A DNA stretch of 64,000 nt from Erinaceus europaeus (Eukaryota > Chordata > Mammalia > Eulipotyphla > Erinaceidae), in NCBI RefSeq assembly GCF_950295315.1, contig NC_080171.1:115377064-115441063 (forward strand). The letters run 5' to 3'. The notes beneath the pieces are model-generated. The model ran no database searches. It saw only the letters and a list, made by a program, of their open reading frames with translations, and was not told where the DNA came from. Both the position numbers and the translations under genes were made by a program. This document shows positions 1 to 64,000 of this stretch, in pieces (position 1 is the first letter of the stretch; each line of letters starts with the position of its first letter).

Positions 1-90
1 CTGGTACACATGTAACATTTCTCAGTTTTCTGCATAATATTCTAAAACTCTACCCAGGTCCTCCACCATCAGGCTTGCATATTTTTTTTC
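1..90 (-). mobile_element. L1-like 3'-end fragment
   Basis: The text around 'CATGTAACATTTCTCAG' aligns by eye with the fragment at 19190-19260 (same order of ACATTYCYCAGTTT and the CCCA/CACTA-GTCCTC block). It is diverged and cut by the window edge. Assignment to an L1 3' untranslated region is by resemblance only. Confidence 0.35.
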
Positions 91-168
91 TTGTCTGTCA
101 CTTCTTTAAGCTTTGCTGTTGAGTTTATCCACAGAAGATATATATATTTTTAAAAAAACTTTATTTAT

Positions 169-526
169 TGGGAACCAGGTGGTAGCACAGCAGGTTAAGT
201 GCACGTGGCGCAAAGCACAAGGACCAGCATAAGGATCCCGGTTCAAGCCCCCAGCTCCCCACCTGCAGGGGAGTTGCTTCACAGGCGGTGAAGCAGGTCT
301 GCAGGTGTCTGTCTTTCTCACCCCCTCTCTGTCTTCTCCTCCTCTCTCCATTTCTCTCTGTCCTATCCAACAACAATAACAACGACAATGATAACCACAA
401 CAAGGATAAAACAACAAGGGCAACAAAAGAAAAGGGAAGCCTCCAGGAGCAGTGGATTTGTGGTGCAGGCACCGTGCTCCAGCTACAACCCTGGAGGCAA
501 AAAAAAAAAAAAAAGAAAGAAAGAAA
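169..526 (+). mobile_element. SINE-A, full length
   Basis: A tRNA-like head with A box (GGTAGCACAGCAGG) and B box (GGTTCAAGCCC) is followed by CT-rich and CAA-rich blocks. The terminal inverted-repeat domain (CCTCCAGGAGCA ... ACCCTGGAGG) ends in a 16-A tail and (GAAA)n. A few substitutions in the head suggest moderate age. Confidence 0.9.
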
Positions 527-600
527 TTGAACAAACAGCTCTAAAGTTTGTGTGGAAGCACAAAGGACCAGATAGCTAAAGAAAATCTGAGAAAAAAAAA

Positions 601-745
601 TTGGAGGCAGGTCAAGCTCTGGCTCCCCACTTGCAGGGGGTGCTCCAGGAGGCCTGAAGCAGGGCTGCAGGCATCTCTTTCTCTCTCTCCCCCCGTCTCA
701 ATTTCTATGTCCTATCCAATTAAAAAAAAATAGAAAAAAAACAAA
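601..745 (+). mobile_element. SINE fragment, 5'-truncated
   Basis: It starts at the 'GGCTCCCCACTTGCAGG' segment, so most of the tRNA-like head is missing. It continues through the GAAGCAGGGCTGCAGG block and 'CCTATCCAAT' into an A-rich tail. Probably SINE-A or SINE-B truncated on insertion. Confidence 0.6.
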
Positions 746-1000
746 TGGAAAAATTGCTGATAGAATGTAAATTGTTCCAACTCTTGGAAAAGAATACAGA
801 GACACGGAACACTAGAGAGGGACTGACCCTACGACCCTGCGATTTCTCTCCTGGGGAGTCATCCAGTGGACGCAAAAACACCTGCCCAGAAAAGTTTATA
901 TACGCCTATGTTCGTAGAAGCACAAATTGCAATAGTCTCAACTTGGAAACAACTCAGATTTCCCGTGCTAAAAGAGTGGCTAAGAAAGCAGTGGTGTACA
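746..1000 (+). mobile_element. L1 ORF2 3' fragment (left part)
   Basis: The segment ending 'CGTAGAAGCACAAATTGCAATAG ... GGAAACAACTCAG' has the layout of the end of mammalian L1 ORF2 (human-type 'atagcagcacaattcacaatagc ... ggaaccaaccc'). It is split from 1368-1830 by a SINE. Decayed, no usable reading frame. Confidence 0.7.
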
Positions 1001-1367
1001 GGGCCAGGCGGTAGTTCACCGGGCTAAGTGCATACAGGGCAAAGCACAAGGATCCTGGTTCGAGCCCCCGGCTCCCTGCCTGCGAGGGGAGGGAGAGTGT
1101 CCTTTTGCAAGCAATGAAGCAGGTCTGCAGGTGTCTGTCTTTCTCTCCCCCTCTCTGTCTTCCCCTCTTCTTTCAATTTCTGTCCTATCTAACAACAGCA
1201 GCAGTAGCAGCAGCAACAACAATAATAGTAACAACAACAACAGAAAAAAGAAAGGATGGACTCCAGGAGCAGTACATTTACAGTGCAGGCACCCAGCTCC
1301 AGCAATAACCCTGGAGGCAAGCAAGCAAGTAAGCAAGCAAGCAAGAGAAAGTAAGCAAGCAAGCAAA
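1001..1367 (+). mobile_element. SINE-A inserted in L1
   Basis: Head GGGCCAGGCGGTAGTTCACC with a B box (GGTTCGAGCCC), CT-rich and CAG/CAA-rich middle, and the 3' domain ending CCTGGAGGC. The tail has become an AAGC/AAGT tetranucleotide repeat instead of poly(A). L1 text flanks it on both sides. Confidence 0.9.
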
Positions 1368-1830
1368 CAGTGATATATATACATAATGGAATACTACTCA
1401 GTTGTTAAAAATGATGAAAACATTTCCTTTGTCTCATCATGGATGAATATCACAGGAATCATATTAAGTGAGATAAGCCAAAGAGGAAAGGTCGAATATT
1501 GGATGATCTCACTTACAGGTGGAACCTAAGAGACAGAAAAAGGTGAAAAAAACAGAAGGTGAAACTTAGGCTGGGTATGGTGTATCACACCGAAGCAAAG
1601 GATTCTGGGGAAGGAGTGTGTGTGTGTGTGTGGGGGGGGTGGGGGGGTTCGAGAAGGCACTGGCGTCCTAGCGCATGATGGTGGAAAGGAACCTAAAATG
1701 GGGGATGAGAGTGTGTTGCAGACACAGAGAGAGAAGAGAAACTATACCCATGTGTCAACAACTGTACCATAAACCACTCCCCCTCCATATAACAACTTTG
1801 GGGAAAATGTATTAAAAATAGTTCAGTGAT
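1368..1830 (+). mobile_element. L1 3' end (right part)
   Basis: 'ATAATGGAATACTACTCAG' and 'AAGTGAGATAAGCCA' are hallmark text of the last L1 ORF2 codons. The following part (CAAAGGATTCTGGGGAAG ... CCCATGTGTCAACAACTGTA) matches 28318-28530, giving a shared 3' untranslated region. A G/T-rich simple tract at 1617-1648 interrupts it. Confidence 0.75.
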
Positions 1831-1849
1831 AAGTATGTGATTGTTGTGA

Positions 1850-1975
1850 CCCAGGAGGCGACACAGGGACCGGAGCTCTGGACTTGCAGACATGAGGATC
1901 AGAATTCGATCCCAACACTAATAATCCAGAGTGAAGTTCTGGTTCTCTCTCTCATCAGTCAAGAAGTCGTTTCTT
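1850..1975 (+). mobile_element. SINE-C, old tRNA-like SINE
   Basis: 'CCAGGAGGCGACACAGGGACCGG' and 'AATTCGATCCC' resemble degraded A- and B-box regions, followed by a CT-rich stretch. Divergence is high, so the call is tentative. Confidence 0.35.
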
Positions 1976-2026
1976 ACTTATTAATTTATTTTTAAAGAGT
2001 GTCGCTGCTTTACACTTTCCATCTTA

Positions 2027-2084
<58 letters not shown>

Positions 2085-2105
2085 CCTACCTACCTACCTA
2101 CCTAC

Positions 2106-2160
<55 letters not shown>

Positions 2161-2165
2161 CCTAT
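2027..2165. repeat. (TCTA)n/(CTAC)n microsatellite
   Basis: About 140 bp of nearly pure tetranucleotide: TCTA units, an internal block of CTAC units, then TCTA again. It directly adjoins the 3' end of the minus-strand SINE at 2166, so it probably grew from that SINE's A-rich tail. Confidence 0.95.
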
Positions 2166-2470
2166 TTCCTCCAGGGTTATCACTGGGGCTTGGTGCCTGT
2201 GCTATGAATCCACTGCTCCTGGTGGCCTTTTTTCCCCATTGTTGTTATACTGCTGCTGTTGTTGATGGATAAGACAGAAAGAAATTAAGAGAGGAGGGGA
2301 AGACAGAGAGAGGGTGAGAGAAAGACATCTGCAGACCTGCTTCACTGCTTGCGAATTGACCACCTCCCACCCCTGCAGGTGGGGAGCCGGGGTCTCAAAG
2401 CAGGATCCTTGTGCTGGTCCTTGTGCTTCACACTGTGCGCTTAACCCACTGTGCTACTGCCCAACCCCCA
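2166..2470 (-). mobile_element. SINE-A
   Basis: Reverse complement of the family: 'CCTCCAGGGTTATCACTGGGG' (3' domain) first, then TG-rich, GA-rich and tRNA-like head, ending 'GTGCTACTGCCCAACCCCC'. The internal CAA block is short. Confidence 0.85.
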
Positions 2471-2474
2471 ATAT

Positions 2475-2634
2475 CTGCCTTTTTTATGATAAAGACAGAG
2501 AGGCAAAAAGCAGAGAGTGAAAAAGACCACAGTACCGTACCACCTAAGCTTCCTTTAGTGCGGTGGGGCTGGGCTTAAACCCTGGTCGTGCCCACAACAC
2601 TCTATCCAAGTGAGCTATTTCCCTGGCCCATGAA
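2475..2634 (-). mobile_element. SINE-C
   Basis: A-rich/GA-rich start, then 'GGGCTTAAACCCTGG' (inverse B box) and 'CCAAGTGAGCTATTTCCCTGGCCC' (inverse A box). Related text recurs at 22255-22424 and 26100-26160. Strongly diverged. Confidence 0.45.
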
Positions 2635-3365
2635 CGTCTGCCTTACTAGAAGACAGCTACATTCTCCTTCGCTTCACCTGCAACTGGCTGAGACATGTTG
2701 CTCTGGTTGAACCAGAAGGTACTAGTCCAGAGACAGTTTCTGGGAACACACCCCCCCCCCCCGTCTCCTTAAGGTACACTTGGTGGGAGAGACTGACAAA
2801 CAGCCACCTACACTGTGGGGACACTCCTGCCAAGATCCAAGATGTGATCAGAACAGACACTGGCTTGTTGCTCTGAGTTCGCAAGTTCAAATATGGCCAC
2901 AGGCGTGTATCTCTGACACCCAGTCCATGCAACAATCCCGAGGTTCTGATTTCTGGACAGTGCGGAACTTATTTGGGGCAGGGTGATGACAGGTTGGCAG
3001 GAAAGCAAGCAGGTGTTGCTGAAGCCCCACTGGGTGTAGGAGCTACTCCAAGGGGCAGGACAGTTGAGGGGCAGGTTTTCCTGTAGGTCCCAAAAGTCAC
3101 CATTATAACAACCCAGCCCTAGTCAGATACTGGAACAAAAGCAAGTATCGGTGCATGGATTTGGTCCTTGGCTGTGTGCCAGGGCTACTTATAGGGTTCC
3201 TTGAAGTCCCCAACGTTAGGGACCCCAGGAGACAACAGTGGTGCTCAGCAGAGCTGTCCAGCCCCAGTCAGAAGGGCAGCAGACCTTCACTTTATCCTCT
3301 GAGTAAATCCAGTCAATGAAAACCACACTGCTTCTGAGCCCTAACAACTGGAAAATTCTTCTTTT
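2635..3365. other. Unique sequence, no gene recognised
   Basis: About 730 bp without a recognisable repeat or conserved coding signal. It contains a 15-base C run near 2750. Short open frames on both strands show no domain. Confidence 0.5.
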
Positions 3366-3625
3366 GGGGCCAGGTGGTGGTGTATCTGGTTAAGAGCACA
3401 TAGTACTAAGCTCAAGGGCCCGCTTGTGGTTCTGGGTTTGAGCCCCTGGCTCCCCACCTGTCGGGGGGAGTCGCTTCACAAATGGTGAAACAGGTCTGCA
3501 GGTGTCTGTCTTTCTCTCTCCCTCTATATTTCCCCCCCCTCTCAATTTCTCTCTGTCCTGTTCAATAAAATGGGAAAAAATGGCTGCCAGGAGCAGTGGG
3601 CTTGTAGTGCCAGTGATAACTCTGG

Positions 3626-3657
<32 letters not shown>
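3366..3657 (+). mobile_element. SINE-A variant with GA tail
   Basis: Head 'GGGGCCAGGTGGTGGTGTATC', B-box-like 'GGTTTGAGCCC', and a shortened middle lacking the CAA block. The 3' domain ends CTCTGGAGGC and passes straight into (GA)n at 3630-3657. Confidence 0.85.
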
Positions 3658-3661
<4 letters not shown>

Positions 3662-3950
3662 CATCCTCTTCAGAGCAACAAATATTGTTTCCAAGAGGGG
3701 TCCACATGATTTTCAGAGTAAATATGGAGTAAATACAGAGTTTTTGAAACAAGCCTGACAATTTTCAGATCTCAGCTTCCTGTGTTACCAACTAACCTTT
3801 CCCTCCAGGATCCCCCTTCAGGCTCTCTGTGTGCGTGTGTGCGTGTTGGTGTGTGCGTGTTGGTGTGTGTGTATATATGGTGTGTGTGTGACAATTTCAC
3901 CCCAACACCTGCCCTCCCACTCCTCAGTAACTTTCAACAGGAAAATCCCA
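3658..3950. other. Unique sequence with (GT)n tract
   Basis: No gene seen. An imperfect GT/GC/GTT microsatellite runs from about 3825 to 3893. The rest is unassigned. Confidence 0.5.
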
Positions 3951-4216
3951 CTAAAAATGCATGAGGAACTACTACACTGCAATCAAAAAAGATGATCCTG
4001 TAGCCTTTAGAACAAAATGGATGGAACTGGAACTGGAGGTGATTATGCTCAGTGAAAGAAGTAAAGATGTGAAAAACAACTACTGGTTAGTTTCATTCAT
4101 ACTGGAATCTAGAAAACTGAAACACATGAATTTGTGGGGGAAAAAAAACACCAAATACCAGAAGTAAACAGACTGTCTCTAAGATTTTGAAAGAACTGTG
4201 GTGATGGATGCTGTGT
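3951..4216 (+). mobile_element. L1 3' fragment
   Basis: 'GAGGAACTACTACACTGCAATC' then 'GGAACTGGAGGTGATTATG' match the final L1 ORF2 region and resemble 53560-53700 in detail, pointing to one subfamily. The target-site copies of the SINE at 4234 show that the fragment continues a short way past 4527. Confidence 0.7.
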
Positions 4217-4233
4217 AGAACTGTATCCTTTTT

Positions 4234-4510
4234 GGGAGTCGGGCGGTGGCGCAGAGGGTTAAGCGCACGTGGCGCAAATCGCCAGGACCTGCGTAAGGAT
4301 CCCAGTTCGAGCCCCGGCTCCCCACCTGCAGGGGAGTCGCTTCACAGGCGGTGAAGCAGGTCTGCAGGTGTCTTTCTCTCCTCCTCTCTGTCTTCCCCTC
4401 CTCTCTCCATTTCTCTCTGTCCTATCCAACAACAACATTAATAACCACAACAATGTTAAACAACAAGGGCAACAAAAAGGAAAATAAATAAATAAACTTA
4501 ATTAAAAAAA
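4234..4510 (+). mobile_element. SINE-A, young, with 17-bp target duplication
   Basis: Perfect direct repeats AGAACTGTATCCTTTTT flank it at 4217-4233 and 4511-4527. The head is close to consensus (GGCGGTGGCGCAGAGGG; GTTCGAGCCCC). It ends after 'CAACAAAAAGG' in an AAATAAATAAA tail and lacks the 3' inverted-repeat domain. Confidence 0.95.
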
Positions 4511-4569
4511 AGAACTGTATCCTTTTTATAAATGTAATCTTTTTACATTTATTTATTTATCATAAATAA

Positions 4570-4713
4570 CAATTAGCTAGTTGGGGAGTATGGATCAATT
4601 TGCTAATGTCCATGTCCAGTGGAGAAGCAATCACAGAAGACAGAATTTCCACCCTCTGCACCCCAACAACAATTTTGCCCATACTTTCAGAGAGGTAAAG
4701 TATAGGAGAAGAA
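4570..4713 (+). mobile_element. X element fragment
   Basis: 'CCATGTCCAGTGGAGAAGC', 'CACCCTCTGCACCCC' and 'CCATACTTTCAGAGAGG' align with the conserved 3' third of X (compare 24044-24125 and 55930-56020). It stops at the SINE boundary. Confidence 0.65.
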
Positions 4714-5010
4714 AGGGGCCGGGCAATAGCGCAGCGGGTTAAGCGCACATGGAGCAAAGTGCAAGGACTGGCGTAAGGCTCCCGGTTCAAGCCCCTGGCT
4801 CCCCACCTGTAGTGGAGTCGCTTCACAAGTGGTGAAGCAGGTCTGCAGGTGTCTATCTTTCTCTATCCCTCTCTATCCTCCCCTCTTAATCTCTGTCTTA
4901 TCCAGAATAAAATAAAGTAAAATAAAATAATCAAGAAAATGGCCCCTAGGAGCAGCAGATTTGTAGCCCCAGTAATAACCCTGGAGACAACAACAACAAC
5001 AAAAAAAAAG
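4714..5010 (+). mobile_element. SINE-A
   Basis: Head GGGGCCGGGCAATAGCGCAGC with both promoter boxes, a shortened middle (no long CAA block), a 3' domain ending CCTGGAGAC, then (CAA)n and a 9-A tail. It lies between two pieces of X. Confidence 0.88.
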
Positions 5011-5052
5011 AATTTTGGTCCATATTCCAGAGGAATAAAGAATATGGAAGCT
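5011..5052 (+). mobile_element. X element fragment, second piece
   Basis: 'ATTTTGGTCCATATTCCAGAGG' overlaps the same X segment already present at 4670-4700. The two are therefore partly duplicated pieces or two separate copies, not one simply interrupted element. Confidence 0.5.
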
Positions 5053-5400
5053 GGGGGCCAGGCAGTAGCACAGCGGGTTAAGTGAACACGGTGCCAAGCG
5101 CAAGGACTGGCGTAAGAATCCTGGTTTGAGTCCCCGGCTCTCCACCTGCAGGGGAGTCGCTTCACGGGCAGTGAAGCAGGTCTGCAGGTGTCTGTCTTTC
5201 TCTTCCCCTCTCTGTCTTCCTCATCTCTCTTGATTTCTTTCTGTCCTATCCAACCACAATGACAGCAATAACAACAACAACAACAATAAACAACAAGGGC
5301 AACAAAAGGGAAAAAATAGCCTCCAGGAGCAGTGGATTCGTAGTGCAGGCACCCAGCCCCAGAGATAACTCTGGAGGCAAAAAAAAAAAAAAAAAAAAAA
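5053..5400 (+). mobile_element. SINE-A, full length
   Basis: Flanked by AAAGAATATGGAAGCT (5037-5052) and AAAGAATATAGAAGCT (5401-5416), one mismatch in 16. It has an intact B box region, a CAA block and the 3' domain, with a pure A tail of about 23. Confidence 0.92.
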
Positions 5401-5416
5401 AAAGAATATAGAAGCT

Positions 5417-5671
5417 TGCGGGGCTGGGTGGTGGCACACCTGGTTGAGCACACATTACAATGAGCAAGGACCCGGGTTCAAGCCCCTGTTTCCACCTGCA
5501 GGGGGAAAACTTCACAAATGGTGAAGCAGTGCTTCAGGTGTCTCTCTGTATCTCTATCTTTCCCTTCTTCTCAATTTCTGGCTGTCTCTATTCAATCAAT
5601 CGACAATAAATGAAGGAAGAAAGAAAGAAAGAAAGAAAGAGAAAGAAAGAAAAGAAAGAAAGGAAGAAAAG
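5417..5671 (+). mobile_element. SINE-B with (GAAA)n tail
   Basis: Head 'GGGCTGGGTGGTGGCACACC' and 'CCGGGTTCAAGCCCC' (B box), ending 'TGGCTGTCTCTATTCAATC' and a long (GAAA)n tail. It follows the previous SINE almost directly. Its right flank AAAGAATAGGGAAACT (5672-5687) is a third version of the same target sequence. Confidence 0.88.
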
Positions 5672-5805
5672 AAAGAATAGGGAAACTTCCAATGGAGGGG
5701 ATGGGACACGGAACTCAGGTGGAGGGAAGTGTACGGAATTTGTACCCCTGTTATCTTGCAATCTTGTCAATCATTATTAAGTCACTAATATAAATTTCAA
5801 AAAAC
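5672..5805 (+). mobile_element. X element 3' end
   Basis: 'CCAATGGAGGGGATGGGACA', 'TGTACCCCTGTTATC' and 'CAATCATTATTAAGTCACTA' are the canonical X 3' end, with identical ordering at 56030-56135. Confidence 0.8.
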
Positions 5806-5873
5806 GGCCATCTGGAATATTGGAGTGGTGCAGGCACTGAGCCCCAGTGACAATCCTGGTGGCAGAAAAAAAT
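5806..5873 (+). mobile_element. SINE-A 3' domain only
   Basis: Only the last 68 bp are present (GGCCATCTGGAATATTGGAG ... CCTGGTGGC, then A7). This is the terminal inverted-repeat domain without head or middle, so it is an extreme 5' truncation. Confidence 0.6.
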
Positions 5874-5956
5874 GTGTCACAAAAGGCAAATTAAGTGAAC
5901 ATTGTGGCAACCTAGGATACCCACAGTCTAAATGGTAGATTAAGATTAAAGGGCAG

Positions 5957-6302
5957 GGGAGTCGGGCGGTGGCGCAGTGGGTTAAGCGCACGTGGCGCAA
6001 AGCGCAGGAACCGGCATAAGGATCCGGTTCGAGCCCCCGGCTCCCCACCTGCAGGGGAGTCGCTTCACAGGCGGTGAAGCAGGTCTGCAGGTGTCTGTCT
6101 TTCTCTCCCCTCTCTGTCTTCCCCTCCTCTCTCCATTTCTCTCTGTCCTATCCAACAAAAAAGCAACGTCAAAAATGGCAATAATAACCGCAACGAGGCT
6201 GCAACAACTAGGGCAACAAAAAGGGGAAAAATGGCCTCTAGGAGCGGTGGATTTATGGTGCAGGCACCGAGCCCAGCAATAACCCTGGAGGAAAAAAAAA
6301 AA
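5957..6302 (+). mobile_element. SINE-A, reference young copy
   Basis: Perfect 15-bp target duplication AAGATTAAAGGGCAG at 5942-5956 and 6303-6317. Layout: tRNA-like head (A box GGTGGCGCAGTGG; B box GGTTCGAGCCC), a conserved CACCTGCAGGGG...GGTGAAGCAGG segment, CT-rich block, CAA/AATAA block, 'GGGCAACAAAAAGGGG', then the 3' domain whose ends CCTCCAG/CTGGAGG can pair, then a 14-A tail. The promoter boxes match Pol III consensus, so it may be transcribable. Retrotransposition would depend on a LINE enzyme. Confidence 0.97.
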
Positions 6303-6317
6303 AAGATTAAAGGGCAG

Positions 6318-7736
6318 ATGTCCAATCCCAGCATGCCCCATTCCCCCTCCACTCTCTCTCCACGTATTTATAATAATGGTGATAAGTGATTCCTGTCTCT
6401 TCCTTCCCCCTAGATTCTTGAACCTCCCCACATGCCCCAAGCCTCTGTATGGAGACTGATCAGAGGCAGTTGGGGCCCCCAAAGTGTTTTTACCAGCCCT
6501 TCCCCCTCCCCCCGTTGTGGCTCTCTAATTAGTGTCCCAATTTTATACTTTCTCAAGAAAATAACTTTCACATGACTAGTGAAATAAGCATTACATGAAA
6601 AGAAACAAAAAAGTCCCTGCCTTCTCCCTTCTGAAGGTGAGCAGCAGATGAGATGCAGCACCTCTGTTCTTCAGGGTGTCTTGTTTGAGGATTTCTACAT
6701 TCCTGATCTCAAACGTAGCCATCTTCAGAGCTTTAGAGGACTTCCCCCAGCAGTTCCCCAGACGCCCACTTCCTGCTGAAACCGGCTCTCTTGCTATTCC
6801 CCCGGTCTGGCCCTCCTGTGCTAGGGGAGAGGGGATGTGGACAGTGCACAGAACTTAGGGCCTGTTTAATGGAAAAATGTCTACAGTTTTAGGTTAAGGG
6901 GCTGGAGAGGGAAGGAAAGGCTAGGAAGAAGGTGAATTCTAGGGGAAAAAAGTTAAACAAACAAATACAACAGAAGAATTCTGGGGGGGGGGGATTGTAT
7001 ACTTCCAGAATTTGACATTCCCAATATGAATCTGGAACACGGTCCAACATATGTTTACCTTGATCACAACAGCTATTCGTATCAATCCAAAAGGAGCAAA
7101 AAAGCAGGCCGTGCAAGGAAAGGCAATTTTAGGCCTAAGTCAAATCTTCATCCTCCCTTTCCTTTCATGGGGCTCTATTTCATGACGCTACACTGAGTGA
7201 GTCATTACAGTATGGACAGCAGCACATTTTATAATAAAACCAGTCTAAAATTTGCAGGGAGGCATCACAGCAGCTTATTTAATTACTGTGAAACAGTGAC
7301 AGTGACGACAGTGATGATGGTATCACTCTTTTTTTTTTTTTTTTTTACAGACACATCTCCAAGAAATTCCAAGCTGTGCCACAGAGAATTACAGGAAAAG
7401 AAGAAACAGTATGAGGTCTGTTGTCCTATTCCCCAGTTCAATGAAGAGCTGAACTGACTCATACTAGAGGCATGAGTGTCTGTACTATTTTTATCGCACG
7501 CACTCGGAGGGAGTGTGGCTCCCACCTTAGGCTCCTAATGTAACACTCATTTCTATTTGTGGGGTGGCTGGCACCACCTTCCTCTTGGTCTTTCCTCCAT
7601 TAATGTATCATTCTTCACAGACACCCTCGTTTCTAAACGTTTGCTTATTTTTAAGCTCTAGAGGTATGATTTGTGTCCCTACACAAATCATAATGGGGGG
7701 GTGTTAAAGTCTGGGCCTCTCATTAACCTTCTTTTT
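6318..7736. other. Unique sequence, no gene recognised
   Basis: About 1.4 kb without recognised repeats. A T20 run at 7327-7346 is followed by ACAG, and a G9 run lies near 6982. No open frame has a recognisable domain. Confidence 0.5.
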
Positions 7737-7953
7737 AAAATTTTATTTATTCTATTTTATTATTGGATAGAGACAGAGAAAAATAGAGAGGTGAGGAGGA
7801 GGAGAAAGAGAGGGAGAGAGACAGAGAGACACCTGCAGCCTTGATTCACCACTTGTGAAGCTTTCCCCCTGCAGATGGAACCAGGGGCTTTGACCCCAGG
7901 TCCTTGGGCATTGTAGCGTGTGCGCTTAACCAGGTGCACTACTGCCTGGCCCC
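7737..7953 (-). mobile_element. SINE-B
   Basis: Reverse complement: T-rich tail side first, 'TTATTGGATAGAGACAGAG', GA-rich block, 'CACCTGCAGCC', inverse B box region, ending 'ACTGCCTGGCCCC'. The 3' domain of SINE-A is absent, as expected for SINE-B. Confidence 0.85.
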
Positions 7954-8861
7954 TAGCCTTCTTCTTTAATCAGGCTATGTGAACAACTGGGAAACTATCA
8001 GAATGGTTCCCATACAGAATTCTGTGATGTTTCTGAAGGGACTAAATGCTGTCTACAAAGTCAGGCACTACCCCACAGTAGTTTCTCTCCCACTGGAATA
8101 CAGGGCAACACTCACACCTCACTCCCCTGTGTGAGAATATACTGGAATGACAGAAACTAGAGTTAGCAGCCACTGAGGCAGCCCCTCACCCCAGCGAGCT
8201 CTCCTCAGTTCTTGCTGGGGTTCAGGCACATGAAACTTGTGCCTCGTTTCCATCTTTCTGTGCTCCTGGGTAGAGATGGTTTTGGTGAGAAGATGATAGC
8301 CTAGGGGATGTCTTACTCTTTTTATATTTATGGTTCTGTGACACTTCAAAGTGATGAATGTTTCTTACAGGCTCCTACAGCGACCAGGCAGTGAGGGCTA
8401 GGATGGGGGGTAGAAGCAGGAATCTCCATAGACTATAATTGCTTCAAGCTTGTGAACTGTTAGTATAAAAATATTCTTGGAGACTTTAATGATTGAATGA
8501 AAATTCACACTCATTAAACACAGTGGTCAAAGGGGAAAATGCAGAGGCTGTACAGTAAGAATAACCTCACCGCTTGAAGTTCAGAAGGCAAAACAGTTAA
8601 GAGCTGTGATCGTAACGATTACGTTTGTAAGTTGAGTTTTCTCTTCCATGGAATGAATTGGCTACACTAACCTACCTACCTTACAACAAGTCTTTCAACA
8701 GAAGGGAACAAAGCCGCCCTATGGAAGTATCCAAATTTGGCAGTATTTCCTGCTTTGTCTTTTGTCAGACACTCTTTTCTAACCCCTTGTGTGAATGTGA
8801 ACTCTGTCACAGTACTGCCTTGTCTAAAGATTGAGTATTACTACTATCCTCATCATCACCA
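7954..8861. other. Unique sequence, nothing recognised
   Basis: AT-rich unique DNA. No repeat family, RNA gene or coding signal identified. Confidence 0.5.
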
Positions 8862-8985
8862 TTATTTTATGAGAGAGACTAGAGCACTGATCAGTTCTGG
8901 CATAACACAATGTCAGGGATCAAACCTGGGACCTCATCCATGCAAGTCCTGCGCTCTACTGCTGAGATACGTCCCAGGTCCTGCT
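8862..8985 (-). mobile_element. SINE-C, tRNA-like
   Basis: On the minus strand the right end reads CCTGGGACGTATCTCAGCAG then TAGAGC, very like a tRNA D-arm (A box), and 'GGTTTGATCCC' is a B box. A GA-rich piece follows. An older SINE of a different tRNA type from SINE-A. Confidence 0.5.
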
Positions 8986-9559
8986 TATTTGCTTTGTCTC
9001 CTTCTCCCCAGGGGTCAGCCCTAGGACCATATCTTGTTCACCCACCCTCAGCAGGTAAATGTGGCCAGCGCAAAAACCAGTGTTTGTTATAGATAACAGA
9101 TGAAGAAAGCCCTACAAGAAGAGACTCCCAGCACCTTCATTCTCAGGCTGTGGCTCTGCTCAACACCCATTATTGACTCCAATGGTGTGGAGGTTTTCCT
9201 ATTCTGTAAAATTATTCGAGTTACCGCTTGAAGGCAGTGGGAAATTTCACGGGGAAAAAAAAATGAGCCTGCAAGTTACCTGTTTCCAGGATACTACTTT
9301 ACAATCTTGTATTTACATGTACAGTTTTGCATGGAAATAAAAGTGGCAGCTAGACCCATGAGGTGTAGCAGAAGAGACAAGGCAGAGGGCAGGCAAGTGG
9401 CACAGGGTCCTCTAAGGGCAAGGTGTGACTTGAGAATGTGGCCCGACTCCAGTCCAAGGCCAGGTACCTTTGATGACCCTGGCAGGCAGGGAGCAGCAGT
9501 GATGATTAAATTAACCTCAGAATCCTTAGAGGACAGCCAGGCAGAAGCAGCCTCTTCCT

Positions 9560-9606
9560 TTCTCTCTCTCTCTTTCTCTCTCTCTCTTTCTCTCTCTCTT
9601 TCTTCC
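9560..9606. repeat. (CT)n microsatellite
   Basis: TCTC units with occasional TTTC, about 45 bp. Confidence 0.9.
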
Positions 9607-10762
9607 AAGTCTATTCAGCTAAAGTAACATCTTTTTCAACTGTTCAAAGTCCAACACAACTTTTCACCATGCATTTCAGAACCTACAGTTTGATTATCTC
9701 TTCAAAAAGAAATTGAGCTAAGTATGTTCTGATCAAAGATGACTGACAGGGTTTTCTGGAAACACAGCAAGAGAAATAAGAGCAATTACAAACCTTTTAA
9801 AAAAAGTCTTCTCCTCTTATCATGCTATAAATGGGAAAAAATGCACATGATCTTCTCTATAGGATTAATTTAAAACCCACCCTCACCCTACCCCCACATT
9901 ACTAATTTCAGTAAGCATGTCAGAAAAAAGAGAAAAAGAAAAGGATTATAGCTGCATAAGAAACTGTCTTATTCACAGTTAAGAGCAGTGGTTTCGGAGT
10001 GTTCCTTGGTTAACAGTTACTCAGTTTGTCTGTCACTTCCGCTGGCTCTCTGTCTCCCTTTCTGAGACACAAGTTCTCTTTCCTAATGTCTATTAGGAAA
10101 CTGCACTGGTGACTTGAAAAGTTACCCAAGAAGCTGCCCACATCCCAAGAAGTAAATACATCTTTTCTTGAAAATCAACGATTCAGAGTGAAAAGGAAAA
10201 AAAAAAAAGTTATCTATTAGTCTCTCTGTGAGCCTCATACGTAGAGCATTTGAACCAACAAAACCCCAAAGCAGCAAACCTGTGTACTGATACATAACAT
10301 CTCTAGAAGGAAGAATGAGACCACAGACAAGGAGAAGAGGAAAAAAGTCTGAAATCTATCTTCTGAAAGAGTTCAGCTCTAAAGTCTTCTTGGAGCTGAG
10401 AGACATCCCCTGTCAGTTAGACACAAACTTCTCACTGTTCAACTCTGTCTTCAAACCCAACTCCAAATACCACAACAGACCCCAGCAATCAGGCATTACC
10501 CACAGCCAACCTTTGGAAGTGTACCTTTTTTCAAGAACAGGTCTTTAAACGGGGCCTCCTTCAGTGTGCTGTTGTTCAGGTGGTCACTGGACATAATCGA
10601 GTCCTCTGGAAGAGGGAGTCCAACTGTGATGCAACCTCCCCCAGCCTCCCCAGGTTCAAAGCATCCCTTTGCTTCAGGTAATCTCCTCTCCAGGCAGCTC
10701 AGAGCAGAGCTGCAGTTATAGCCAGCATGGGGTGTGAGAGCAAGCAAGTGAGTGTGTTTGTG

Positions 10763-10764
10763 TT

Positions 10765-10800
<36 letters not shown>

Positions 10801-10801
10801 C
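10763..10801. repeat. (CT)n microsatellite
   Basis: Two CT runs separated by TTT, about 38 bp. Confidence 0.9.
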
Positions 10802-11489
10802 TGTATCAGCGGGGCCCAGCCCAGGTGCTAGACTCAAATGCTGTGGTTCTGACCGCAGACTGTGGCTACCAATTATCAACTGCCATCTACAGAAACCAGT
10901 TCAGAGGCAGGAAGTCGTGGTGTCACAGAGCAAATAATAAGTCCAGGGTTTCAAATCCTCAGAACAGCTGAACAGCCAGTGTTACAGACAGCAACCTATA
11001 GCCATGGTCAGACTGCCTTTCTAACCATCTGGCCTCACAGAGCAATATGTTACATAAACAGACCAGCTTAATGCAGCCAGACTTCCTCTTCCATTACACT
11101 CAATAATCTTTTAACAGGCAAACAGCAAGTCAGACGAGACAGAAAGTGGGAGATCGACAAATTTCAACACAATACCGTTTCCTTGGATCTCTGCTGGAAG
11201 CTTTCAGAGTTGAAGAAATGGAGAGCTTACCCGCACAGCACACATGCAAGCACGCCTAGCCACCAACACTTCTCTGCGGTGGATCCAGTTCCGACAGCAC
11301 GGTTCACAGTGCCCACAGCGTCCCTCATGCTCTGGGTCCTCCTCTCCCCAAAGTCTCTAACTGATGGGAGTAGTTCCCATTGCTCTTGAAGCTAAGCACT
11401 GCACTGGCAACAGGCAAAGTCATAACCACAGCAGGAAACACTCATACTTTGTTTCCTGCCTCCTGCCTGCTCTCCCTCCCAGTCAGCAA

Positions 11490-11534
11490 CTCTCTTCTCC
11501 CTCTCTCTCCCTCTCTCTCTCCCTCTCTCTCTCC
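11490..11534. repeat. (CCCTCTCT)n tract
   Basis: Three to four copies of an octamer-like CCCTCTCT unit. Confidence 0.85.
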
Positions 11535-11899
11535 CCTTCCCTCATCATTATTTCTCAATGCATGGCAGCACGAAAATACACCACAGAGATTCTTGTGAAG
11601 TCAGGACTCTCAATCTCCCTCAGCAGTTTTAGTTTACAAGGTTCGGAAATTACAGACAAGATTCCCAGGTAATGAGAAAAGGCAATTCAAATGTTAAAGC
11701 AGAAAACATCTCTCAGGAGGGAACTTTTCTCCCTGTTTCATTTCATGCAAGCACAGTCTTTTTTCTCCCCTGAGGTCTAAACAGTTTGTTTCATATGTGC
11801 GTAAAACATCTCGGAAGCATTCTGATGCCCTAGGGCTGTGTGAAGAGACTTCAGAGCAGGCTGCGTGTCTGTCACAGCACTTTTCAGAAAGGAAGGAAG

Positions 11900-11972
11900 G
11901 AGAGGGAGAGGGAGAGGGTCTCAGAGGGAGAGGGAGAGGGAGAGGGAGAGGGAGAGAGAGAGGGAGAGAGAA
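11900..11972. repeat. (GAGAGG)n purine tract
   Basis: Hexamer GGGAGA units, about 70 bp with one interruption (TCTCA). It gives long, meaningless Arg/Glu frames. Confidence 0.9.
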
Positions 11973-12502
11973 ATGGACCACAGAGTGGCCACATTGAAGG
12001 GGGCAGCATGCCATAGTAATGTTGAAAATAACCCCAGCCACAAGTACTGCTCTGTGCCCAGAATAGACTTTGTTTTTCCTTATTTAGGGTAAACAGCACT
12101 GACATGTGGGCCATAACAATAGTTTTGGCTGTAGGAGGAGTTGTCAAAGCAAAACTAAACTCTGTTGGTTACCACCCGAGTTAGAAACAAGGACAGTTAC
12201 GTCAGCAGCCAGTCCCTGCTGTCGAGCCTGTATGCCACCTGGGGCCAACAGCGGTGTCTGGGCCTGATGTCATCTCCAGGCCCTCAGGCTGGCCAGGAGA
12301 TATCATTACCTGATGCTCTGATCATTGAGGGTGAGCACAGGAAAGGAACAAAAGGAACTCCGAGATCTCCTCCCAGAGATTTCATGTGAAGAGAAAAGAA
12401 TTTCAGAAAATTAGCAGTTGTTCACATTTGCACATGCCAATCAAGACAGCCTGACTTTTCCTTTATGAATCTCAAATTTTAAAATATAAAAGGAGCAGCT
12501 TT

Positions 12503-12790
12503 TTGGGGTGGGGGTGGGTGGGTGGTGGCACACTCAGTCAAGCACGTACAGTAGTAAGTGCAAGGACCTGTGCAAGGACCCTGGTTCGAGAACCCTACCT
12601 GAGGGGGTGGGGTGGGGTGGGTCGCTTCACAAGCAGCGAAGCAGGTCTGCAGGTGTCTATCTTTCTCTCTCCCTCTCTCTCTCAATTTCTCTCTGGCCTA
12701 TCCAATAAAATGGAAAAATGGCCACCAGGGGCAGTGGATTCATAGTGCTGGCACTGAGCCCCAGTGATAACTCTGGAGGCAAAAAAAAAA
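12503..12790 (+). mobile_element. SINE-A variant
   Basis: Flanked by AGCAGCTTT at 12494-12502 and 12791-12799. The head is diverged (GGTGGTGGCACACTCAGTCAAG), the middle is short, and the 3' domain CCACCAGGGGCAG ... CTCTGGAGGC is followed by A11. A G-rich insertion sits at 12603-12620. Confidence 0.85.
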
Positions 12791-12930
12791 AGCAGCTTTG
12801 GAAAGCAGTTAAATGTTCCCACTCCCACTCCCAGCCAGTCATGCCTGGTCTTCAGCGTCCCCTGCAACCCACAGCCCTGGGATCCTGGACAGCATAGTCT
12901 GGGCAATAGGCCCAATCTGAAATCAAGTCT

Positions 12931-13091
12931 TTTTTTTTTTTTTTTTAAACCCTTTATTTATTTTATTTATTTTTTAAACCAGAGCACTGTTCAGCTCTGG
13001 TTTATGGTGGTACGGGGGATTGAACCTGGGACTTTGGAGCCTCAGGCATGAGAATTTGTTTACCTAACCATTATGCTGTCTACCCTCTGCC
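12931..13091 (-). mobile_element. SINE-C
   Basis: A T-rich tail, then 'CAGCTCTGGTTTATGGTGGT', inverse B box 'GGGATTGAACCTGGG', and 'CATTATGCTGTCTACC'. The same order recurs at 34133-34256 and, on the plus strand, at 32512-32615 and 61735-61845, so this is one real subfamily. Flanks GAAATCAAGTCTTT and GAAATCTAGTCTTT form the target duplication. Confidence 0.7.
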
Positions 13092-13106
13092 CGAAATCTA
13101 GTCTTT

Positions 13107-13480
13107 AGAGAGGAACACCTACAAGGTTACTTGTGAGTGTCATGCAAATGTGTTTCTGAAGATAAAGGATTAAGTCAATATCATGAAGTCTGAAAGTCTG
13201 TTGTTTAACTTGCTAATGGATATAACTGCATTCTGAACATAGTTCACTTTTGGATTTACCATTATGAAGGATGGATGTGTCCTATATAAAAAAGAAAAAC
13301 ACAACATAGTCTCACTTTTAATGGCTTTGGCGGGGGTGGGGGGTTACACTCTGCCTTAATGTGCTTATTTTATTTGGCTGCCTTCTTTATCACTGAACAT
13401 TTGGGCTGTGGGAATCCATTTAATCAAGTTCATTCATTCTGTTTACTTGCTCTCACTGTTTAATCTGTTTTTTTTTTTTT
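13107..13480. other. Unique sequence
   Basis: No repeat or coding signal recognised, apart from a T15 run at its right end. Confidence 0.5.
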
Positions 13481-13489
13481 TTAAATCGC

Positions 13490-13755
13490 TGGGAGTTGGG
13501 CGGTAGTGTAGTGGGTTAAGTGCACATAGTGCAAAACGCAAGCATCGGCGCAAGGATCCCGGTTTGAGCCCCCGGCTCCCCACCTGCAGGGGAGTCACTT
13601 CACAGGCGGTGGAGCAGGTCTGCAGGTGTCTATCTTTCTCTCCTCTGTCTTCCCCTCCTCTCTCCATTTCTCTCTGTCCTATCCAACAACAATGACATTA
13701 ATAACTACAACAACAAGCAATAAGGGCAACAAAAGGGAAAATAAAAAAAATAAAA
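13490..13755 (+). mobile_element. SINE-A without 3' domain
   Basis: Head GGGAGTTGGGCGGTAGTGTAG, B box, CT and CAA blocks, ending AACAAAAGGGAAAATAAA. Flanks AAATCGCT and AAATCACT are a short, one-mismatch target duplication. Confidence 0.88.
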
Positions 13756-13819
13756 TAAATCACTTTAAAAAGCTTTTGACTTCATGGTCAAGAGTTTCTT
13801 GCAAAATGTTCCCCATATC

Positions 13820-14138
13820 GGGGCTGGGCAGTAGCACAAAGGGTTAAAGCACACAGGGCAAGGGTCCGGTTGGTTTCAAGCTTTCCTGGCTCCCCACCTG
13901 CAGGGCGGTCGCTTTGAAAGCAGTGAAGCAGGTCTGCAAGTGTCTATCTTTCTCTCCTCCTCTCTGTCTTCCCTTTCTCTCTGTCCCATCCAACAACAAC
14001 AGCTATAACAACAATAACAATAGCAACCACAACAGGGGCAACAAAATGGGAAAAAATAGCCTCCAGGAACAGTGGATGGATTCATAGTGCAGGCACTAAG
14101 CCCCAGCAATAACCCTGGAGGCAAAAAGAAAAAAACAA
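13820..14138 (+). mobile_element. SINE-A
   Basis: Target duplication GTTCCCCATATC at 13808-13819 and 14139-14150. The head is diverged in the A-box/B-box interval (GTCCGGTTGGTTTCAAGC), but CT, CAA and 3' domain are complete. Confidence 0.92.
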
Positions 14139-14150
14139 GTTCCCCATATC

Positions 14151-14600
14151 TCACACGTGAGCAGGCAACCCCCCCACCCCCAAGGTGTGTGCTGTACTCT
14201 TGGTTGAGGAGAGTTTCCATCACAGTCCCTGGCTGGGTTTGACGGGTGCCCTCATGTGGTGTGGTTCACACTCACGCACCACTTGCACCATCCACAGGAG
14301 GGATGTTGAGACAAAGCTACCAGGTGGTGGTCTTAATTTTGTGCCGATTGCCTTTCAAGTACTAGACTGGTCTGAGGAGCATGTTTCAAGAATAAAAGCA
14401 CAGGGGTCAGATGCTGATCTAGAGGTCAATATTCTTTAAAATATCCCAGTTCTAGCTGGCAGTGACAGTATGTGACTCGATGAGGCTTTTACAATGAGAA
14501 GTGCCAATATTTCTTTTCCCTGTTGCAGAGAAAATGGCAGCACACTCAGCAGAAGAGTGGGAAGACACTAGTCTGTCAAATAAAACCACACAAGGAGAAA
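14151..14600. other. Unique sequence
   Basis: No recognised repeat or gene. A short C-rich run is near 14170. Confidence 0.45.
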
Positions 14601-14730
14601 AGTATAAATACATCTGCACATCATGCCTGAGGCTCTGTGGTCCTAGGTTTGATCTCCAGCACCAGAGCTGAACATTGCTCTGTGTCTTTCTCTCTCCACG
14701 TCTCTCATTCAAAATAAAAAATATACATAC
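14601..14730 (+). mobile_element. SINE-C
   Basis: 'GCCTGAGGCTCTGTGGTCC' and B-box-like 'GGTTTGATCTCC', then a CT-rich block and AAAATAAAAAA tail. The proximal head is missing. Confidence 0.5.
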
Positions 14731-14975
14731 GGGAGTTGGGCGCAGCGGGTTAAGTGCACATGACACAAAGCTCAAGGACTGGTGTTAAGGATCCCGGTTC
14801 GAGCCCCCAGCTCCCCACCTGCAGGGGAGTTGCTTCACAAGCGGTGAAGCAGGTCTGCAGGTGTCTGTCTTTCTCTCCCCCTCTCTTGTCTTCCCTCCTC
14901 TCTCCATTTCTCTCTGTCCTATCCAACAACGACAACAACAATAACAACAATAATAAGACAACAATTAAAAAATAT
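14731..14975 (+). mobile_element. SINE-A without 3' domain
   Basis: Head GGGAGTTGGGCGCAGCGGG (short deletion in the A box), B box intact. It ends in CAA/AATAA repeats and an (AT)n tail. It inserted into the A-rich tail of the preceding SINE-C. Confidence 0.88.
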
Positions 14976-15520
14976 ATATATATACATTATTTAAACAATT
15001 GCCCTGAATGCTTTGGTGTTTGCAATTATGCACCTTCAAAAGGAGTACTCTGATAGGCCAACAGATTTTAGTCATGTGATTTTTGTGTAGTTAATGAAAT
15101 GACTCAGTTGCATGAAATTCCCTGTAGACAGAGCAGCCAGGACTTTCATAAGCTGCTTCCACAAGTTCACTTTACCAACAGCTTCCACTTTTTTCTCTGT
15201 AAGGAACCTCAGCTCATGAATTCATCTGGCAAGTATTTGCTAAGTGGTAAGGTTCTGAGGAGGAAATATACTGAAACATCAGTGAAAGCCGACAGACAAG
15301 CATTTGGTGCAGGGGTGAACTCAATGTCGATTCCATCCGTAGTGACTTGCTTTACATAAGAATATAAAACAAGTCCTAAGTGTGGCTTCTGGTGCAGATA
15401 TGAATAGGGTAAACTGAGGCAGTGAGTCCTTTGGTGACATGAATAACCCAAAGAAATATCAAGCACATAGTTGGAATTTTAGCTCAGGGACAACTCGGAG
15501 CTAATTCAGCTTCAGAAACA
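14976..15520. other. Unique sequence
   Basis: No gene or clear repeat. An 86-codon frame at 15099-15359 has no recognisable domain. Confidence 0.45.
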
Positions 15521-15562
15521 AACACACACACACACACATACACACACACACACACACACACA

Positions 15563-15603
<41 letters not shown>
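15520..15603. repeat. (CA)n microsatellite
   Basis: About 80 bp of CA with two interruptions (ATA, AGA). Confidence 0.97.
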
Positions 15604-15606
<3 letters not shown>

Positions 15607-15781
15607 GTGTGAGACACAGGGCATTCTGCTATCCCAAACTCTTTCTTTCTCTGCCACAGATGTCCTGGGTTAGCTGCTTGCCCAGGCTACTCCTCTGGTA
15701 TCACCGTAGGGTCCCCCACCATCCCTGCCACTCTCTCTCCTTAATATGCTTACATCCTCAAATATCTCACTTATCTTAGAG

Positions 15782-15962
15782 ATTTTTTAATTAAAAATTT
15801 ATTTATTATCTTTATTTATTTATTGGAAAGAGACAGCCAGAAATCGAGAAGGAAAGAGGTGACAGAGAGGGAGAGAGACAGAGAGACACCTACAGCCCTG
15901 CTTCACCACTCACAAAGCTTTCCCCCTGCAGTTGGGGACTAGGAACTTGAACCGGGGTCTCT
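15782..15962 (-). mobile_element. SINE-B cut by assembly gap
   Basis: 'TTATTGGAAAGAGACAGCCAG', GA-rich block, 'CACCTACAGCCCTGC' and 'GGAACTTGAACC' (inverse B box), then Ns. The tRNA-like head lies in the gap. Confidence 0.8.
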
Positions 15963-16162
15963 NNNNNNNNNNNNNNNNNNNNNNNNNNNNNNNNNNNNNN
16001 NNNNNNNNNNNNNNNNNNNNNNNNNNNNNNNNNNNNNNNNNNNNNNNNNNNNNNNNNNNNNNNNNNNNNNNNNNNNNNNNNNNNNNNNNNNNNNNNNNNN
16101 NNNNNNNNNNNNNNNNNNNNNNNNNNNNNNNNNNNNNNNNNNNNNNNNNNNNNNNNNNNNNN
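15963..16162. other. Assembly gap (200 N)
   Basis: Exactly 200 unresolved bases. Its position inside a SINE suggests an assembly break at repetitive DNA. The round length suggests a placeholder size. Confidence 1.
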
Positions 16163-17440
16163 CTTTATGTTCCTGCAGACTCCAAACAGTAATTCTTTGA
16201 TATCTGTGGACATTAGCCTATAGCATGGAATAATTTACTAACGTATCATAGTGCTTAAACAATGCAACACAGAAACATATGCTCTGCCTGTTCTCCAACT
16301 GTACTGTTTGATACCCCACAATCTAGTATAAATGCCAACAAATGCAAAAATAGCTAACACTACCAAGCTGCAGACGGATTAAAAGTTTATTAAGTAAATT
16401 AGTCTAGATTAAGTAGCTTCCTACTTTAATTACAACAGTTACAGCACCTTTCTTCTGCAATGGTGAAAAAAAGAACTACATACTATCTTTCATTTGTAGT
16501 AGGGAAGATATTCACAATGGCTAAGCTACTCCGTACAGGTAGGTGATTAGCCTTTGAAAACTGCAGTTATTTTTCCTAATTCCAGAAGGAAAGTAAAGGC
16601 AGTGTCAAAGTTTTATAATAGCTACATTTGGGGGTAACTAGATAACATTTGGGCTCCAGTCCTGTCATCTGACAGACCACCTTCAATTAAATCTTTTTCT
16701 CTCATTTGTGAAATGAGGAGATAACTGTATCAGAGGGTGGTTCAAAGTAAGAAATAATGTGAAGCTCAAGGCGTGTGATCCAAGGACCATCACCAACAGC
16801 AGCTGGAAGGAAGCCCGTTAGAAATGTCGATTCTTGGTAGCTACTCTGGCCACCCACCCTATCAAACCTGAGGCTGCACTGAATAAAACCACTTCTTCTG
16901 TACATAAAAGTTTCTTCAGAAAATTTTCTCTGACCCAGATACCTCATTTGGATTAAATGAGAGAAACTGAGATGCAGAAAATTTGTGATTTATGTATACC
17001 AGAAAGAAATTAAAAGGAGAACCTAGGTCTCCCGTTTTTTGATCCAAACAGTTGTTATTCATCAATCATTTTAAAGCCTGGTACTCAGTTTGAAAGTGTG
17101 TGAGAAGTTATAAGCTGCCCCGCCAGGCAGGTGCTTCCTACTGCTCCACCCCCAACCCGACCTGTGCTGAGGGGCTGTTACTGAACCATCTATGCTCTTC
17201 AGGAGAAGCAGTAGAGGTTACCAAGTGTTACTGAAACTTAACAAGAATCGTGATGCTAAGCAACCAGGTATGTTGACAGAGACTCTGGTGTTGGAATTAA
17301 AATTTTAGAATATTTGCATAAAAACTCTGGAAGTCCCTCAGGCCTTCTGGATACCATATGTTAAAAAAAAAAAAAAGAGAGAGAATTCTAATTTTGCTTT
17401 CTGAAAAAAAAAAAAAGTGCAATAAACCCCTTCCTTCCCT
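16163..17440. other. Unique AT-rich sequence around a MIR
   Basis: No gene recognised. The one feature is the MIR at 16645-16775. A13 runs occur at about 17361 and 17405. Confidence 0.5.
16645..16775 (+). mobile_element. MIR
   Basis: 'TCATTTGTGAAATGAGGAGATAA' and the following 'GTTCAAAGTAAGAAATAATG' match the MIR core (consensus type 'catctgtaaaatggggataa ... ggattaaatga'). An ancient mammalian tRNA-derived SINE. Confidence 0.6.
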
Positions 17441-17464
17441 TCCTCTCTTTCCCTGCCCCACCTT

Positions 17465-17550
17465 TTATCCCTCCAATCACAAAATGGGGAATGAACCTAG
17501 GGTCTTGCTCATGTGAGATACCACTGAGCCAACTGCTCTGATACCAATTA
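17465..17550 (-). mobile_element. SINE-C fragment
   Basis: 'GGGAATGAACCTAGGGTC' (inverse B box) and 'TGAGATACCACTGAGCCAACTG' (inverse A-box region). Short and diverged. Confidence 0.35.
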
Positions 17551-17569
17551 CTCTGATTTTTATTTTATG

Positions 17570-17712
17570 CATTTTTTAAAGAGAGACACCAAAGCACCAC
17601 TATGTCACCCAAAGAGCTTGTCTGGGGCTCTGATGTGGGAGTGGGGATTGAACCCAGGGTATGAAGCATGGGAAAGCATGCATACTACTGCTAAGTAGAG
17701 TCCCGGGGCTTA
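17570..17712 (-). mobile_element. SINE-C
   Basis: 'GAGAGACACCAAAGCACCAC', 'GGGGATTGAACCCAGGG' (inverse B box), 'CTACTGCTAAGTAGAGTCCC'. Tail at the left in T-rich DNA. Confidence 0.5.
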
Positions 17713-17756
17713 GACACTTCTGCTTTTTTTTACTTCGAAGGTCTACTCATTTTCTT

Positions 17757-17880
17757 TCTTTTTTTTTTTAACCACAGCACAGCTCAACTCTGGCATATGG
17801 TAGAACCAGAGATCAAACTTTGGGCCTCAGCCATGCCAGTCCCATACTTTCATGCTGAGATATCTCCTCAGTCTCCTTTT
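17757..17880 (-). mobile_element. SINE-C
   Basis: 'CAGCTCAACTCTGGCATATGG', 'AGATCAAACTTTGGG' and 'CATGCTGAGATATCTCC' follow the same order as 12931-13091. Third old SINE in a row here. Confidence 0.5.
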
Positions 17881-17882
17881 AA

Positions 17883-18251
17883 ATTTTATTTTAATTAATT
17901 AATTAATTAAGTTTTTTTTCCTCCAGGGTTATTGCTGGGGCTCAGTGTCTGCACCATGAATCCACTGCTCCTGGAGGCCATTTCCCCCCCTTTTATTGCC
18001 CTTGCTGTTGTAGCCTTGTTGTGGTTATTATTGTTGTTGGTGATGTCATTCATTGTTGGATAGGACAGAGAGAAATGGAGAGAGGAGGGGAAGACAGGGG
18101 GAGAGAAAGATAGACACCTGCAGACCTGCTTCACCGCCTGTGAAGCGACTCCCCTGCAGGTGGGGAGCCGGGGGCTCGAACCGGGATCCTTACACCGGTC
18201 CTTGCATTTTGCACCACTTGTGCTTAACCTGCTGCGATGCCGCACGACTCC
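17883..18251 (-). mobile_element. SINE-A, full length
   Basis: Starts with an (AATT)n tail and 'CCTCCAGGGTTATTGCTGGGG' and ends 'GATGCCGCACGACTCCCC'. CT-rich flanking text on both sides (TCTCCTTTT / CTCCTTTTT) is a likely but imperfect target duplication. Confidence 0.92.
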
Positions 18252-18405
18252 CCTCCTTTTTTATTTTTAAAGATTTATTTCTTTATTTTTTTTCTCTGAG
18301 AGAGTAAGGTAGAACTTCTTACAGACAGAATGAGCCTGCCTTGCTTCTATTCCAGTCATCTTCTTGCTCCCTAAGTGAATTAGGCTTTAAGAAAGTTTCA
18401 GCTGT

Positions 18406-18692
18406 GGGGCTGGGTGGTGGCACACCCAATTAAGCGCACATGGTACTAAGTGCCAGGACCTGCACAAGGATCCGGGTTCAAGCCCCTGGCTCCCCACTTG
18501 CAGAGGGGAAGCTTCATAAGTGGCCAAGTAGGTCTGCAGGCAGCTATCTTTCTCTCTCCCCTCCTCTTTCAATCTCTCTCTGTTCTATCCAATAAAAGGG
18601 GGGAAATGGCCTCCAGGAGCAGTGGATTCATCATGCTGGCATGGAGCCCCAGCGATAACCCTGGAGGCAATAAATAAATAAATAAGTAAATT
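18406..18692 (+). mobile_element. SINE-A variant, short middle
   Basis: Head 'GGGGCTGGGTGGTGGCACACC', 'GGGTTCAAGCCCC' B box, no CAA block, 3' domain CCTCCAGGAGCAGTGG ... CCTGGAGGC, tail (AATA)n. Confidence 0.9.
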
Positions 18693-19116
18693 CTAGCTGC
18701 AAGTTCTGGAAACAGTTTCCTACTTTAGTTGCACACATCTGCTGGGAGGTCAACTGCTGACAAGCTACTTTTCCACCATCAGGCTTCTTGATGGTGATCT
18801 GTGAGGGAACTGACAAGTCACCACTAAGGGGAGATTCTTTAAGGGGAGACAGAAATGATGTACTCTAGTCCCTTCATGTGTTATTGGAAAGATGTGCAAA
18901 ATTTATGTAGAGACATATGGAATATGTAAATCTTTAAAATACTCGATTTTCCAGAATATTCTGTTTTTCTTTTCAAATATATATTACATTTCTCAGTTTC
19001 AACCAAATGTTATGACACTGAATAACCTTCACAATCCATTGATTTTGGAGGGTAGATCATAAAAAGGAGGCTCAAGATGTTATTTATAACTCGGATCCTA
19101 GGTACTATCTTAGATT
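18693..19116. other. Unique sequence
   Basis: AT-rich. Nothing recognised. Confidence 0.45.
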
Positions 19117-19130
19117 CAGTTCTTTCTTTC

Positions 19131-19278
19131 TTTTTTTTAAATTTATTTCTTTATTGGGGAATTAATGTTTTACATTCAACAGTAAATACAATAGTTTGTT
19201 CATGCATAACATTCCCCAGTTTCCCATTTAACAATACAACCCCCACTATGTCATTTATCATCTTTCATGGACCTGTAA
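19131..19278 (-). mobile_element. L1-like 3' end with target duplication
   Basis: Reading the minus strand it ends TAAAACATTAATTCCCCAAT then AAAGAAATAAATTT, i.e. an AATAAA-like signal and A tail. The flanks CAGTTCTTTCTTTC (19117-19130 and 19279-19292) are a 14-bp target duplication. I recall this 3' end as the hedgehog L1 3' untranslated region, but it needs a library check. Confidence 0.65.
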
Positions 19279-19292
19279 CAGTTCTTTCTTTC

Positions 19293-19456
19293 CTTCTTTC
19301 TTCTTCTTCTTCTTCTTCTTCTTCTTCTTCTTCTTCTTCTTCTTCTTCTTCTCCTTCTCCTTCTCCTTCTCCTTCTCCTTCTCCTTCTCCTTCTCCTTCT
19401 CCTTCTCCTTCTCCTTCTCCTTCTTCTTCTTCTTCTTCTTCTTCTTCTTCTTTTTT
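19293..19456. repeat. (TTC)n / (TTCTCC)n long polypyrimidine tract
   Basis: About 160 bp: TTC units, then roughly 15 TTCTCC hexamers, then TTC again. It adjoins the 3' end of the minus-strand SINE, so it is the grown tail. Pure mirror-type purine/pyrimidine DNA. Confidence 0.97.
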
Positions 19457-19775
19457 TGCCTCCAGGGTTATCAATGGGGCTCTGACCCTGCACTACAAAT
19501 CCACTCACTGCTCCTGGAGGCCATTTTCCTCATTTTTGTTGTCCTTGTTGTTATTGCTATTCTTGTTGTTGGACAGGACAGAGAAAAATTGAGAGAGAAG
19601 GGGAAGACAGAGGAAGAGAGAAAGACAGACACCTGCAGACCTGCTTCACCACTTGTGACATGACACCCCACCCCCCTGCAAGTGGGGAGCCAGGAAAGCT
19701 CGAACCGTGATCCTTACGCCAGTCCTTGCGCTTCACGCCACGTATGCTTAACCCGCTTCACTGCTGCCCAGGCTC
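19457..19775 (-). mobile_element. SINE-A
   Basis: 'TTTTTTTGCCTCCAGGG' (3' domain) through the GA block to 'CACTGCTGCCCAGGCTCCC'. CAGTTCTT follows again at 19785-19792, the same word that flanks the L1 end on its left. Confidence 0.9.
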
Positions 19776-19792
19776 CCTTGTTCCCAGTTCTT

Positions 19793-20344
19793 AATCCCAT
19801 AAAATTTTAACTGCTCCTCGAGAAATAGAAAATCCAATATGTATAACTTTTTTTACATACTGAGTGTAAGACCTGCATATTTGGTGTGTTCTACTCTTAT
19901 GCCACAATGCTCTGGTCATTATTTTTGAAGATTCTAAGTGTCACTTTGTATTCATATTTTTCTGAGGATCTGACCATGGAGGAGAGGTACACACTATAAT
20001 CGCTAGAGCGTCCCTTTGTCTTCTTTTCTTACAGATTCCAGGACAATGTCCAGGTATTTCTAAGACCTTTAGGTTCCTGTCTTTGGCTAGAGTATTAGTT
20101 TCTTCAAAAGATGAGATTAAGTCACAGCAGACCACAAGGTGCTAGTTATAGTACTAGAGTATATATATGCTGAGGTAAACACTAGAAAACTCACAAGTCT
20201 AGAGCCCAAGTTAATCCCAAATCACATTACAGTGATATCATACTACTTGGCTCTCATATTTGGCATTTTAAGACTAACCTGGCACACATATGCTTTTAAA
20301 TTTTAATTAATTTATTAACACACGTATATTTCTCTTTTCTCTTT
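19793..20344. other. Unique sequence
   Basis: No recognised repeat, RNA or coding signal. Confidence 0.45.
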
Positions 20345-20615
20345 TAAAATATTTATTTCCTTTTGTTGCCTTATTGTTGTAGTTATTATTGTTTTTCTCA
20401 CCGATGTCGTCATTGTTGGATAGGATGGAGAGAAATGGAGAGAGGAGAGGAAGACAGAGAGGGGGAGAGAAAGACAGACATCTGCAGACCTGCTTCAATG
20501 CCTGTGAAGCGACTCCCATGCAGGTGGGGAGCCGGGGGCTCGAACCGGGATCCTTATGCCGGTGCTTGTGCTTTGCACCATTTGTGCTTAACCTGCTGCA
20601 CTATTGCCTGACTCC
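20345..20615 (-). mobile_element. SINE-A without 3' domain
   Basis: 'AAAATATTTATTTCCTTTTG' tail, 'GATGTCGTCATTGTTGGATAG', GA block, ending 'CACTATTGCCTGACTCCC'. The flanks are CT-rich on both sides. Confidence 0.92.
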
Positions 20616-20635
20616 CTTCTCTCTCTCTTTTTTAA

Positions 20636-20838
20636 AGAGGGGTATAATTCCATATAGTTCCCACCACCAGAGTTCTGTATTCCATGCCCTCTACTGGAAG
20701 GTTTGTCATTCTTTAGACCTCTGAGACTCTGGCCCAAAATCCTTTATGGGGTGCAGAAGGTAGAAGGTCTGGCTTCTGGAGCTGCTTCTCTACTGGACAT
20801 GGAGGTTGGCAGGTCCATCCATACCCCCAGCCTGATGT
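20636..20838 (-). mobile_element. X element, 3' part
   Basis: 'CCCACCACCAGAGTTCTG', 'GGGGTGCAGAAGGTAGAAGG' and 'GACATGGAGGTTGGCAGGTC' are reverse-complement X text. It continues at 21177 after the SINE. Confidence 0.8.
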
Positions 20839-20844
20839 TTTTGT

Positions 20845-21175
20845 TTTTTGTTTTTTTGCCTCCAGGGTTATTGTTGAGTCTTAGTGCCTGCACTACGAAT
20901 CCACTGCTCCTGGAGGCTATTTTTCCCCCTTTGTTGCCCTTGTTGTTTATCATGGTAATTTTCTTTTGTTGTTGTTATTATTATTATTGTTATTGCTGTC
21001 ATTGTTGTTGCACAGGACAGAGAGAAGTCGGGGAAGAAGGGGAAAACAGACCTGCTTCACAGCTTGTAAGGCAATCTCCCTGCAGGTGGGGAGCTGGGGG
21101 CTCAAACCGGGATCCTTGCTGGTCCTTGTGCTTCGCACCATGTGCGCTTAACTAACTACGCTACCGCCTGACTCT
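20845..21175 (-). mobile_element. SINE-A inserted in X
   Basis: 'GCCTCCAGGGTTATTGTTGAG' to 'ACGCTACCGCCTGACTC'. There is a short internal deletion in the GA/CT block (GGAAAACAGACCTGC). It splits X cleanly. Confidence 0.9.
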
Positions 21176-21176
21176 C

Positions 21177-21868
21177 TTCCCAGCTTGTTTTTTATCTTTT
21201 CTTAGTGAGGTAGGGCTCTGGGGAAGTGGGGTTCCAGGACACACTGATGAGGTCCTCTGCCCAGGGAGGTCAGGGTGGCGTTATGGTAGCATCTGTAACT
21301 TGATGGCTGAAAAATGGTAAGATATAAACCAGGCCAAATTGTTTAATAATCAGGAACCTAAAGGTAGAAATAGAGCAGAAAGAACTAAGAGTCTTCATAT
21401 AGGAAGAAGCTAGGAAGTCTATTTTAAATATATTCCAAGGAGCCCAGGACTTTACTAATTTTTGCCCAGGCTTGACAGCTAACATGCAGGTGGGCTAAAA
21501 ATATTGTCTGGGAAGATGGTGTCAGAGTTGGAAATAAGAGTAGAAAGCTGGATCAGGGCAGAGAGTAGCTCCCAAATATGAGGATGTACATAAATGCCGT
21601 TAACTGTAAACCCCATCGACCTGACCCAGGGCCCACGTCTATTCATATTGAGCACAGGAGCCTGTGTAATCTCTCGTGTTCCTATCAGTCTGAGCTCGCA
21701 GTCCATGGTCACAGCTGGAAACATTCTAGGCATCATTTATTTCAGGACCAGTCTCCTTGAGCGGCAGAGTATGTGGACCCAGCCTCCATGTGGAGAGTGA
21801 GACAATTTCTACTACTGTTGTTCTACATTGAGGGCAAGGTCCTATAGAGTCCCACAAGAGGGTTTATT
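21177..21868 (-). mobile_element. X element, 5' continuation
   Basis: Continues X upstream: 'GTGAGGTAGGGCTCTGGGG', 'GCCCAGGGAGGTCAGGGTGG', 'GGTTTACAGTTAA'-type text in reverse, down to 'CAAGGTCCTATAGAGTCCCA'. It matches 23330-24060 and 55260-55990 in reverse complement. Confidence 0.8.
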
Positions 21869-21879
21869 TTAATTTATTT

Positions 21880-22065
21880 ACTTAATTTACTTATTTAGTT
21901 ATTTTTTATTAGTGATTAATGATGAACAAGATTGTGGGATAGGAGGGGGTACAATTCCACACAATTCCCACCACCAGAGTTTCCCATCCCATCCCCACCC
22001 CATCCATTGGAAGCTTCCCTATTCTTTATCCCTCTGGGAGTATGGACCAAAGATTTTCATATTGG
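21880..22065 (-). mobile_element. X element 3' end (second copy)
   Basis: 'GGGTACAATTCCACACAATTC', 'CCACCACCAGAG' and 'GCTTCCCTATTCTTTATCCC' are the reversed X 3' end, with the A-rich tail side on the left. Confidence 0.8.
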
Positions 22066-22172
22066 CTAACATGCTCGGACCAAAATTAGTGAAGTCATGG
22101 ACCCCTTGGAATATACCTAAAATAGACTTCCTAGCTTCTTTCAACATGAGGACCCCAAATCTTACGTGCTAT
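22066..22172 (+). mobile_element. X element segment in opposite orientation
   Basis: 'AAGTCATGGACCCCTTGGAA' and 'GACTTCCTAGCTTCTTTC' are plus-strand X text (compare 55621-55680), directly joined to the minus-strand 3' end before it. This is a 5' inversion within one insertion. Confidence 0.75.
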
Positions 22173-22173
22173 A

Positions 22174-22175
22174 TT

Positions 22176-22221
<46 letters not shown>
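22174..22221. repeat. (CA)n microsatellite
   Basis: About 23 CA units at the edge of the X insertion. Confidence 0.97.
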
Positions 22222-22224
<3 letters not shown>

Positions 22225-22254
22225 TTTTTCTCTTCTCTTTTATTCTTTCTTTTA

Positions 22255-22424
22255 AAAGGCAAGTGTTTATTTTATTTTACTTTTTAGATAGAGACAGAGA
22301 AGACAGAGAAAGAGACCAAACAAAGCACCCAAGTCTTTTTAGTGCAGTGGGGGCCAGGTGAGAAGCTGGGCCACACACATGGCAGAGTAGCACACTACCT
22401 AAGTAAGCTATTTCACCAGTCCCA
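22255..22424 (-). mobile_element. SINE-C
   Basis: 'TTAGATAGAGACAGAG', GA-rich block, 'AAGCTGGGCCACACACATGG', 'CCTAAGTAAGCTATTTCACC'. Similar in order to 2475-2634. Confidence 0.5.
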
Positions 22425-22449
22425 CAAATGTCCATTGTTCTAATACAGA

Positions 22450-22716
22450 AGGTAGTTTTTGTTGTTTTACCTCCAGGGTTATTGCTGGGGCTCGGTGTCT
22501 GCACCACAAATTCACTGCTCCTGGGAGCCATTCTTTCCATCTTATTGGATAGGACACAGAGAAACTGAGAGAGGAAGGGGAGGTAGAGAGGGAGAAAAAG
22601 ATAGACACTTGCAGACCTGCTTCACCATTCATGAGCTTCCCTCTTGTAGGTGGGGAGTCGGGGCTCGAACCTGGGTCCTTGTGCTTGGCAATATGTGTGC
22701 TGCCACCTGGACCCCT
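22450..22716 (-). mobile_element. SINE-A, short middle
   Basis: 'CCTCCAGGGTTATTGCTGGGG', 'CTTATTGGATAGGACACAG', GA block, 'GGGGCTCGAACCTGGG' (inverse B box), ending 'CTGCCACCTGGACCCC'. Confidence 0.88.
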
Positions 22717-22799
22717 CTTTTTCTCTCTTTGTCAAAGAGAAATTGAGACTCATATGCTTTAAAAGCAAGAATTACTGCTCTATGGTATTAGATCACTTT

Positions 22800-24262
22800 T
22801 GAAACTTTTCCAGCCTTTAGGTTCATGATTATTCATGGTATTCTTTAATTCCATTCCAGGAGGTTCACTTTCTAACAAAGTCCCAAAACCTAGATATAGA
22901 CCAGATCCCGTGAGATAGAGCATATGTTCACATGTATCCATATATTAGGGCAAAATATATACCTGAAAGCAAAAATACACAATAGTCTGTAGTGAGTCAG
23001 TATCAAGTTCATAACGAAATAGTGTCTACTCAGACTTAGATACCCTCCTCACCTACTTCCTATTACTGTTCTCTCCCTCACTCCAAAGCTAACCTTATCA
23101 AAGCAAGAACTGCAAAAGCTGAATAAGGGCAAGAGACTGGCATACTTTAATAATGACTCTTTAGTCACTATCAGGCCACCCCATCAGCTGGGACCTTAAT
23201 CGGGGAGTCCTGAGATTCCCAAACAGACTTGATGGGCCTAGACCTCGAATAAATCCCTCTCTCCATTGTTACCAGTCATTTCTATCAGGAACAACAAAAC
23301 AGACCCCTTTGTGGGCCCCCATAGGACCTTGCCCTCAACTTGGATCAACAACTGTAGAGAATTTTCCATCCTCTGAAGGAAGGATGGACAACATACTCTA
23401 TGCTACACCTGAGGAAGATGGGTCCTGATATTGGGGCAGCTTGGAATGTTCCTACTCATGACCACAGAATGTGAGCTCAGATCTAGAGGGATGCAGAGGT
23501 CACATGGGCTCCTAAGCTGATTATGGGCCCCAGACCACATCAAATTGATGGGGTTTACAGTCAACAATACTTATACCCCTTGCACATATTAGGGAGCTAC
23601 TCTCTTCCTTATCCAGCTTTTTGGTCCTTTTTCCAGCCATGACATCAACTGCCCAGACAATAACTTGGAGCCACCTGCATATCAGATTTCAGGCTCAGAG
23701 GCAAAAAGAAAAAGGAAAAAAAAAAACAAACCACTAGTATAGCCACAGTCCCTTTGGAATTTAACTAAAATAGGCCTACTTGCTATCTACAAAATGGAGG
23801 ACCCCCCCAACTCTTCATCGGCACTATTCCAGCCCTTAGGTCCATGATTGGTCAATATGTTTGACTTTGTATGTTAACTCTCTTGTCAACCACCGGGTTC
23901 CAGATGCTAGCATGATGCTGACCAGACTTCCCTAGACAGACAACCCCACCAATGTGTCCTAGAATCTGCTTCCCCACAGCTCTTCCCCACTAGGGAAAGA
24001 GAGAGACAGGCTGGGAATATGGATCGACCTGTCAACACCCATGTCCAGTGGGGAAGCAATTACAGAAGCCAGACCTTCCATCTTCCGCATCCCACAATGA
24101 TCTTGGGTCCATGCTCCCAGAGGGATAAAGAATAGGAAAGCTATCAGGGGAAGGGATGGGATACAGAGTTTGGTGGTGGGAACTATGTGGAGTTGTACCC
24201 CTCTTATCCTATGGTTTTGTCAATATTTCCTTTTTATAAACAAAAAAAATGTTAAAAAAAAT
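22800..24262 (+). mobile_element. X element, longest copy
   Basis: The longest uninterrupted X copy, roughly 1.4 kb; the 5' edge is uncertain. It runs from 'TTCCAGCCTTTAGGTTC' and 'GATGGGCCTAGACC' through 'TTTCCAGCCATGACATC', 'CCACTAGGGAAAGAG', 'CAGAGGGATAAAGAATAGG' and 'TTGTACCCCTCTTATCC' to an A-rich end. No long open frame. Best reading: a long LINE 3' untranslated region or a non-autonomous relative. Confidence 0.75.
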
Positions 24263-24265
24263 AAT

Positions 24266-24390
24266 AGGAAAGCTATCAGGGGAGGGGATGGGTTACGGAG
24301 TTCTGGTGGTGGGAACTGTGTGGAGTTGTACCCCTCTCATCCTATGGTTTTTGTCAGTGTTTCCTTTTTATAGATAAAACTTTTTAAAAA
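24266..24390 (+). mobile_element. Duplicated X 3' end
   Basis: Repeats about 125 bp of the preceding X end (from AATAGGAAAGCTATCAGGGG to the TTTTTATA tail) with few differences. Tandem to the first. Confidence 0.8.
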
Positions 24391-24834
24391 ACACAAGGTT
24401 GATTCTCCCTGATGCATGGCAACTCCAGAGCTTCACTCTGCAGATACTGAGCACTTCTTATGTGCCCATCACCTACATGGGAAAAACAAACAAAGCCAAG
24501 AACTGCCATTTTTAAGGATCTTTCACACCCAAGCAAAATTGCTGGAGTAGTGAGACCCATTAGACTTAGTGCCGCATACTCATAGGTGTGTTCAGCACAG
24601 AGCAGAGGAAGGAAAGAAGGGAGAGAGGGAGTAAGAAAGGGATGAATGGAAGGACAAGGTGGGACAGGGGGAAGGAGAAAAGAAGAAAGAGGAGCCTTGC
24701 AGGAACATAAAGAAGTCATGTGACCCAAACAACAAATCCCTATATGGCATTTACTGTGTATGAGACAGTATTCCAAAACACTTTATTGTAAGTTCTAGTT
24801 ACTATCCCAATCTATTAAAAACATTTCATTTGTC
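24391..24834. other. Unique sequence with GA-rich tract
   Basis: Nothing coding recognised. A purine-rich stretch occupies about 24602-24692. Confidence 0.45.
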
Positions 24835-24964
24835 ATTTGATGAGAGAGAGAGAGAGAGAGAGAGAACCAGAGTGTCACTCTGACACATTTGATGCCAGGG
24901 GTCAAACACAGGAACTCATGCTTGACAGTAAAAACGCTGTGGCCAGTACGTCACCTCCCAGGCC
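24835..24964 (-). mobile_element. SINE-C
   Basis: A (GA)n tail, 'CAGAGTGTCACTCTGACAC', inverse B box 'GGGGTCAAACACAGG' and 'CCAGTACGTCACCTCCCAGG'. Confidence 0.5.
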
Positions 24965-25382
24965 TATTATCCCAATCTTACAGATGAGAGAATGTTGTGA
25001 CTCAGTATACCGGCCGACCATAGGAAGATGGACAAAGCACACGGCTGACGTCAGCTCTGCGCAAACGCACGGGGCTTATGGGTGGATCAAATGGACTTAA
25101 GCACAGACAGCCGGAAGTCTGGCCCTTTTATTCCCTGCTGCTTCTCCTGCTTAGATAGACCCCAGCTGAGGGTGCTCAAAGTGCCTGCCATGGCTGCCTC
25201 TCCTGGGAACTGAACATGTGTGACTCAGCTAGCCGGTAAACTCTAAGACTCCTCTACAGTCATATGAGTAACCTATACCTTTGCTGGTGACTATTTATCT
25301 CATAGGGTTGAACTTTTGGTAAATAATTCCTGGGCTTATGTGACTAGTTTATTTAACCCTGCCTATAATTGGTTATTTTGTG

Positions 25383-25421
<39 letters not shown>

Positions 25422-25650
25422 CCTGTAATACTGTACCACCTAATAAAACTCTGATTGTTTGAACTCGCTCTCAGTCACGCCACAGCCAGTCTTTCATATT
25501 TTAATGACAACCAGAGAACTGAGGCACAGAGAGACTATGCGACTTGCCAGCATCACACAGTACTGCACACACCTAGTCAGTGGTGACAGTGCCAGACCTG
25601 AAGTGAAAGTCTGGCTCCAGATTTTGTTCCTAAGCACTAAGCAGGTTAAC
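24965..25650 (-). mobile_element. MIR, split by a solo LTR
   Basis: The left part (ATTATCCCAATCTTACAGATG) and right part (CTGAGGCACAGAGAGACTA, then GACTTGCCAG, CACACAGTA) join into continuous reversed MIR text once 24993-25512 is removed. Confidence 0.7.
24993..25512 (+). mobile_element. Solo LTR of an endogenous retrovirus
   Basis: A 520-bp insertion flanked by AGAGAA (24987-24992 and 25513-25518). It starts TGTTGTGA and ends TGACAACC, a near inverted repeat. AATAAA at 25442 is followed by a GT/CT-rich segment, as in an R-U5 region. (AT)n lies at 25386-25421. No internal coding sequence. The 6-bp duplication favours a class II (ERVK-like) LTR by general knowledge. Confidence 0.65.
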
Positions 25651-25654
25651 CCTA

Positions 25655-26322
25655 AATGTGACAGCTCCAAGGATGACCCTTGAGTCAAATTCTATTTTCA
25701 GAAAGGCTTTGATGTCCAAGCCCTTGATTTCAAAGAATCAAGGAATGAATTATTTCTCTGTGATATTTCTAGTCCCTTTCAGACACCAAGGCTCTTGAAA
25801 GGACTAGAATTGAACAGAGAACCTTGTAACTCCAGTGCTTGAGAAAGGCGCCCTCATATTTCAGAGAAGACACTTGGAAAGTAAATATAACAACTGTGTA
25901 TCTGGGCAACTTATTTCCTTCCTTCCCCTTCCTCCCTCCCTCTTCCTTTTTCCTTCCTTCCTTCCTTCCTTCCTTTCCTCCCCCCCCCCCACCATGGCTG
26001 TGCTGAGGCTTTGAGTCTGCATGATTTCATAATTCCCAGTGATTTTTTTTTTTATGACCCTGTTCCACTGCTTATGAACTTTCCTCTGATGTTCCCATGT
26101 GGTGGCCCTGGCCTGGGAAAGTGTACACTCTACCAGGTGAGCTATTTCCTGTTCCCCACCTCCCGTAATTTTCTTTTATGTTAAAATAAATGTATCCTCT
26201 GGTAACTTAAGGCTATTATTCCTTTTCCCTTTCCTTTTCCTTGAGCTCTGAAATGATCAAGTGTTTGGTTTTATACTAGTAATATAAAAGACAAATAAAA
26301 ATAAATTTAAACACATAAAAAT
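25655..26322. other. Unique DNA with (TTCC)n and possible old SINE
   Basis: A CT/TTCC tract with a C9-10 run spans about 25912-25993. Text at 26080-26160 ending 'CTACCAGGTGAGCTATTTCC' looks like an old SINE-C end. Otherwise unassigned. Confidence 0.4.
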
Positions 26323-26331
26323 AAGATTTCT

Positions 26332-26621
26332 GGGAGTCGGGCGGTAGCACAGCGGGTTAAGCATACTTGGTGTAAAGCGCAAAGACTGGTGGAAGGATTC
26401 CAGATCGAGCCCCCGGCTCCCCACCTGCAGGGGAGGCGCTTCACAGGCGCTGAAGCAGGTCTGCAGGTGTCTGTCTTTCTCTCCCCCTGTCTGTCTTCAC
26501 CTCCTCTCTCCATTTCTCTCTGTCCTGTCCAACAACGACAACATCAGTAACAACCACAATAATAACTACAGCAATAAAACAACAAGGGCAACAAAAGGGA
26601 ATAAATAAATAAATTTTAAAA
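26332..26621 (+). mobile_element. SINE-A without 3' domain
   Basis: Target duplication AAGATTTCT at 26323-26331 and 26622-26630. Head GGGAGTCGGGCGGTAGCACA. The B box is mutated (GATCGAGCCC). Tail GGGAATAAATAAATAAATTT. Confidence 0.94.
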
Positions 26622-26791
26622 AAGATTTCTTTTTCCTGAAAAAACACACTCTACTTCTAATTCACTCTACTTCTAATTCTCTCTACTTCTAATTCACTAA
26701 ATTTGTAACCTTGTCTTTGCGACTCTTAAATTGAACGTATTTTAATATAAATCATAATATAATTGAAGGGATTACTCAGTTTAGTATTTTA

Positions 26792-27001
26792 TTTATTTTT
26801 AATCTTTATTTATTGGATAGAGACAGCCAGATATCAAGAAGGAAGGGAGTGAGAGGGAGCGCGACAGAGACACCTGCAGCACTGCTTCACCACTTGCAAA
26901 GCTTTCCCCTTGCAGGTGTGGGGACCCGGGGCTTGAAGCAGGGTCCTTGAGTATTGATTGCATCATGTTCACCCAACAAGGTGAGCCACCATCCAGCCCT
27001 T
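26792..27001 (-). mobile_element. SINE-B with 14-bp target duplication
   Basis: AGTTTAGTATTTTA at 26778-26791 and 27002-27015. 'TTATTGGATAGAGACAGCCAG' through 'GAGCCACCATCCAGCCC'. Confidence 0.92.
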
Positions 27002-27059
27002 AGTTTAGTATTTTACTAACCATGAATCCAACTTTCAGTACTTAATGAAAGTATCTACA

Positions 27060-27092
<33 letters not shown>
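27060..27092. repeat. (TCTG)n(TCTA)n microsatellite
   Basis: Five TCTG then three TCTA units. Confidence 0.9.
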
Positions 27093-27236
27093 ACCTATTG
27101 TCACCAGGCATATTGCTGGATCACTCATCGTCCTGCTTCACTACTTGTGAAGCTTTACCCCTACAGGTATGTGGGGGAGGACTAGGAACTTGGTAGTGTG
27201 TGTAACACTCTACCAGGTGAGTCACCATCTGGCCCC
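27093..27236 (-). mobile_element. SINE-B, degenerate
   Basis: 'CTGCTTCACTACTTGTGAAGC', 'GGACTAGGAACTTGG' and 'CAGGTGAGTCACCATCTGGCC' keep SINE-B order with deletions. Confidence 0.65.
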
Positions 27237-27243
27237 AAGCTGA

Positions 27244-27530
27244 GATAATTTTTAAATTTTATTTATTTATTTATTTCCACCAAGGTTATCAATAGGACTT
27301 GGTGCCTGTACTACAAATCCACTGATCTTGGTGGCCATTTGTTCCTTCTCTTCCTCCCTCCCTTCCTTGCTTTCTATTTTTATTAGGACAGACAGCAATG
27401 GGGAGGTATGTATAGAGAAAGTGACACCTGTAGACCTGCTTCACTGCAGGTGTGGAGTGGGGCCTTGAACCTGGGTCCTTGTGCGTAGTAATGTGTGTGC
27501 TTAACTTGGTGTGCCACCGCCCAGTCTTTC
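27244..27530 (-). mobile_element. SINE-A, old
   Basis: 'CCACCAAGGTTATCAATAGG' through 'GTGTGCCACCGCCCAGTC'. More substitutions and a deletion around the TGCAGG segment. Confidence 0.8.
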
Positions 27531-28144
27531 CTTTCCTATTTTTTTCTCCTTTTTTTCTAGAGATAATTTTTAAACCAACTGTGCTACTAATTACATTTCT
27601 TTTGTTTCAAATAATCAACATGTGGAGATGAAATTTAGGTGCTCAGAATAGATCCCCGGTTAAGCAATGATAATGAAGATCAGCTGGGCTTCATGAGGCC
27701 GTCTTGCTAACACCACGAGAGAGGCCAAAATGCTGAGAGGAGAGCATGCATCTACACACTCAAAGGACTGAGTGTCTTTTCTGTGGTTCAGAAGAAGCAT
27801 AGTCCTCTTTTCATTAAAAGTGACCTTAACCAAGTCTGTTATTCTCAGCAATAAACTACCAAGTTAGAACAGCAATCAGATATAGTAAATTAGAATGCAA
27901 ATAATAAAAGCACTCAGGCTTTTCACAGGAAGAATGATTTGCTGGCAGAAACACACTTAATCTTAGTTATACAAATACAACTGAATTTATATGAATTAGG
28001 AGGGGCAGAAATAGTAATACTGCAAAGTCACTGACACTCTCTCCACCCCATCCCCAGTGAACTTCCCAGGAAAACCTTCAAAAGCTGTGTTTGCCGTTGG
28101 TTCTTTTATATGCATCAGATGTGGTCAAGGCTCAAATTCTGTGA
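27531..28144. other. Unique sequence
   Basis: No repeat or gene recognised. Confidence 0.45.
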
Positions 28145-28550
28145 TATATATATATGTGCATGATGGACTACTACTCAGCTGATAAAATGGTGGAAGTCAT
28201 CTCCTTTGTGTCATCTTGGATAAAACTTGAAGACATCATGCTAAGTGAGATAAGACAAAAAGAGAGGGACGAATACCAAATGATCTGACTCAATAAATAG
28301 GAACAGGGCAGGAGAACACAAAGCGTACCATGATGCATTGCATCAAGGCAAAGGATTCTGGGGAAGAAGGGGAGCGGAGGGGCTGAATATACAATGCTCC
28401 TGATAAACAGTGATGGGAAAGGACCTACGTTGTGAGTGAGAGTGTTCTGCAGACAACTTTCTCACAGAGATGAGAAAGCGTGCCCATGTGTCAATGACGG
28501 AACTGTAAACCATTAAGTCTTCAATAAAAATTATAGAAGTTAACTCATTA
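28145..28550 (+). mobile_element. L1 3' end
   Basis: 'GGACTACTACTCAGCTGATAA', 'GCTAAGTGAGATAAGACA' (end of ORF2), then 3' untranslated text with 'CAAAGGATTCTGGGGAAG' and a terminal 'CTTCAATAAAAATTATAG', i.e. a polyadenylation signal and tail. Same 3' subfamily as 1368-1830. Confidence 0.8.
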
Positions 28551-28842
28551 AAAAATCATTCTATCCTAAATAATAATACCCATGAAATCACAAGTATAAT
28601 ATGCTAGGGATTTTTTAAGTGAGATCTTTTCCACAAGTAAATGGATTACTAAAAACTGTATAATAAATTTGAGTAACCTTTCACATTTGCAGAATATACA
28701 GGAAATATCCTTATGATTGCCCATTTTAACAGAAATGTTCTCAGGTAGAAAGGCAGCTTGAACCATTATTACTAAGTTAACTGGAGACCTTTTGTACATA
28801 TTTATGACAAAAGGTGTTGGGTTTTTGTCTAATGTTTTCTTT

Positions 28843-29082
28843 TTTATCTTTTTTTATTTTTTAACCTTATTTATTTGTTATTGGATAGAGACAGAGAGAA
28901 ATTGAGAGCGAAGGGGGAGATAGAGAGGAAGAGAGACATTGAGACACCTGCAGACCTGCTTCCCCGCCTGTGAAGCGACTCCCCTGCAGGTGGGGAGCCA
29001 GGGGCTTGAACCGGGATCCTTAAGCCAGTCCTTGCACTTTGCACCATGTGCACTTAATCCGCTGCGCTACCACCCGACTCCC
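28843..29082 (-). mobile_element. SINE (A-type head, short tail)
   Basis: Flanks TTTGTCTAATGTTTTCTT and TTTGTCTAATATTTTCTT (28824-28842, 29083-29100; one mismatch). The head 'GCTGCGCTACCACCCGACTCCC' is SINE-A, but the body ends at 'TTATTGGATAGAGACAG' like SINE-B: a chimeric or intermediate subfamily. Confidence 0.9.
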
Positions 29083-29647
29083 TTTGTCTAATATTTTCTT
29101 TGCAGATTTTGAACTGACATATTTTGTCCCTTATTTTATTGATATGCTATGTTGTTTTAATTATTTTCAGATGTTAAACCAATTTTGCAGACCTAAAGTC
29201 AAGTTCATCATGATGCATGAACATTTATACATTTTGCTGGAATTATCTTGCTATTGTTTTGTTGAGGATTTTTGCATTTAGTTTCATAAAAGATATTCGC
29301 CTATAGTTTCCTGCCCTTATGATATCTTTAGTTTCATTACCAGGGGTATTACTAATCTCATAGGATGAATTGGAAAAATTTCTCTCCATTCTTACTTTTA
29401 GATGAATTTAGTATTAATTATTTAAATGTTTGGTAAAATTAACCAATAAAGATATTTGGGCTGGTTTTTAATGGAAAGTTATAAAATTACTAATTCAATC
29501 TCTTTCCTGTTTCTTTTTTATGTTTGTTTTGGTAGTTAGTGTCATTCAGGGATGGTCCCATTTTATTTATCTAATTTGTATGATGAAATGGTTATTTCAT
29601 TATAATTATTTTTGTAATATTATTTCTATAACCTGTTTCCTTCCTTT

Positions 29648-29864
29648 TTAAAAAATTACCTTTATTTATATATTTACTGGATAGAGACAGCCAAAAACTG
29701 AGAGAGAAGGGGTGATAGAGAAGGCGAGAGAAATAGAGACACCTGCAGCCCTACTTCACCACTTGTGAAGCTTTCCCCCTGCAGGTGGGGACCGGGGATT
29801 CAAACCTGGGTCCTTGCACACTGTAACATGTGTGCTCAACCAGGTGTGCCACCACCCGGCCCCC
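29648..29864 (-). mobile_element. SINE-B in L1
   Basis: 'TTTACTGGATAGAGACAGCC' to 'GTGTGCCACCACCCGGCCCC'. CCTTCCTT occurs on both sides as a short target duplication. Confidence 0.9.
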
Positions 29865-30127
29865 CTTCCTTATTTTTGTAATTTGACTTTGTTTGTTAGT
29901 CTACTGAAGATTTGAAATATTTTTTTTACACATGGTTAGAGTGATTCAGTTTCATTCTTTTAATATAGACATCCAATTTCACCATTTATTGAAGAGACTT
30001 GGCTTTCTTCATTTTGTTCTTTGTTTCTTAACTATAAATTAATTGACAATACTTGTTAGGTTTTATTTAAGGACTCTTAATTCTACTCCATTCACCTGTG
30101 TGTCTACTCATATTCAAGTATTTAAAA

Positions 30128-30333
30128 AAAATTTTTTTTTGCATTATCTTGATTTATGGAATAGACAGCCAGAAATTGAGAGGGAAGGGAGTGACAGAGA
30201 GAGTGAGAGAGATATCTACAACACTGCTTTGCCACTCACAAAACTTTGCCCCTGCAGGTGGGGCACGGGGGCTTAAACCAGCTCCTTGTGCATTGTGACA
30301 TGTGCTCAGCCAGGTGCCTTACCACCCGGACCC
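30128..30333 (-). mobile_element. SINE-B in L1
   Basis: Target duplication CTCATATTCAA at 30117-30127 and 30334-30344. 'GGAATAGACAGCCAGAAATTG' to 'CCTTACCACCCGGACC'. Confidence 0.9.
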
Positions 30334-30960
30334 CTCATATTCAAATGAACACTGTTTTGACTCTGTAATCGTTTGAAGTCAGGTGATATGATGCCTTTAT
30401 TCTTGTTCTTTCTCCTTAGGATTATTCTGGGAAATTGGGATCTTTGTAGTTCCAAATAAGTGTCAATATTGTCTGTTATATTCATTTAAAGAATGCCATT
30501 GAAGTTTTATGGAGATTGCCTTAAACCTATATATTGTTTTGGGTAGGATGGTTACTTTACTTTTGTTAATTCTTTATATTTTCTGACGCACACATCTCTC
30601 ACCTCTTTTACTACATATGCCCCATGGTTCTTATTTCTTTTTGGTGTGATTATAAGTGGGACTGCTTTCTTGATTTCCTCCTCTTTTAGCTCATTGTTTA
30701 TATATAGAAGAGCAGTAGAAGTTTGAATATTGGCTGTATAAGCTGGCACTTTACTATACTGGCTTATTTCTGGTAGTTTTCAGTGGAAATCTTTAAAGTG
30801 TGTTATCATGTCATCCATAGATAGTAATAATTTTATTTCTTCTCTTCCAATTTGTATCCATTTCATTTCTTTCCTCTTTCTCCCCCTCTTTCACACTCCC
30901 TCCCCTCCCCTTTCTTTCTTTTGTTTGTTCTTTGGTTCATTCATTCTTTCTAACTGCTGT

Positions 30961-31520
30961 TGTGTAAAATTTTTTCTTTAAAAGTCAGAAGATTGGTTGA
31001 TTATATAAAGTCAAGCATACCAATAACATAAATAATAATATTTCCTGTATACTCTGCCAAGTGATACTTATTTTTCTTCTCAGAGCAGTTCTATCCATAT
31101 GGCTGTATAAAATAGGCCATTCATTTCCTAATCAAGATGCCACTTTTTCCTGGCCTTCATAAGAGAAGGGAAGCTGCATAGTGTCTTTCAAATTATCTAT
31201 TAAGAAATCAGCGTCGTAGATGGCAACACGCATTCTAAGAGAACCGGAACAGAATGCAACATATCAGAGTGCAAATACTGAGGATAAGCATTGTAAGATG
31301 ATTACTCATGTTTGGGTTTGTTTTTACTGGGCTACTTGTAATGTATGTTTCTCATTGTAGAACGGAGTCTGAAAGCTGATGGTTGAAAATCCAAATTGAC
31401 TATTGAAATATTTTTCTCCCTAGTAATTTTCATCCACAACATCCCTTCACTGGAACATTCTGGCAATAAACTGATGAAAGTCTAAAACTTTCAAGGTCCA
31501 TGTATATAATTCAGAAGGAA
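30961..31520. other. Unique sequence
   Basis: No repeat or gene recognised. Confidence 0.45.
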
Positions 31521-31750
31521 CATACAAGTACCAGAGTGGCCATGCAGTCAGAGGACCTGGGTTGGAACCTGACTCACTCACTGCTTTTTGTGAATTCTGT
31601 GACTCTGGAATAAAAACATAACCTTCCTTGGCTTCAGTTTCCTTCACTGATAAAGTAGTTACAATCACCTCTTGATGCCTTAAGATTGTCATAGAGATCA
31701 AATACAACAATACGCCTGGAAGTGGCATTCATTTGTAAAGTATGCATTGC
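31521..31750 (+). mobile_element. MIR
   Basis: 'GGACCTGGGTTGGAACCTGACTC', 'TGTGACTCTGG', 'CAGTTTCCTTCACTGATAAAG' and 'GATTGTCATAGAGATCAAAT' follow the MIR consensus over almost its full length, including a B-box-like segment. Confidence 0.75.
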
Positions 31751-31840
31751 TTCTCACTGCTCCCATTTACAATTGATAGCTGAATCTGATTTTGGCTACA
31801 TTAGTAATCCTTGAATTCTATACTCTCAGTATCTCCAGAG

Positions 31841-32233
31841 CAGTGCTTCTCAGCTGGCCATGGATTGTATAACCCAGGCATTTTATTTTATTTATTTATT
31901 TATTTATTTTTAATTTTTTTTTTATTATTAAAGAAAGGATTAATTAACAAAACCATAGGGTAGGAGGGGTACAACTCCACACAATTCCCACCGCCCAATC
32001 TCCATATCCCACACCCTCCCCCGATAGCTTTCCCATTCTCTATCCCTCTGGGAGCATGGACCCAGGGTCATTGAGGGTTGCAGAAGGTAGAAGGACCCAG
32101 GCATTTTATAAATACAATGCCTAAGCCTCATCTCAGACTACTAAATCAGAAGCTTCAAAGGTGGACTTGTGCATTTGCAATTCATAAAGCTCCCCAGGTC
32201 ATTTTAGTGGGCAGACAGGGTTAAGAATTGCTG
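31841..32233 (+). mobile_element. MER5A (hAT-Charlie) split by X
   Basis: Ends CAGTGCTTCTCAG and TTAAGAATTGCTG are near inverted repeats. The inside reads 'CAGACTACTAAATCAGAAGC' and 'TGCATTTGCAATTCATAAAG', classical MER5A text. A non-autonomous DNA transposon, long inactive. Confidence 0.75.
31887..32094 (-). mobile_element. X element 3' end in MER5A
   Basis: Perfect 15-bp target duplication ACCCAGGCATTTTAT at 31872-31886 and 32095-32109. A T-rich tail at left, then 'GGTACAACTCCACACAATTCC' and 'CCCTCTGGGAGCATGGACCC'. Only the last ~200 bp of X is present. Confidence 0.92.
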
Positions 32234-32511
32234 TCTGGATTATCATTGTATATTCCTTAGGTTTAAAATTCAGTCTCTTCTCTTTTCCCATACAGACAAT
32301 GTGTGTACATTCTCTTGGAATACATCACCTTCACATTGCAGTTGAAACAAAAGGCTAAGGCTGAATTCTTAACCTTTTTAATCCTATTCTATTAATAATT
32401 ATCCAGTGATATCATATGTGACAGTGTGAATATCTGGGACCAAATCAATGACTATAATAAAAGTCTTTATTTTTTTAAATCTGTTTTTTAAGCAATATCC
32501 CCCCCCCCCCC

Positions 32512-32615
32512 AGGCAGGGATAGATAGCATAATGGTTATGCAAAGAGACTCTCATGCCTAAGGCTCCAAAGTCCTGCATTCAATCCCCTGCACCACTCAC
32601 TATAAACCAGAGTTT
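32512..32615 (+). mobile_element. SINE-C
   Basis: 'GATAGCATAATGGTTATGCAAA' (tRNA-like A box region), 'GCATTCAATCCCC' (B box), 'CACTATAAACCAGAG'. Same subfamily as 12931 and 34133. Confidence 0.65.
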
Positions 32616-32617
32616 CA

Positions 32618-32851
32618 AATTTATTTATTTGAATAGGACTGAGAGAAATTGAGAGGAAAGGGGATAGAGAGGGACAGAGAGGGATAGAGAGGAAGAGAGA
32701 GGGAGAGAGGGAGAGAGAGAGAGAGAGAGACCTGCAGCCCTGCTTCACTGCTTGTGAAGCTTTTCTCCTCCAGGTGGGAGCAGGGGCTTGAACCATGTCC
32801 ATGTGCATGGTAACATGGACATTTTACCAGATGTGCCACCATATGGTCCCT
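32618..32851 (-). mobile_element. SINE-B
   Basis: 'GAATAGGACTGAGAGAAATTG', long GA block, 'CTGCAGCCCTGCTTCACTGC', 'GGGGCTTGAACCATG' (inverse B box) and 'GTGCCACCATATGGTCCC'. Adjoins the preceding SINE-C. Confidence 0.85.
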
Positions 32852-33011
32852 GAAAGTCTTTAGTTTAGACAAATTATGATTTTGGATTGTCTCAAGTAAA
32901 TCTCCAAAAGAGTTTCAATTCAGATGGCATCATCGTTTTCAAATTAAGAGAAGAAAGACTACAGTGAACACAAAAGTACATGATCTGAGTTCTGCTTCTC
33001 TACTTGTGGCT

Positions 33012-33501
33012 AGTAACTTGTTGTCTAAGTTCATTTCCCACGTCTACGCTCGACCGGACCTGCCAATATACGCGGATATCTTCGCCCACCCTGTTCAACG
33101 CTTGACGTCTCGTCACCCAATCGGGTCCCCTACGCCTACACTGAACTTCTCTGTTCCAGTCTCTTGGAAACAGAGCTGGCAGTCAGCTGAGGTAAAGAAT
33201 AAACACCTCATCACAGACCCCTGCGAGCGTCAACCCGGCTTTGACCTAGCACGTTATGATCGGGCCCTCCTCAATCGCTATCGAACAGGCCATGGTCGGT
33301 GCGCCGCTATGTTCCGTCGCTGGGGAGCCAGAGATGACCCGAAATGCCCCTGCGGCTCCAGACAGACTATGACCCACATAGTCAACGACTGCCACCTCTC
33401 CAGATTCAAAGGAGGTCTCGAAACTTTACATCAGGCTCAACCTGACGCTGTTGACTGGCTACGGAAGAATGGCAAACGCTAGAAGAAGAAGTAACTTGTT
33501 G
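33012..33501 (+). mobile_element. 5'-truncated non-LTR retrotransposon of an unusual lineage
   Basis: The insertion (33024-33489) is bounded by perfect AGTAACTTGTTG copies at 33012-33023 and 33490-33501. It contains only the 3' end of a LINE ORF2. The stop TAG is followed at once by AAGAAGA, so there is essentially no 3' untranslated region and the tail is an AAG/AGA microsatellite, not poly(A). By hand count there are about 30 CpGs in some 460 bp, far above the flanks. Neither L1 nor the X family looks like this. Such C-terminal domains and AAG tails are, as I recall, common in invertebrate LINEs of the CR1/Jockey/RTE-related groups. The clade cannot be fixed without a search. Confidence 0.85.
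33024..33482 (+). CDS. C-terminal fragment of non-LTR reverse transcriptase
   Basis: About 152 codons are open to the TAG at 33480-33482. A further 20 codons upstream, including an ATG at 32964, are host flank read through in frame, so that ATG is not a native start. Numbering from it, R107-T108-G109-H110-G111-R112 precede a zinc knuckle C128-x-C130-x7-H138-x4-C143 with QTM and HIV around the histidine, then a D161-A-V-D-W165 motif near the end. This order is known from the C terminus of several LINE polymerases and lies after the polymerase domain; the catalytic motifs and any endonuclease are absent. It cannot be an active enzyme. No frameshift or stop is seen. Confidence 0.8.
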   Translation, partial: SKFISHVYARPDLPIYADIFAHPVQRLTSRHPIGSPTPTLNFSVPVSWKQSWQSAEVKNKHLITDPCERQPGFDLARYDRALLNRYRTGHGRCAAMFRRWGARDDPKCPCGSRQTMTHIVNDCHLSRFKGGLETLHQAQPDAVDWLRKNGKR

Positions 33502-34063
33502 GAAGATAATAACTTATAACTCCCCAAACAAAGGAGTTCTGGGTGAGGGTCATTTCCTTTTTACTCATGAACATCTGCAAACAAACAAACACCAAGAATT
33601 CCAGTGAGAAGTCCAGTACCAGGCTACCAACTCTGCTCTGCTGTTTCTTTGCCATCTGATAATGAGATTCCTGGACTGTCTCCAATGCACTCGGTCAGCA
33701 AGTATTTTCTGAGTTTCCCGGGTATTTCCGGGCCTCGTGAATAAAGAACTGCTCAGGTGGTAAGATCTCCGTGGGTCTAGAGGCTGATCATGTATGAAAC
33801 GTGAAAGAGACAGGGTCTCATCAACCAGGATTCCATTATGGATTAAATGGGAAAGGTTACAAATATTATAAATTTTTAGAAGAAAAGAAATCACTGAGAA
33901 TTTTCTATTTCTAATTGTGCTGACAACACAAGAACAATTCAGTCCCGTGGATACAAATAGCAGAACTAAAAATTATTCTCTGAGATTGAAGTTATTTACA
34001 GAAAATACAGGGTGAGCTTGCTGTGCCCCCAAATCATGGGGTAAAAACATGCTTTTTTCTTTC
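33502..34063. other. Unique sequence
   Basis: Host sequence right of the LINE insertion. Nothing coding recognised. Confidence 0.5.
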
Positions 34064-34080
34064 ACTTGGTGAGGTAATAA

Positions 34081-34256
34081 TTAGATATAGTTTTATTTTC
34101 CATTTTTATGTTTTATACAGTTATGCATGTATTTATTTTTTTACTAGAGTACTGCTCAGCTCTGGTTTACGGTGGTTGGGAGGGGGGATTGAACCTGGGG
34201 CTTCAGAGCTTCAGGCATGAGAGTCTCTTTGCATAACCATTATGCTATCTACCTCT
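34081..34256 (-). mobile_element. SINE-C with target duplication
   Basis: Flanks GATATAGTTTTATTTTC (34064-34080) and GATATAATTTTATTTTC (34257-34273), one mismatch. 'CTGCTCAGCTCTGGTTTACGG', 'GGGGATTGAACCTGGGG' and 'ATAACCATTATGCTATCTACC'. A T-rich tail segment lies at left. Confidence 0.72.
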
Positions 34257-34483
34257 GATATAATTTTATTTTCTAAAAAATTTTAACACAAAGGAGGGAA
34301 TTGAACATTTAAAAATATACAATGCGGGCAGGGGTAGGTAAAAAAAAAATTGAAAAAAAAATACAATACACTACTTGAGTGACATATTTGAAAATACTTT
34401 CCTTGTTTGAAGCCCCATTTGTGAATATATATATAAATATTATATATAAATATTATTGTGAATATATATAAATATTATATAAT

Positions 34484-34761
34484 ATTTATTTATTTATTCC
34501 CTTTTGTTGCCTTTGTTGTTTTAATGTTGTAGTTAGTAGTTATTATTGTTGTTGTTGATGTCATCATTGTTAGATAGGACAGAGAGAAATGGAGAGAGGA
34601 GGGGAAGACAGAGAGGGGGAGAGAAAGACAGACACCTGCAGACCTGCTTCACCACCTGTGAAGTGACTCCCCTGCAGGTGGGGAGCCGGGGGCTCAAACC
34701 GGGATCCTTATGCTGGTCCTTGAGCCGCCTGCACTTAACCTGCTGCGATACCACCTGACTC
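34484..34761 (-). mobile_element. SINE-A without 3' domain
   Basis: 'TTATTTATTCCCTTTTGTTGCC' to 'GATACCACCTGACTCC'. The word TTGTGAATATAT occurs before the AT-rich tail (from 34457) and after the SINE, a likely target duplication. AT-rich repeats precede it at about 34425-34480. Confidence 0.92.
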
Positions 34762-34808
34762 CTTGTGAATATATTTTTAATAGGCTACTAGAAAATAAAG
34801 AATAAAGA

Positions 34809-35008
34809 GGCCAGGCAGTGGTGCTTCTGGCTAAGCACACACATTACAGTGCACAAGGACACAGGTTCAAGCCTCCGGTCCCCACCTGCAGGGAGAAAGC
34901 TTCATGAGTGGTGAAACAGGGCTGCAGGTGTCTGTCTCTTGCTCCCCCTTCAATTTCTCTCTGTCTCTATTCAGTAATAAATAAACTTAAAAAATAATAA
35001 AAATATAA
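34809..35008 (+). mobile_element. SINE-B
   Basis: 'GGCCAGGCAGTGGTGCTTC', 'AGGTTCAAGCCTCC' (B box), 'CTGTCTCTATTCAGTAATAAA' end and A-rich tail. Confidence 0.88.
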
Positions 35009-35670
35009 ATATATACAAAAAAATGAATCAGTAGATTTGCTTCTGTCTCCAAAAAAACATTTTATCTCTAAAATTTCTGTGTAAAAACTTATATCTCCAA
35101 TTGGCTCATTTAGAGCAGAGAAGCCCAATGTGAATTTATTTGAAAGGGGAGGAATAAGGAGACATCAACCAGGGGTAAGAAGGAAGGCTCAGAGGTATCC
35201 TCAAACACACCGACACCTTTTCGAAGAAATGCCACCAGCGGCTTCAACCTCAAGCAGGAATGAGTATCTTTTCACAGTATTTTCATGAAGCTTCTTGCCA
35301 TTTCACTAGAGTAGAAAGACAAGAAAGTTATTCTTGTGGAAATACTACTCTATAGGTGGATAATGTCAGACTATGGCCTCCTCAAGAAAGGAATGTGATT
35401 TTTGTTTCTGGACTGCAGATCTAATGTGTAAATAAAGAACTTTAAACAACAGACAACCATTTCCAGAACCAATTGGCTGCTTTGCCTAAGGGTATCTAGC
35501 ACAGCCTCTGCTACTGGCTCGTGCTCACCAAATATTTGCAGGGGAGTGAACGTAAGATCATCTAACTCTGTCCACAATTGTATTATTAATCATGAACTGC
35601 CCCACAAATTGATTTTAAAAAAAGAAAAAGACCATTTAACACATAATTCTGGAATGTGATGCTGAGGGTG
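35009..35670. other. Unique sequence, possible ancient repeat on minus strand
   Basis: Minus-strand text near 35480-35550 (CAAATATTTGGTGAGCAC ... GCTGTGCTAGATACC) recalls old MIR/L2-type repeats. No gene seen. Confidence 0.35.
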
Positions 35671-35700
35671 GGGGTCCTCAAAGTGTGGGTCCTGAACCAA

Positions 35701-35754
35701 AAGCTTCCGAGATCAGACGAGATCGGGCATGTTCAGGGTGGTATGGCCGTAGAC
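35701..35754 (-). pseudogene. 5S rRNA retropseudogene, 3'-truncated
   Basis: On the minus strand these 54 bases match the first 54 nt of mammalian 5S rRNA (GTCTACGGCCATACCACCC ... CTCGGAAGCT). I count two internal differences from the human gene, both at a CpG (G to A, C to T), plus the last base. The direct repeats CCTGAACCAAAAGC (35691-35704, 35754-35767), themselves MER5A sequence, flank it. There is no A tail. This is the pattern of a tailless, 3'-truncated retropseudogene. It lacks the internal promoter region, so it is not expressed as 5S. Confidence 0.85.
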
Positions 35755-35776
35755 CTGAACCAAAAGCATCAGCATC

Positions 35777-36403
35777 CTTGACCCAGATTTCCAGCCCTTT
35801 TTCCAGCCATGACATCATCTGCCCAGACAATAACTTGGATCCACCTGCATATCAGAGGTCAGGCTCAGGAAAAAACTAGTATAGTCATGGGCCCTTTGGA
35901 ATATAACTAAAATAGGCCTACTGGCTATCTTCTAAAAGGACACCCTAAATCTTCATCTGCAATATTCCAGCCTTTAGGTTTATGATTAGTCAACAATTTG
36001 TTTGGCTTTATATGTTAACTCTTCTTTCAGCCACCAGGTTCCAGATGCTACCATGATGCCAACCGGACTTCCCTGGGCAGAAGACCCTACCAATGTCTCC
36101 TAGAGCCCCGCTTTCCCAGAGCCTTGCCCCACTAGGGAAAGAGAGAGACAGGCTGAGAGTATGTATCGACCTGTCAACACCCATGTTCAGCGGGGAAGCA
36201 ATTACAGAAGCCAGACCATCAACCTTCTGCACCCCATAATGACCCTGGGTCCATACTCCCAGAGGGATAAAGAATAGAAAAGCTATCAGGGGAGGGGATG
36301 GGATATGGAGTTCTGGTGGTGGGAACTGTGTGGAGTTGTACCCCTCTTATCCTTTGGTTTTGTCAGTGTTTCCTTTTTATAAATAAAAATGAAAAAAAAA
36401 AAA
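35777..36403 (+). mobile_element. X element in MER5A
   Basis: 'CCCTTTTTCCAGCCATGAC', 'CCACTAGGGAAAGAGAGAG', 'CAGAGGGATAAAGAATAG', 'GTTGTACCCCTCTTATCC', ending TAAATAAAAATGA and A12. A 5'-truncated copy of about 620 bp. Confidence 0.85.
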
Positions 36404-36523
36404 GCAAAATTTTCAGGCCCATTTCAGATCTCCTGAATCAGAAACTGGGTGTGGGAACAATAATTGTGCTTGCCAGTGCACTTCAGGAAATCCTGATGTG
36501 TACTAGATCTTGAGAACTGCTGA

Positions 36524-39500
36524 CCTAGAAAGAGGTAGTGTTTCAGAGTAATAATAATAATAACAATAATAATAAAATCTCCATGAAGAAAATGCACATG
36601 GATCTTCAGAATCTGCAATCCCTTGTCTCTTTTAAGTAGATGTTAGTAATGCTAGAGGAATGGGGACACGTGCATAAACAGAGGTCCACCCTAGTTGTCT
36701 AAGCATACACCCTGTTTCCAGGTTGGCGTGTGTGAGTGTTACATGCTGGAGTTCAGATGTGCGGTTGTGAGTGCACACGTGTGTGTCACTGGTTTGTGCA
36801 TGAATACAGGATCAGAAAGTATATAGCGCTTCAACTGAACCATTGTGAAAATTTAAAGAGAAAAACAGCATGCTGGGAAACATTTCCTGAAATTTCCTTG
36901 TAAAAAAACAAAAAGTGCAATCATGCCATACACTTATTTTCCTATAAAGACAAAGATCCACATTGTCCGGGGAACAGAGCCTCAGGGAAGACTTCCCCTA
37001 GTTCCCTAACTAGGCCTTCTTTCTGATGTAGTTCTTAATTATTTTTTAGCAGTTCACTATTAAAAAAAAAAAAAAAAACAACGTGACTGAGTTAACTGCC
37101 TCCCTCTTAAGCATTCTCATTTCTGCTCATTGTACACGAAGGTCTGAAATTTGAAAGAATTCCACTGGCTATAATAAATAAATGGGCCCTTCTGTATTTT
37201 GAGCTTCTTCGGTTTCCATTTGGACTCAAAAATTCATTTTCATCTATAGTACAGAATCTAAAACATAGAGCTACATTAATAAAATGAATTAAACATTTTT
37301 AGGGACTATGGAACCAAAATATCTTAATGATCCAAAGAGAACTCTACTACGATTACACGCTCTTCTGCCCAGTTCTCCTCTGTAGTGTTTTATTTTGACT
37401 GAGTGTAAGTTCCTTTTGACTTCATTTCAGAGCCAGTGAGAACATTTCAGATAACTAAGGTCAGGAGGGTTTTTAGGTGCTAAAGGAGGTACTGATGAAT
37501 AAAGCATGGGTGCGTGTGCGTGCGTGCGTGCGTGCGTGCGCGTGCGTGTGTGTGTGCATATGCACACGTGCGAGTGTGGGGGAATTTCTACTTTGAATTC
37601 TTCTACATGTATTTTAGTTAAAGCAAGAGGCCAGTTCATCTTTTGTAATTACTTTAATACATTGCATAATATTTTCATGAGACTGTGTCTGTTATGTGGT
37701 TTTTACTTCTGCCATATCTGAAGGATATAAAAAGCATATCCATCTATTTAAGCCTGGGAAGATATAACCCACAGCCCCAAGTGTCCTGGCTTCTCTACCT
37801 TGTGCAGGTCAATGAGTAAAGAACAATTGAAAGATTTTGGGAAAGCAAACCTTTTCTTCTTGAAGCCAGACTGCACACCTCCTAGTTGAAATCCTAAGGG
37901 TTTAGAATAGTCAGATGAAACATCAAAGCCTTTTCTCTATATTCCCAATTTGGAAAATACTTCTCCTTAGCTGATGTTCTTATTTTCTCTCTCTCACCTC
38001 AGTTAAAGTGACCCACTTCTTTGAATAGTAGTATGCCAAACAAATTCATAAAAAAATTAAGACACTACTTATTACCCTTTGTAGGAAGGACAAAAGGGAG
38101 GAAGTGGGGAGAGAGTGAGATTTCACACTCTGAAATGTCCCTTACAATGGTAAAACTGCTATCACAATCTGACTTCATATGTACAGGAAGAAAAAGACTG
38201 GATACTTTTTTTCAACTGCTAGATGACAACAATTTTAGCCTTAAGGCATTCTCCACTTTTCAATTTTCAATCATCTCAATTAATCAGCCGTTCAGGTATC
38301 AGCTAGCTTATGCATTATAAAATATTTGTTTATGATCAAGTTCTGTAAGAGAAGCAGCAGGGACAATCTGATGGTTTGGTGGACAAGTACATTAAGGAGG
38401 AAGTGAGTTTGCAGATACTGTATTAGCTAACTTTCAGTTCCCCTGGTTAATTTGTCCCCCTGGCTTGGTTCAACGTTGCAATATTTTTTTCCCAACATAG
38501 GGCTTATTATTCTTTAATGTATTACTAGAATCTGCAATCTACACATAACTTAACACTAGACTGTGTTAAATAACAGATATTTTGGGTGATGTAGCAATTG
38601 TGCTTACATTTGGAGAGAATCTGGAAGAACAGTTGTCTGCATCAGTAAAATTCATCACTAAAATGAAATGTTTTAATTTTCCTAATGGGCTTTGTAGGGG
38701 TGGGGGTGGGAGGAAAAGCAAGTATGCTTTTGAAAGATAATCTCCTGGAAGAGGAAGTCTGTACAGAGGCTTAATCAAATCTGGGGCAGAAGTTATGTTG
38801 CCAAAATTACTAATCAAAATGACCCTTCTTGCTCAGCAGAGCATTAATAAGTGTGGATGCCCTTTACCTGGAGTAAGAAGTTAATTCTGGAGTCAGGCAT
38901 ATCTGTTCCTTCTCCACTCTCTTATCTAGACATTAAAGGCTTGTGAGAGTGCCCCCCCAAACCCTGGAGGTACTGTTATTTACCACTGAAGATAACAGAT
39001 TAGTGCAGCATACAGTGATAAAAGGGGGCAGGAAAGCTGGTACCAGATTTGTTCCTGATGCATTAGAAATGAGGCCCCGTGACAAACTCCTGCTCTCTCT
39101 CCAGAGGAGCTGATGTATTGACTAGACAGGTGGATATTAGGTACTCAGGCTGTCTGGGTGCTATGGAAATCACGTTGAGTGCATTTGACCATCGGCAACG
39201 GGGCCAGACAAGCACGAGGCTCATTCTTATTCCAGCCAGGGAAGGGGCCTTGTCTGCATTTGCTGTTTTGCTGAAAGGGTGCCATATTTGTCAGCTCAGC
39301 CATGTGTAAGATAAGCTCTGTTCTCGTTATCTAATATTTCGCTAGGCTGTAGCACCAAAGGATAAGGACAATTTAAGTACCCACGTGGGCTAGAAAGCTT
39401 GAATGCCGGCAGGTCCAGCACAAAGCCTAAAGCCTGAACCAGGGAAGGTTTACAGTGGAAGTTAATCACTTCATTTGAAAAGAAAGCTCAGAGGAGTCTG

Positions 39501-40006
39501 GACAAACAATTACAATCTGTCCTGGTTACACAATGCATCTGCAGACAGAGCCCAAGGCACCTGTTGCAATGTTACCTTCAGACCAGTTCTTCACTTTATC
39601 CTCTGCATAAGCGTACTTTATCCTCAATTAAAGAGAATTAAAAGAAGCAGAGGTTGTAACTATGGGTCTGGTGTGAAAGAGGAATAAGTACGAGGGGTGG
39701 TCATGCCTGTAGTTCTCTCTCCACTAGTCACCCACTGACCCTCCATTTATTAAAGCGTCATAAATAACAGGCACTGTGACAGACGGAGAGAACAGGATGG
39801 GCAAGGTCCTGTTCCTCCCAGTTAGCTTTTCACAAAGAAAACTGGAGTTGGGGGCAAGGAGAGCATAAACTGAGAGTTCCTGACCAACTGGCAAGGACTG
39901 TAGTACAGACATTATGGTACACAGTCTAAGCCACAAGAAAAGGAGAATGCAGGGAGGCTTCCTGGAAGAGGTGGTCACTAATCTGAGTCTTAAAAATTTA
40001 AGTAAG
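36524..40006. other. Repeat-poor unique island
   Basis: About 3.5 kb without any recognised SINE, LINE or X, the longest such stretch after 8986-12493. It holds an (AAT)n patch at 36550-36575, A16 near 37063 and a GT/GC tract at 37505-37575. The part at 39060-39420 is the most complex and least decayed looking. No frame has a recognisable domain, including the 99-codon one at 38021-38320. Confidence 0.5.
37505..37575. repeat. (GTGC)n/(GT)n microsatellite
   Basis: GTGC units then GT, with a partial palindrome GTGTGCATATGCACAC around 37550-37565, an alternating purine-pyrimidine tract. Confidence 0.9.
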
Positions 40007-40510
40007 AGGAGTCAGGTTGGCAGCATACCTGTCTGAGGGCACATGTAACCATGAGCAAGGACCTGGGTTCAAGCCCCCAGTCCCCACCTATAAGGGAGAA
40101 GAAGCTTCACAAGTAGTAAGGCACTTCTGCAGGTGTTTCCCATTCACTATCCCCTCTCCTCTCAATTTCTTTTTTAAAAAATATTTATTTATTTATTCCC
40201 TTTTGTTGCCCTTGTTTTATTATTGTAGTTATTATTGCTCTTGTTATTGATGATGTCGTCATTGTTGGATAGGACAGAGAGAAATGGAGAGAGGAGGGGA
40301 AGACAGAGAGGGGGAGAGAAAGACAGACACCCGCAGACCTGCTTCACCGCCTGTGAAGCGACTCCCCTGCAGGTGGGGAGCCGGGGGCTCCAACCGGGAT
40401 CCTTACACCAGTCCTTGTGCTTTGTGGGCCACCTGTGCTTAACCGGCTGCGCTACTGCCTGGCTCCCCCTCTCAATTTCTATCTGTCCTATCAAATAAAA
40501 AGATTAAGTA
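40007..40510 (+). mobile_element. SINE-B split by SINE-A
   Basis: 'GGGTTCAAGCCCCCAGTCCCC' (B box) on the left. After the inner SINE it resumes with 'CCTCTCAATTTCTATCTGTCC' and an AAATAAAAAG tail. Confidence 0.85.
40171..40467 (-). mobile_element. SINE-A inside SINE-B
   Basis: Target duplication CCTCTCAATTTCT at 40158-40170 and 40468-40480. No 3' domain. 'GATGATGTCGTCATTGTTGG' to 'GCGCTACTGCCTGGCTCCC'. The inverse B box has one change (GGCTCCAACCGGG). Confidence 0.95.
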
Positions 40511-40810
40511 GGGGCCAGGTGGTGGTGCACTGGGTTAAGTGCACATAATATGAAGTGCAAGGACCTGCACAAGGATCCTAGTTTGAGACCCTGGTTCCCC
40601 ACCTGCAAGGGGCGGGGGGATCACTTTACAAGCGGTCAAGCAGGTCTGTAGGTGTCTCTCTTTCTCTTTCTCTTTCTCCCTCTCTATCCTCCCCATCTCT
40701 TTCAATTTCTCTCTGTTCTATCCAATAAAATGGAAAAAATGGCCGCCAGGAGCAGTGGATTCATAGCCCCAACGATAGCCCTGGAGGCAAAAAAATAAAA
40801 TAAAATTTAA
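40511..40810 (+). mobile_element. SINE-A variant, short middle
   Basis: 'GGGGCCAGGTGGTGGTGCAC', 'AGTTTGAGACCCTGG', 3' domain 'GCCGCCAGGAGCAGTGG ... CCTGGAGGC', tail (AAAAT)n. Confidence 0.9.
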
Positions 40811-41006
40811 CAAAAATGTAAATAAAAATTAACCTGATGTTTAAGAGACTGTACTAATGTGTCAACATTTGTCCTGTAATCACCATTTCTCTCATAAAAA
40901 TGAGTTTTAAAAAAATACATGTGTGTGTATGTATTCTCACCCAATAATGGCATTACAGAAGCAAATATCTTATTTCAGTTGTTTAATAAATTTTAAAATG
41001 AGAACT

Positions 41007-41198
41007 ACAGAGGTTTGGGTGGTGGCACATCCAGCAGAGTACACATGTCACAGTGCCCAAGGACCTGGGTTAAAGCCGCTGGTCCTCACCTGCAAGGGGG
41101 AAGCTTCAAGAACAGCGGCTCAGTGCTGCACGTACATCTCTCTCTCTCCCTACCTCCCCTGCCTTTTCAATTTCCCTGTCTCTAATGAATATAAATAT
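41007..41198 (+). mobile_element. SINE-B with target duplication
   Basis: TTTTAAAATGAGAACT (40991-41006) and TTTTAAAATGAGAGCT (41199-41214), one mismatch. 'GGGTGGTGGCACATCCAGC', 'GGGTTAAAGCCGC', 'CCTGTCTCTAATGAATA'. Confidence 0.88.
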
Positions 41199-41259
41199 TT
41201 TTAAAATGAGAGCTATGACTTATATCCTTAGATATGAAATGATGTCAAAGATTGATTTG

Positions 41260-41575
41260 GGGGACTGGTGGTAGTGCAGCGGGTTAAGTGCACATGGTGC
41301 GAAGCACAAGGAACAGCACAAGCATCCCAGTTCGAGCCCCTGGCTCCCCACCTGCAGCAGGGTCACTTCACAGGTGGTGAAGCAGGTCTGCAAGTGTCTC
41401 TCTTTCTCCCCCTCTCTGTCTTCCCCTCCTCTCTCCATTTCTCTCTGTTCTATCCAACAATGACAATAACAACAACAATAAACAAACAAGGGCAACAAAA
41501 GGGAAAAAATAGCCTTCAGGAGCAGTGGATTCATAGTGCAGGCACTGAGTCCCAGCAATAATCTTGGAGGCCATA
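41260..41575 (+). mobile_element. SINE-A
   Basis: 'GGGGACTGGTGGTAGTGCAGC', B box 'AGTTCGAGCCC', CAA block, and a 3' domain ending CTTGGAGGCC then (AT)n. TTGATTTG occurs on both sides. Confidence 0.92.
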
Positions 41576-41581
41576 TATATA

Positions 41582-41870
41582 TGTTGATTTGAACAAGAGG
41601 GCTCCTGAAGGGACGCAGCCTCGCTTGATTCAAATGAATGTTGAGATGAAATGAAGGCATGTGGAAGGTGAGCCTTCTAAGGCAGAGACCAGTGGCAAGG
41701 CCGGTGGCGATGCAAAGTTGAGGCTGATGCCTCACGCCTGTGCTGTCTAAGGGCTCTGCCTACAGGGCACAGTGTTGAGACCTCAGTGCAGTCAATCGTC
41801 TCAACACGCCCACTCACAGGAGTCTAAGTGGATATAACCAAGTAGAAGAGTTGCTCAGCTGGAAAAAAAA
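41582..41870. other. Unassigned sequence
   Basis: Between a SINE and an L1 piece. An A17 run at about 41863-41879 marks the L1 boundary. Nothing else recognised. Confidence 0.4.
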
Positions 41871-42216
41871 AAAAAAAAAGGACAAGAATGGAGGTTTCGT
41901 GCTTCCAGACCTCTAAATAGATGATATGGCTATTGTAGTCAAAACTGCTTGGAATTGGAACAAAAGCAGACCCACAGACAGTGGAAGAGAACCGAGACCC
42001 CAGAAATGAGCCTCCACGTCTATGGACATTCAATTTTTGACAAAGGGGGAGGGCCAAGACATTAACCAGGAAATGGAGAATCTCTTCAACAAACGGTGTG
42101 AGGGGGAAAATTGGGTTGAAATATGCAGGATGAAACTGGGCCACTATTTTTAACTATGTACAAAAGCCAAATCCAAATGAATCAAATATTTTAATGTTAG
42201 ACCAGAAAACAAGCAA
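41871..42216 (+). mobile_element. L1 ORF2 fragment (first copy)
   Basis: 'GTGCTTCCAGACCTC', 'GACCCACAGACAGTGGAAGAG', 'GACATTCAATTTTTGAC', 'CTCTTCAACAAACGGTG', 'AAATGAATCAAATATTTTAA' follow L1 ORF2 order. It breaks off at 'GACCAGAAA' and is joined to a C9/CA repeat. Most of it recurs at 42483-42720. Confidence 0.8.
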
Positions 42217-42229
42217 CCCCCCCCCACAT

Positions 42230-42295
<66 letters not shown>
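42230..42295. repeat. (CA)n(CT)n compound microsatellite
   Basis: About 15 CA then 18 CT units, directly preceding the duplicated unit at 42296. Confidence 0.95.
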
Positions 42296-42297
<2 letters not shown>

Positions 42298-42482
42298 GGT
42301 AAGCCTGCCTATTGGGCTCAGAGTGTTCAGAGGCCAGCAGAGCAGAGTCCTCAGCCCCGGGCTGCTCATACACCCACCAAGACGGGTTTGCAATTTATAT
42401 TTTTAACCACGGGTAAGGGCCTGGGAGCCAACAGAAACCACAGAACTAAAATTATCAGGTTCAAATTACTAGACAAACTTTA
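42296..42482. repeat. Duplicated 187-bp unit, copy 1
   Basis: From CTGGTAAGCCTGCC to ACAAACTTTAG. Differs from copy 2 (44738-44924) at only three positions that I can see. Not a SINE or L1 that I recognise. The right end joins L1 at '...TTTAGAGACCCCAGAAATG'. Confidence 0.9.
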
Positions 42483-42777
42483 GAGACCCCAGAAATGAGC
42501 CCCCACATCTATGGACATTCAATTTTTGACAAGGGTGTGTGTGTGTGTATGGGGGGGTGTATTTCAAGGCATTAGCCAGGAAATGGAAAGTCTCTTCAAC
42601 AAATGGTGTGTGTAGGGAAATTGGGTTGAAATATGAAGAATGAAACTGGGCCACTATATTTAACTATGTACAAAAGTTAAATCCAAATGAATCAAATATT
42701 TTAATGTTAGACCAGAAACCACCAAATATTTAGAGGCAAAGACTGGCAGAACTATTTTTGATCAAAGTATTTTCCAG
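42483..42777 (+). mobile_element. L1 ORF2 fragment (second copy)
   Basis: Repeats 41994-42210 with about 10 substitutions and a GT-rich insertion (42534-42558), then goes on through 'GGCAAAGACTGGCAGAAC', which copy 1 lacks. Confidence 0.8.
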
Positions 42778-43330
42778 GGGGCTGGGCAGTAGTGCACTGG
42801 ATTAAGTGCACATAGTATGACGTGTAAGGGCCTGCGAGAGGATCCCAGTTCAAGACACCGGCTCCCTACCTGGAGGGGGGTCGCTTCACAAGTGGTGAAG
42901 CAGGTCTGCAGGTGTCTACCTTTCTCTCCCCCATCTGTCTCCCCCTTCCCTCTCAATTTCTCTTTGTCCTAACCAAAAAAAAAAAAAAAAAAAAAAAAAA
43001 AACAGAAAAGAAAAGGGGCCAGGTGGTGGCACACCTGGTTGAGCGCACATATTACAATGTGCAAGGACCCGGGTTCGAGCCCCCGGTGCCCACCTGCATG
43101 GGGAAAGCTTTGTGAGTGGTGAAGCAGGGCTGCAGGTGTCTCTCTGTCTCTCTTTCTCTCTATCATCCCCTTCCCTCTTGATTTCTGGCTGTCTCTATCC
43201 AATGAATAAAGATAATAAAAAAATTATAAAAAAAAAAAAAGAAAAAAAGGAACAAGAAATGGAAAATGGCCTCCAGGAGCAGCAGATTCATAGTGTAGGC
43301 ACTGAGCCCCAGCAATAATCCTAGAGGAAC
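42778..43330 (+). mobile_element. SINE-A split by SINE-B
   Basis: Head and body 'GGGCTGGGCAGTAGTGCAC ... TTGTCCTAACC' at 42778-42976. The separated 3' domain 'GCCTCCAGGAGCAGCAG ... CCTAGAGGAACAG' is at 43265-43330. Confidence 0.85.
43014..43248 (+). mobile_element. SINE-B inside SINE-A
   Basis: 'GGGGCCAGGTGGTGGCACACC', 'CCCGGGTTCGAGCCCCC' (consensus B box), 'GGCTGTCTCTATCCAATGAAT', A-rich tail. It landed in the A-rich middle of the host SINE. Confidence 0.92.
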
Positions 43331-43345
43331 AGTTAAATTAAATTA

Positions 43346-44307
43346 AATTTAAAAAGTTCCACAACTCGAATCAAACTTCAGGAAAACAACAACAAAGTAA
43401 TGGATTTATATCAAGCTGAAAAACTTCTTCACAGCAAAAAAAAAAAAAAAATCAAAAAACCAACCAAACAAAAAACAAACCCCCAGAACAGAGACTACCT
43501 GTATAGCAGAAGATCCTAACATGCCGCCGTACATCAGACAAAAGGCCAGCAACCAATATTTCTAAGTAACTCACCAAACTCAGCAAAAACCCAAAGCAAC
43601 ACAGAAATAAAAACAAGCAAAAAAAAAAAAAAAAAAAAAGATACGGACAGAATCTTGACCAAAGAAGAGATCCAAAGGGCAACAGACATATGAAAAACTA
43701 TGTTCAGTCACTAATTACAAGAGAAATGCAAATAAACACAATGAGAGTTTACACCTGAGAGAATCCCATAAATTAGAAAAGACATTAATAGTAAATGTTG
43801 GTGAAGAGGGGGGTGGGGTGGGGAAGGAACCTTTTTGCATTGCTGATGGAAATGCGAATTAGTCCTACCTTGTGGGAAACAGTCTGGAGAATTCTCAGAA
43901 TGCTAAAGATGCTAATCCTACCGTAGGATTTGGCAATTCCTTTCCTGAGAATATATATATATATATAAACTGAACACATCATCTGTACACCTATGTTCAT
44001 AGCAGCACAATCTGTAATAGTCCAAAGATTGGAAGCAACCCAGATGTCCATCAACAGATGAGTGGCTGAATAAGCTGTGGTCTATAATATACACAATGGA
44101 ATATTACTCAGATGTTAACAACAATGAAGTCACCACCTTTGCTTCAGCTTGGATGGAGCTTGAAGGAATGATGTTGAGATAAGCCAAAAAGAGAAGGTTG
44201 AATACTGAGTGATCTCCTACATGGGGGAACATCAGAAACAAGGATAGAACAGGAAAACACGAAGTGCAACTTGGACTAGGTTTGGTGGATTGCACCAAAA
44301 CAAAGGT
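43346..44307 (+). mobile_element. L1 ORF2 3' part and 3' end
   Basis: Continues 42483-42777: 'ATCAAGCTGAAAAACTTCTTC', 'AAATGCAAATAAACACAATG', 'ATGTTCATAGCAGCACAATC', 'GATGTCCATCAACAGATG', 'ATGGAATATTACTCAG', ending 'GGATTGCACCAAAACAAAGG'. A runs at 43436 and 43620. Frames are broken. Confidence 0.88.
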
Positions 44308-44600
44308 TTTTTTAAAAAATATATTTATTTATTTATTTTCCCTTTTGTTGCCCTTTTTTATTGTTGTTGTAGTTATTATTGTTGTTATTTATGTCATTGT
44401 TGTTGGATAGGACAGAGAGAAATGGAGAGAGGAGGGGAAAACAGAGAGGGGGAGAGAAACATAAACACCTGTAGACCTGCTTCACTGGCTTGTGAAGCGA
44501 CTCCTCTGCTGCTGGTGGGGACCCAGGGGCTTGAACTGGGATCCAGTCCCTGCACTTTGTGCCACGTGCACTTAACCTACTGTGCTACTGCCAGGCCCCC
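44308..44600 (-). mobile_element. SINE-A without 3' domain
   Basis: 'TTATTTTCCCTTTTGTTGCC' to 'GTGCTACTGCCAGGCCCCC'. A short insertion (GCTGCTGG) lies near the TGCAGG segment. Confidence 0.9.
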
Positions 44601-44672
44601 AAGATGTATGTATTTTCTGATGAAAAGCTCTACATTACTGCTGTTGTCTACCTGTTCTAATATCTAGCGAGC

Positions 44673-44737
44673 ATATCTCTCCCTCTCCCTCTCCCTCTCC
44701 CTCTCCCTCTCCCTCTCCCTCTCTCTCTCTCTCTCCT
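44673..44737. repeat. (CCCTCT)n then (CT)n
   Basis: About eight CCCTCT hexamers followed by CT, directly before copy 2 of the duplicated unit, as the CA/CT tract is before copy 1. Confidence 0.95.
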
Positions 44738-44926
44738 GGTAAGCCTACCTATTGAGCTCAGAGTGTTCAGAGGCCAGCAGAGCAGAGTCCTCAGCCCCGG
44801 GCTGCTCATACACCCACCAAGACGGGTTTGCAATTTATATTTTTAACCACGGGTAAGGGCCTGGGAGCCAATAGAAACCACAGAACTAAAATTATCAGGT
44901 TCAAATTACTAGACAAACTTTAGAAA
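44738..44926. repeat. Duplicated 187-bp unit, copy 2
   Basis: Same 187 bp as 42296-42482 (three substitutions: G/A in GCCTGCC, G/A in ATTGGG, C/T in CCAACAG), continuing into AAAAGGGTG, which looks like the ancestral right flank. Confidence 0.9.
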
Positions 44927-45368
44927 AGGGTGAATAGAAAATGAATGGTAGACAAAACAGAAGCTAATGCTAAGATGCAATTTTATAGCTGGATGATCTC
45001 TAGTTTCTTTTTATAACTGTGTGAGTCCCTTTTTCATGTTCCCAAAGGGAAGGTGCCAAAGAATTTAGAAGAGTCTATCCAGAGAAAGCAGAACACAAGA
45101 AGCTCAGCTGTTTGAAACATGCTAGACCATCTCCAGACAGTTTACTAGGGAGACAGAAAATGAGAAACAAGTCTCTGTAAGAAATGTGTCACGTGGAAAA
45201 CAAACCAGAAGCAGTGGATTATACAAAGCACAAATCCAGGTGCCAACCAGTTGGCAATACCATAATTTTCCAGTTTCGGGACTGAAAGTTATATGCTATT
45301 TTTAAAAATGGAGAGTGAACTTGTAATAATTAATTAATGCTGCTTTTCACCTTTTCCTTAAAAAGAAA
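44927..45368. other. Unique sequence
   Basis: Nothing recognised. Confidence 0.45.
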
Positions 45369-45377
45369 ACAGTTTCA

Positions 45378-45604
45378 GGGCCAGGAGGTGGATCACCTGA
45401 TTAAATACTCACATTACAGTGCACAAGGGCCCAGGTTTAAGGCCCTGGTCCTCACTGGATAGGGGAAAGCTTCATGAGTGGTGAAGTGGGGCTGCAGGTA
45501 TCTCTCTATCTCTCACCCTCTTTATCTCTCCCTCCCTTCTCAATTTCTTTCTCTAATGATAAAAATAAATAATAAAAGAGGTGACTTAAAAAAAAAAAAG
45601 ACAG
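45378..45604 (+). mobile_element. SINE-B, diverged
   Basis: 'GGCCAGGAGGTGGATCACC', 'CCCAGGTTTAAGGCCC', tail AAATAATAAAAG and A12. CAGTTTCA on both sides (45370-45377, 45605-45612) is the target duplication. Confidence 0.85.
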
Positions 45605-45612
45605 CAGTTTCA

Positions 45613-46004
45613 AAACTACCTTTATGTATTCACAAACAGGAAAATACAAAATCTTGAGTGACTTTTATTAGGTTCAGAGCCCTGCATCTGGATAGGAGCA
45701 GGCTGGTGATGAGAGCCAGAGAAGGTCCAAGGAGGGAGCAGGCACCATGTGTCCTGACAGCAGTTGCACCAGTGCTAATGACCCTCAGGTTCCAGGAAAG
45801 TCCTCTTCACAGTGGAGGTGATGCTGTGATGGTTCACTTAGGATTATTCCGAGAACATCTTAGTCAGTAACAGCCAACCTGGACTGAGAACCATCTTACG
45901 CTACGTGGGAGATGCTGGGGAAACAAGTAAGTAGAGACACTGTCCCTTTCTCCCTTTTCCCTTTCCCTCCCTCTCTCCCTTCCTTCTTTTCTTCTTCTTT
46001 CTTT
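45613..46004. other. Unique sequence
   Basis: A 70-codon frame at 45658-45870 has no domain. A CT-rich tract is at 45945-45998. Confidence 0.45.
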
Positions 46005-46157
46005 AAATATTTATTTATTTATGTTCTTTTGTGGCCTTTGTTGCTTTATTGTTGTAGTTATTATTGTTGTAGTTATTGATGTCATTGTTGGATAGGATAG
46101 AGAGAAATGGAGAGAGGACGGGAAGGCAGAGAAGGAGAGAGAAAGACAGACACCTAC
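46005..46157 (-). mobile_element. SINE-A, head missing
   Basis: 'ATTTATTTATGTTCTTTTGTGG', 'GATGTCATTGTTGGATAGG', GA block to 'AAAGACAGACACC', then stops. The tRNA-like head is absent, truncated or replaced by the next SINE. Confidence 0.75.
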
Positions 46158-46162
46158 CTTCT

Positions 46163-46835
46163 TTCTTTGCCTTCAGGGTAATAGCTGGGGCTCAGTGCCT
46201 GCACTACAAATCCACTGCTCCTGGTGGCCTTTTAAAAATTTATTTTTAATGTTTTTTTTTTTTTTTTTTCCCTCCAGGGTTATTGCTGGGCTCGGTGCCT
46301 GCACCATGAATCCACCGCTCCTGGAGGCCATTTTTCCCCCTTTTTGTTGCCCTAGTTATTGCAGCCTCGTTGCGGTTATTATTGCCATTGTTGACGTTGC
46401 TTTGTTGTTGGATAGGACAGAGAGAAATGGAGAGAGGAGGGGAAGACAGAGAGGGGGAGAGAAAGACAGACACCTGCAGACCTGCTTCACCACCCGTGAA
46501 GCGACTCCCCTGCAGGTGGGGAGCCAGGGGCTCGAACCGGGATCCTTACGCCGGTCCCTGCGCTTTGTGCCACGTGCGCTTAACCCACTGCGCCACCGCC
46601 CGACTCCCTAAAAATTTATTTTTAATGTTTTTTATATATATTTTATTGGATGGGACTGACAGAAATTGAGAGAAGAGGGGAGACAGAGAGGGAAAGAGAA
46701 AGAGAGACACAAGCAGACCTGCTTCACCACTTGTAAAACTTCCCCCCTGCAGATGGGGAGTGGTGGACTTGAACCTGGATCCATGCGCAGCTCCTTGCAC
46801 TTAGTAATATGTGTGTTTAACCGGGCGTGCCTCCT
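46163..46835 (-). mobile_element. SINE-A, old, split by a younger SINE-A
   Basis: 3' domain at left (GCCTTCAGGGTAATAGCTGG ... CTCCTGGTGGCC). The body and head (TTTTATTGGATGGGACTGAC ... TTAACCGGGCGTGCC) are at 46634-46835. Confidence 0.8.
46258..46608 (-). mobile_element. SINE-A, young, in older SINE
   Basis: Near-consensus copy, 'CCTCCAGGGTTATTGCTGGGC' to 'GCGCCACCGCCCGACTCCC'. The flanks 46233-46257 and 46609-46633 are an about 25-bp duplication starting TAAAAATTTATTTTTAATG, long for an L1-type event. Confidence 0.95.
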
Positions 46836-46845
46836 CTTTTTCCTT

Positions 46846-46925
46846 TAAATTAGTAATTTAGTATTGATTTACAAAATTATAAGATGTTAGGGGTGTAATT
46901 CCATAACATTCCTTCCACCAGGAGA
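46846..46925 (-). mobile_element. X element 3' fragment
   Basis: 'GGGGTGTAATTCCATAACATTCC' and 'CACCAGGAG' parallel the X 3' end at 21940-21980. Short, diverged. Confidence 0.5.
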
Positions 46926-47329
46926 GACTCACTTTCCAGCAAGGGCATGGTCCGACTCTGCTCAGAGGCCCTGGAAGTGAGAGGCTACTGTGACTATTAC
47001 AATGGGGGAGGGTGGAGAAGCCTGAAGTGAGCAAAGCAGCTGAGGGGGGGGGTGTGCACAAAACTGTGCCCTGAGCCAGGCTGGCTCTTTGGCAGCAAGG
47101 AAGTCAGGGATGAGGCCTGGTAAGGTAAGCCTTGGGTCAGGAGTTTATGTGCTATCAGCCACAAAAAATGGCTAGAGATTTGGGGGAAGGATTGAACAGA
47201 AGCATCAAAGGAGACCCACCAGAAGGCCGCTTAAGCCATCCGGAGAAGTATCAGTTGAGAAAGCAATCGAGGGAGAAAGCTATAGCATTATGGGAACTTA
47301 TTTGCAGCCAGTGTGCGGTCAATCGGTGT
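46926..47329. other. Unique sequence
   Basis: No repeat or gene recognised. Confidence 0.45.
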
Positions 47330-47344
47330 AAAGAAAGCAGAGCT

Positions 47345-47699
47345 CTGGGTTCGGGCGGTGGCGCAGTGGGTTAAGAGCATGTGGCGCAAAGCGCAAGGAC
47401 CTGAGTAAGGATCCCGGTTTGAGCCCCCGGCTCCCCACCTGCAGGGGAGTCGCTTCACAGGCGGTGAAGGAGATCTGCAGGTGTCTGTCTTTCTCTCCCC
47501 CTCTCTGTCTTCCCCTCCTCTCTCCATTTCTCTCTGTCCTAGCCAACAACGAACAACATCAACAATGGTAATAATAATAACCACAACGAGGCTACCACAA
47601 CAAGGGCAACAAAAGGGGGAAAAATGACCTCCAGGAGCGGTGGATTCACGGTGCAGGCACTGAGCCAGCAATAACCTGGAGGAAAAAAAAAAAAAAAGA
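47345..47699 (+). mobile_element. SINE-A, young, 15-bp target duplication
   Basis: AAAGAAAGCAGAGCT at 47330-47344 and 47700-47714. Near-consensus head (GGCGGTGGCGCAGTGGG). The 3' domain 'CCTCCAGGAGCGGTGG ... AACCTGGAGG' closely matches the copy at 5957, marking one recent subfamily (also 46258 and 60949). Confidence 0.96.
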
Positions 47700-47916
47700 A
47701 AAGAAAGCAGAGCTAAGACAGGCTTTAAGATACTGAACTTGATGGGTCTTTGCAGCTCAGTATCTATAATCATCTCTTTTGACAAAGGACATGATACCAT
47801 GAGAAAACCCTGACTCTTGCCAAGTACATATGGTCTTCAGATGGCATATGGACAGATGGCGTTCCAAAGGTTCATTCAAAAGTCAGCTATCTGAATATGG
47901 ACACTATTTTTTTCTT

Positions 47917-48025
47917 CCTTCCTCCCTCTCCTTCTTTCCCCTTCCCTCCCTTCCTTCCTCTCCTTTCCTTCCTTCCTTTCTTTCCCTTCCTTCCTTCCTT
48001 CCTCCCTCCCTCCCTCCCTTCCTAT
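47917..48025. repeat. (TTCC)n/(CTCC)n polypyrimidine tract
   Basis: About 110 bp, adjoining the 3' end of the minus-strand SINE that follows, so a grown tail. Confidence 0.95.
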
Positions 48026-48282
48026 CTTTTGCCTCCAGAGTTATCTCTGGGGCTCAGTGCCAGCACTTTGAATCCACCTCTCCCAGTGGCCATTTTTTTT
48101 TTCATTTTATTTGATAGGACAGAGAGAAATTGAGAGAGGAGAGACAGAGAGGGAGAGAGAAAGATAGACACCTGCAGACCTGCTTCGTTGCTTGTGAAGT
48201 GTCCTCCCTGCAGGTGGAGAGTGGAGGCTCGAAATGGGATCCTTTCATGGGTCCTTAAGCATGTGTACCACCACCCAGCCCC
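48026..48282 (-). mobile_element. SINE-A variant, short middle
   Basis: 'GCCTCCAGAGTTATCTCTGGGG', 'TTATTTGATAGGACAGAG', 'GAGGCTCGAAATGGG' (inverse B box, mutated), 'ACCACCACCCAGCCCC'. Confidence 0.88.
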
Positions 48283-48711
48283 TGCAGCTAATTTTTCTAT
48301 AGAAAAAATATCACAAATATTGGAGTGATGGTCAGGATTTGTATGTAATTTATATGTAATTGAAATATATGCTATGAACTGACTTACCACATATAGAATC
48401 ATTAGTGAGTTAGTCTGGGAAGCCAAATCCAATATTACCAAGTCTACACCAGTATAAACCTCAAATGCAGAGTGATCTTGGAAATTTTAAGCCATATTGG
48501 TACTTGCTGCCACCACAGTTACCAGGCCAGGGGCTGTTTTTCAGATTGTGCCATGAAATTCTTGTCATTTTAGTCAAGCTAGTGGTTCATGATGGGAGAA
48601 ATCTCCCAGTTTAGGTTAAACTAAAGAGCTTTGGACTCAAGTCAAAGGGATAAAAAGATTTCTTGCTAAAAAGAAATATGTCTACTTAAGCCCTTTTTAT
48701 ATACAACCAGA
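48283..48711. other. Unique sequence
   Basis: Nothing recognised. Confidence 0.45.
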
Positions 48712-48898
48712 TGACTGCACAGAAGGAGCTGGGAGACAGCGCATCCGTACAGTAATTTCTTTACCATGAACAAGATCCTAGGTTCAATCTTGGCACTACA
48801 CAGGAGCACCATGACATTGAGAGAAGCTTCATGGATGGTGGGGTAGTGCAGTGGTATGTCTACTACTCTCTGTCTGAAATAAAAAGAATCAAAAAAAT
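48712..48898 (+). mobile_element. SINE-C
   Basis: 'GGAGCTGGGAGACAGCGCATCC' (tRNA-like start), 'AGGTTCAATCTTGG' (B box), ending 'TCTGAAATAAAAAGAATC'. Confidence 0.5.
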
Positions 48899-49562
48899 TA
48901 GCTTGGGAGCAGTGGAATGAATCCACACATGTAAGGAAGGCCCTACTGCCACGCCCCCCACACACACACCTGAAAATTACTTCCTTTTCTGAATATTTTC
49001 TGGATACTCCTCACATTCATAAATTACAATACAATAAAAGGTAAGTGTTATATTACAAATTCATAGCAACTTTTGGACCACAGTGATCCCTGACTCAAAA
49101 AAAAGAAAAAAAAATTAGACCTCTTTTAAAATGATCTCTGCATTTCCATGGGTTTTATTTTGATCTCTTGTATTTGTCATCTTCACTGAGTTTTACCTTG
49201 CTTTTCACCGTATTGAAAAATCAAAATATTCTCCTAGCTAAACAGATTACAGTTAGCAAACCAACATCAGCATTTTTTCTGGAATCTGCTTTCACGATTT
49301 GCCACACGTTCCCACAAATACTGTGCATCACTGTCATCTTTCCTTTTCTCTCTTCTTTCCCCTTAATTTCTATCAAATTAATTAACAAAGCAAAACAACC
49401 AATAGTTTTGATAGGCAGTTACTGAGCTGCCCCAGACCTTCTAATACAGACTCCATGGATAGGTTTCAGGAGTACACAGTCCCCATAGCTGTATATGAAA
49501 CTCGATGTATTTGCATTTTTCTGAGCTAAGAGTCACTCAACTGCATCACATTCTCAAAGGTT
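48899..49562. other. Unique sequence with a possible ancient repeat at right
   Basis: From about 49437, 'TGCATTTTTCTGAGC' and 'CACATTCTCAAAGGTTAAGAAC' recall an old DNA-transposon-type repeat, not identified. The rest is unassigned. Confidence 0.35.
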
Positions 49563-49577
49563 AAGAACTACTAGTTA

Positions 49578-49887
49578 GGGGCTGGGCAGTAGTGCAGTGG
49601 TGTAAGGATCCTGGTTCGAGCCCCTGGCTCCCCATCTGCAGGGGGGTCGCTTCACAAGCAGTGAAGCAGGTCTGCAGGTGTTTATCTTTCTCTCCCTCTC
49701 TCTGTCTTCCCCTCCTGTCTCGATTTCTCTCTGTCCTATCCAACAACAATGACAGCAATAATGGCAACAACAATAATAATAACAATAAACAACAACAAAG
49801 TCAACAAAAGAGAAAAAATAGCCTCTAGGAGCAGTGGATTTGTAGTGCAGGCACCGAGCACCAGCGATAACCATGGAGACAAAAATA
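49578..49887 (+). mobile_element. SINE-A with internal head deletion
   Basis: The head jumps from 'GGGCAGTAGTGCAGTGG' to 'TGTAAGGATCCTGG', losing about 45 bp between A box and B box. Flanks AAGAACTACTAGTTA at 49563-49577 and 49888-49902 are perfect. Confidence 0.92.
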
Positions 49888-49902
49888 AAAGAACTACTAG
49901 TT

Positions 49903-50474
49903 AGCCTTTCAGACACCAAGTTGAAAATGCTACTAGGACTCCATCCTGAACTCCATGGGTGGATGACCTCACTAATGTGTCCTGGAATCTCACCTCCCGA
50001 GACCCCTGTCCCACTAGGGAAAGATAGAAACAGGCTGGGGGTATGGACCCACCTCCCAAAGCCCATGTCCAGGAGAGAAGCAATTAAGCCAGAACTCCTA
50101 CCTTCTGCAACCCCCCCAAAATTTTGGTCCATACTCCCAGAGGAGAGAAAATGTTAGGGAAGATGACTAGAGGGCTCTGAAACCCAATTCCACCAGGACC
50201 CAGAGAGAGAGGAGGAAAAAAGGAAAGATATTTGGAAATAGTAATAGGTGTAGCTGTGACTTAAAATGGAAGAGAAAGCAAAGCCATAGACAAAAATGGG
50301 AGAAATATAGACAGACTGTTAGAGAAATATCAGTTAACCCTACTGTGACCTTGGGAGAATCACTGCAGTTTTCAATGGAGGGAATGGAGACCCAGGACTC
50401 TGGTGGTAGGAACAGTGTGAAATTGTATCACTGTTATTTTGTAATTTTGTAAATCACTAGTAAAATAAAATAAT
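49903..50474 (+). mobile_element. X element
   Basis: 'CCACTAGGGAAAGATAGAAAC', 'CCCATGTCCAGGAGAGAAGC', 'CTCCCAGAGGAGAGAAAATG', ending 'TCACTAGTAAAATAAAATAAT'. A related word AAGAACTACCAGTTA follows at 50475-50489. An internal segment (50160-50380) differs from other X copies. Confidence 0.8.
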
Positions 50475-50489
50475 AAAAGAACTACCAGT

Positions 50490-52037
50490 TATCAGAGACT
50501 GCTCTCTCTATGTCTTATCCTACCAAAAAGAGGTAGGAGAGCACCAAAGCCCCTTCTCCTTCCAGTTTCATCTGAAAGTGGAAGGTACACAGACTCTCAA
50601 CTTAAAGTAGAATATTACAGTTCACTTTTAGAATAACAGTAGAAAGCCTGTCCACAATTATGCAAGGAAAAGTGTTAGGATACAGCAGTGCCACATCATT
50701 AGCTTAAAAAAAAAAACAACATCTAAATGAAATGGGCCCGAGATGAAGTTGTGTTTTCTAAAGAGGTACACCTCACCAATCCAGACTATATTAAGAGTTA
50801 GTCTACAGCAAATCAGTTTATAATTAATAGTTCAGATAGTAGTTTTCCTTATCAAACCTTCCTTCCTCGGTTCAGAGGATTTGTGTGATGTTTGTTCATT
50901 CCCCCTCTTCCTTTATTTGTGTCCTGACTTCACTTTGATTCGCCAATCAAAACTGAATTTACATTTCAGTGTTTTCAGAATATAAGGATTCCCCCCTCCC
51001 CCGGTCTTTCTTAGGGTTTTTCTCAAAGGTTGTCCTCCCCCCCCCCCCCCGTTTACAACAAGCAAAATCATAACTCATTCTGACCACATATCTAACATCA
51101 CACTACAAAGACTGGCTACAGGAGAACAAAGCCTTGCCTGGCTTCTCTAGTAATTCCCCAGAAGCCTGCAAACCAATTTCAATACAAGACACCCATTGAG
51201 ACTTTCAGTACAGTCACTGCAGAGTAGCTACTCCTCAGCTCTCCAAGGCTGATGAACATGCCCATTACACAACTGCTGAAATATTAGTCTCATTTCCCAA
51301 AGTAATCAGATTTCTTTCCAGTCAATGCAGGCATGGAACAGCATGCCCAAGAGTTTACTTTCCCATTATGAACCCTGTTTGTGTTTACTCTCACATCTGC
51401 TTCAAATCATGCTGGCTGAAACTTGCAGAAAGATGAAACTAGTCTCATGCAAATTCAGATACTTAAAAAAAAAAAGGCTGAGCCGTAAAGCAAAATGAAA
51501 ATGTCACCAGGAAATTAAATGCAACTTATTTATGAAATAGCAAGTCAAAGTGCTCAGCAATATTTTTAAAACTTCTGCTAAGGATCTCTCTTTTTTTGCA
51601 GAAAATGATTTATTATTTGGCTTGATACTGTTGCTTCTTCCTTTAACATCTGGTCCGTACTGTCACCAAGCAGGTTTCCCTAAGTGGTGGTCATGGCCAC
51701 CTCTCTGAGTCTCAATCCTTAGACCCCGCTGCTTCGCTGTCAGTGCCTCTCATTCAAGACTCCACCTTCCACTGACGGGACACCCTCCTGCTGCTGCTTT
51801 GAGAAATTATTGAACTTGTCATGTGTCTTTGTTCTCTCACCCAACAAATCTGAAACGTTTGAGCTGCAAGGACTTCGTAGAGTGCCGTAAACAAAGCAAA
51901 GAACCCTCAACCTCCGTGTGAAGAGAGAATGGTGTTTTGATTGAGCTAGCCTAGAACAGCATTGTCATGCAGCTTGTAAGTTCAGTGAAAACCACTTTTC
52001 ATTCCAAAAGAGTTTCAATTAGAAATATCACAGTGGA
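50490..52037. other. Unique sequence, repeat-poor
   Basis: 1.5 kb with no recognised repeat. C runs are at 50990-51002 and 51034-51049. No domain in any frame. Confidence 0.5.
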
Positions 52038-52430
52038 GGGCCGGGCGGTAGTGCACCCGGTTTAATGCACACAGTATGAAGTGCAGGGACCCAAGGGAGG
52101 ATCTGGGTATGAGCCCCCCCCCCCCCCCCGGCTTCCCACCTGCAGGGAGGTCGCTTCATGAGTGGTGGAGCAGGTCTGCAGGTGTTTCTTTCTTTCTTCA
52201 TCTCTATCTTACTCTCTCCTCTCAATTTCTCTCTGCCCTATCCAATAATAATAAATAAATAAAAGACCGCCAGGAGAAGTGGATTTATAGTACTGGCAGT
52301 GAGCCTTAGTGATGACTCTGGAGGCAAAAATAAAAAAGAAAGAAAGAGAGATAGAGAGAGAGAGAGAGGAAGGACAGAAGGAAGGAAGAAAGAGGAAGGA
52401 AGAAAGGAAGGAAAAAAAGGAAGGTAGGTA
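52038..52430 (+). mobile_element. SINE-A variant with GA/GGAA tail
   Basis: 'GGGCCGGGCGGTAGTGCACC', a C14 expansion in the B-box region, 3' domain 'CCGCCAGGAGAAGTGG ... CTCTGGAGGC', then about 90 bp of GA and GGAA repeats. Confidence 0.9.
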
Positions 52431-52444
52431 GGTCCAAATGTGAA

Positions 52445-52520
52445 CTGGACTGGGAAATAGCTCACTTGGTAGAGTGTACACCTAACCTCATGAGTGAGGC
52501 TCCAGCATAGCACTGCGAAA
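52445..52520 (+). mobile_element. SINE-C, tRNA-like head
   Basis: 'ATAGCTCACTTGGTAGAGTG' is very close to a tRNA D-arm (A box). The rest (GAGGCTCCAGCATAGCACTG) is diverged. Not a functional tRNA: there is no acceptor or anticodon-arm pairing that I can build. Confidence 0.5.
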
Positions 52521-52835
52521 AAAGAACTTAAATCAGTGAATATTCTATGGACTACAAACTATTCAAGAATCTGGGCAAGAAATCTACTTTGACACTTGCA
52601 ATAAGTTTTAGGAGAAAGATACTGTTCCCCAAGACTTGTTTCATAATAGCCCTCCCATTAAGCTTTTTCTCTGTATGCATGCACTTATTCTATCTCTCCC
52701 TCTTTCTTTCTCCCTCCTCTCCTTTCTTTCTGGCTTTCTTTACATACAATCAACAACTCCACTGGGGAAAAGAAAAAAAAATTGATGATATGGTACCTCT
52801 TTTTCCAGAAAACTTTGTGATCTGAATAGACAGTT
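52521..52835. other. Unique sequence
   Basis: Nothing recognised. CT-rich at 52693-52740. Confidence 0.4.
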
Positions 52836-53850
52836 TTCTTAAGAAGATATACACATGGCCCACAGACATATGAAGAAACACTCCACTTCACTCAGCATTA
52901 GAGAAATGCAAATTAAAACCACATTGAGATCCATCTTCACACTGTGAGAATGGTGCCCATCAACAAAACAGGAAATGACAAGTGTTCATGAGAATGTGGA
53001 GAAAAGGGAACTCTGCTACACTGCTGGTGGGGATGCAAACTGATGCAGTCCTTACCAAAAACAGTACAGAGAGTCCTTAAACAGATCAAAATGGAAGACC
53101 TTAGGAGTCAGCAGCGCCAGTTGTAGGCATATATGCAAAGGACATGAAAACGCTACTTTGAAGGGCCATGTGCTCCTCTATGCTCATGAATGCACTATTC
53201 ACAAAAGCCAAGGAGTGGAAGCAGCCTAAATGTCCATTGACAGATGACTGGATAAAGAAGTTATGGGATATATACTCCATGGAATACTACTCTGCAATTT
53301 AAAAAGATGATGATGTATTCTTTTTTAAAAATCATTGTTTTTTAAATTTTTATTTATTTACTATTGGGTAGAAACAGAGAAATTGAGAGGGGATGGGGAT
53401 ATAGAGAGGGAGAGAGACAGAGAGACACCTGCAATCCTGCTTTACCACTCATGAAGCTTTCCCCCTGCAGGTAGGGACCAGGGGCTTGAACCCAGGTCCT
53501 TGCACACTATAGTTTGAGTGCTCAACCAGATGCGCCACTGCTTGGCCCCTTGATGATGTATTCTTAAGGACAAAAATGAATGGAACTGGAGGTGATTATG
53601 GTTAGTGAAGTAAGTAAGAAGTTGAAAGACAACAATAAGTCTCAATGTGGAATACAGATACCTGAAACACATACACATGAACTTGCCAAAAAAAAGCAAA
53701 CTGTTTCTAAGACTTTTGTGAGGACTATGGTGGGAGTGAGGCACAGAACTTTGATAGTGAATTTAATATGGAAATATACACCTGTACTTTATAATAATGG
53801 AAACCATTATTACTCACTAAAGTAGTTATACTTAAAAATTAAAAAAAAAT
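52836..53850 (+). mobile_element. L1 ORF2 3' part, split by SINE-B
   Basis: 'GAAATGCAAATTAAAACCAC', 'CTGCTGGTGGGGATGCAAAC', 'TGTCCATTGACAGATGACTGG', 'GGAATACTACTCTGCAAT', then after the SINE 'GGAACTGGAGGTGATTATGG' and a 3' end with A9 near 53842. Sense strand, frames decayed. Confidence 0.88.
53323..53550 (-). mobile_element. SINE-B in L1
   Basis: Target duplication TGATGATGTATTCTT at 53308-53322 and 53551-53565. 'TTACTATTGGGTAGAAACAG' to 'GCGCCACTGCTTGGCCCC'. Confidence 0.94.
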
Positions 53851-55122
53851 CTTTGTGCTCTAAGGTAGAGTTACGTGGGAACAAGAAGGGTCTCCAATAC
53901 ACACCCTCCTGTCAGAAAAGAAGCTTCAAGCTCTGAATTCTTTCCTTCTGGTTATTGCTTGGAACCTGTCAGAACCTGATCTAAGAGAAGTACAGAAAGC
54001 CTCATGATAATTTGTGAGGAGGTTCTGAGAACAAGCATGATCAGGGACCCCTTGTAAGCCGTGGCATTTCAGAGGGCCAACCAAGAGCAGTGGCCTGGGA
54101 AGCGCTCACACCCAGAGCCAGAGCTCCATCTGTGGCAAAGTCCAGCGCTCTCAGGAACAAGAGAAGTTAACCTTGAGATGGGAAGGTGCTTGGAAAAGCC
54201 AGTGCCCTGCAATCCTGCTGTTCACTGTATGGTAAATGTTTCTGGAGTGCTTCCATGACTGGCTCCAGAGATACAAAGATAAACAGGACACAGTTCCTGT
54301 CCCAATGGAGCTAGTGAAACGGTGAGTAAGTTGTCCAGGTGAGTGAATCATAATGTGACCAGGATGTAGATAGTAGCTGGGACAACACACCATGAACAGT
54401 GGGTCAGGGACAGCACTGGCCAGCCTCACCCACCAGCAGTAACCCAGCCATGTTCTACTTTTCCTTGACCAGACTAGTTTCCAACACAGACAAAAAAGAA
54501 TCAGATAACAAACATAACAGATGGAAGGATAGTCATTATGGGATTTGATAATATTAGATGTACTTTTTCAAATCCAATCATCTTAGAACCTTCTCAGTCA
54601 TCAAAGCATAGACATAAGCATTTGGAATGACTAAAAGTTATACACCTCCACTAGGTTGTCAGGAACTTGAGCTGACAATAGCGTCTTAAATCAAAAGCCC
54701 AAACAGCCTCCATTCAGGGCTATCTGAGATGCCCCACAGCACTAGGATTTGTTACATATATCAACCTGGAACTCACATGAAGATGCTACTCAGGAAATAT
54801 TGAGATGGGGACATAAGTGGAGTATGTCAATCATACAGTATGTAGATTCTCTTCTTTTCAAAAGAACTAACTAAATCTGTGGTCTCACTTTCATTACCCA
54901 AGAAGTTTCTAAAATGTATGAATTTGAATTTGACAACTGTCTCTTCTACTAATGAAAAAAAAAAAAACATATAGATTATGCCCCCTCCTTATGCTAATTG
55001 TAGTGAATCTAATTCCAAGCTCATTTGCTTACAGTGTAAGGTGTGCTTTGCAGAGCCAGGTCCTCACACGTGTGCATCCAGACTGACATTTTCATTCAGA
55101 TAGAGTGAGTGACACAAAAAGG
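53851..55122. other. Unique sequence
   Basis: About 1.3 kb. No repeat or gene recognised. A14 run near 54955. Confidence 0.5.
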
Positions 55123-56140
55123 AAGAAACAGTCTGGGGTCCACGTCAGGGGACCATGGGATTCCCACATAGATATGATGGGCTTAAACCTCTAACAGGTG
55201 CCTCTGTCTACCATCACTGGTCACTTCCATCGGGAACAGCATCATAAGCCCTCTGTGGGCCTCTACAGGACTTTGCCCTTGATGCAGAACAACAAACTGC
55301 CCCAAAGGGAAGCTGTGTCAATATACTCTGCCACTGGTCCTGAACTGCTCCTGAAATGAGTGCAGCCTAGAATGTTCCTAGCTGTGACCATGGAATTTGA
55401 ACTCAGACCTACAGGGATTCAGAGGTTACACAGGCTCCTGTGCTCAATATGAATAGACATGGGCCCTAGGTCAGATCAGTGGGGTTTACAGTTAATGGTA
55501 TTTATATATTTTCCCCATATTTGGGAGCTACTCTTTGCCCTGATCCAGCTTTATACTCTTATTTCCAACTCTAATACCATCTTCCCAGACAATCAATCTC
55601 AGGCAAAAGTTAGTAAAGTAAAGTCATGGGCCCCTTGGAATATATCTAAAACAGACTTCCTAGCTTCTTCCAACATAAAGACCCTAAATCTCACCTGCTA
55701 TACTCTTACCTCTAGACAATAATAATCTTGCTGATTATTAAACAATTTGTTCTGCTCTATATCTTAATGCTTTTCAGCCACCAAGCTGTAGATGCTACCA
55801 TGACACCAACCTGACCTCCCTGGGCAGATGACCTTCCCAGTATGCCCTGGAACCCCACCTCCCCAGAGCCCTGCCCCACTAGGGAAAGACAGAAACAGGC
55901 TGGGGGTATGGACTGACCTGCAAACCTCCATGTACAGTGGAGAAGCAATTACAGAAGCCAGACCTTTCACCTTCTGCACCGCATAATGATCCTGGGTCCA
56001 TACTCCCAGAGGGATAAAGAATAGAGAAGCTTCCAATAGAGGGGATGGGATATGGAACTCTGGTGGTGGGAGTTGTATGAAATTGTACCCCTATTATCCC
56101 ACATTCTTGTCAATCATTATTAAGTCACTAATTAAAAAAA
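55123..56140 (+). mobile_element. X element, about 1 kb
   Basis: 'GATTCCCACATAGATATGATGG' (5' part), 'GGGGTTTACAGTTAATGG', 'CCCCTTGGAATATATCTAA', 'CCACTAGGGAAAGACAG', 'CAGAGGGATAAAGAATAG', 'CAATCATTATTAAGTCAC', then an A/GA-rich tail. Collinear with 23190-24260. Confidence 0.85.
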
Positions 56141-56144
56141 GAAA

Positions 56145-56305
56145 AAGAAAAAGAGGAAGACACAGAGAGAGTGACAGACACTATTGCACTGGAATTTTTT
56201 TTTGGGGGGGGTTGCCAGTGCCATGTATTCCCATGTGGCGCTTGGGTTCACACCTGGCTGTGCACATGTAAGACAGAGTCCTGCCTGGTGAGCTGACTCT
56301 TAGTT
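56145..56305 (-). mobile_element. SINE-C
   Basis: 'GGCGCTTGGGTTCACACCTGG' (inverse B box region) and 'CCTGCCTGGTGAGCTGACTC' (inverse A box). GA-rich tail part at left. Confidence 0.45.
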
Positions 56306-57295
56306 ACTGCTTACAGTGCATGTTTTGCCAACCTGTTCTTATCCCTCCTCATTTCAACCAAGCATACTCCTAAGATTTCTTCTGAGAAAAACTTCATAGG
56401 GGAAATTACTGTACAATAAACCCTTTAAAGGAAGAATTCCTTCCCAAATGAACACCAGCCTTTCCAGAGTGTGGTCTATAACAAGCATGCTTTGCAAGCA
56501 GGAGCCGGCTCTGCCCATTCAGGGCAAGCGTAGACCCACCCCATGGTTGGTTCTCTGCGGATTTGCAAGTCTCATCTGCATTAGTTAATATTCTTTGTGC
56601 TCCTACTATTTGGCCAGGAAGCTCTCTGATAGAACTTTTACTCCTGGTACAAATGAAAAACTGCCCATTCTACGAGTGTCCATATAAAAATGACCGTTTT
56701 CAGGTTTCAGTGATGAATGTGTTTAGCAGGACTCAGCAGTCTCAATCTAGCTACAAAAATTGGTCACCTCTGGGCACTGGAGAAGAGAAGCAAGAGACAT
56801 GACTTAGGAATCCTAAGGCAGCTTTAAGCATATTTACTCTCCTCCCACTGATTGATCCCTTCTCTGCATTCTTTCTGGAATCTCCTCCTCCTCTTCTTCT
56901 TCTTCGTTTCCTATTTTTTATACATTGAGGCACAATAAAACCTTTAGGGGGTCTCTTGATAAGGACTAAAGGATCCCTACATCTTCAAAGGCAGAAATCA
57001 ACACAAAGGTTGAAGGCTTCCGGCACTGTTCCTTCCATTCCAGGCCCATGTTGTAGTTGGCTTCTGGTCTACAAGCAGTTTCTTCATTAAAATCTCCCAG
57101 TACAGGTAGGAATTTGAGGCATTCACAGTTAGTCTCCAGTAGCAACAGAAAGACAGTTAGCTAAGATGGTGATCACCAGACGGCGATCTGATGGTGGGCC
57201 TATTTCTTCTGCTACTCAAAAATCATAAAGAAACCTTCTACACATTTATGTACTTTAGCAGCTTCTCCTAAACAGTTAAAGTGCTGACCCGGTCT
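56306..57295. other. Unique sequence
   Basis: No repeat or gene recognised. A short CTT/CTC tract lies at 56880-56905. Confidence 0.5.
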
Positions 57296-57306
57296 AAAGA
57301 ATGAAC

Positions 57307-57611
57307 ACAGGGGACGGGCGGTAGCACAGCGGGTTAAGTGCAGGTGGCGCAAAGCGCAAGGATTGGTATAAGGATCCCGATTTGAGTCCCCGGCTCCCCA
57401 CCTGCAGGGGAGTCGCTTCACAGGCGGTGAAGCAGGTCTGCTGGTGTCTATCTTTCTCTCTCCCCCTCTCTGTCTTCCCCTCTTCTCTCCATTTCTCTCT
57501 GTCCTATCCAACAATGATGACAGCAATAACAACAATAATAATAACAACAGCAACAATAAAACAACAAGGGCAACAAAAGGGAATAAATAAATAAATTTAA
57601 AAAAGAAGAAA
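57307..57611 (+). mobile_element. SINE-A without 3' domain
   Basis: Target duplication AAAGAATGAAC at 57296-57306 and 57612-57622. Head 'GGACGGGCGGTAGCACAGC'. Tail GGGAATAAATAAATAAATTT, identical in type to 26332. Confidence 0.95.
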
Positions 57612-57622
57612 AAAGAATGAAC

Positions 57623-58603
57623 GTTGTATATTTTTTCATTCACAGTGATAAATAAAATTAATGCTAGTTCATAAATAATTGGGTTTGTCATTACTGTTGA
57701 GAATTCTGAGCAACTCTGGGCACCTTGATGGCATCAGGCAATGCTGAACTATGCAAAATGATTGTCTCCCATTCTAAGAGAACACATTTTGTTTAACTGA
57801 TGAAGATTGAGTCTAATTCTTCATCTCACTGGCTACCAAAGACAACAGGAAGCATGGGAGAGGTGTGGCTTCTTGACAATTCCCCATGCACAGGACTGTG
57901 GCTGATGGCAGAAACTGCATTGCTTTAAGAGGCCAAGTTGAGTTTTATATACTTTATGATAAGGGTCCTTGCAGGCACTGGAAGAAGCTACAAGAAAATG
58001 AAAGCTTTTTGAATTCAATTATTCTCACTTTTAGCTATTTACTAGAGAAAAGAGAAAACATATGATTCCTAACTTTTGACTTCAAAAAAGGTAACTTGAG
58101 ACAGTACCTTACAGTCACTGAGATGGTACTCACCCCAGGCAGTCCTGGGCACAGGCGACTGACCAGAAACACCCAAGATGACGAGCCTACTGGGACTCAG
58201 CAGAAGAGGTGTGCAAGGAGCCCCAGTTAAGGGCTTCCTGTTGAGCTTTCCAAGTACAAAAGTCAGGGGCAAGCTCTTTCAGTCTGTTTGGAGCTGTGAT
58301 AGTCACTAGTATTTTCTTCACTGACTAGGTATCCAATTAATGAGTTGCCTGGATAAGGCCATGCCTTGTCCCAGCTGCCAGACTCCTGCTTTTTTTTTTT
58401 TTTTTCACCACCTAGTAGGCACAAATGTGCCTGGCAGGACTGTGGGGATTCTATGAAACAGTTTATTCTCACTGGAGTCTTCGCCTTTCTCTGGTTCTGA
58501 TAACCACTGTTGCAGTAGTCTAGGCAACAAACTGCAGGACAAGGTCACGATATCCTGAGCCATGTAGTGGTGTTTTGAGAAGACCCACTATCTACTACCA
58601 GGT

Positions 58604-58641
<38 letters not shown>

Positions 58642-58944
58642 CTGATCCCTATCTAGCTAGCTAGCTACCTATCCTGGCCAGATTTCCCACTTCCTATTGC
58701 TCAGATTGTCCTGGTTGGTCACATGCCTGTGATTCTTTGTTGCCTATCACAAAGTATTATGAAGGTCAATTCACTGGGTATTAAAATGCCACCATCTACC
58801 CTCCCTTTTTCTTTGCTTCAGTTAGATTAAGATTGTCCTTCAAGAGCTTAGTGGTCTTTTGAAGAAAAAAGAAAAACTACCTGCAGAATAAAATGCACCT
58901 AATACCATGACCCAGAAACATTTTTTAAAGCTCACTACCTTATT
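57623..58944. other. Unique sequence with (CA)n
   Basis: About 1.3 kb. T15 at 58391-58405, (CA)n at 58607-58639 and short CTAG repeats near 58652-58670. No gene recognised. Confidence 0.5.
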
Positions 58945-59735
58945 TTAAAAAAATTTTAATTTATAAAAAGGAAACACTGAGGGGGTCGGGTGGTAGCACA
59001 TTGGGTTAAGCGCACATGGCGCAAAGCACAAGGACCAGCGCAAAGCACAAGAACCGGCGTAAGGACCCTGGTTCAAGCTCCCGGCTCCCCACCTGCAGGG
59101 GAGTCGCTTCACAGGCGGTGAAGCAGGTCTGCAGGTGTCTGTCTTTCTCTCCTTCTCTCTGTCTTCCCCTCCTCTCTCCATTTCTCTTTGTCCTATCCAA
59201 CAACGAATGACATCAACAACAACAATAATAACCACAACAAGGCTACAACAACAAGGACAACAAAAGGGGAGAAAATGGCCTCCAGGAGCAGTGGATTCAT
59301 GGTGCAGGCATTGAACCCCAGTAATAATCTTGGAGGAAAAAAAAAGGAAACACTGACAAAACCATAGGATAAGAGGGGTACAATTTCCACCACCAGAACT
59401 CCATATCCCATCCCCTCCCCTGATAGCTTTCCTATTCTTTATCCCTCTGGCAGCATGGACCCAAGGTCATTGTGGGGTGCAGAAGGTGGAAGGTCTGGCT
59501 TCTGTAACTGCTTCCCTGCTGAACATAGGCGTTGGCAGGTCGATCCATACTCCCAGCCTGTCTTTCTCTTTCTCTAGTGGGGCAGGGCTCTGGGGAAGTG
59601 GGACTCTAGGACACATTGGTAGGGTCTTCTGCCCAGGGAAGTCCTTTTGGCTTCATTGTATCATCTGGAACCTGGTGGCTGAAAAAAGAGTTAACAAACA
59701 AATGGCTGACTAATCATGAACCTACTGGCTGGCAT
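58945..59735 (-). mobile_element. X element split by SINE-A
   Basis: A T/A-rich 3' tail at left. After the SINE: 'CCATAGGATAAGAGGGGTAC', 'GGGGTGCAGAAGGTGGAAGG', 'CTCTAGTGGGGCAGGGCTC', 'GCCCAGGGAAGTCC'. About 430 bp of X in all. Confidence 0.85.
58981..59340 (+). mobile_element. SINE-A with duplicated head segment
   Basis: Perfect 16-bp target duplication AAAAAGGAAACACTGA at 58965-58980 and 59341-59356. In the head, GCGCAAAGCACAAGGACCA is followed by a near copy (GCGCAAAGCACAAGAACCG), a tandem duplication between A and B boxes. 3' domain complete. Confidence 0.95.
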
Positions 59736-60020
59736 AGTTCAGATGATGAGTTGGGGGGGGGGGTTTCACTACCTTAATTTTTATGAGGAGCTGTAGCCTT
59801 GCCAACACTCATACATAACAATAAAAACAAACAGCACCTAGTCTTCTCTTTAGAGTAAATCCACCACATTGTTGACACAATTATCAGTTAGTATTAAAAG
59901 AGAAATCAACTCAAAGTCATGCTAATCATTAGCACAACCAATGATTTAAACTGATATTTCCCTGAGGAATATTTTTTCTTCATAAGATGCAAACCAGATT
60001 TCTTTAAAAATAAGACAAAT

Positions 60021-60335
60021 AGTGGGGCTGGGCGGTAGTGCAGCGGGTTAAGCACACATGGTGCAAAGTGCAAGGGCTGGCATAAGGACCCTGGTTTGAA
60101 CCCCCTGGCTCCCCACCTACAGCATGGGGGGGTCGCTTCATAAGCAGTGAGGCAGGTCTGTAGGTGTCTTTCTCCCCATCTCTCTCAATTTCTCTGGCCT
60201 ATCCAATAACAATGACAGCAACAACAACAACAACAATAAACAACAAGGGCAACAAAAGGGAAAAAAGAGCCTCCAGGAGCAGTGGATTCGTAGTGCAGGC
60301 ACCAAGTCCCAGAGATAACCCTGGAGGCAAAAATA
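60021..60335 (+). mobile_element. SINE-A
   Basis: AAGACAAAT at 60012-60020 and 60336-60344. B box mutated (GGTTTGAACCC). CAA block and 3' domain complete. Confidence 0.92.
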
Positions 60336-60345
60336 AAGACAAATG

Positions 60346-60510
60346 GGGTTGGTAACACAGCTCTTTTGGAAAGACAGCTTGCTTTGTCATGAATGTGACC
60401 CTGGTTCCCCCACAGTGGAGGAAATTTTTGATGCTGTGATGTCTTTCTCTCTGTCTCTGCATTTCTATCTGAAAAGTCAGTCTGGAACAGTGGAAAATCC
60501 ATGAAGACCA
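60346..60510 (+). mobile_element. SINE-C
   Basis: 'GGGTTGGTAACACAGCTC', 'GACCCTGGTTCCCCC', then a CT-rich stretch and 'ATTTCTATCTGAAAAG'. Directly follows the target duplication of the previous SINE. Confidence 0.45.
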
Positions 60511-60523
60511 AATTTAAAAAAAT

Positions 60524-60812
60524 ATATCAGTTAAGTGCACATGTTACCACGTACAAGTGTCTGGGCTAGAGCCCCTGACCCCTATTGGCAGGAGGAAAGC
60601 TTCACATGTGGTGAAACAAGACTATAGGTGTCGCCCTTTCTCCCTCTCTACTTCTCCCTTCTCTGTCAATTCCTCTCTGTCCTATCAAATAAAAAAAATT
60701 GAAAGTAAAAAAAAAAAAAATTAAAATGGTCACCAAGAGTGGTGGATTATTTGTGAAGACATGGAGTCCCAGCAATAGCCCTGGTAGCAAAATGATGATG
60801 ATGATGATGATA
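60524..60812 (+). mobile_element. SINE-A variant with (ATG)n tail
   Basis: The head is 5'-truncated (starts at CAGTTAAGTGCACATG). 'GAGCCCCTGACCCC', 3' domain 'CACCAAGAGTGGTGG ... CCCTGGTAGC', tail (ATG)7 at 60793-60812. Confidence 0.8.
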
Positions 60813-60948
60813 ATGTAAGATTAATGTAAGCAAAGTCTAAATTATTAGGTGAATTCCCAAAATTCAATGGCAATTGAGTCATCCTGCAACTGATAATCAT
60901 TTTCCCCCTATGGAAACAAGAGAACAATAATTTAGCCCCTTGATTTCT

Positions 60949-61289
60949 TTTTTTTTTTTTTCCTCCAGGGTTATTGCTGGGCTCGGTGGCTGCACCATGA
61001 ATCCACTGCTCCTGGAGGTCATTTTTTCCCCCTTTTGTTGCCCTTGTTGTTGTAGCCTCATTGTGGTTATTATTATTGCCATTGTTGATGTTGTTCGTTG
61101 TTGGATAGGACAGAGAGAAATGGAGAGAGGAGGGGAAGACAGAGAGGCGGAGAGAAAGACAGACACCTGCAGACCTGCTTCACCGCCTATGAAGCGACTC
61201 CCCTGCAGGTGGGGAGCCGGGGGCTCGAAGCCGGTCCTTGCGCTTTGTGCCACGTGCGCTTAACCCACTGCACCACCACCCGACCCCCC
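60949..61289 (-). mobile_element. SINE-A, young
   Basis: CCCTTGATTTCT at 60937-60948 and 61294-61305. 'CCTCCAGGGTTATTGCTGGGC' to 'CACCACCACCCGACCCCCC'. Near consensus, but a deletion of about 20 bp removes much of the B box (GGGGCTCGAAGCCGG). Confidence 0.95.
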
Positions 61290-61305
61290 TAGACCCTTGA
61301 TTTCT

Positions 61306-61734
61306 AAGCTTTGTTATTCAATTCTGAATCTGAGGCCCTGTGAATACAGAAAAAAAAAAGACGGGTAGAAGATGGGACGGTAGAAGGTTGGGGAAGAAGC
61401 TTCTGGGGTCAAGAAACATGAGGTGCAGAATCTCCTGGTAAGTAGGAGGGGAGAGGGAGCTTTTCTGGCTTCTAGTGATATGCCAGGCTTCTTCATATGA
61501 AACGTCATCGAAAGCAGCATTTTGAAATAGTACAGTTTGGATTACTGTGACAACTTCTTGTACCTTCTTCCAATCATGTTTGTCCAAATTATGTATTTCC
61601 TTTTGCTGACCTCCTGAAATCAGTTCGTTCACAATACGTTTGTGTCACTGGGCCCATGAAGAGAAATGGGTTAAGTAGAGGGGTTCAGGATAAGTGGAGG
61701 AAAGTCTTTTACCTAGGTATCCATCAAAATATTC
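61306..61734. other. Unique sequence with coding-like minus-strand stretch
   Basis: The minus strand is open from 61644 to about 61318 with a composition that looks more protein-like than the surrounding frames (61644-61470 especially, with K/D/W/E-rich text). It begins right after an in-frame TGA and has no recognised domain. It could be a remnant exon, a pseudogene or chance. Confidence 0.3.
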
Positions 61735-61845
61735 GCCATGATGGTTATGCAAACAGGTTTGCATGCTGAAAGCTCTGAAGTCCCAGGTTCAATCCCCTGT
61801 ATCACTATAAGATGGACCGGAGCAGTGCTCTCTTTTTTGTTTGTT
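61735..61845 (+). mobile_element. SINE-C
   Basis: 'ATGATGGTTATGCAAACAGG', 'CCCAGGTTCAATCCCC' (good B box), 'GAGCAGTGCTCTC'. Same subfamily as 32512. Confidence 0.65.
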
Positions 61846-62410
61846 TGTTTAAGAAGAAAAGAAAAAAAGGAACCTGAACTCTCAGAAATTCTTTCTCATG
61901 AAACCGCGTCTGAGAATGATGGGCTGGGAAGAGCCCAGACTAGACATTTCCCCAGGATAACTGCAGACTAGACGTCATTAACCTGTCTGGATAGATAAGA
62001 TTAGACAAACTGTACATTTAAATAACTTGACAAAGGTAAAAGGCAGTGAAAACTAGACCCAATTGGCTTCTAAACACACATTCTACCTACTGCAGCCCAC
62101 TTAACCTTAAATCATAATTCAGTTCACATCCTGACTGATTTTAATTCCTCTTTCTCTTAGCAAGAGCGGGGGTGGGAGAGGGTACTGGCTAGGACTGCTT
62201 GTAACCTAGGTGTGGAATATATGAAATATATTCAGGCATGTTATGATGTACTTCTAGTCTTCAAAGGAGGGAGATGTGCATTATTCTGGGCTTTTGCTCT
62301 TCTTCATGAACTAATCCAGAATATGGCTTATGAGTAGAATCCCAGCAGTTACCCTAGATCATGAAGCAACCTCAAAGTCAGAAGCTAAGTGTTGGAGAGT
62401 GGAGCCAAAA
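61846..62410. other. Unique sequence
   Basis: Nothing recognised. Confidence 0.45.
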
Positions 62411-62694
62411 GGGGCCCGGGCAGTGGTGAATCTGGTTAAGCGCACTTAGTACTAAGTTCAAGGACTTGCATAAGGCTTCAGGTTCAAGCCCCCAGCTCCC
62501 CACCTGCAGGGAGGATACTTCACAAGCAGTGAAGTAGGTCTGCAGATATCTCTCTTTCTCTCTATTTTCCCCTCCTCTCTTCATTTCAATCTGTCCTGTC
62601 CAATAAAATAGAGAACAAAATGGGTGTGAGGAGCAGTGGATTCATAGTGCTGGCACCAAACCCCAGCGATAACACTGGAGGCAGAGAGAGAGAG

Positions 62695-62728
<34 letters not shown>
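62411..62728 (+). mobile_element. SINE-A variant with (GA)n tail
   Basis: 'GGGGCCCGGGCAGTGGTGAATC', 'AGGTTCAAGCCCCC', 3' domain 'GTGAGGAGCAGTGG ... CACTGGAGGC', then about 45 bp of GA. Same architecture as 3366-3657. Confidence 0.9.
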
Positions 62729-62734
<6 letters not shown>

Positions 62735-63029
62735 GAGCCGAAAGATAGACCCTGAGTTTGTATGGACTTGGTAAAATCACTCTACTAGTCCCATCCTGTC
62801 TTATCATAAGTTCCTATCAAGTGGATATGACAGTCAAAGCCTCACATCTTAGATTTCTGTTCCTTTCTACCAGATGCCGTGGTGCTGAGAGCAGGGGCTA
62901 AGCAGTTACATTTCTGTGTCCCCAAGAGGGCACAGAACTTGTGTCAGAGGAATCTGTAAATTAAATTTTCTGAGTGAGTTAAATAACAAGTGACATGTCA
63001 GAATGCTTCACGAGAGGCATATAAACAAA

Positions 63030-63117
63030 CACTGGCTCTCTCCCTCTCTCTTCTTGATTTCTGGCTGTCTGTATCCAAAAATAATTAAAGATAATTAAAA
63101 AACTTAAAAAATTAAAC
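63030..63117 (+). mobile_element. SINE-B 3' end, 5'-truncated
   Basis: 'CTTGATTTCTGGCTGTCTG' and 'ATCCAAAAATAATTAAAG' with A-rich tail. Only the last 85 bp are present. Confidence 0.65.
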
Positions 63118-64000
63118 AAAAACCAAATACTGTATAGAATGACATTCTAGTGTTCAGGGCCACAACCAATCAACATTGGTTGAATTCTTCCTTTTAATAC
63201 AAATTCAAATCCTGGAGAACTCCATTCAAGATATAACTCCCTAAGGAGTTCTGTCCTAAAAGTTATAAAAAGACAAAATGCTACAATTCCTCCCTCCTCA
63301 CACAGAAAGAAGGTATAGGTACCGAATAACACTAATAATGAGTACACTCATCTATTTCCCTCGACTAAGAAAGGTTTAGTCACTGCATGAACAACAATGC
63401 TATCTATCTCTTTTGTCTGTTTGCTTGCTGATGGGGGAAGGAGATTGGGGAGAGAAAAGACTGAGTGTTTCAGTACAGCTGGGCTGGCTCCCTCCGCAGT
63501 CTCAAGACTGGGTGCCAGGATGGTCCAGCTGTGCGGGACAGCTCATGCGATGTCATGACCCTACTAGTACAAAAGGCTGTTATTTCCCACCACCAGGGGA
63601 TGGCAGCCCCTGGCTATGTGGCTGGTCATCTTCAGCCCCCTCTCTGTCTGGTACCCTGGCAGGCTGCCTAGCTGTTCTCCAACAGCACTGATGGACCAGA
63701 TTCAGCGTGGTGTTGGAGACAGCTCTGTTCCCGTCTGCTGCTCAAGTTGCTGTCAAAGAAGCCGTCTGGAATGGAAGACACTTTCTTCAGTCATTACCCT
63801 TGTGTGTCCCTGTTACCCCTTTATTTTTGACAACTTTGGTAGAACATAGAGATAGTGTGCTATTTTTTATAAAAACACCCTAAGATATTACTATCTGGGA
63901 ATGTTTAATGCTTTCTGAGAAGTTGTAGGCACAGAAACTCTGTCCCTTTGGTGGTATGGCTTTGTCTTACTCAAGTTCTGCTTTAAGCTTTCACGATAGT
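63118..64000. other. Unique sequence to window end
   Basis: No repeat recognised. Overlapping frames at 63413-63850 are relatively GC-rich but contain no domain I know. Confidence 0.45.

What the first reader, a model, noticed from the sequence alone, without database searches (positions are those of the whole stretch)
33012..33501. Recent insertion of an unusual, possibly horizontally acquired non-LTR retrotransposon in a mammal
Seen: an uninterrupted C-terminal LINE polymerase fragment with RTGHGR and a CxC-x7-H-x4-C knuckle (C128, C130, H138, C143), an AAG-type tail straight after the stop, perfect 12-bp AGTAACTTGTTG duplications, and about 30 CpGs. Known: mammalian LINEs are L1, L2, CR1/L3 and RTE/BovB; the first has poly(A) tails, and the others are old in most mammals or, for BovB, lack this C terminus as far as I recall. 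Inference: a young copy of a LINE lineage more usual in invertebrates, so horizontal transfer (for example through a parasite) is a live option. The duplications argue against simple contamination.
Basis: partly seen in the sequence, partly recalled or inferred. Interest (0 to 1): 0.9.

Follow-up and report, generated by a model that had tools for sequence, protein, structure and literature searches.

The report
Young hedgehog LINE, known as Vingi
The fragment is one recent, shortened copy of a jumping gene of a kind rare in mammals that is already on record from hedgehogs; what may be new is that its RNA seems to start with a self-cutting ribozyme, which its short offshoots also carry.

Summary
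In detail: a 152-codon open LINE C terminus, a stop followed directly by an AAG tail, exact 12-bp target-site duplications and 31 CpGs. It is not a one-off. The same unnamed 2.72-Gb genome has 149 further scored copies at 94-97% protein identity; 49 copies differ from their majority by 0.9% at non-CpG sites (best-match sample). The parent is about 3.08 kb, with an apurinic-type endonuclease, a reverse transcriptase, no RNase H found, and internally deleted derivatives. That is the anatomy recalled for Vingi, a LINE clade published from hedgehogs, with horizontal transfer already suggested. So the core claim is largely right but already known; transfer itself was not tested here. Beyond the finding: the parent's 5' end fits an HDV-like self-cleaving ribozyme whose first base is the element's first base, and a 190-bp derivative family keeps it. 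Against this: Rfam's score is below threshold, covariation is inconclusive, one pseudoknot is weak, and cleavage is untested.

The parts
33012..33023 (.). left target-site duplication AGTAACTTGTTG
   Evidence: exact copy at 33490; only two occurrences in the window
33024..33489 (+). 5'-truncated copy of the LINE, from about base 2627 of a roughly 3.08-kb element to its 3' end
   Evidence: blastn against full-length copies L025 and L030; 96% identical DNA; the only match in the window at E <= 1e-5
33024..33479 (+). open C-terminal 152 codons of the endonuclease-reverse transcriptase protein
33345..33392 (+). CxC-x7-H-x4-C knuckle (C108, C110, H118, C123)
   Evidence: the four residues are invariant in a 7-sequence alignment of relatives (C581, C583, H591, C596 of L025)
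33480..33482 (+). stop codon TAG; the element's 3' end follows at once
   Evidence: TAG-AAG at the same place in 16 of 20 loci L001-L020
33483..33489 (+). (AAG)n tail, AAGAAGA, which may share bases with the duplication
33490..33501 (.). right target-site duplication AGTAACTTGTTG

Best explanation
33012-33501 is one 5'-truncated insertion of a Vingi-type non-LTR retrotransposon (most likely the recorded Vingi-1_EE of the European hedgehog), made by target-primed reverse transcription: the endonuclease nicks the chromosome, the reverse transcriptase starts copying at the (AAG)n 3' end of the RNA and stops after 466 bases, and repair leaves a 12-bp duplication. Shown: the copy, tail and duplications; many young relatives in the same genome; endonuclease and reverse transcriptase domains in full-length relatives; short derivatives with the same tail and duplications, so the machinery also works on partner RNAs. 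Inferred: the clade name, the host name, current activity, and the mechanism (established for other LINEs). The parent's first 70 bases also fit an HDV-like ribozyme that would trim the RNA exactly at its 5' end; this is a prediction.
For: Anatomy of this copy. 150 scored matches, 37433 first-look candidates. Mean non-CpG divergence 0.88%, median 0.76%, in 49 copies. EN: PF14529 E 7e-12 and PF03372 E 1e-9; RT: PF00078 E 5e-33; no RNase H family. Full-length L025 and L030. 190-bp derivative: 40 scored copies at 97-100%, 20 of 20 fetched have duplications of 7-15 bp (11 exact, 9 with one mismatch; 2 of 380 mismatched-pair controls score as high as the weakest) and AAG tails. Print: Vingi in hedgehogs, Vingi-1N3_EE with 311 copies under 1% divergence in Erinaceus europaeus (passages).
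Against: No Repbase sequence was at hand, so identity with Vingi-1_EE is inferred from anatomy, age and host. No reference RT of Ingi, Vingi, I or Jockey could be put in the tree. The definition of Vingi (sister of Ingi, no RNase H, internally deleted derivatives) is recalled from the abstract of Kojima et al. 2011, which is not held. The host was not confirmed by a call. The age sample is biased to the best matches. None of the copies I translated reads open through both endonuclease and reverse transcriptase; I did not look further.
Confidence: 0.9

Rival explanations
1. It is an RTE/BovB element or other LINE clade already usual in mammals, inherited vertically.
For: RTE elements are known in shrew and ruminants (PMC6542046 passages). 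Vingi remnants exist in human (X12_LINE; one pre-amniote fossil), so old vertical descent of Vingi in amniotes is possible in principle.
Against: All of the best-listed relatives share the same 3-domain build with the same C terminus, the copies are about 1% diverged and CpG-rich, which is no relic; published surveys name Vingi, not RTE, for the young hedgehog family. RTE1_Sar was not found in hedgehog reads.
Confidence: 0.05
2. Contamination or misassembly: parasite DNA mixed into the host assembly.
For: Named relatives are arthropods; one metagenome protein is 97% identical (P0018).
Against: 149 further scored copies on many chromosome-size contigs; 20 of 20 derivatives each flanked by their own duplication of different unique DNA; the window copy sits between host-like repeats.
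Confidence: 0.01
3. Horizontal transfer into the erinaceid lineage from an invertebrate or reptile, some time before the present burst (compatible with the best explanation; it concerns the origin).
For: Only hedgehogs among mammals are named with young Vingi in the passages seen, one of which calls it a likely horizontal transfer. The three hedgehog-type rows sit on a long stem (0.43 changes per site) apart from arthropod records.
Against: No donor: apart from P0018 the nearest rows are 53-61% identical and unlabelled; the viral collection gave none. Stem length also fits old vertical descent with loss elsewhere. No other mammal was searched here.
Confidence: 0.6
4. The 5' fold is not a ribozyme but a chance or promoter-like structure.
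For: Rfam HDV_ribozyme scores 20.8 bits, E 0.84, gathering score 50. Pairing statistics on 4 copies are reached by 250 of 500 shuffles. The minimum-energy fold without pseudoknots is not exceptional, z -1.31. P1.1 has only one standard pair. In the derivative family one P2 pair is A-C in 14 of 20 copies.
Against: The full double-pseudoknot descriptor has 7 hits in 10 Mb of simulated sequence and 0 with the loop YYCNCGY, yet hits the element's own first base in 3 of 4 5' ends and nowhere else in L001-L052 or the window. The related L1Tc/ingi clade carries such ribozymes at the same place.
Confidence: 0.4

Closest known systems
Vingi-1_EE and its derivatives (Vingi clade, Erinaceus europaeus; Kojima, Kapitonov, Jurka 2011, paper not held; PMC3183009, PMC5753468 passages)
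   Same: Young hedgehog family, endonuclease plus reverse transcriptase, no RNase H found, internally deleted short derivatives, horizontal transfer suggested
   Different: No difference found; the Repbase sequence could not be compared. A 5' ribozyme is not mentioned in the passages I saw.
L1Tc/ingi clade of trypanosomatids with Pr77 HDV-like ribozyme (PMC4035085, passages and section 5)
   Same: Recalled sister clade; HDV-like ribozyme fold at the exact 5' end; short derivatives (NARTc, RIME, SIDER) that keep it
   Different: Pr77 activity was shown in vitro, here it is only predicted; trypanosomatid hosts; poly(A) tails there, (AAG)n here; ingi has RNase H (recalled)
RTE1_Sar of the common shrew (PMC6542046, passages)
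   Same: A LINE in a eulipotyphlan argued to come by horizontal transfer
   Different: RTE clade, nematode source, reported absent from hedgehog
I-Jockey LINEs of the African hedgehog Atelerix albiventris (PMC12026660, passages)
   Same: 4476 copies, 2.2 Mb annotated as I-Jockey; possibly the same family under RepeatMasker's label (inference)
   Different: Not named Vingi there; 'horizontal' does not occur in its text

Membership tests
Vingi clade / Vingi-1_EE (features recalled from the 2011 abstract) | apurinic-type endonuclease and reverse transcriptase in one protein | tested here: met
   Domains found in hedgehog copies piecewise; relatives of 981-1003 aa carry both in one protein.
Vingi clade / Vingi-1_EE (features recalled from the 2011 abstract) | no RNase H domain | tested here: met
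   No RNase H family in Pfam scans of L021, L022, L025, L030 proteins. Among the 120 relatives listed one, P0069, has PF17917, in an ORF fused to another retroelement's RT.
Vingi clade / Vingi-1_EE (features recalled from the 2011 abstract) | internally deleted non-autonomous derivatives | tested here: met
   190-bp family with 5' 130 bp plus 3' about 60 bp
Vingi clade / Vingi-1_EE (features recalled from the 2011 abstract) | host is a hedgehog | tested here: inconclusive
   Genome unnamed; primer searches not answered
Vingi clade / Vingi-1_EE (features recalled from the 2011 abstract) | RT phylogeny next to Ingi; sequence match to the Repbase entry | not testable with these tools
   No labelled Vingi, Ingi, I or Jockey sequences in reach
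L1 | poly(A) tail after a long 3' untranslated region | tested here: not met
   (AAG)n directly after the stop in 16 of 20 loci
RTE/BovB | RT of the RTE clade | not testable with these tools
   No labelled RTE reference; not filed there
HDV-like ribozyme (5' end of the parent, not in the window copy) | P1 of 7 bp whose first base is the cleavage-site base | tested here: met
   20 of 20 5'-selected copies start at that G; P1 pairs in 20 of 20 derivatives; L025 has a mutated first pair
HDV-like ribozyme (5' end of the parent, not in the window copy) | P2 and P3 pseudoknotted helices, J4/2 with catalytic C | tested here: met
   P2 6 bp in L030 type, 5 bp in most derivatives; P3 in 19 of 20 derivatives; C61 in 20 of 20
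HDV-like ribozyme (5' end of the parent, not in the window copy) | P1.1 of two pairs | tested here: inconclusive
   Only C22-G37 is a standard pair; 21:38 is T-T (letters)
HDV-like ribozyme (5' end of the parent, not in the window copy) | Rfam RF00094 gathering score | tested here: not met
   20.8 of 50 bits, full-length match 1-89 in register; that family is of the virus's own ribozymes
HDV-like ribozyme (5' end of the parent, not in the window copy) | covariation of pairs | tested here: inconclusive
   Copies too young; one apparent double change is CpG decay
HDV-like ribozyme (5' end of the parent, not in the window copy) | self-cleavage | not testable with these tools
   Needs a bench test

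The most novel reading that the evidence does not exclude
A young LINE of a mammal begins with a working HDV-like self-cleaving ribozyme that sets its exact 5' end, so it can ride on host transcripts without a promoter of its own; its 190-bp derivatives are ribozyme-plus-tail SINE-like elements, and copies inside host genes would cut host transcripts at the insertion. That would carry the ingi-type Pr77 strategy into mammals.
Probability: 0.5. Interest if true: 0.65.

Novelty: already known. Interest (0 to 1): 0.42.

Why it matters
The window copy itself is a member of a recorded family. It matters as a young non-L1 LINE in a mammal: with a chromosome-level assembly, age, spread and origin can be measured. 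If the predicted ribozyme cleaves, it would tell how a possibly transferred LINE can start making RNA in a new host without a matching promoter, and it would put many small self-cutting insertions into a mammalian genome.

Tried and rejected
Structure prediction of 625 residues of the RT part gave mean pLDDT 47.8 and was not used. Rfam found nothing in window 32000-35000. The PDB gave only weak or general RT matches and no close endonuclease. NCBIfam gave only sub-cutoff general matches. A scan of viral contigs for relatives matched 24 stretches, none confirmed. Most of the 5' ends guessed from long frames failed: 1 of 40 stretches held the 5' region, inverted. The first version of my ribozyme descriptor missed the element itself because its P4 limit was too tight (0 hits in the loci, 3 in 4 Mb simulated); I widened it after that, and the descriptor was written after the fold had been seen, from recalled rules. 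I took an apparent compensatory change in L026 as support until 20 more copies showed it to be CpG decay. A 5.0-kb stop-free stretch in L023 is a run of N. Random sampling for copy density was planned and not done.

Full report
Observation. The DNA at 33012-33501 is as described: two exact copies of AGTAACTTGTTG enclose 466 bases that code for 152 residues, a TAG stop and AAGAAGA. The cysteine-histidine knuckle has the stated spacing; the residue numbers are 108, 110, 118 and 123. The 31 CpGs are exceptional for the window.

Family in the same genome. The window lies on contig C88 of a 2.72-Gb genome in 1172 contigs that carries no name. A six-frame search scored 150 of 37433 loose candidates; besides the window copy 149 match at 94-97% identity. 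In 16 of the first 20 loci TAG is followed at once by AAG units; in the other four the frame ended elsewhere or the motif was missed. For dating I took 49 copies: 57 matched rows less 4 duplicates and 4 short 3' fragments; 48 come from the best-match list and one is a neighbour in L032. Mean divergence from the majority is 0.88% at non-CpG sites, median 0.76%. The sample favours young copies. The window copy differs at 9 of 396 non-CpG and 1 of 58 CpG sites; 4 of the 10 differences are shared by five or more copies and mark a subfamily, 3 by two copies, 3 are private. Six uncommon changes in 454 are 1.3%, or about 6 million years at 2.2e-9 per site per year, the rate used in PMC12026660 (passage); 3 to 10 million years is a fair range.

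Parent element. L025 and L030 run from the first base to the stop, about 3.08 kb. The likely start codon is near base 92. Endonuclease families PF14529 and PF03372 and reverse transcriptase PF00078 are found, RNase H is not. L031 and L085 hold inverted 5' parts. The window holds no other piece of it.

Derivatives. L026 and L029 hold 130-152 bases of the 5' end joined to the last 43-62 bases. The L026 type is a family: 40 scored copies of 612 candidates, 97-100% over 190 bases. All 20 that I fetched have flanking duplications of 7-15 bp, 11 exact and 9 with one mismatch, and AAG tails; of 380 mismatched flank pairs 2 score as high as the weakest.

What it is. The build, youth, derivatives and presumed host match Vingi. 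[quoted passage not shown] Vingi in hedgehogs is listed among older likely horizontal transfers in mammals, and Vingi-1N3_EE has 311 copies under 1% divergence in Erinaceus europaeus (PMC3183009). The founding paper (Kojima et al. 2011) is not held; I recall its abstract only. The name is therefore an inference, a strong one.

Origin. 1707 proteins resemble the RT part, 120 were listed. P0018 is 97% identical and unlabelled, perhaps host DNA in a metagenome. The next rows are 53-61% and unlabelled. Four records bear organism names, all arthropods: Phlebotomus, Cordylochernes twice, Uroleucon, at 43-47%. In a quick tree of 105 rows the hedgehog-type rows stand on a stem of 0.43, beside four unlabelled proteins with support 92, and apart from the named arthropods. 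This neither shows nor excludes transfer. Vingi relics in human keep old vertical descent open.

A ribozyme at the 5' end. The first 70 bases can form P1 (GGGATGC with GCATCYC), P2 (GGATCG with CGATCC), P3 (ACC with GGT), a loop TTCCCGT, P4 and CTGA with the would-be catalytic C61. Rfam's HDV_ribozyme model matches end to end in this register but at 20.8 bits, E 0.84, gathering score 50. A descriptor finds L026, L029 and L030 at the element's first base and nothing else in L001-L052 or the window; simulated sequence gives 7 hits in 10 Mb, none with the loop pattern YYCNCGY. L029's own loop does not fit that pattern, and L025, the fourth 5' end, is mutated and fails. The descriptor was widened once after missing the element and was written knowing the fold. 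20 of 20 copies chosen by match to the 5' region begin at the same G with unrelated flanks; they were chosen for 5' matches, so this shows a fixed terminus, not its frequency. Against: pair statistics on four copies are no better than shuffles (250 of 500), though sliding the partners drops pairing from 97 to 37-53%; the energy fold is ordinary (z -1.31); in derivatives pair 16:65 is A-C in 14 of 20 and pair 15:66 is broken in 4 of 20; P1.1 has one standard pair. For: the L1Tc/ingi clade, recalled sister of Vingi, has such ribozymes at the 5' end and its short derivatives keep them (PMC4035085, passages and section 5). In the one search on this point (phrase 'HDV-like ribozyme' with retrotransposon, hedgehog, Vingi, Erinaceus; 1966 papers with two or more terms, 40 listed, including all with three or more) none of the listed papers holds the phrase. 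Papers outside the library, or with only two of the terms, could.

Verdict. The ribozyme is the part worth a bench test.

Noticed in passing
L095, L096, L098, L099, L101, L102, L104, L105, L112: 9 of 20 copies with an intact 5' end stop being element at base 206-302 and pass straight into unrelated DNA; in 3 of 9 (L095, L096, L112) the flank is duplicated there (12, 14 and 12 bases, the last with one mismatch), against 0 of 72 mismatched controls as good; L102 may have one with a 6-base filler; 5 show none. 5'-complete, 3'-truncated insertions are odd for a LINE copied from its 3' end.
   Followed up: partly
L031:5016-5544 (oriented) and L085: Inverted 5' segments of the element, as expected from twin priming.
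   Followed up: no
L032 (G000:C92:97440000-97447500): Three separate copies of the element within 4 kb.
   Followed up: no
P0018: A protein from a public (ENA) metagenome contig of 2072 bases is 97% identical to the hedgehog RT; probably host DNA in a sample.
   Followed up: no
49 copies, alignment positions 165, 183, 214, 250, 435: Variants shared by 13-19 of 49 copies point to two or more source subfamilies.
   Followed up: no
L023:2663-7662: A 5000-base run of N explains apparent open frames of over 1700 codons.
   Followed up: yes
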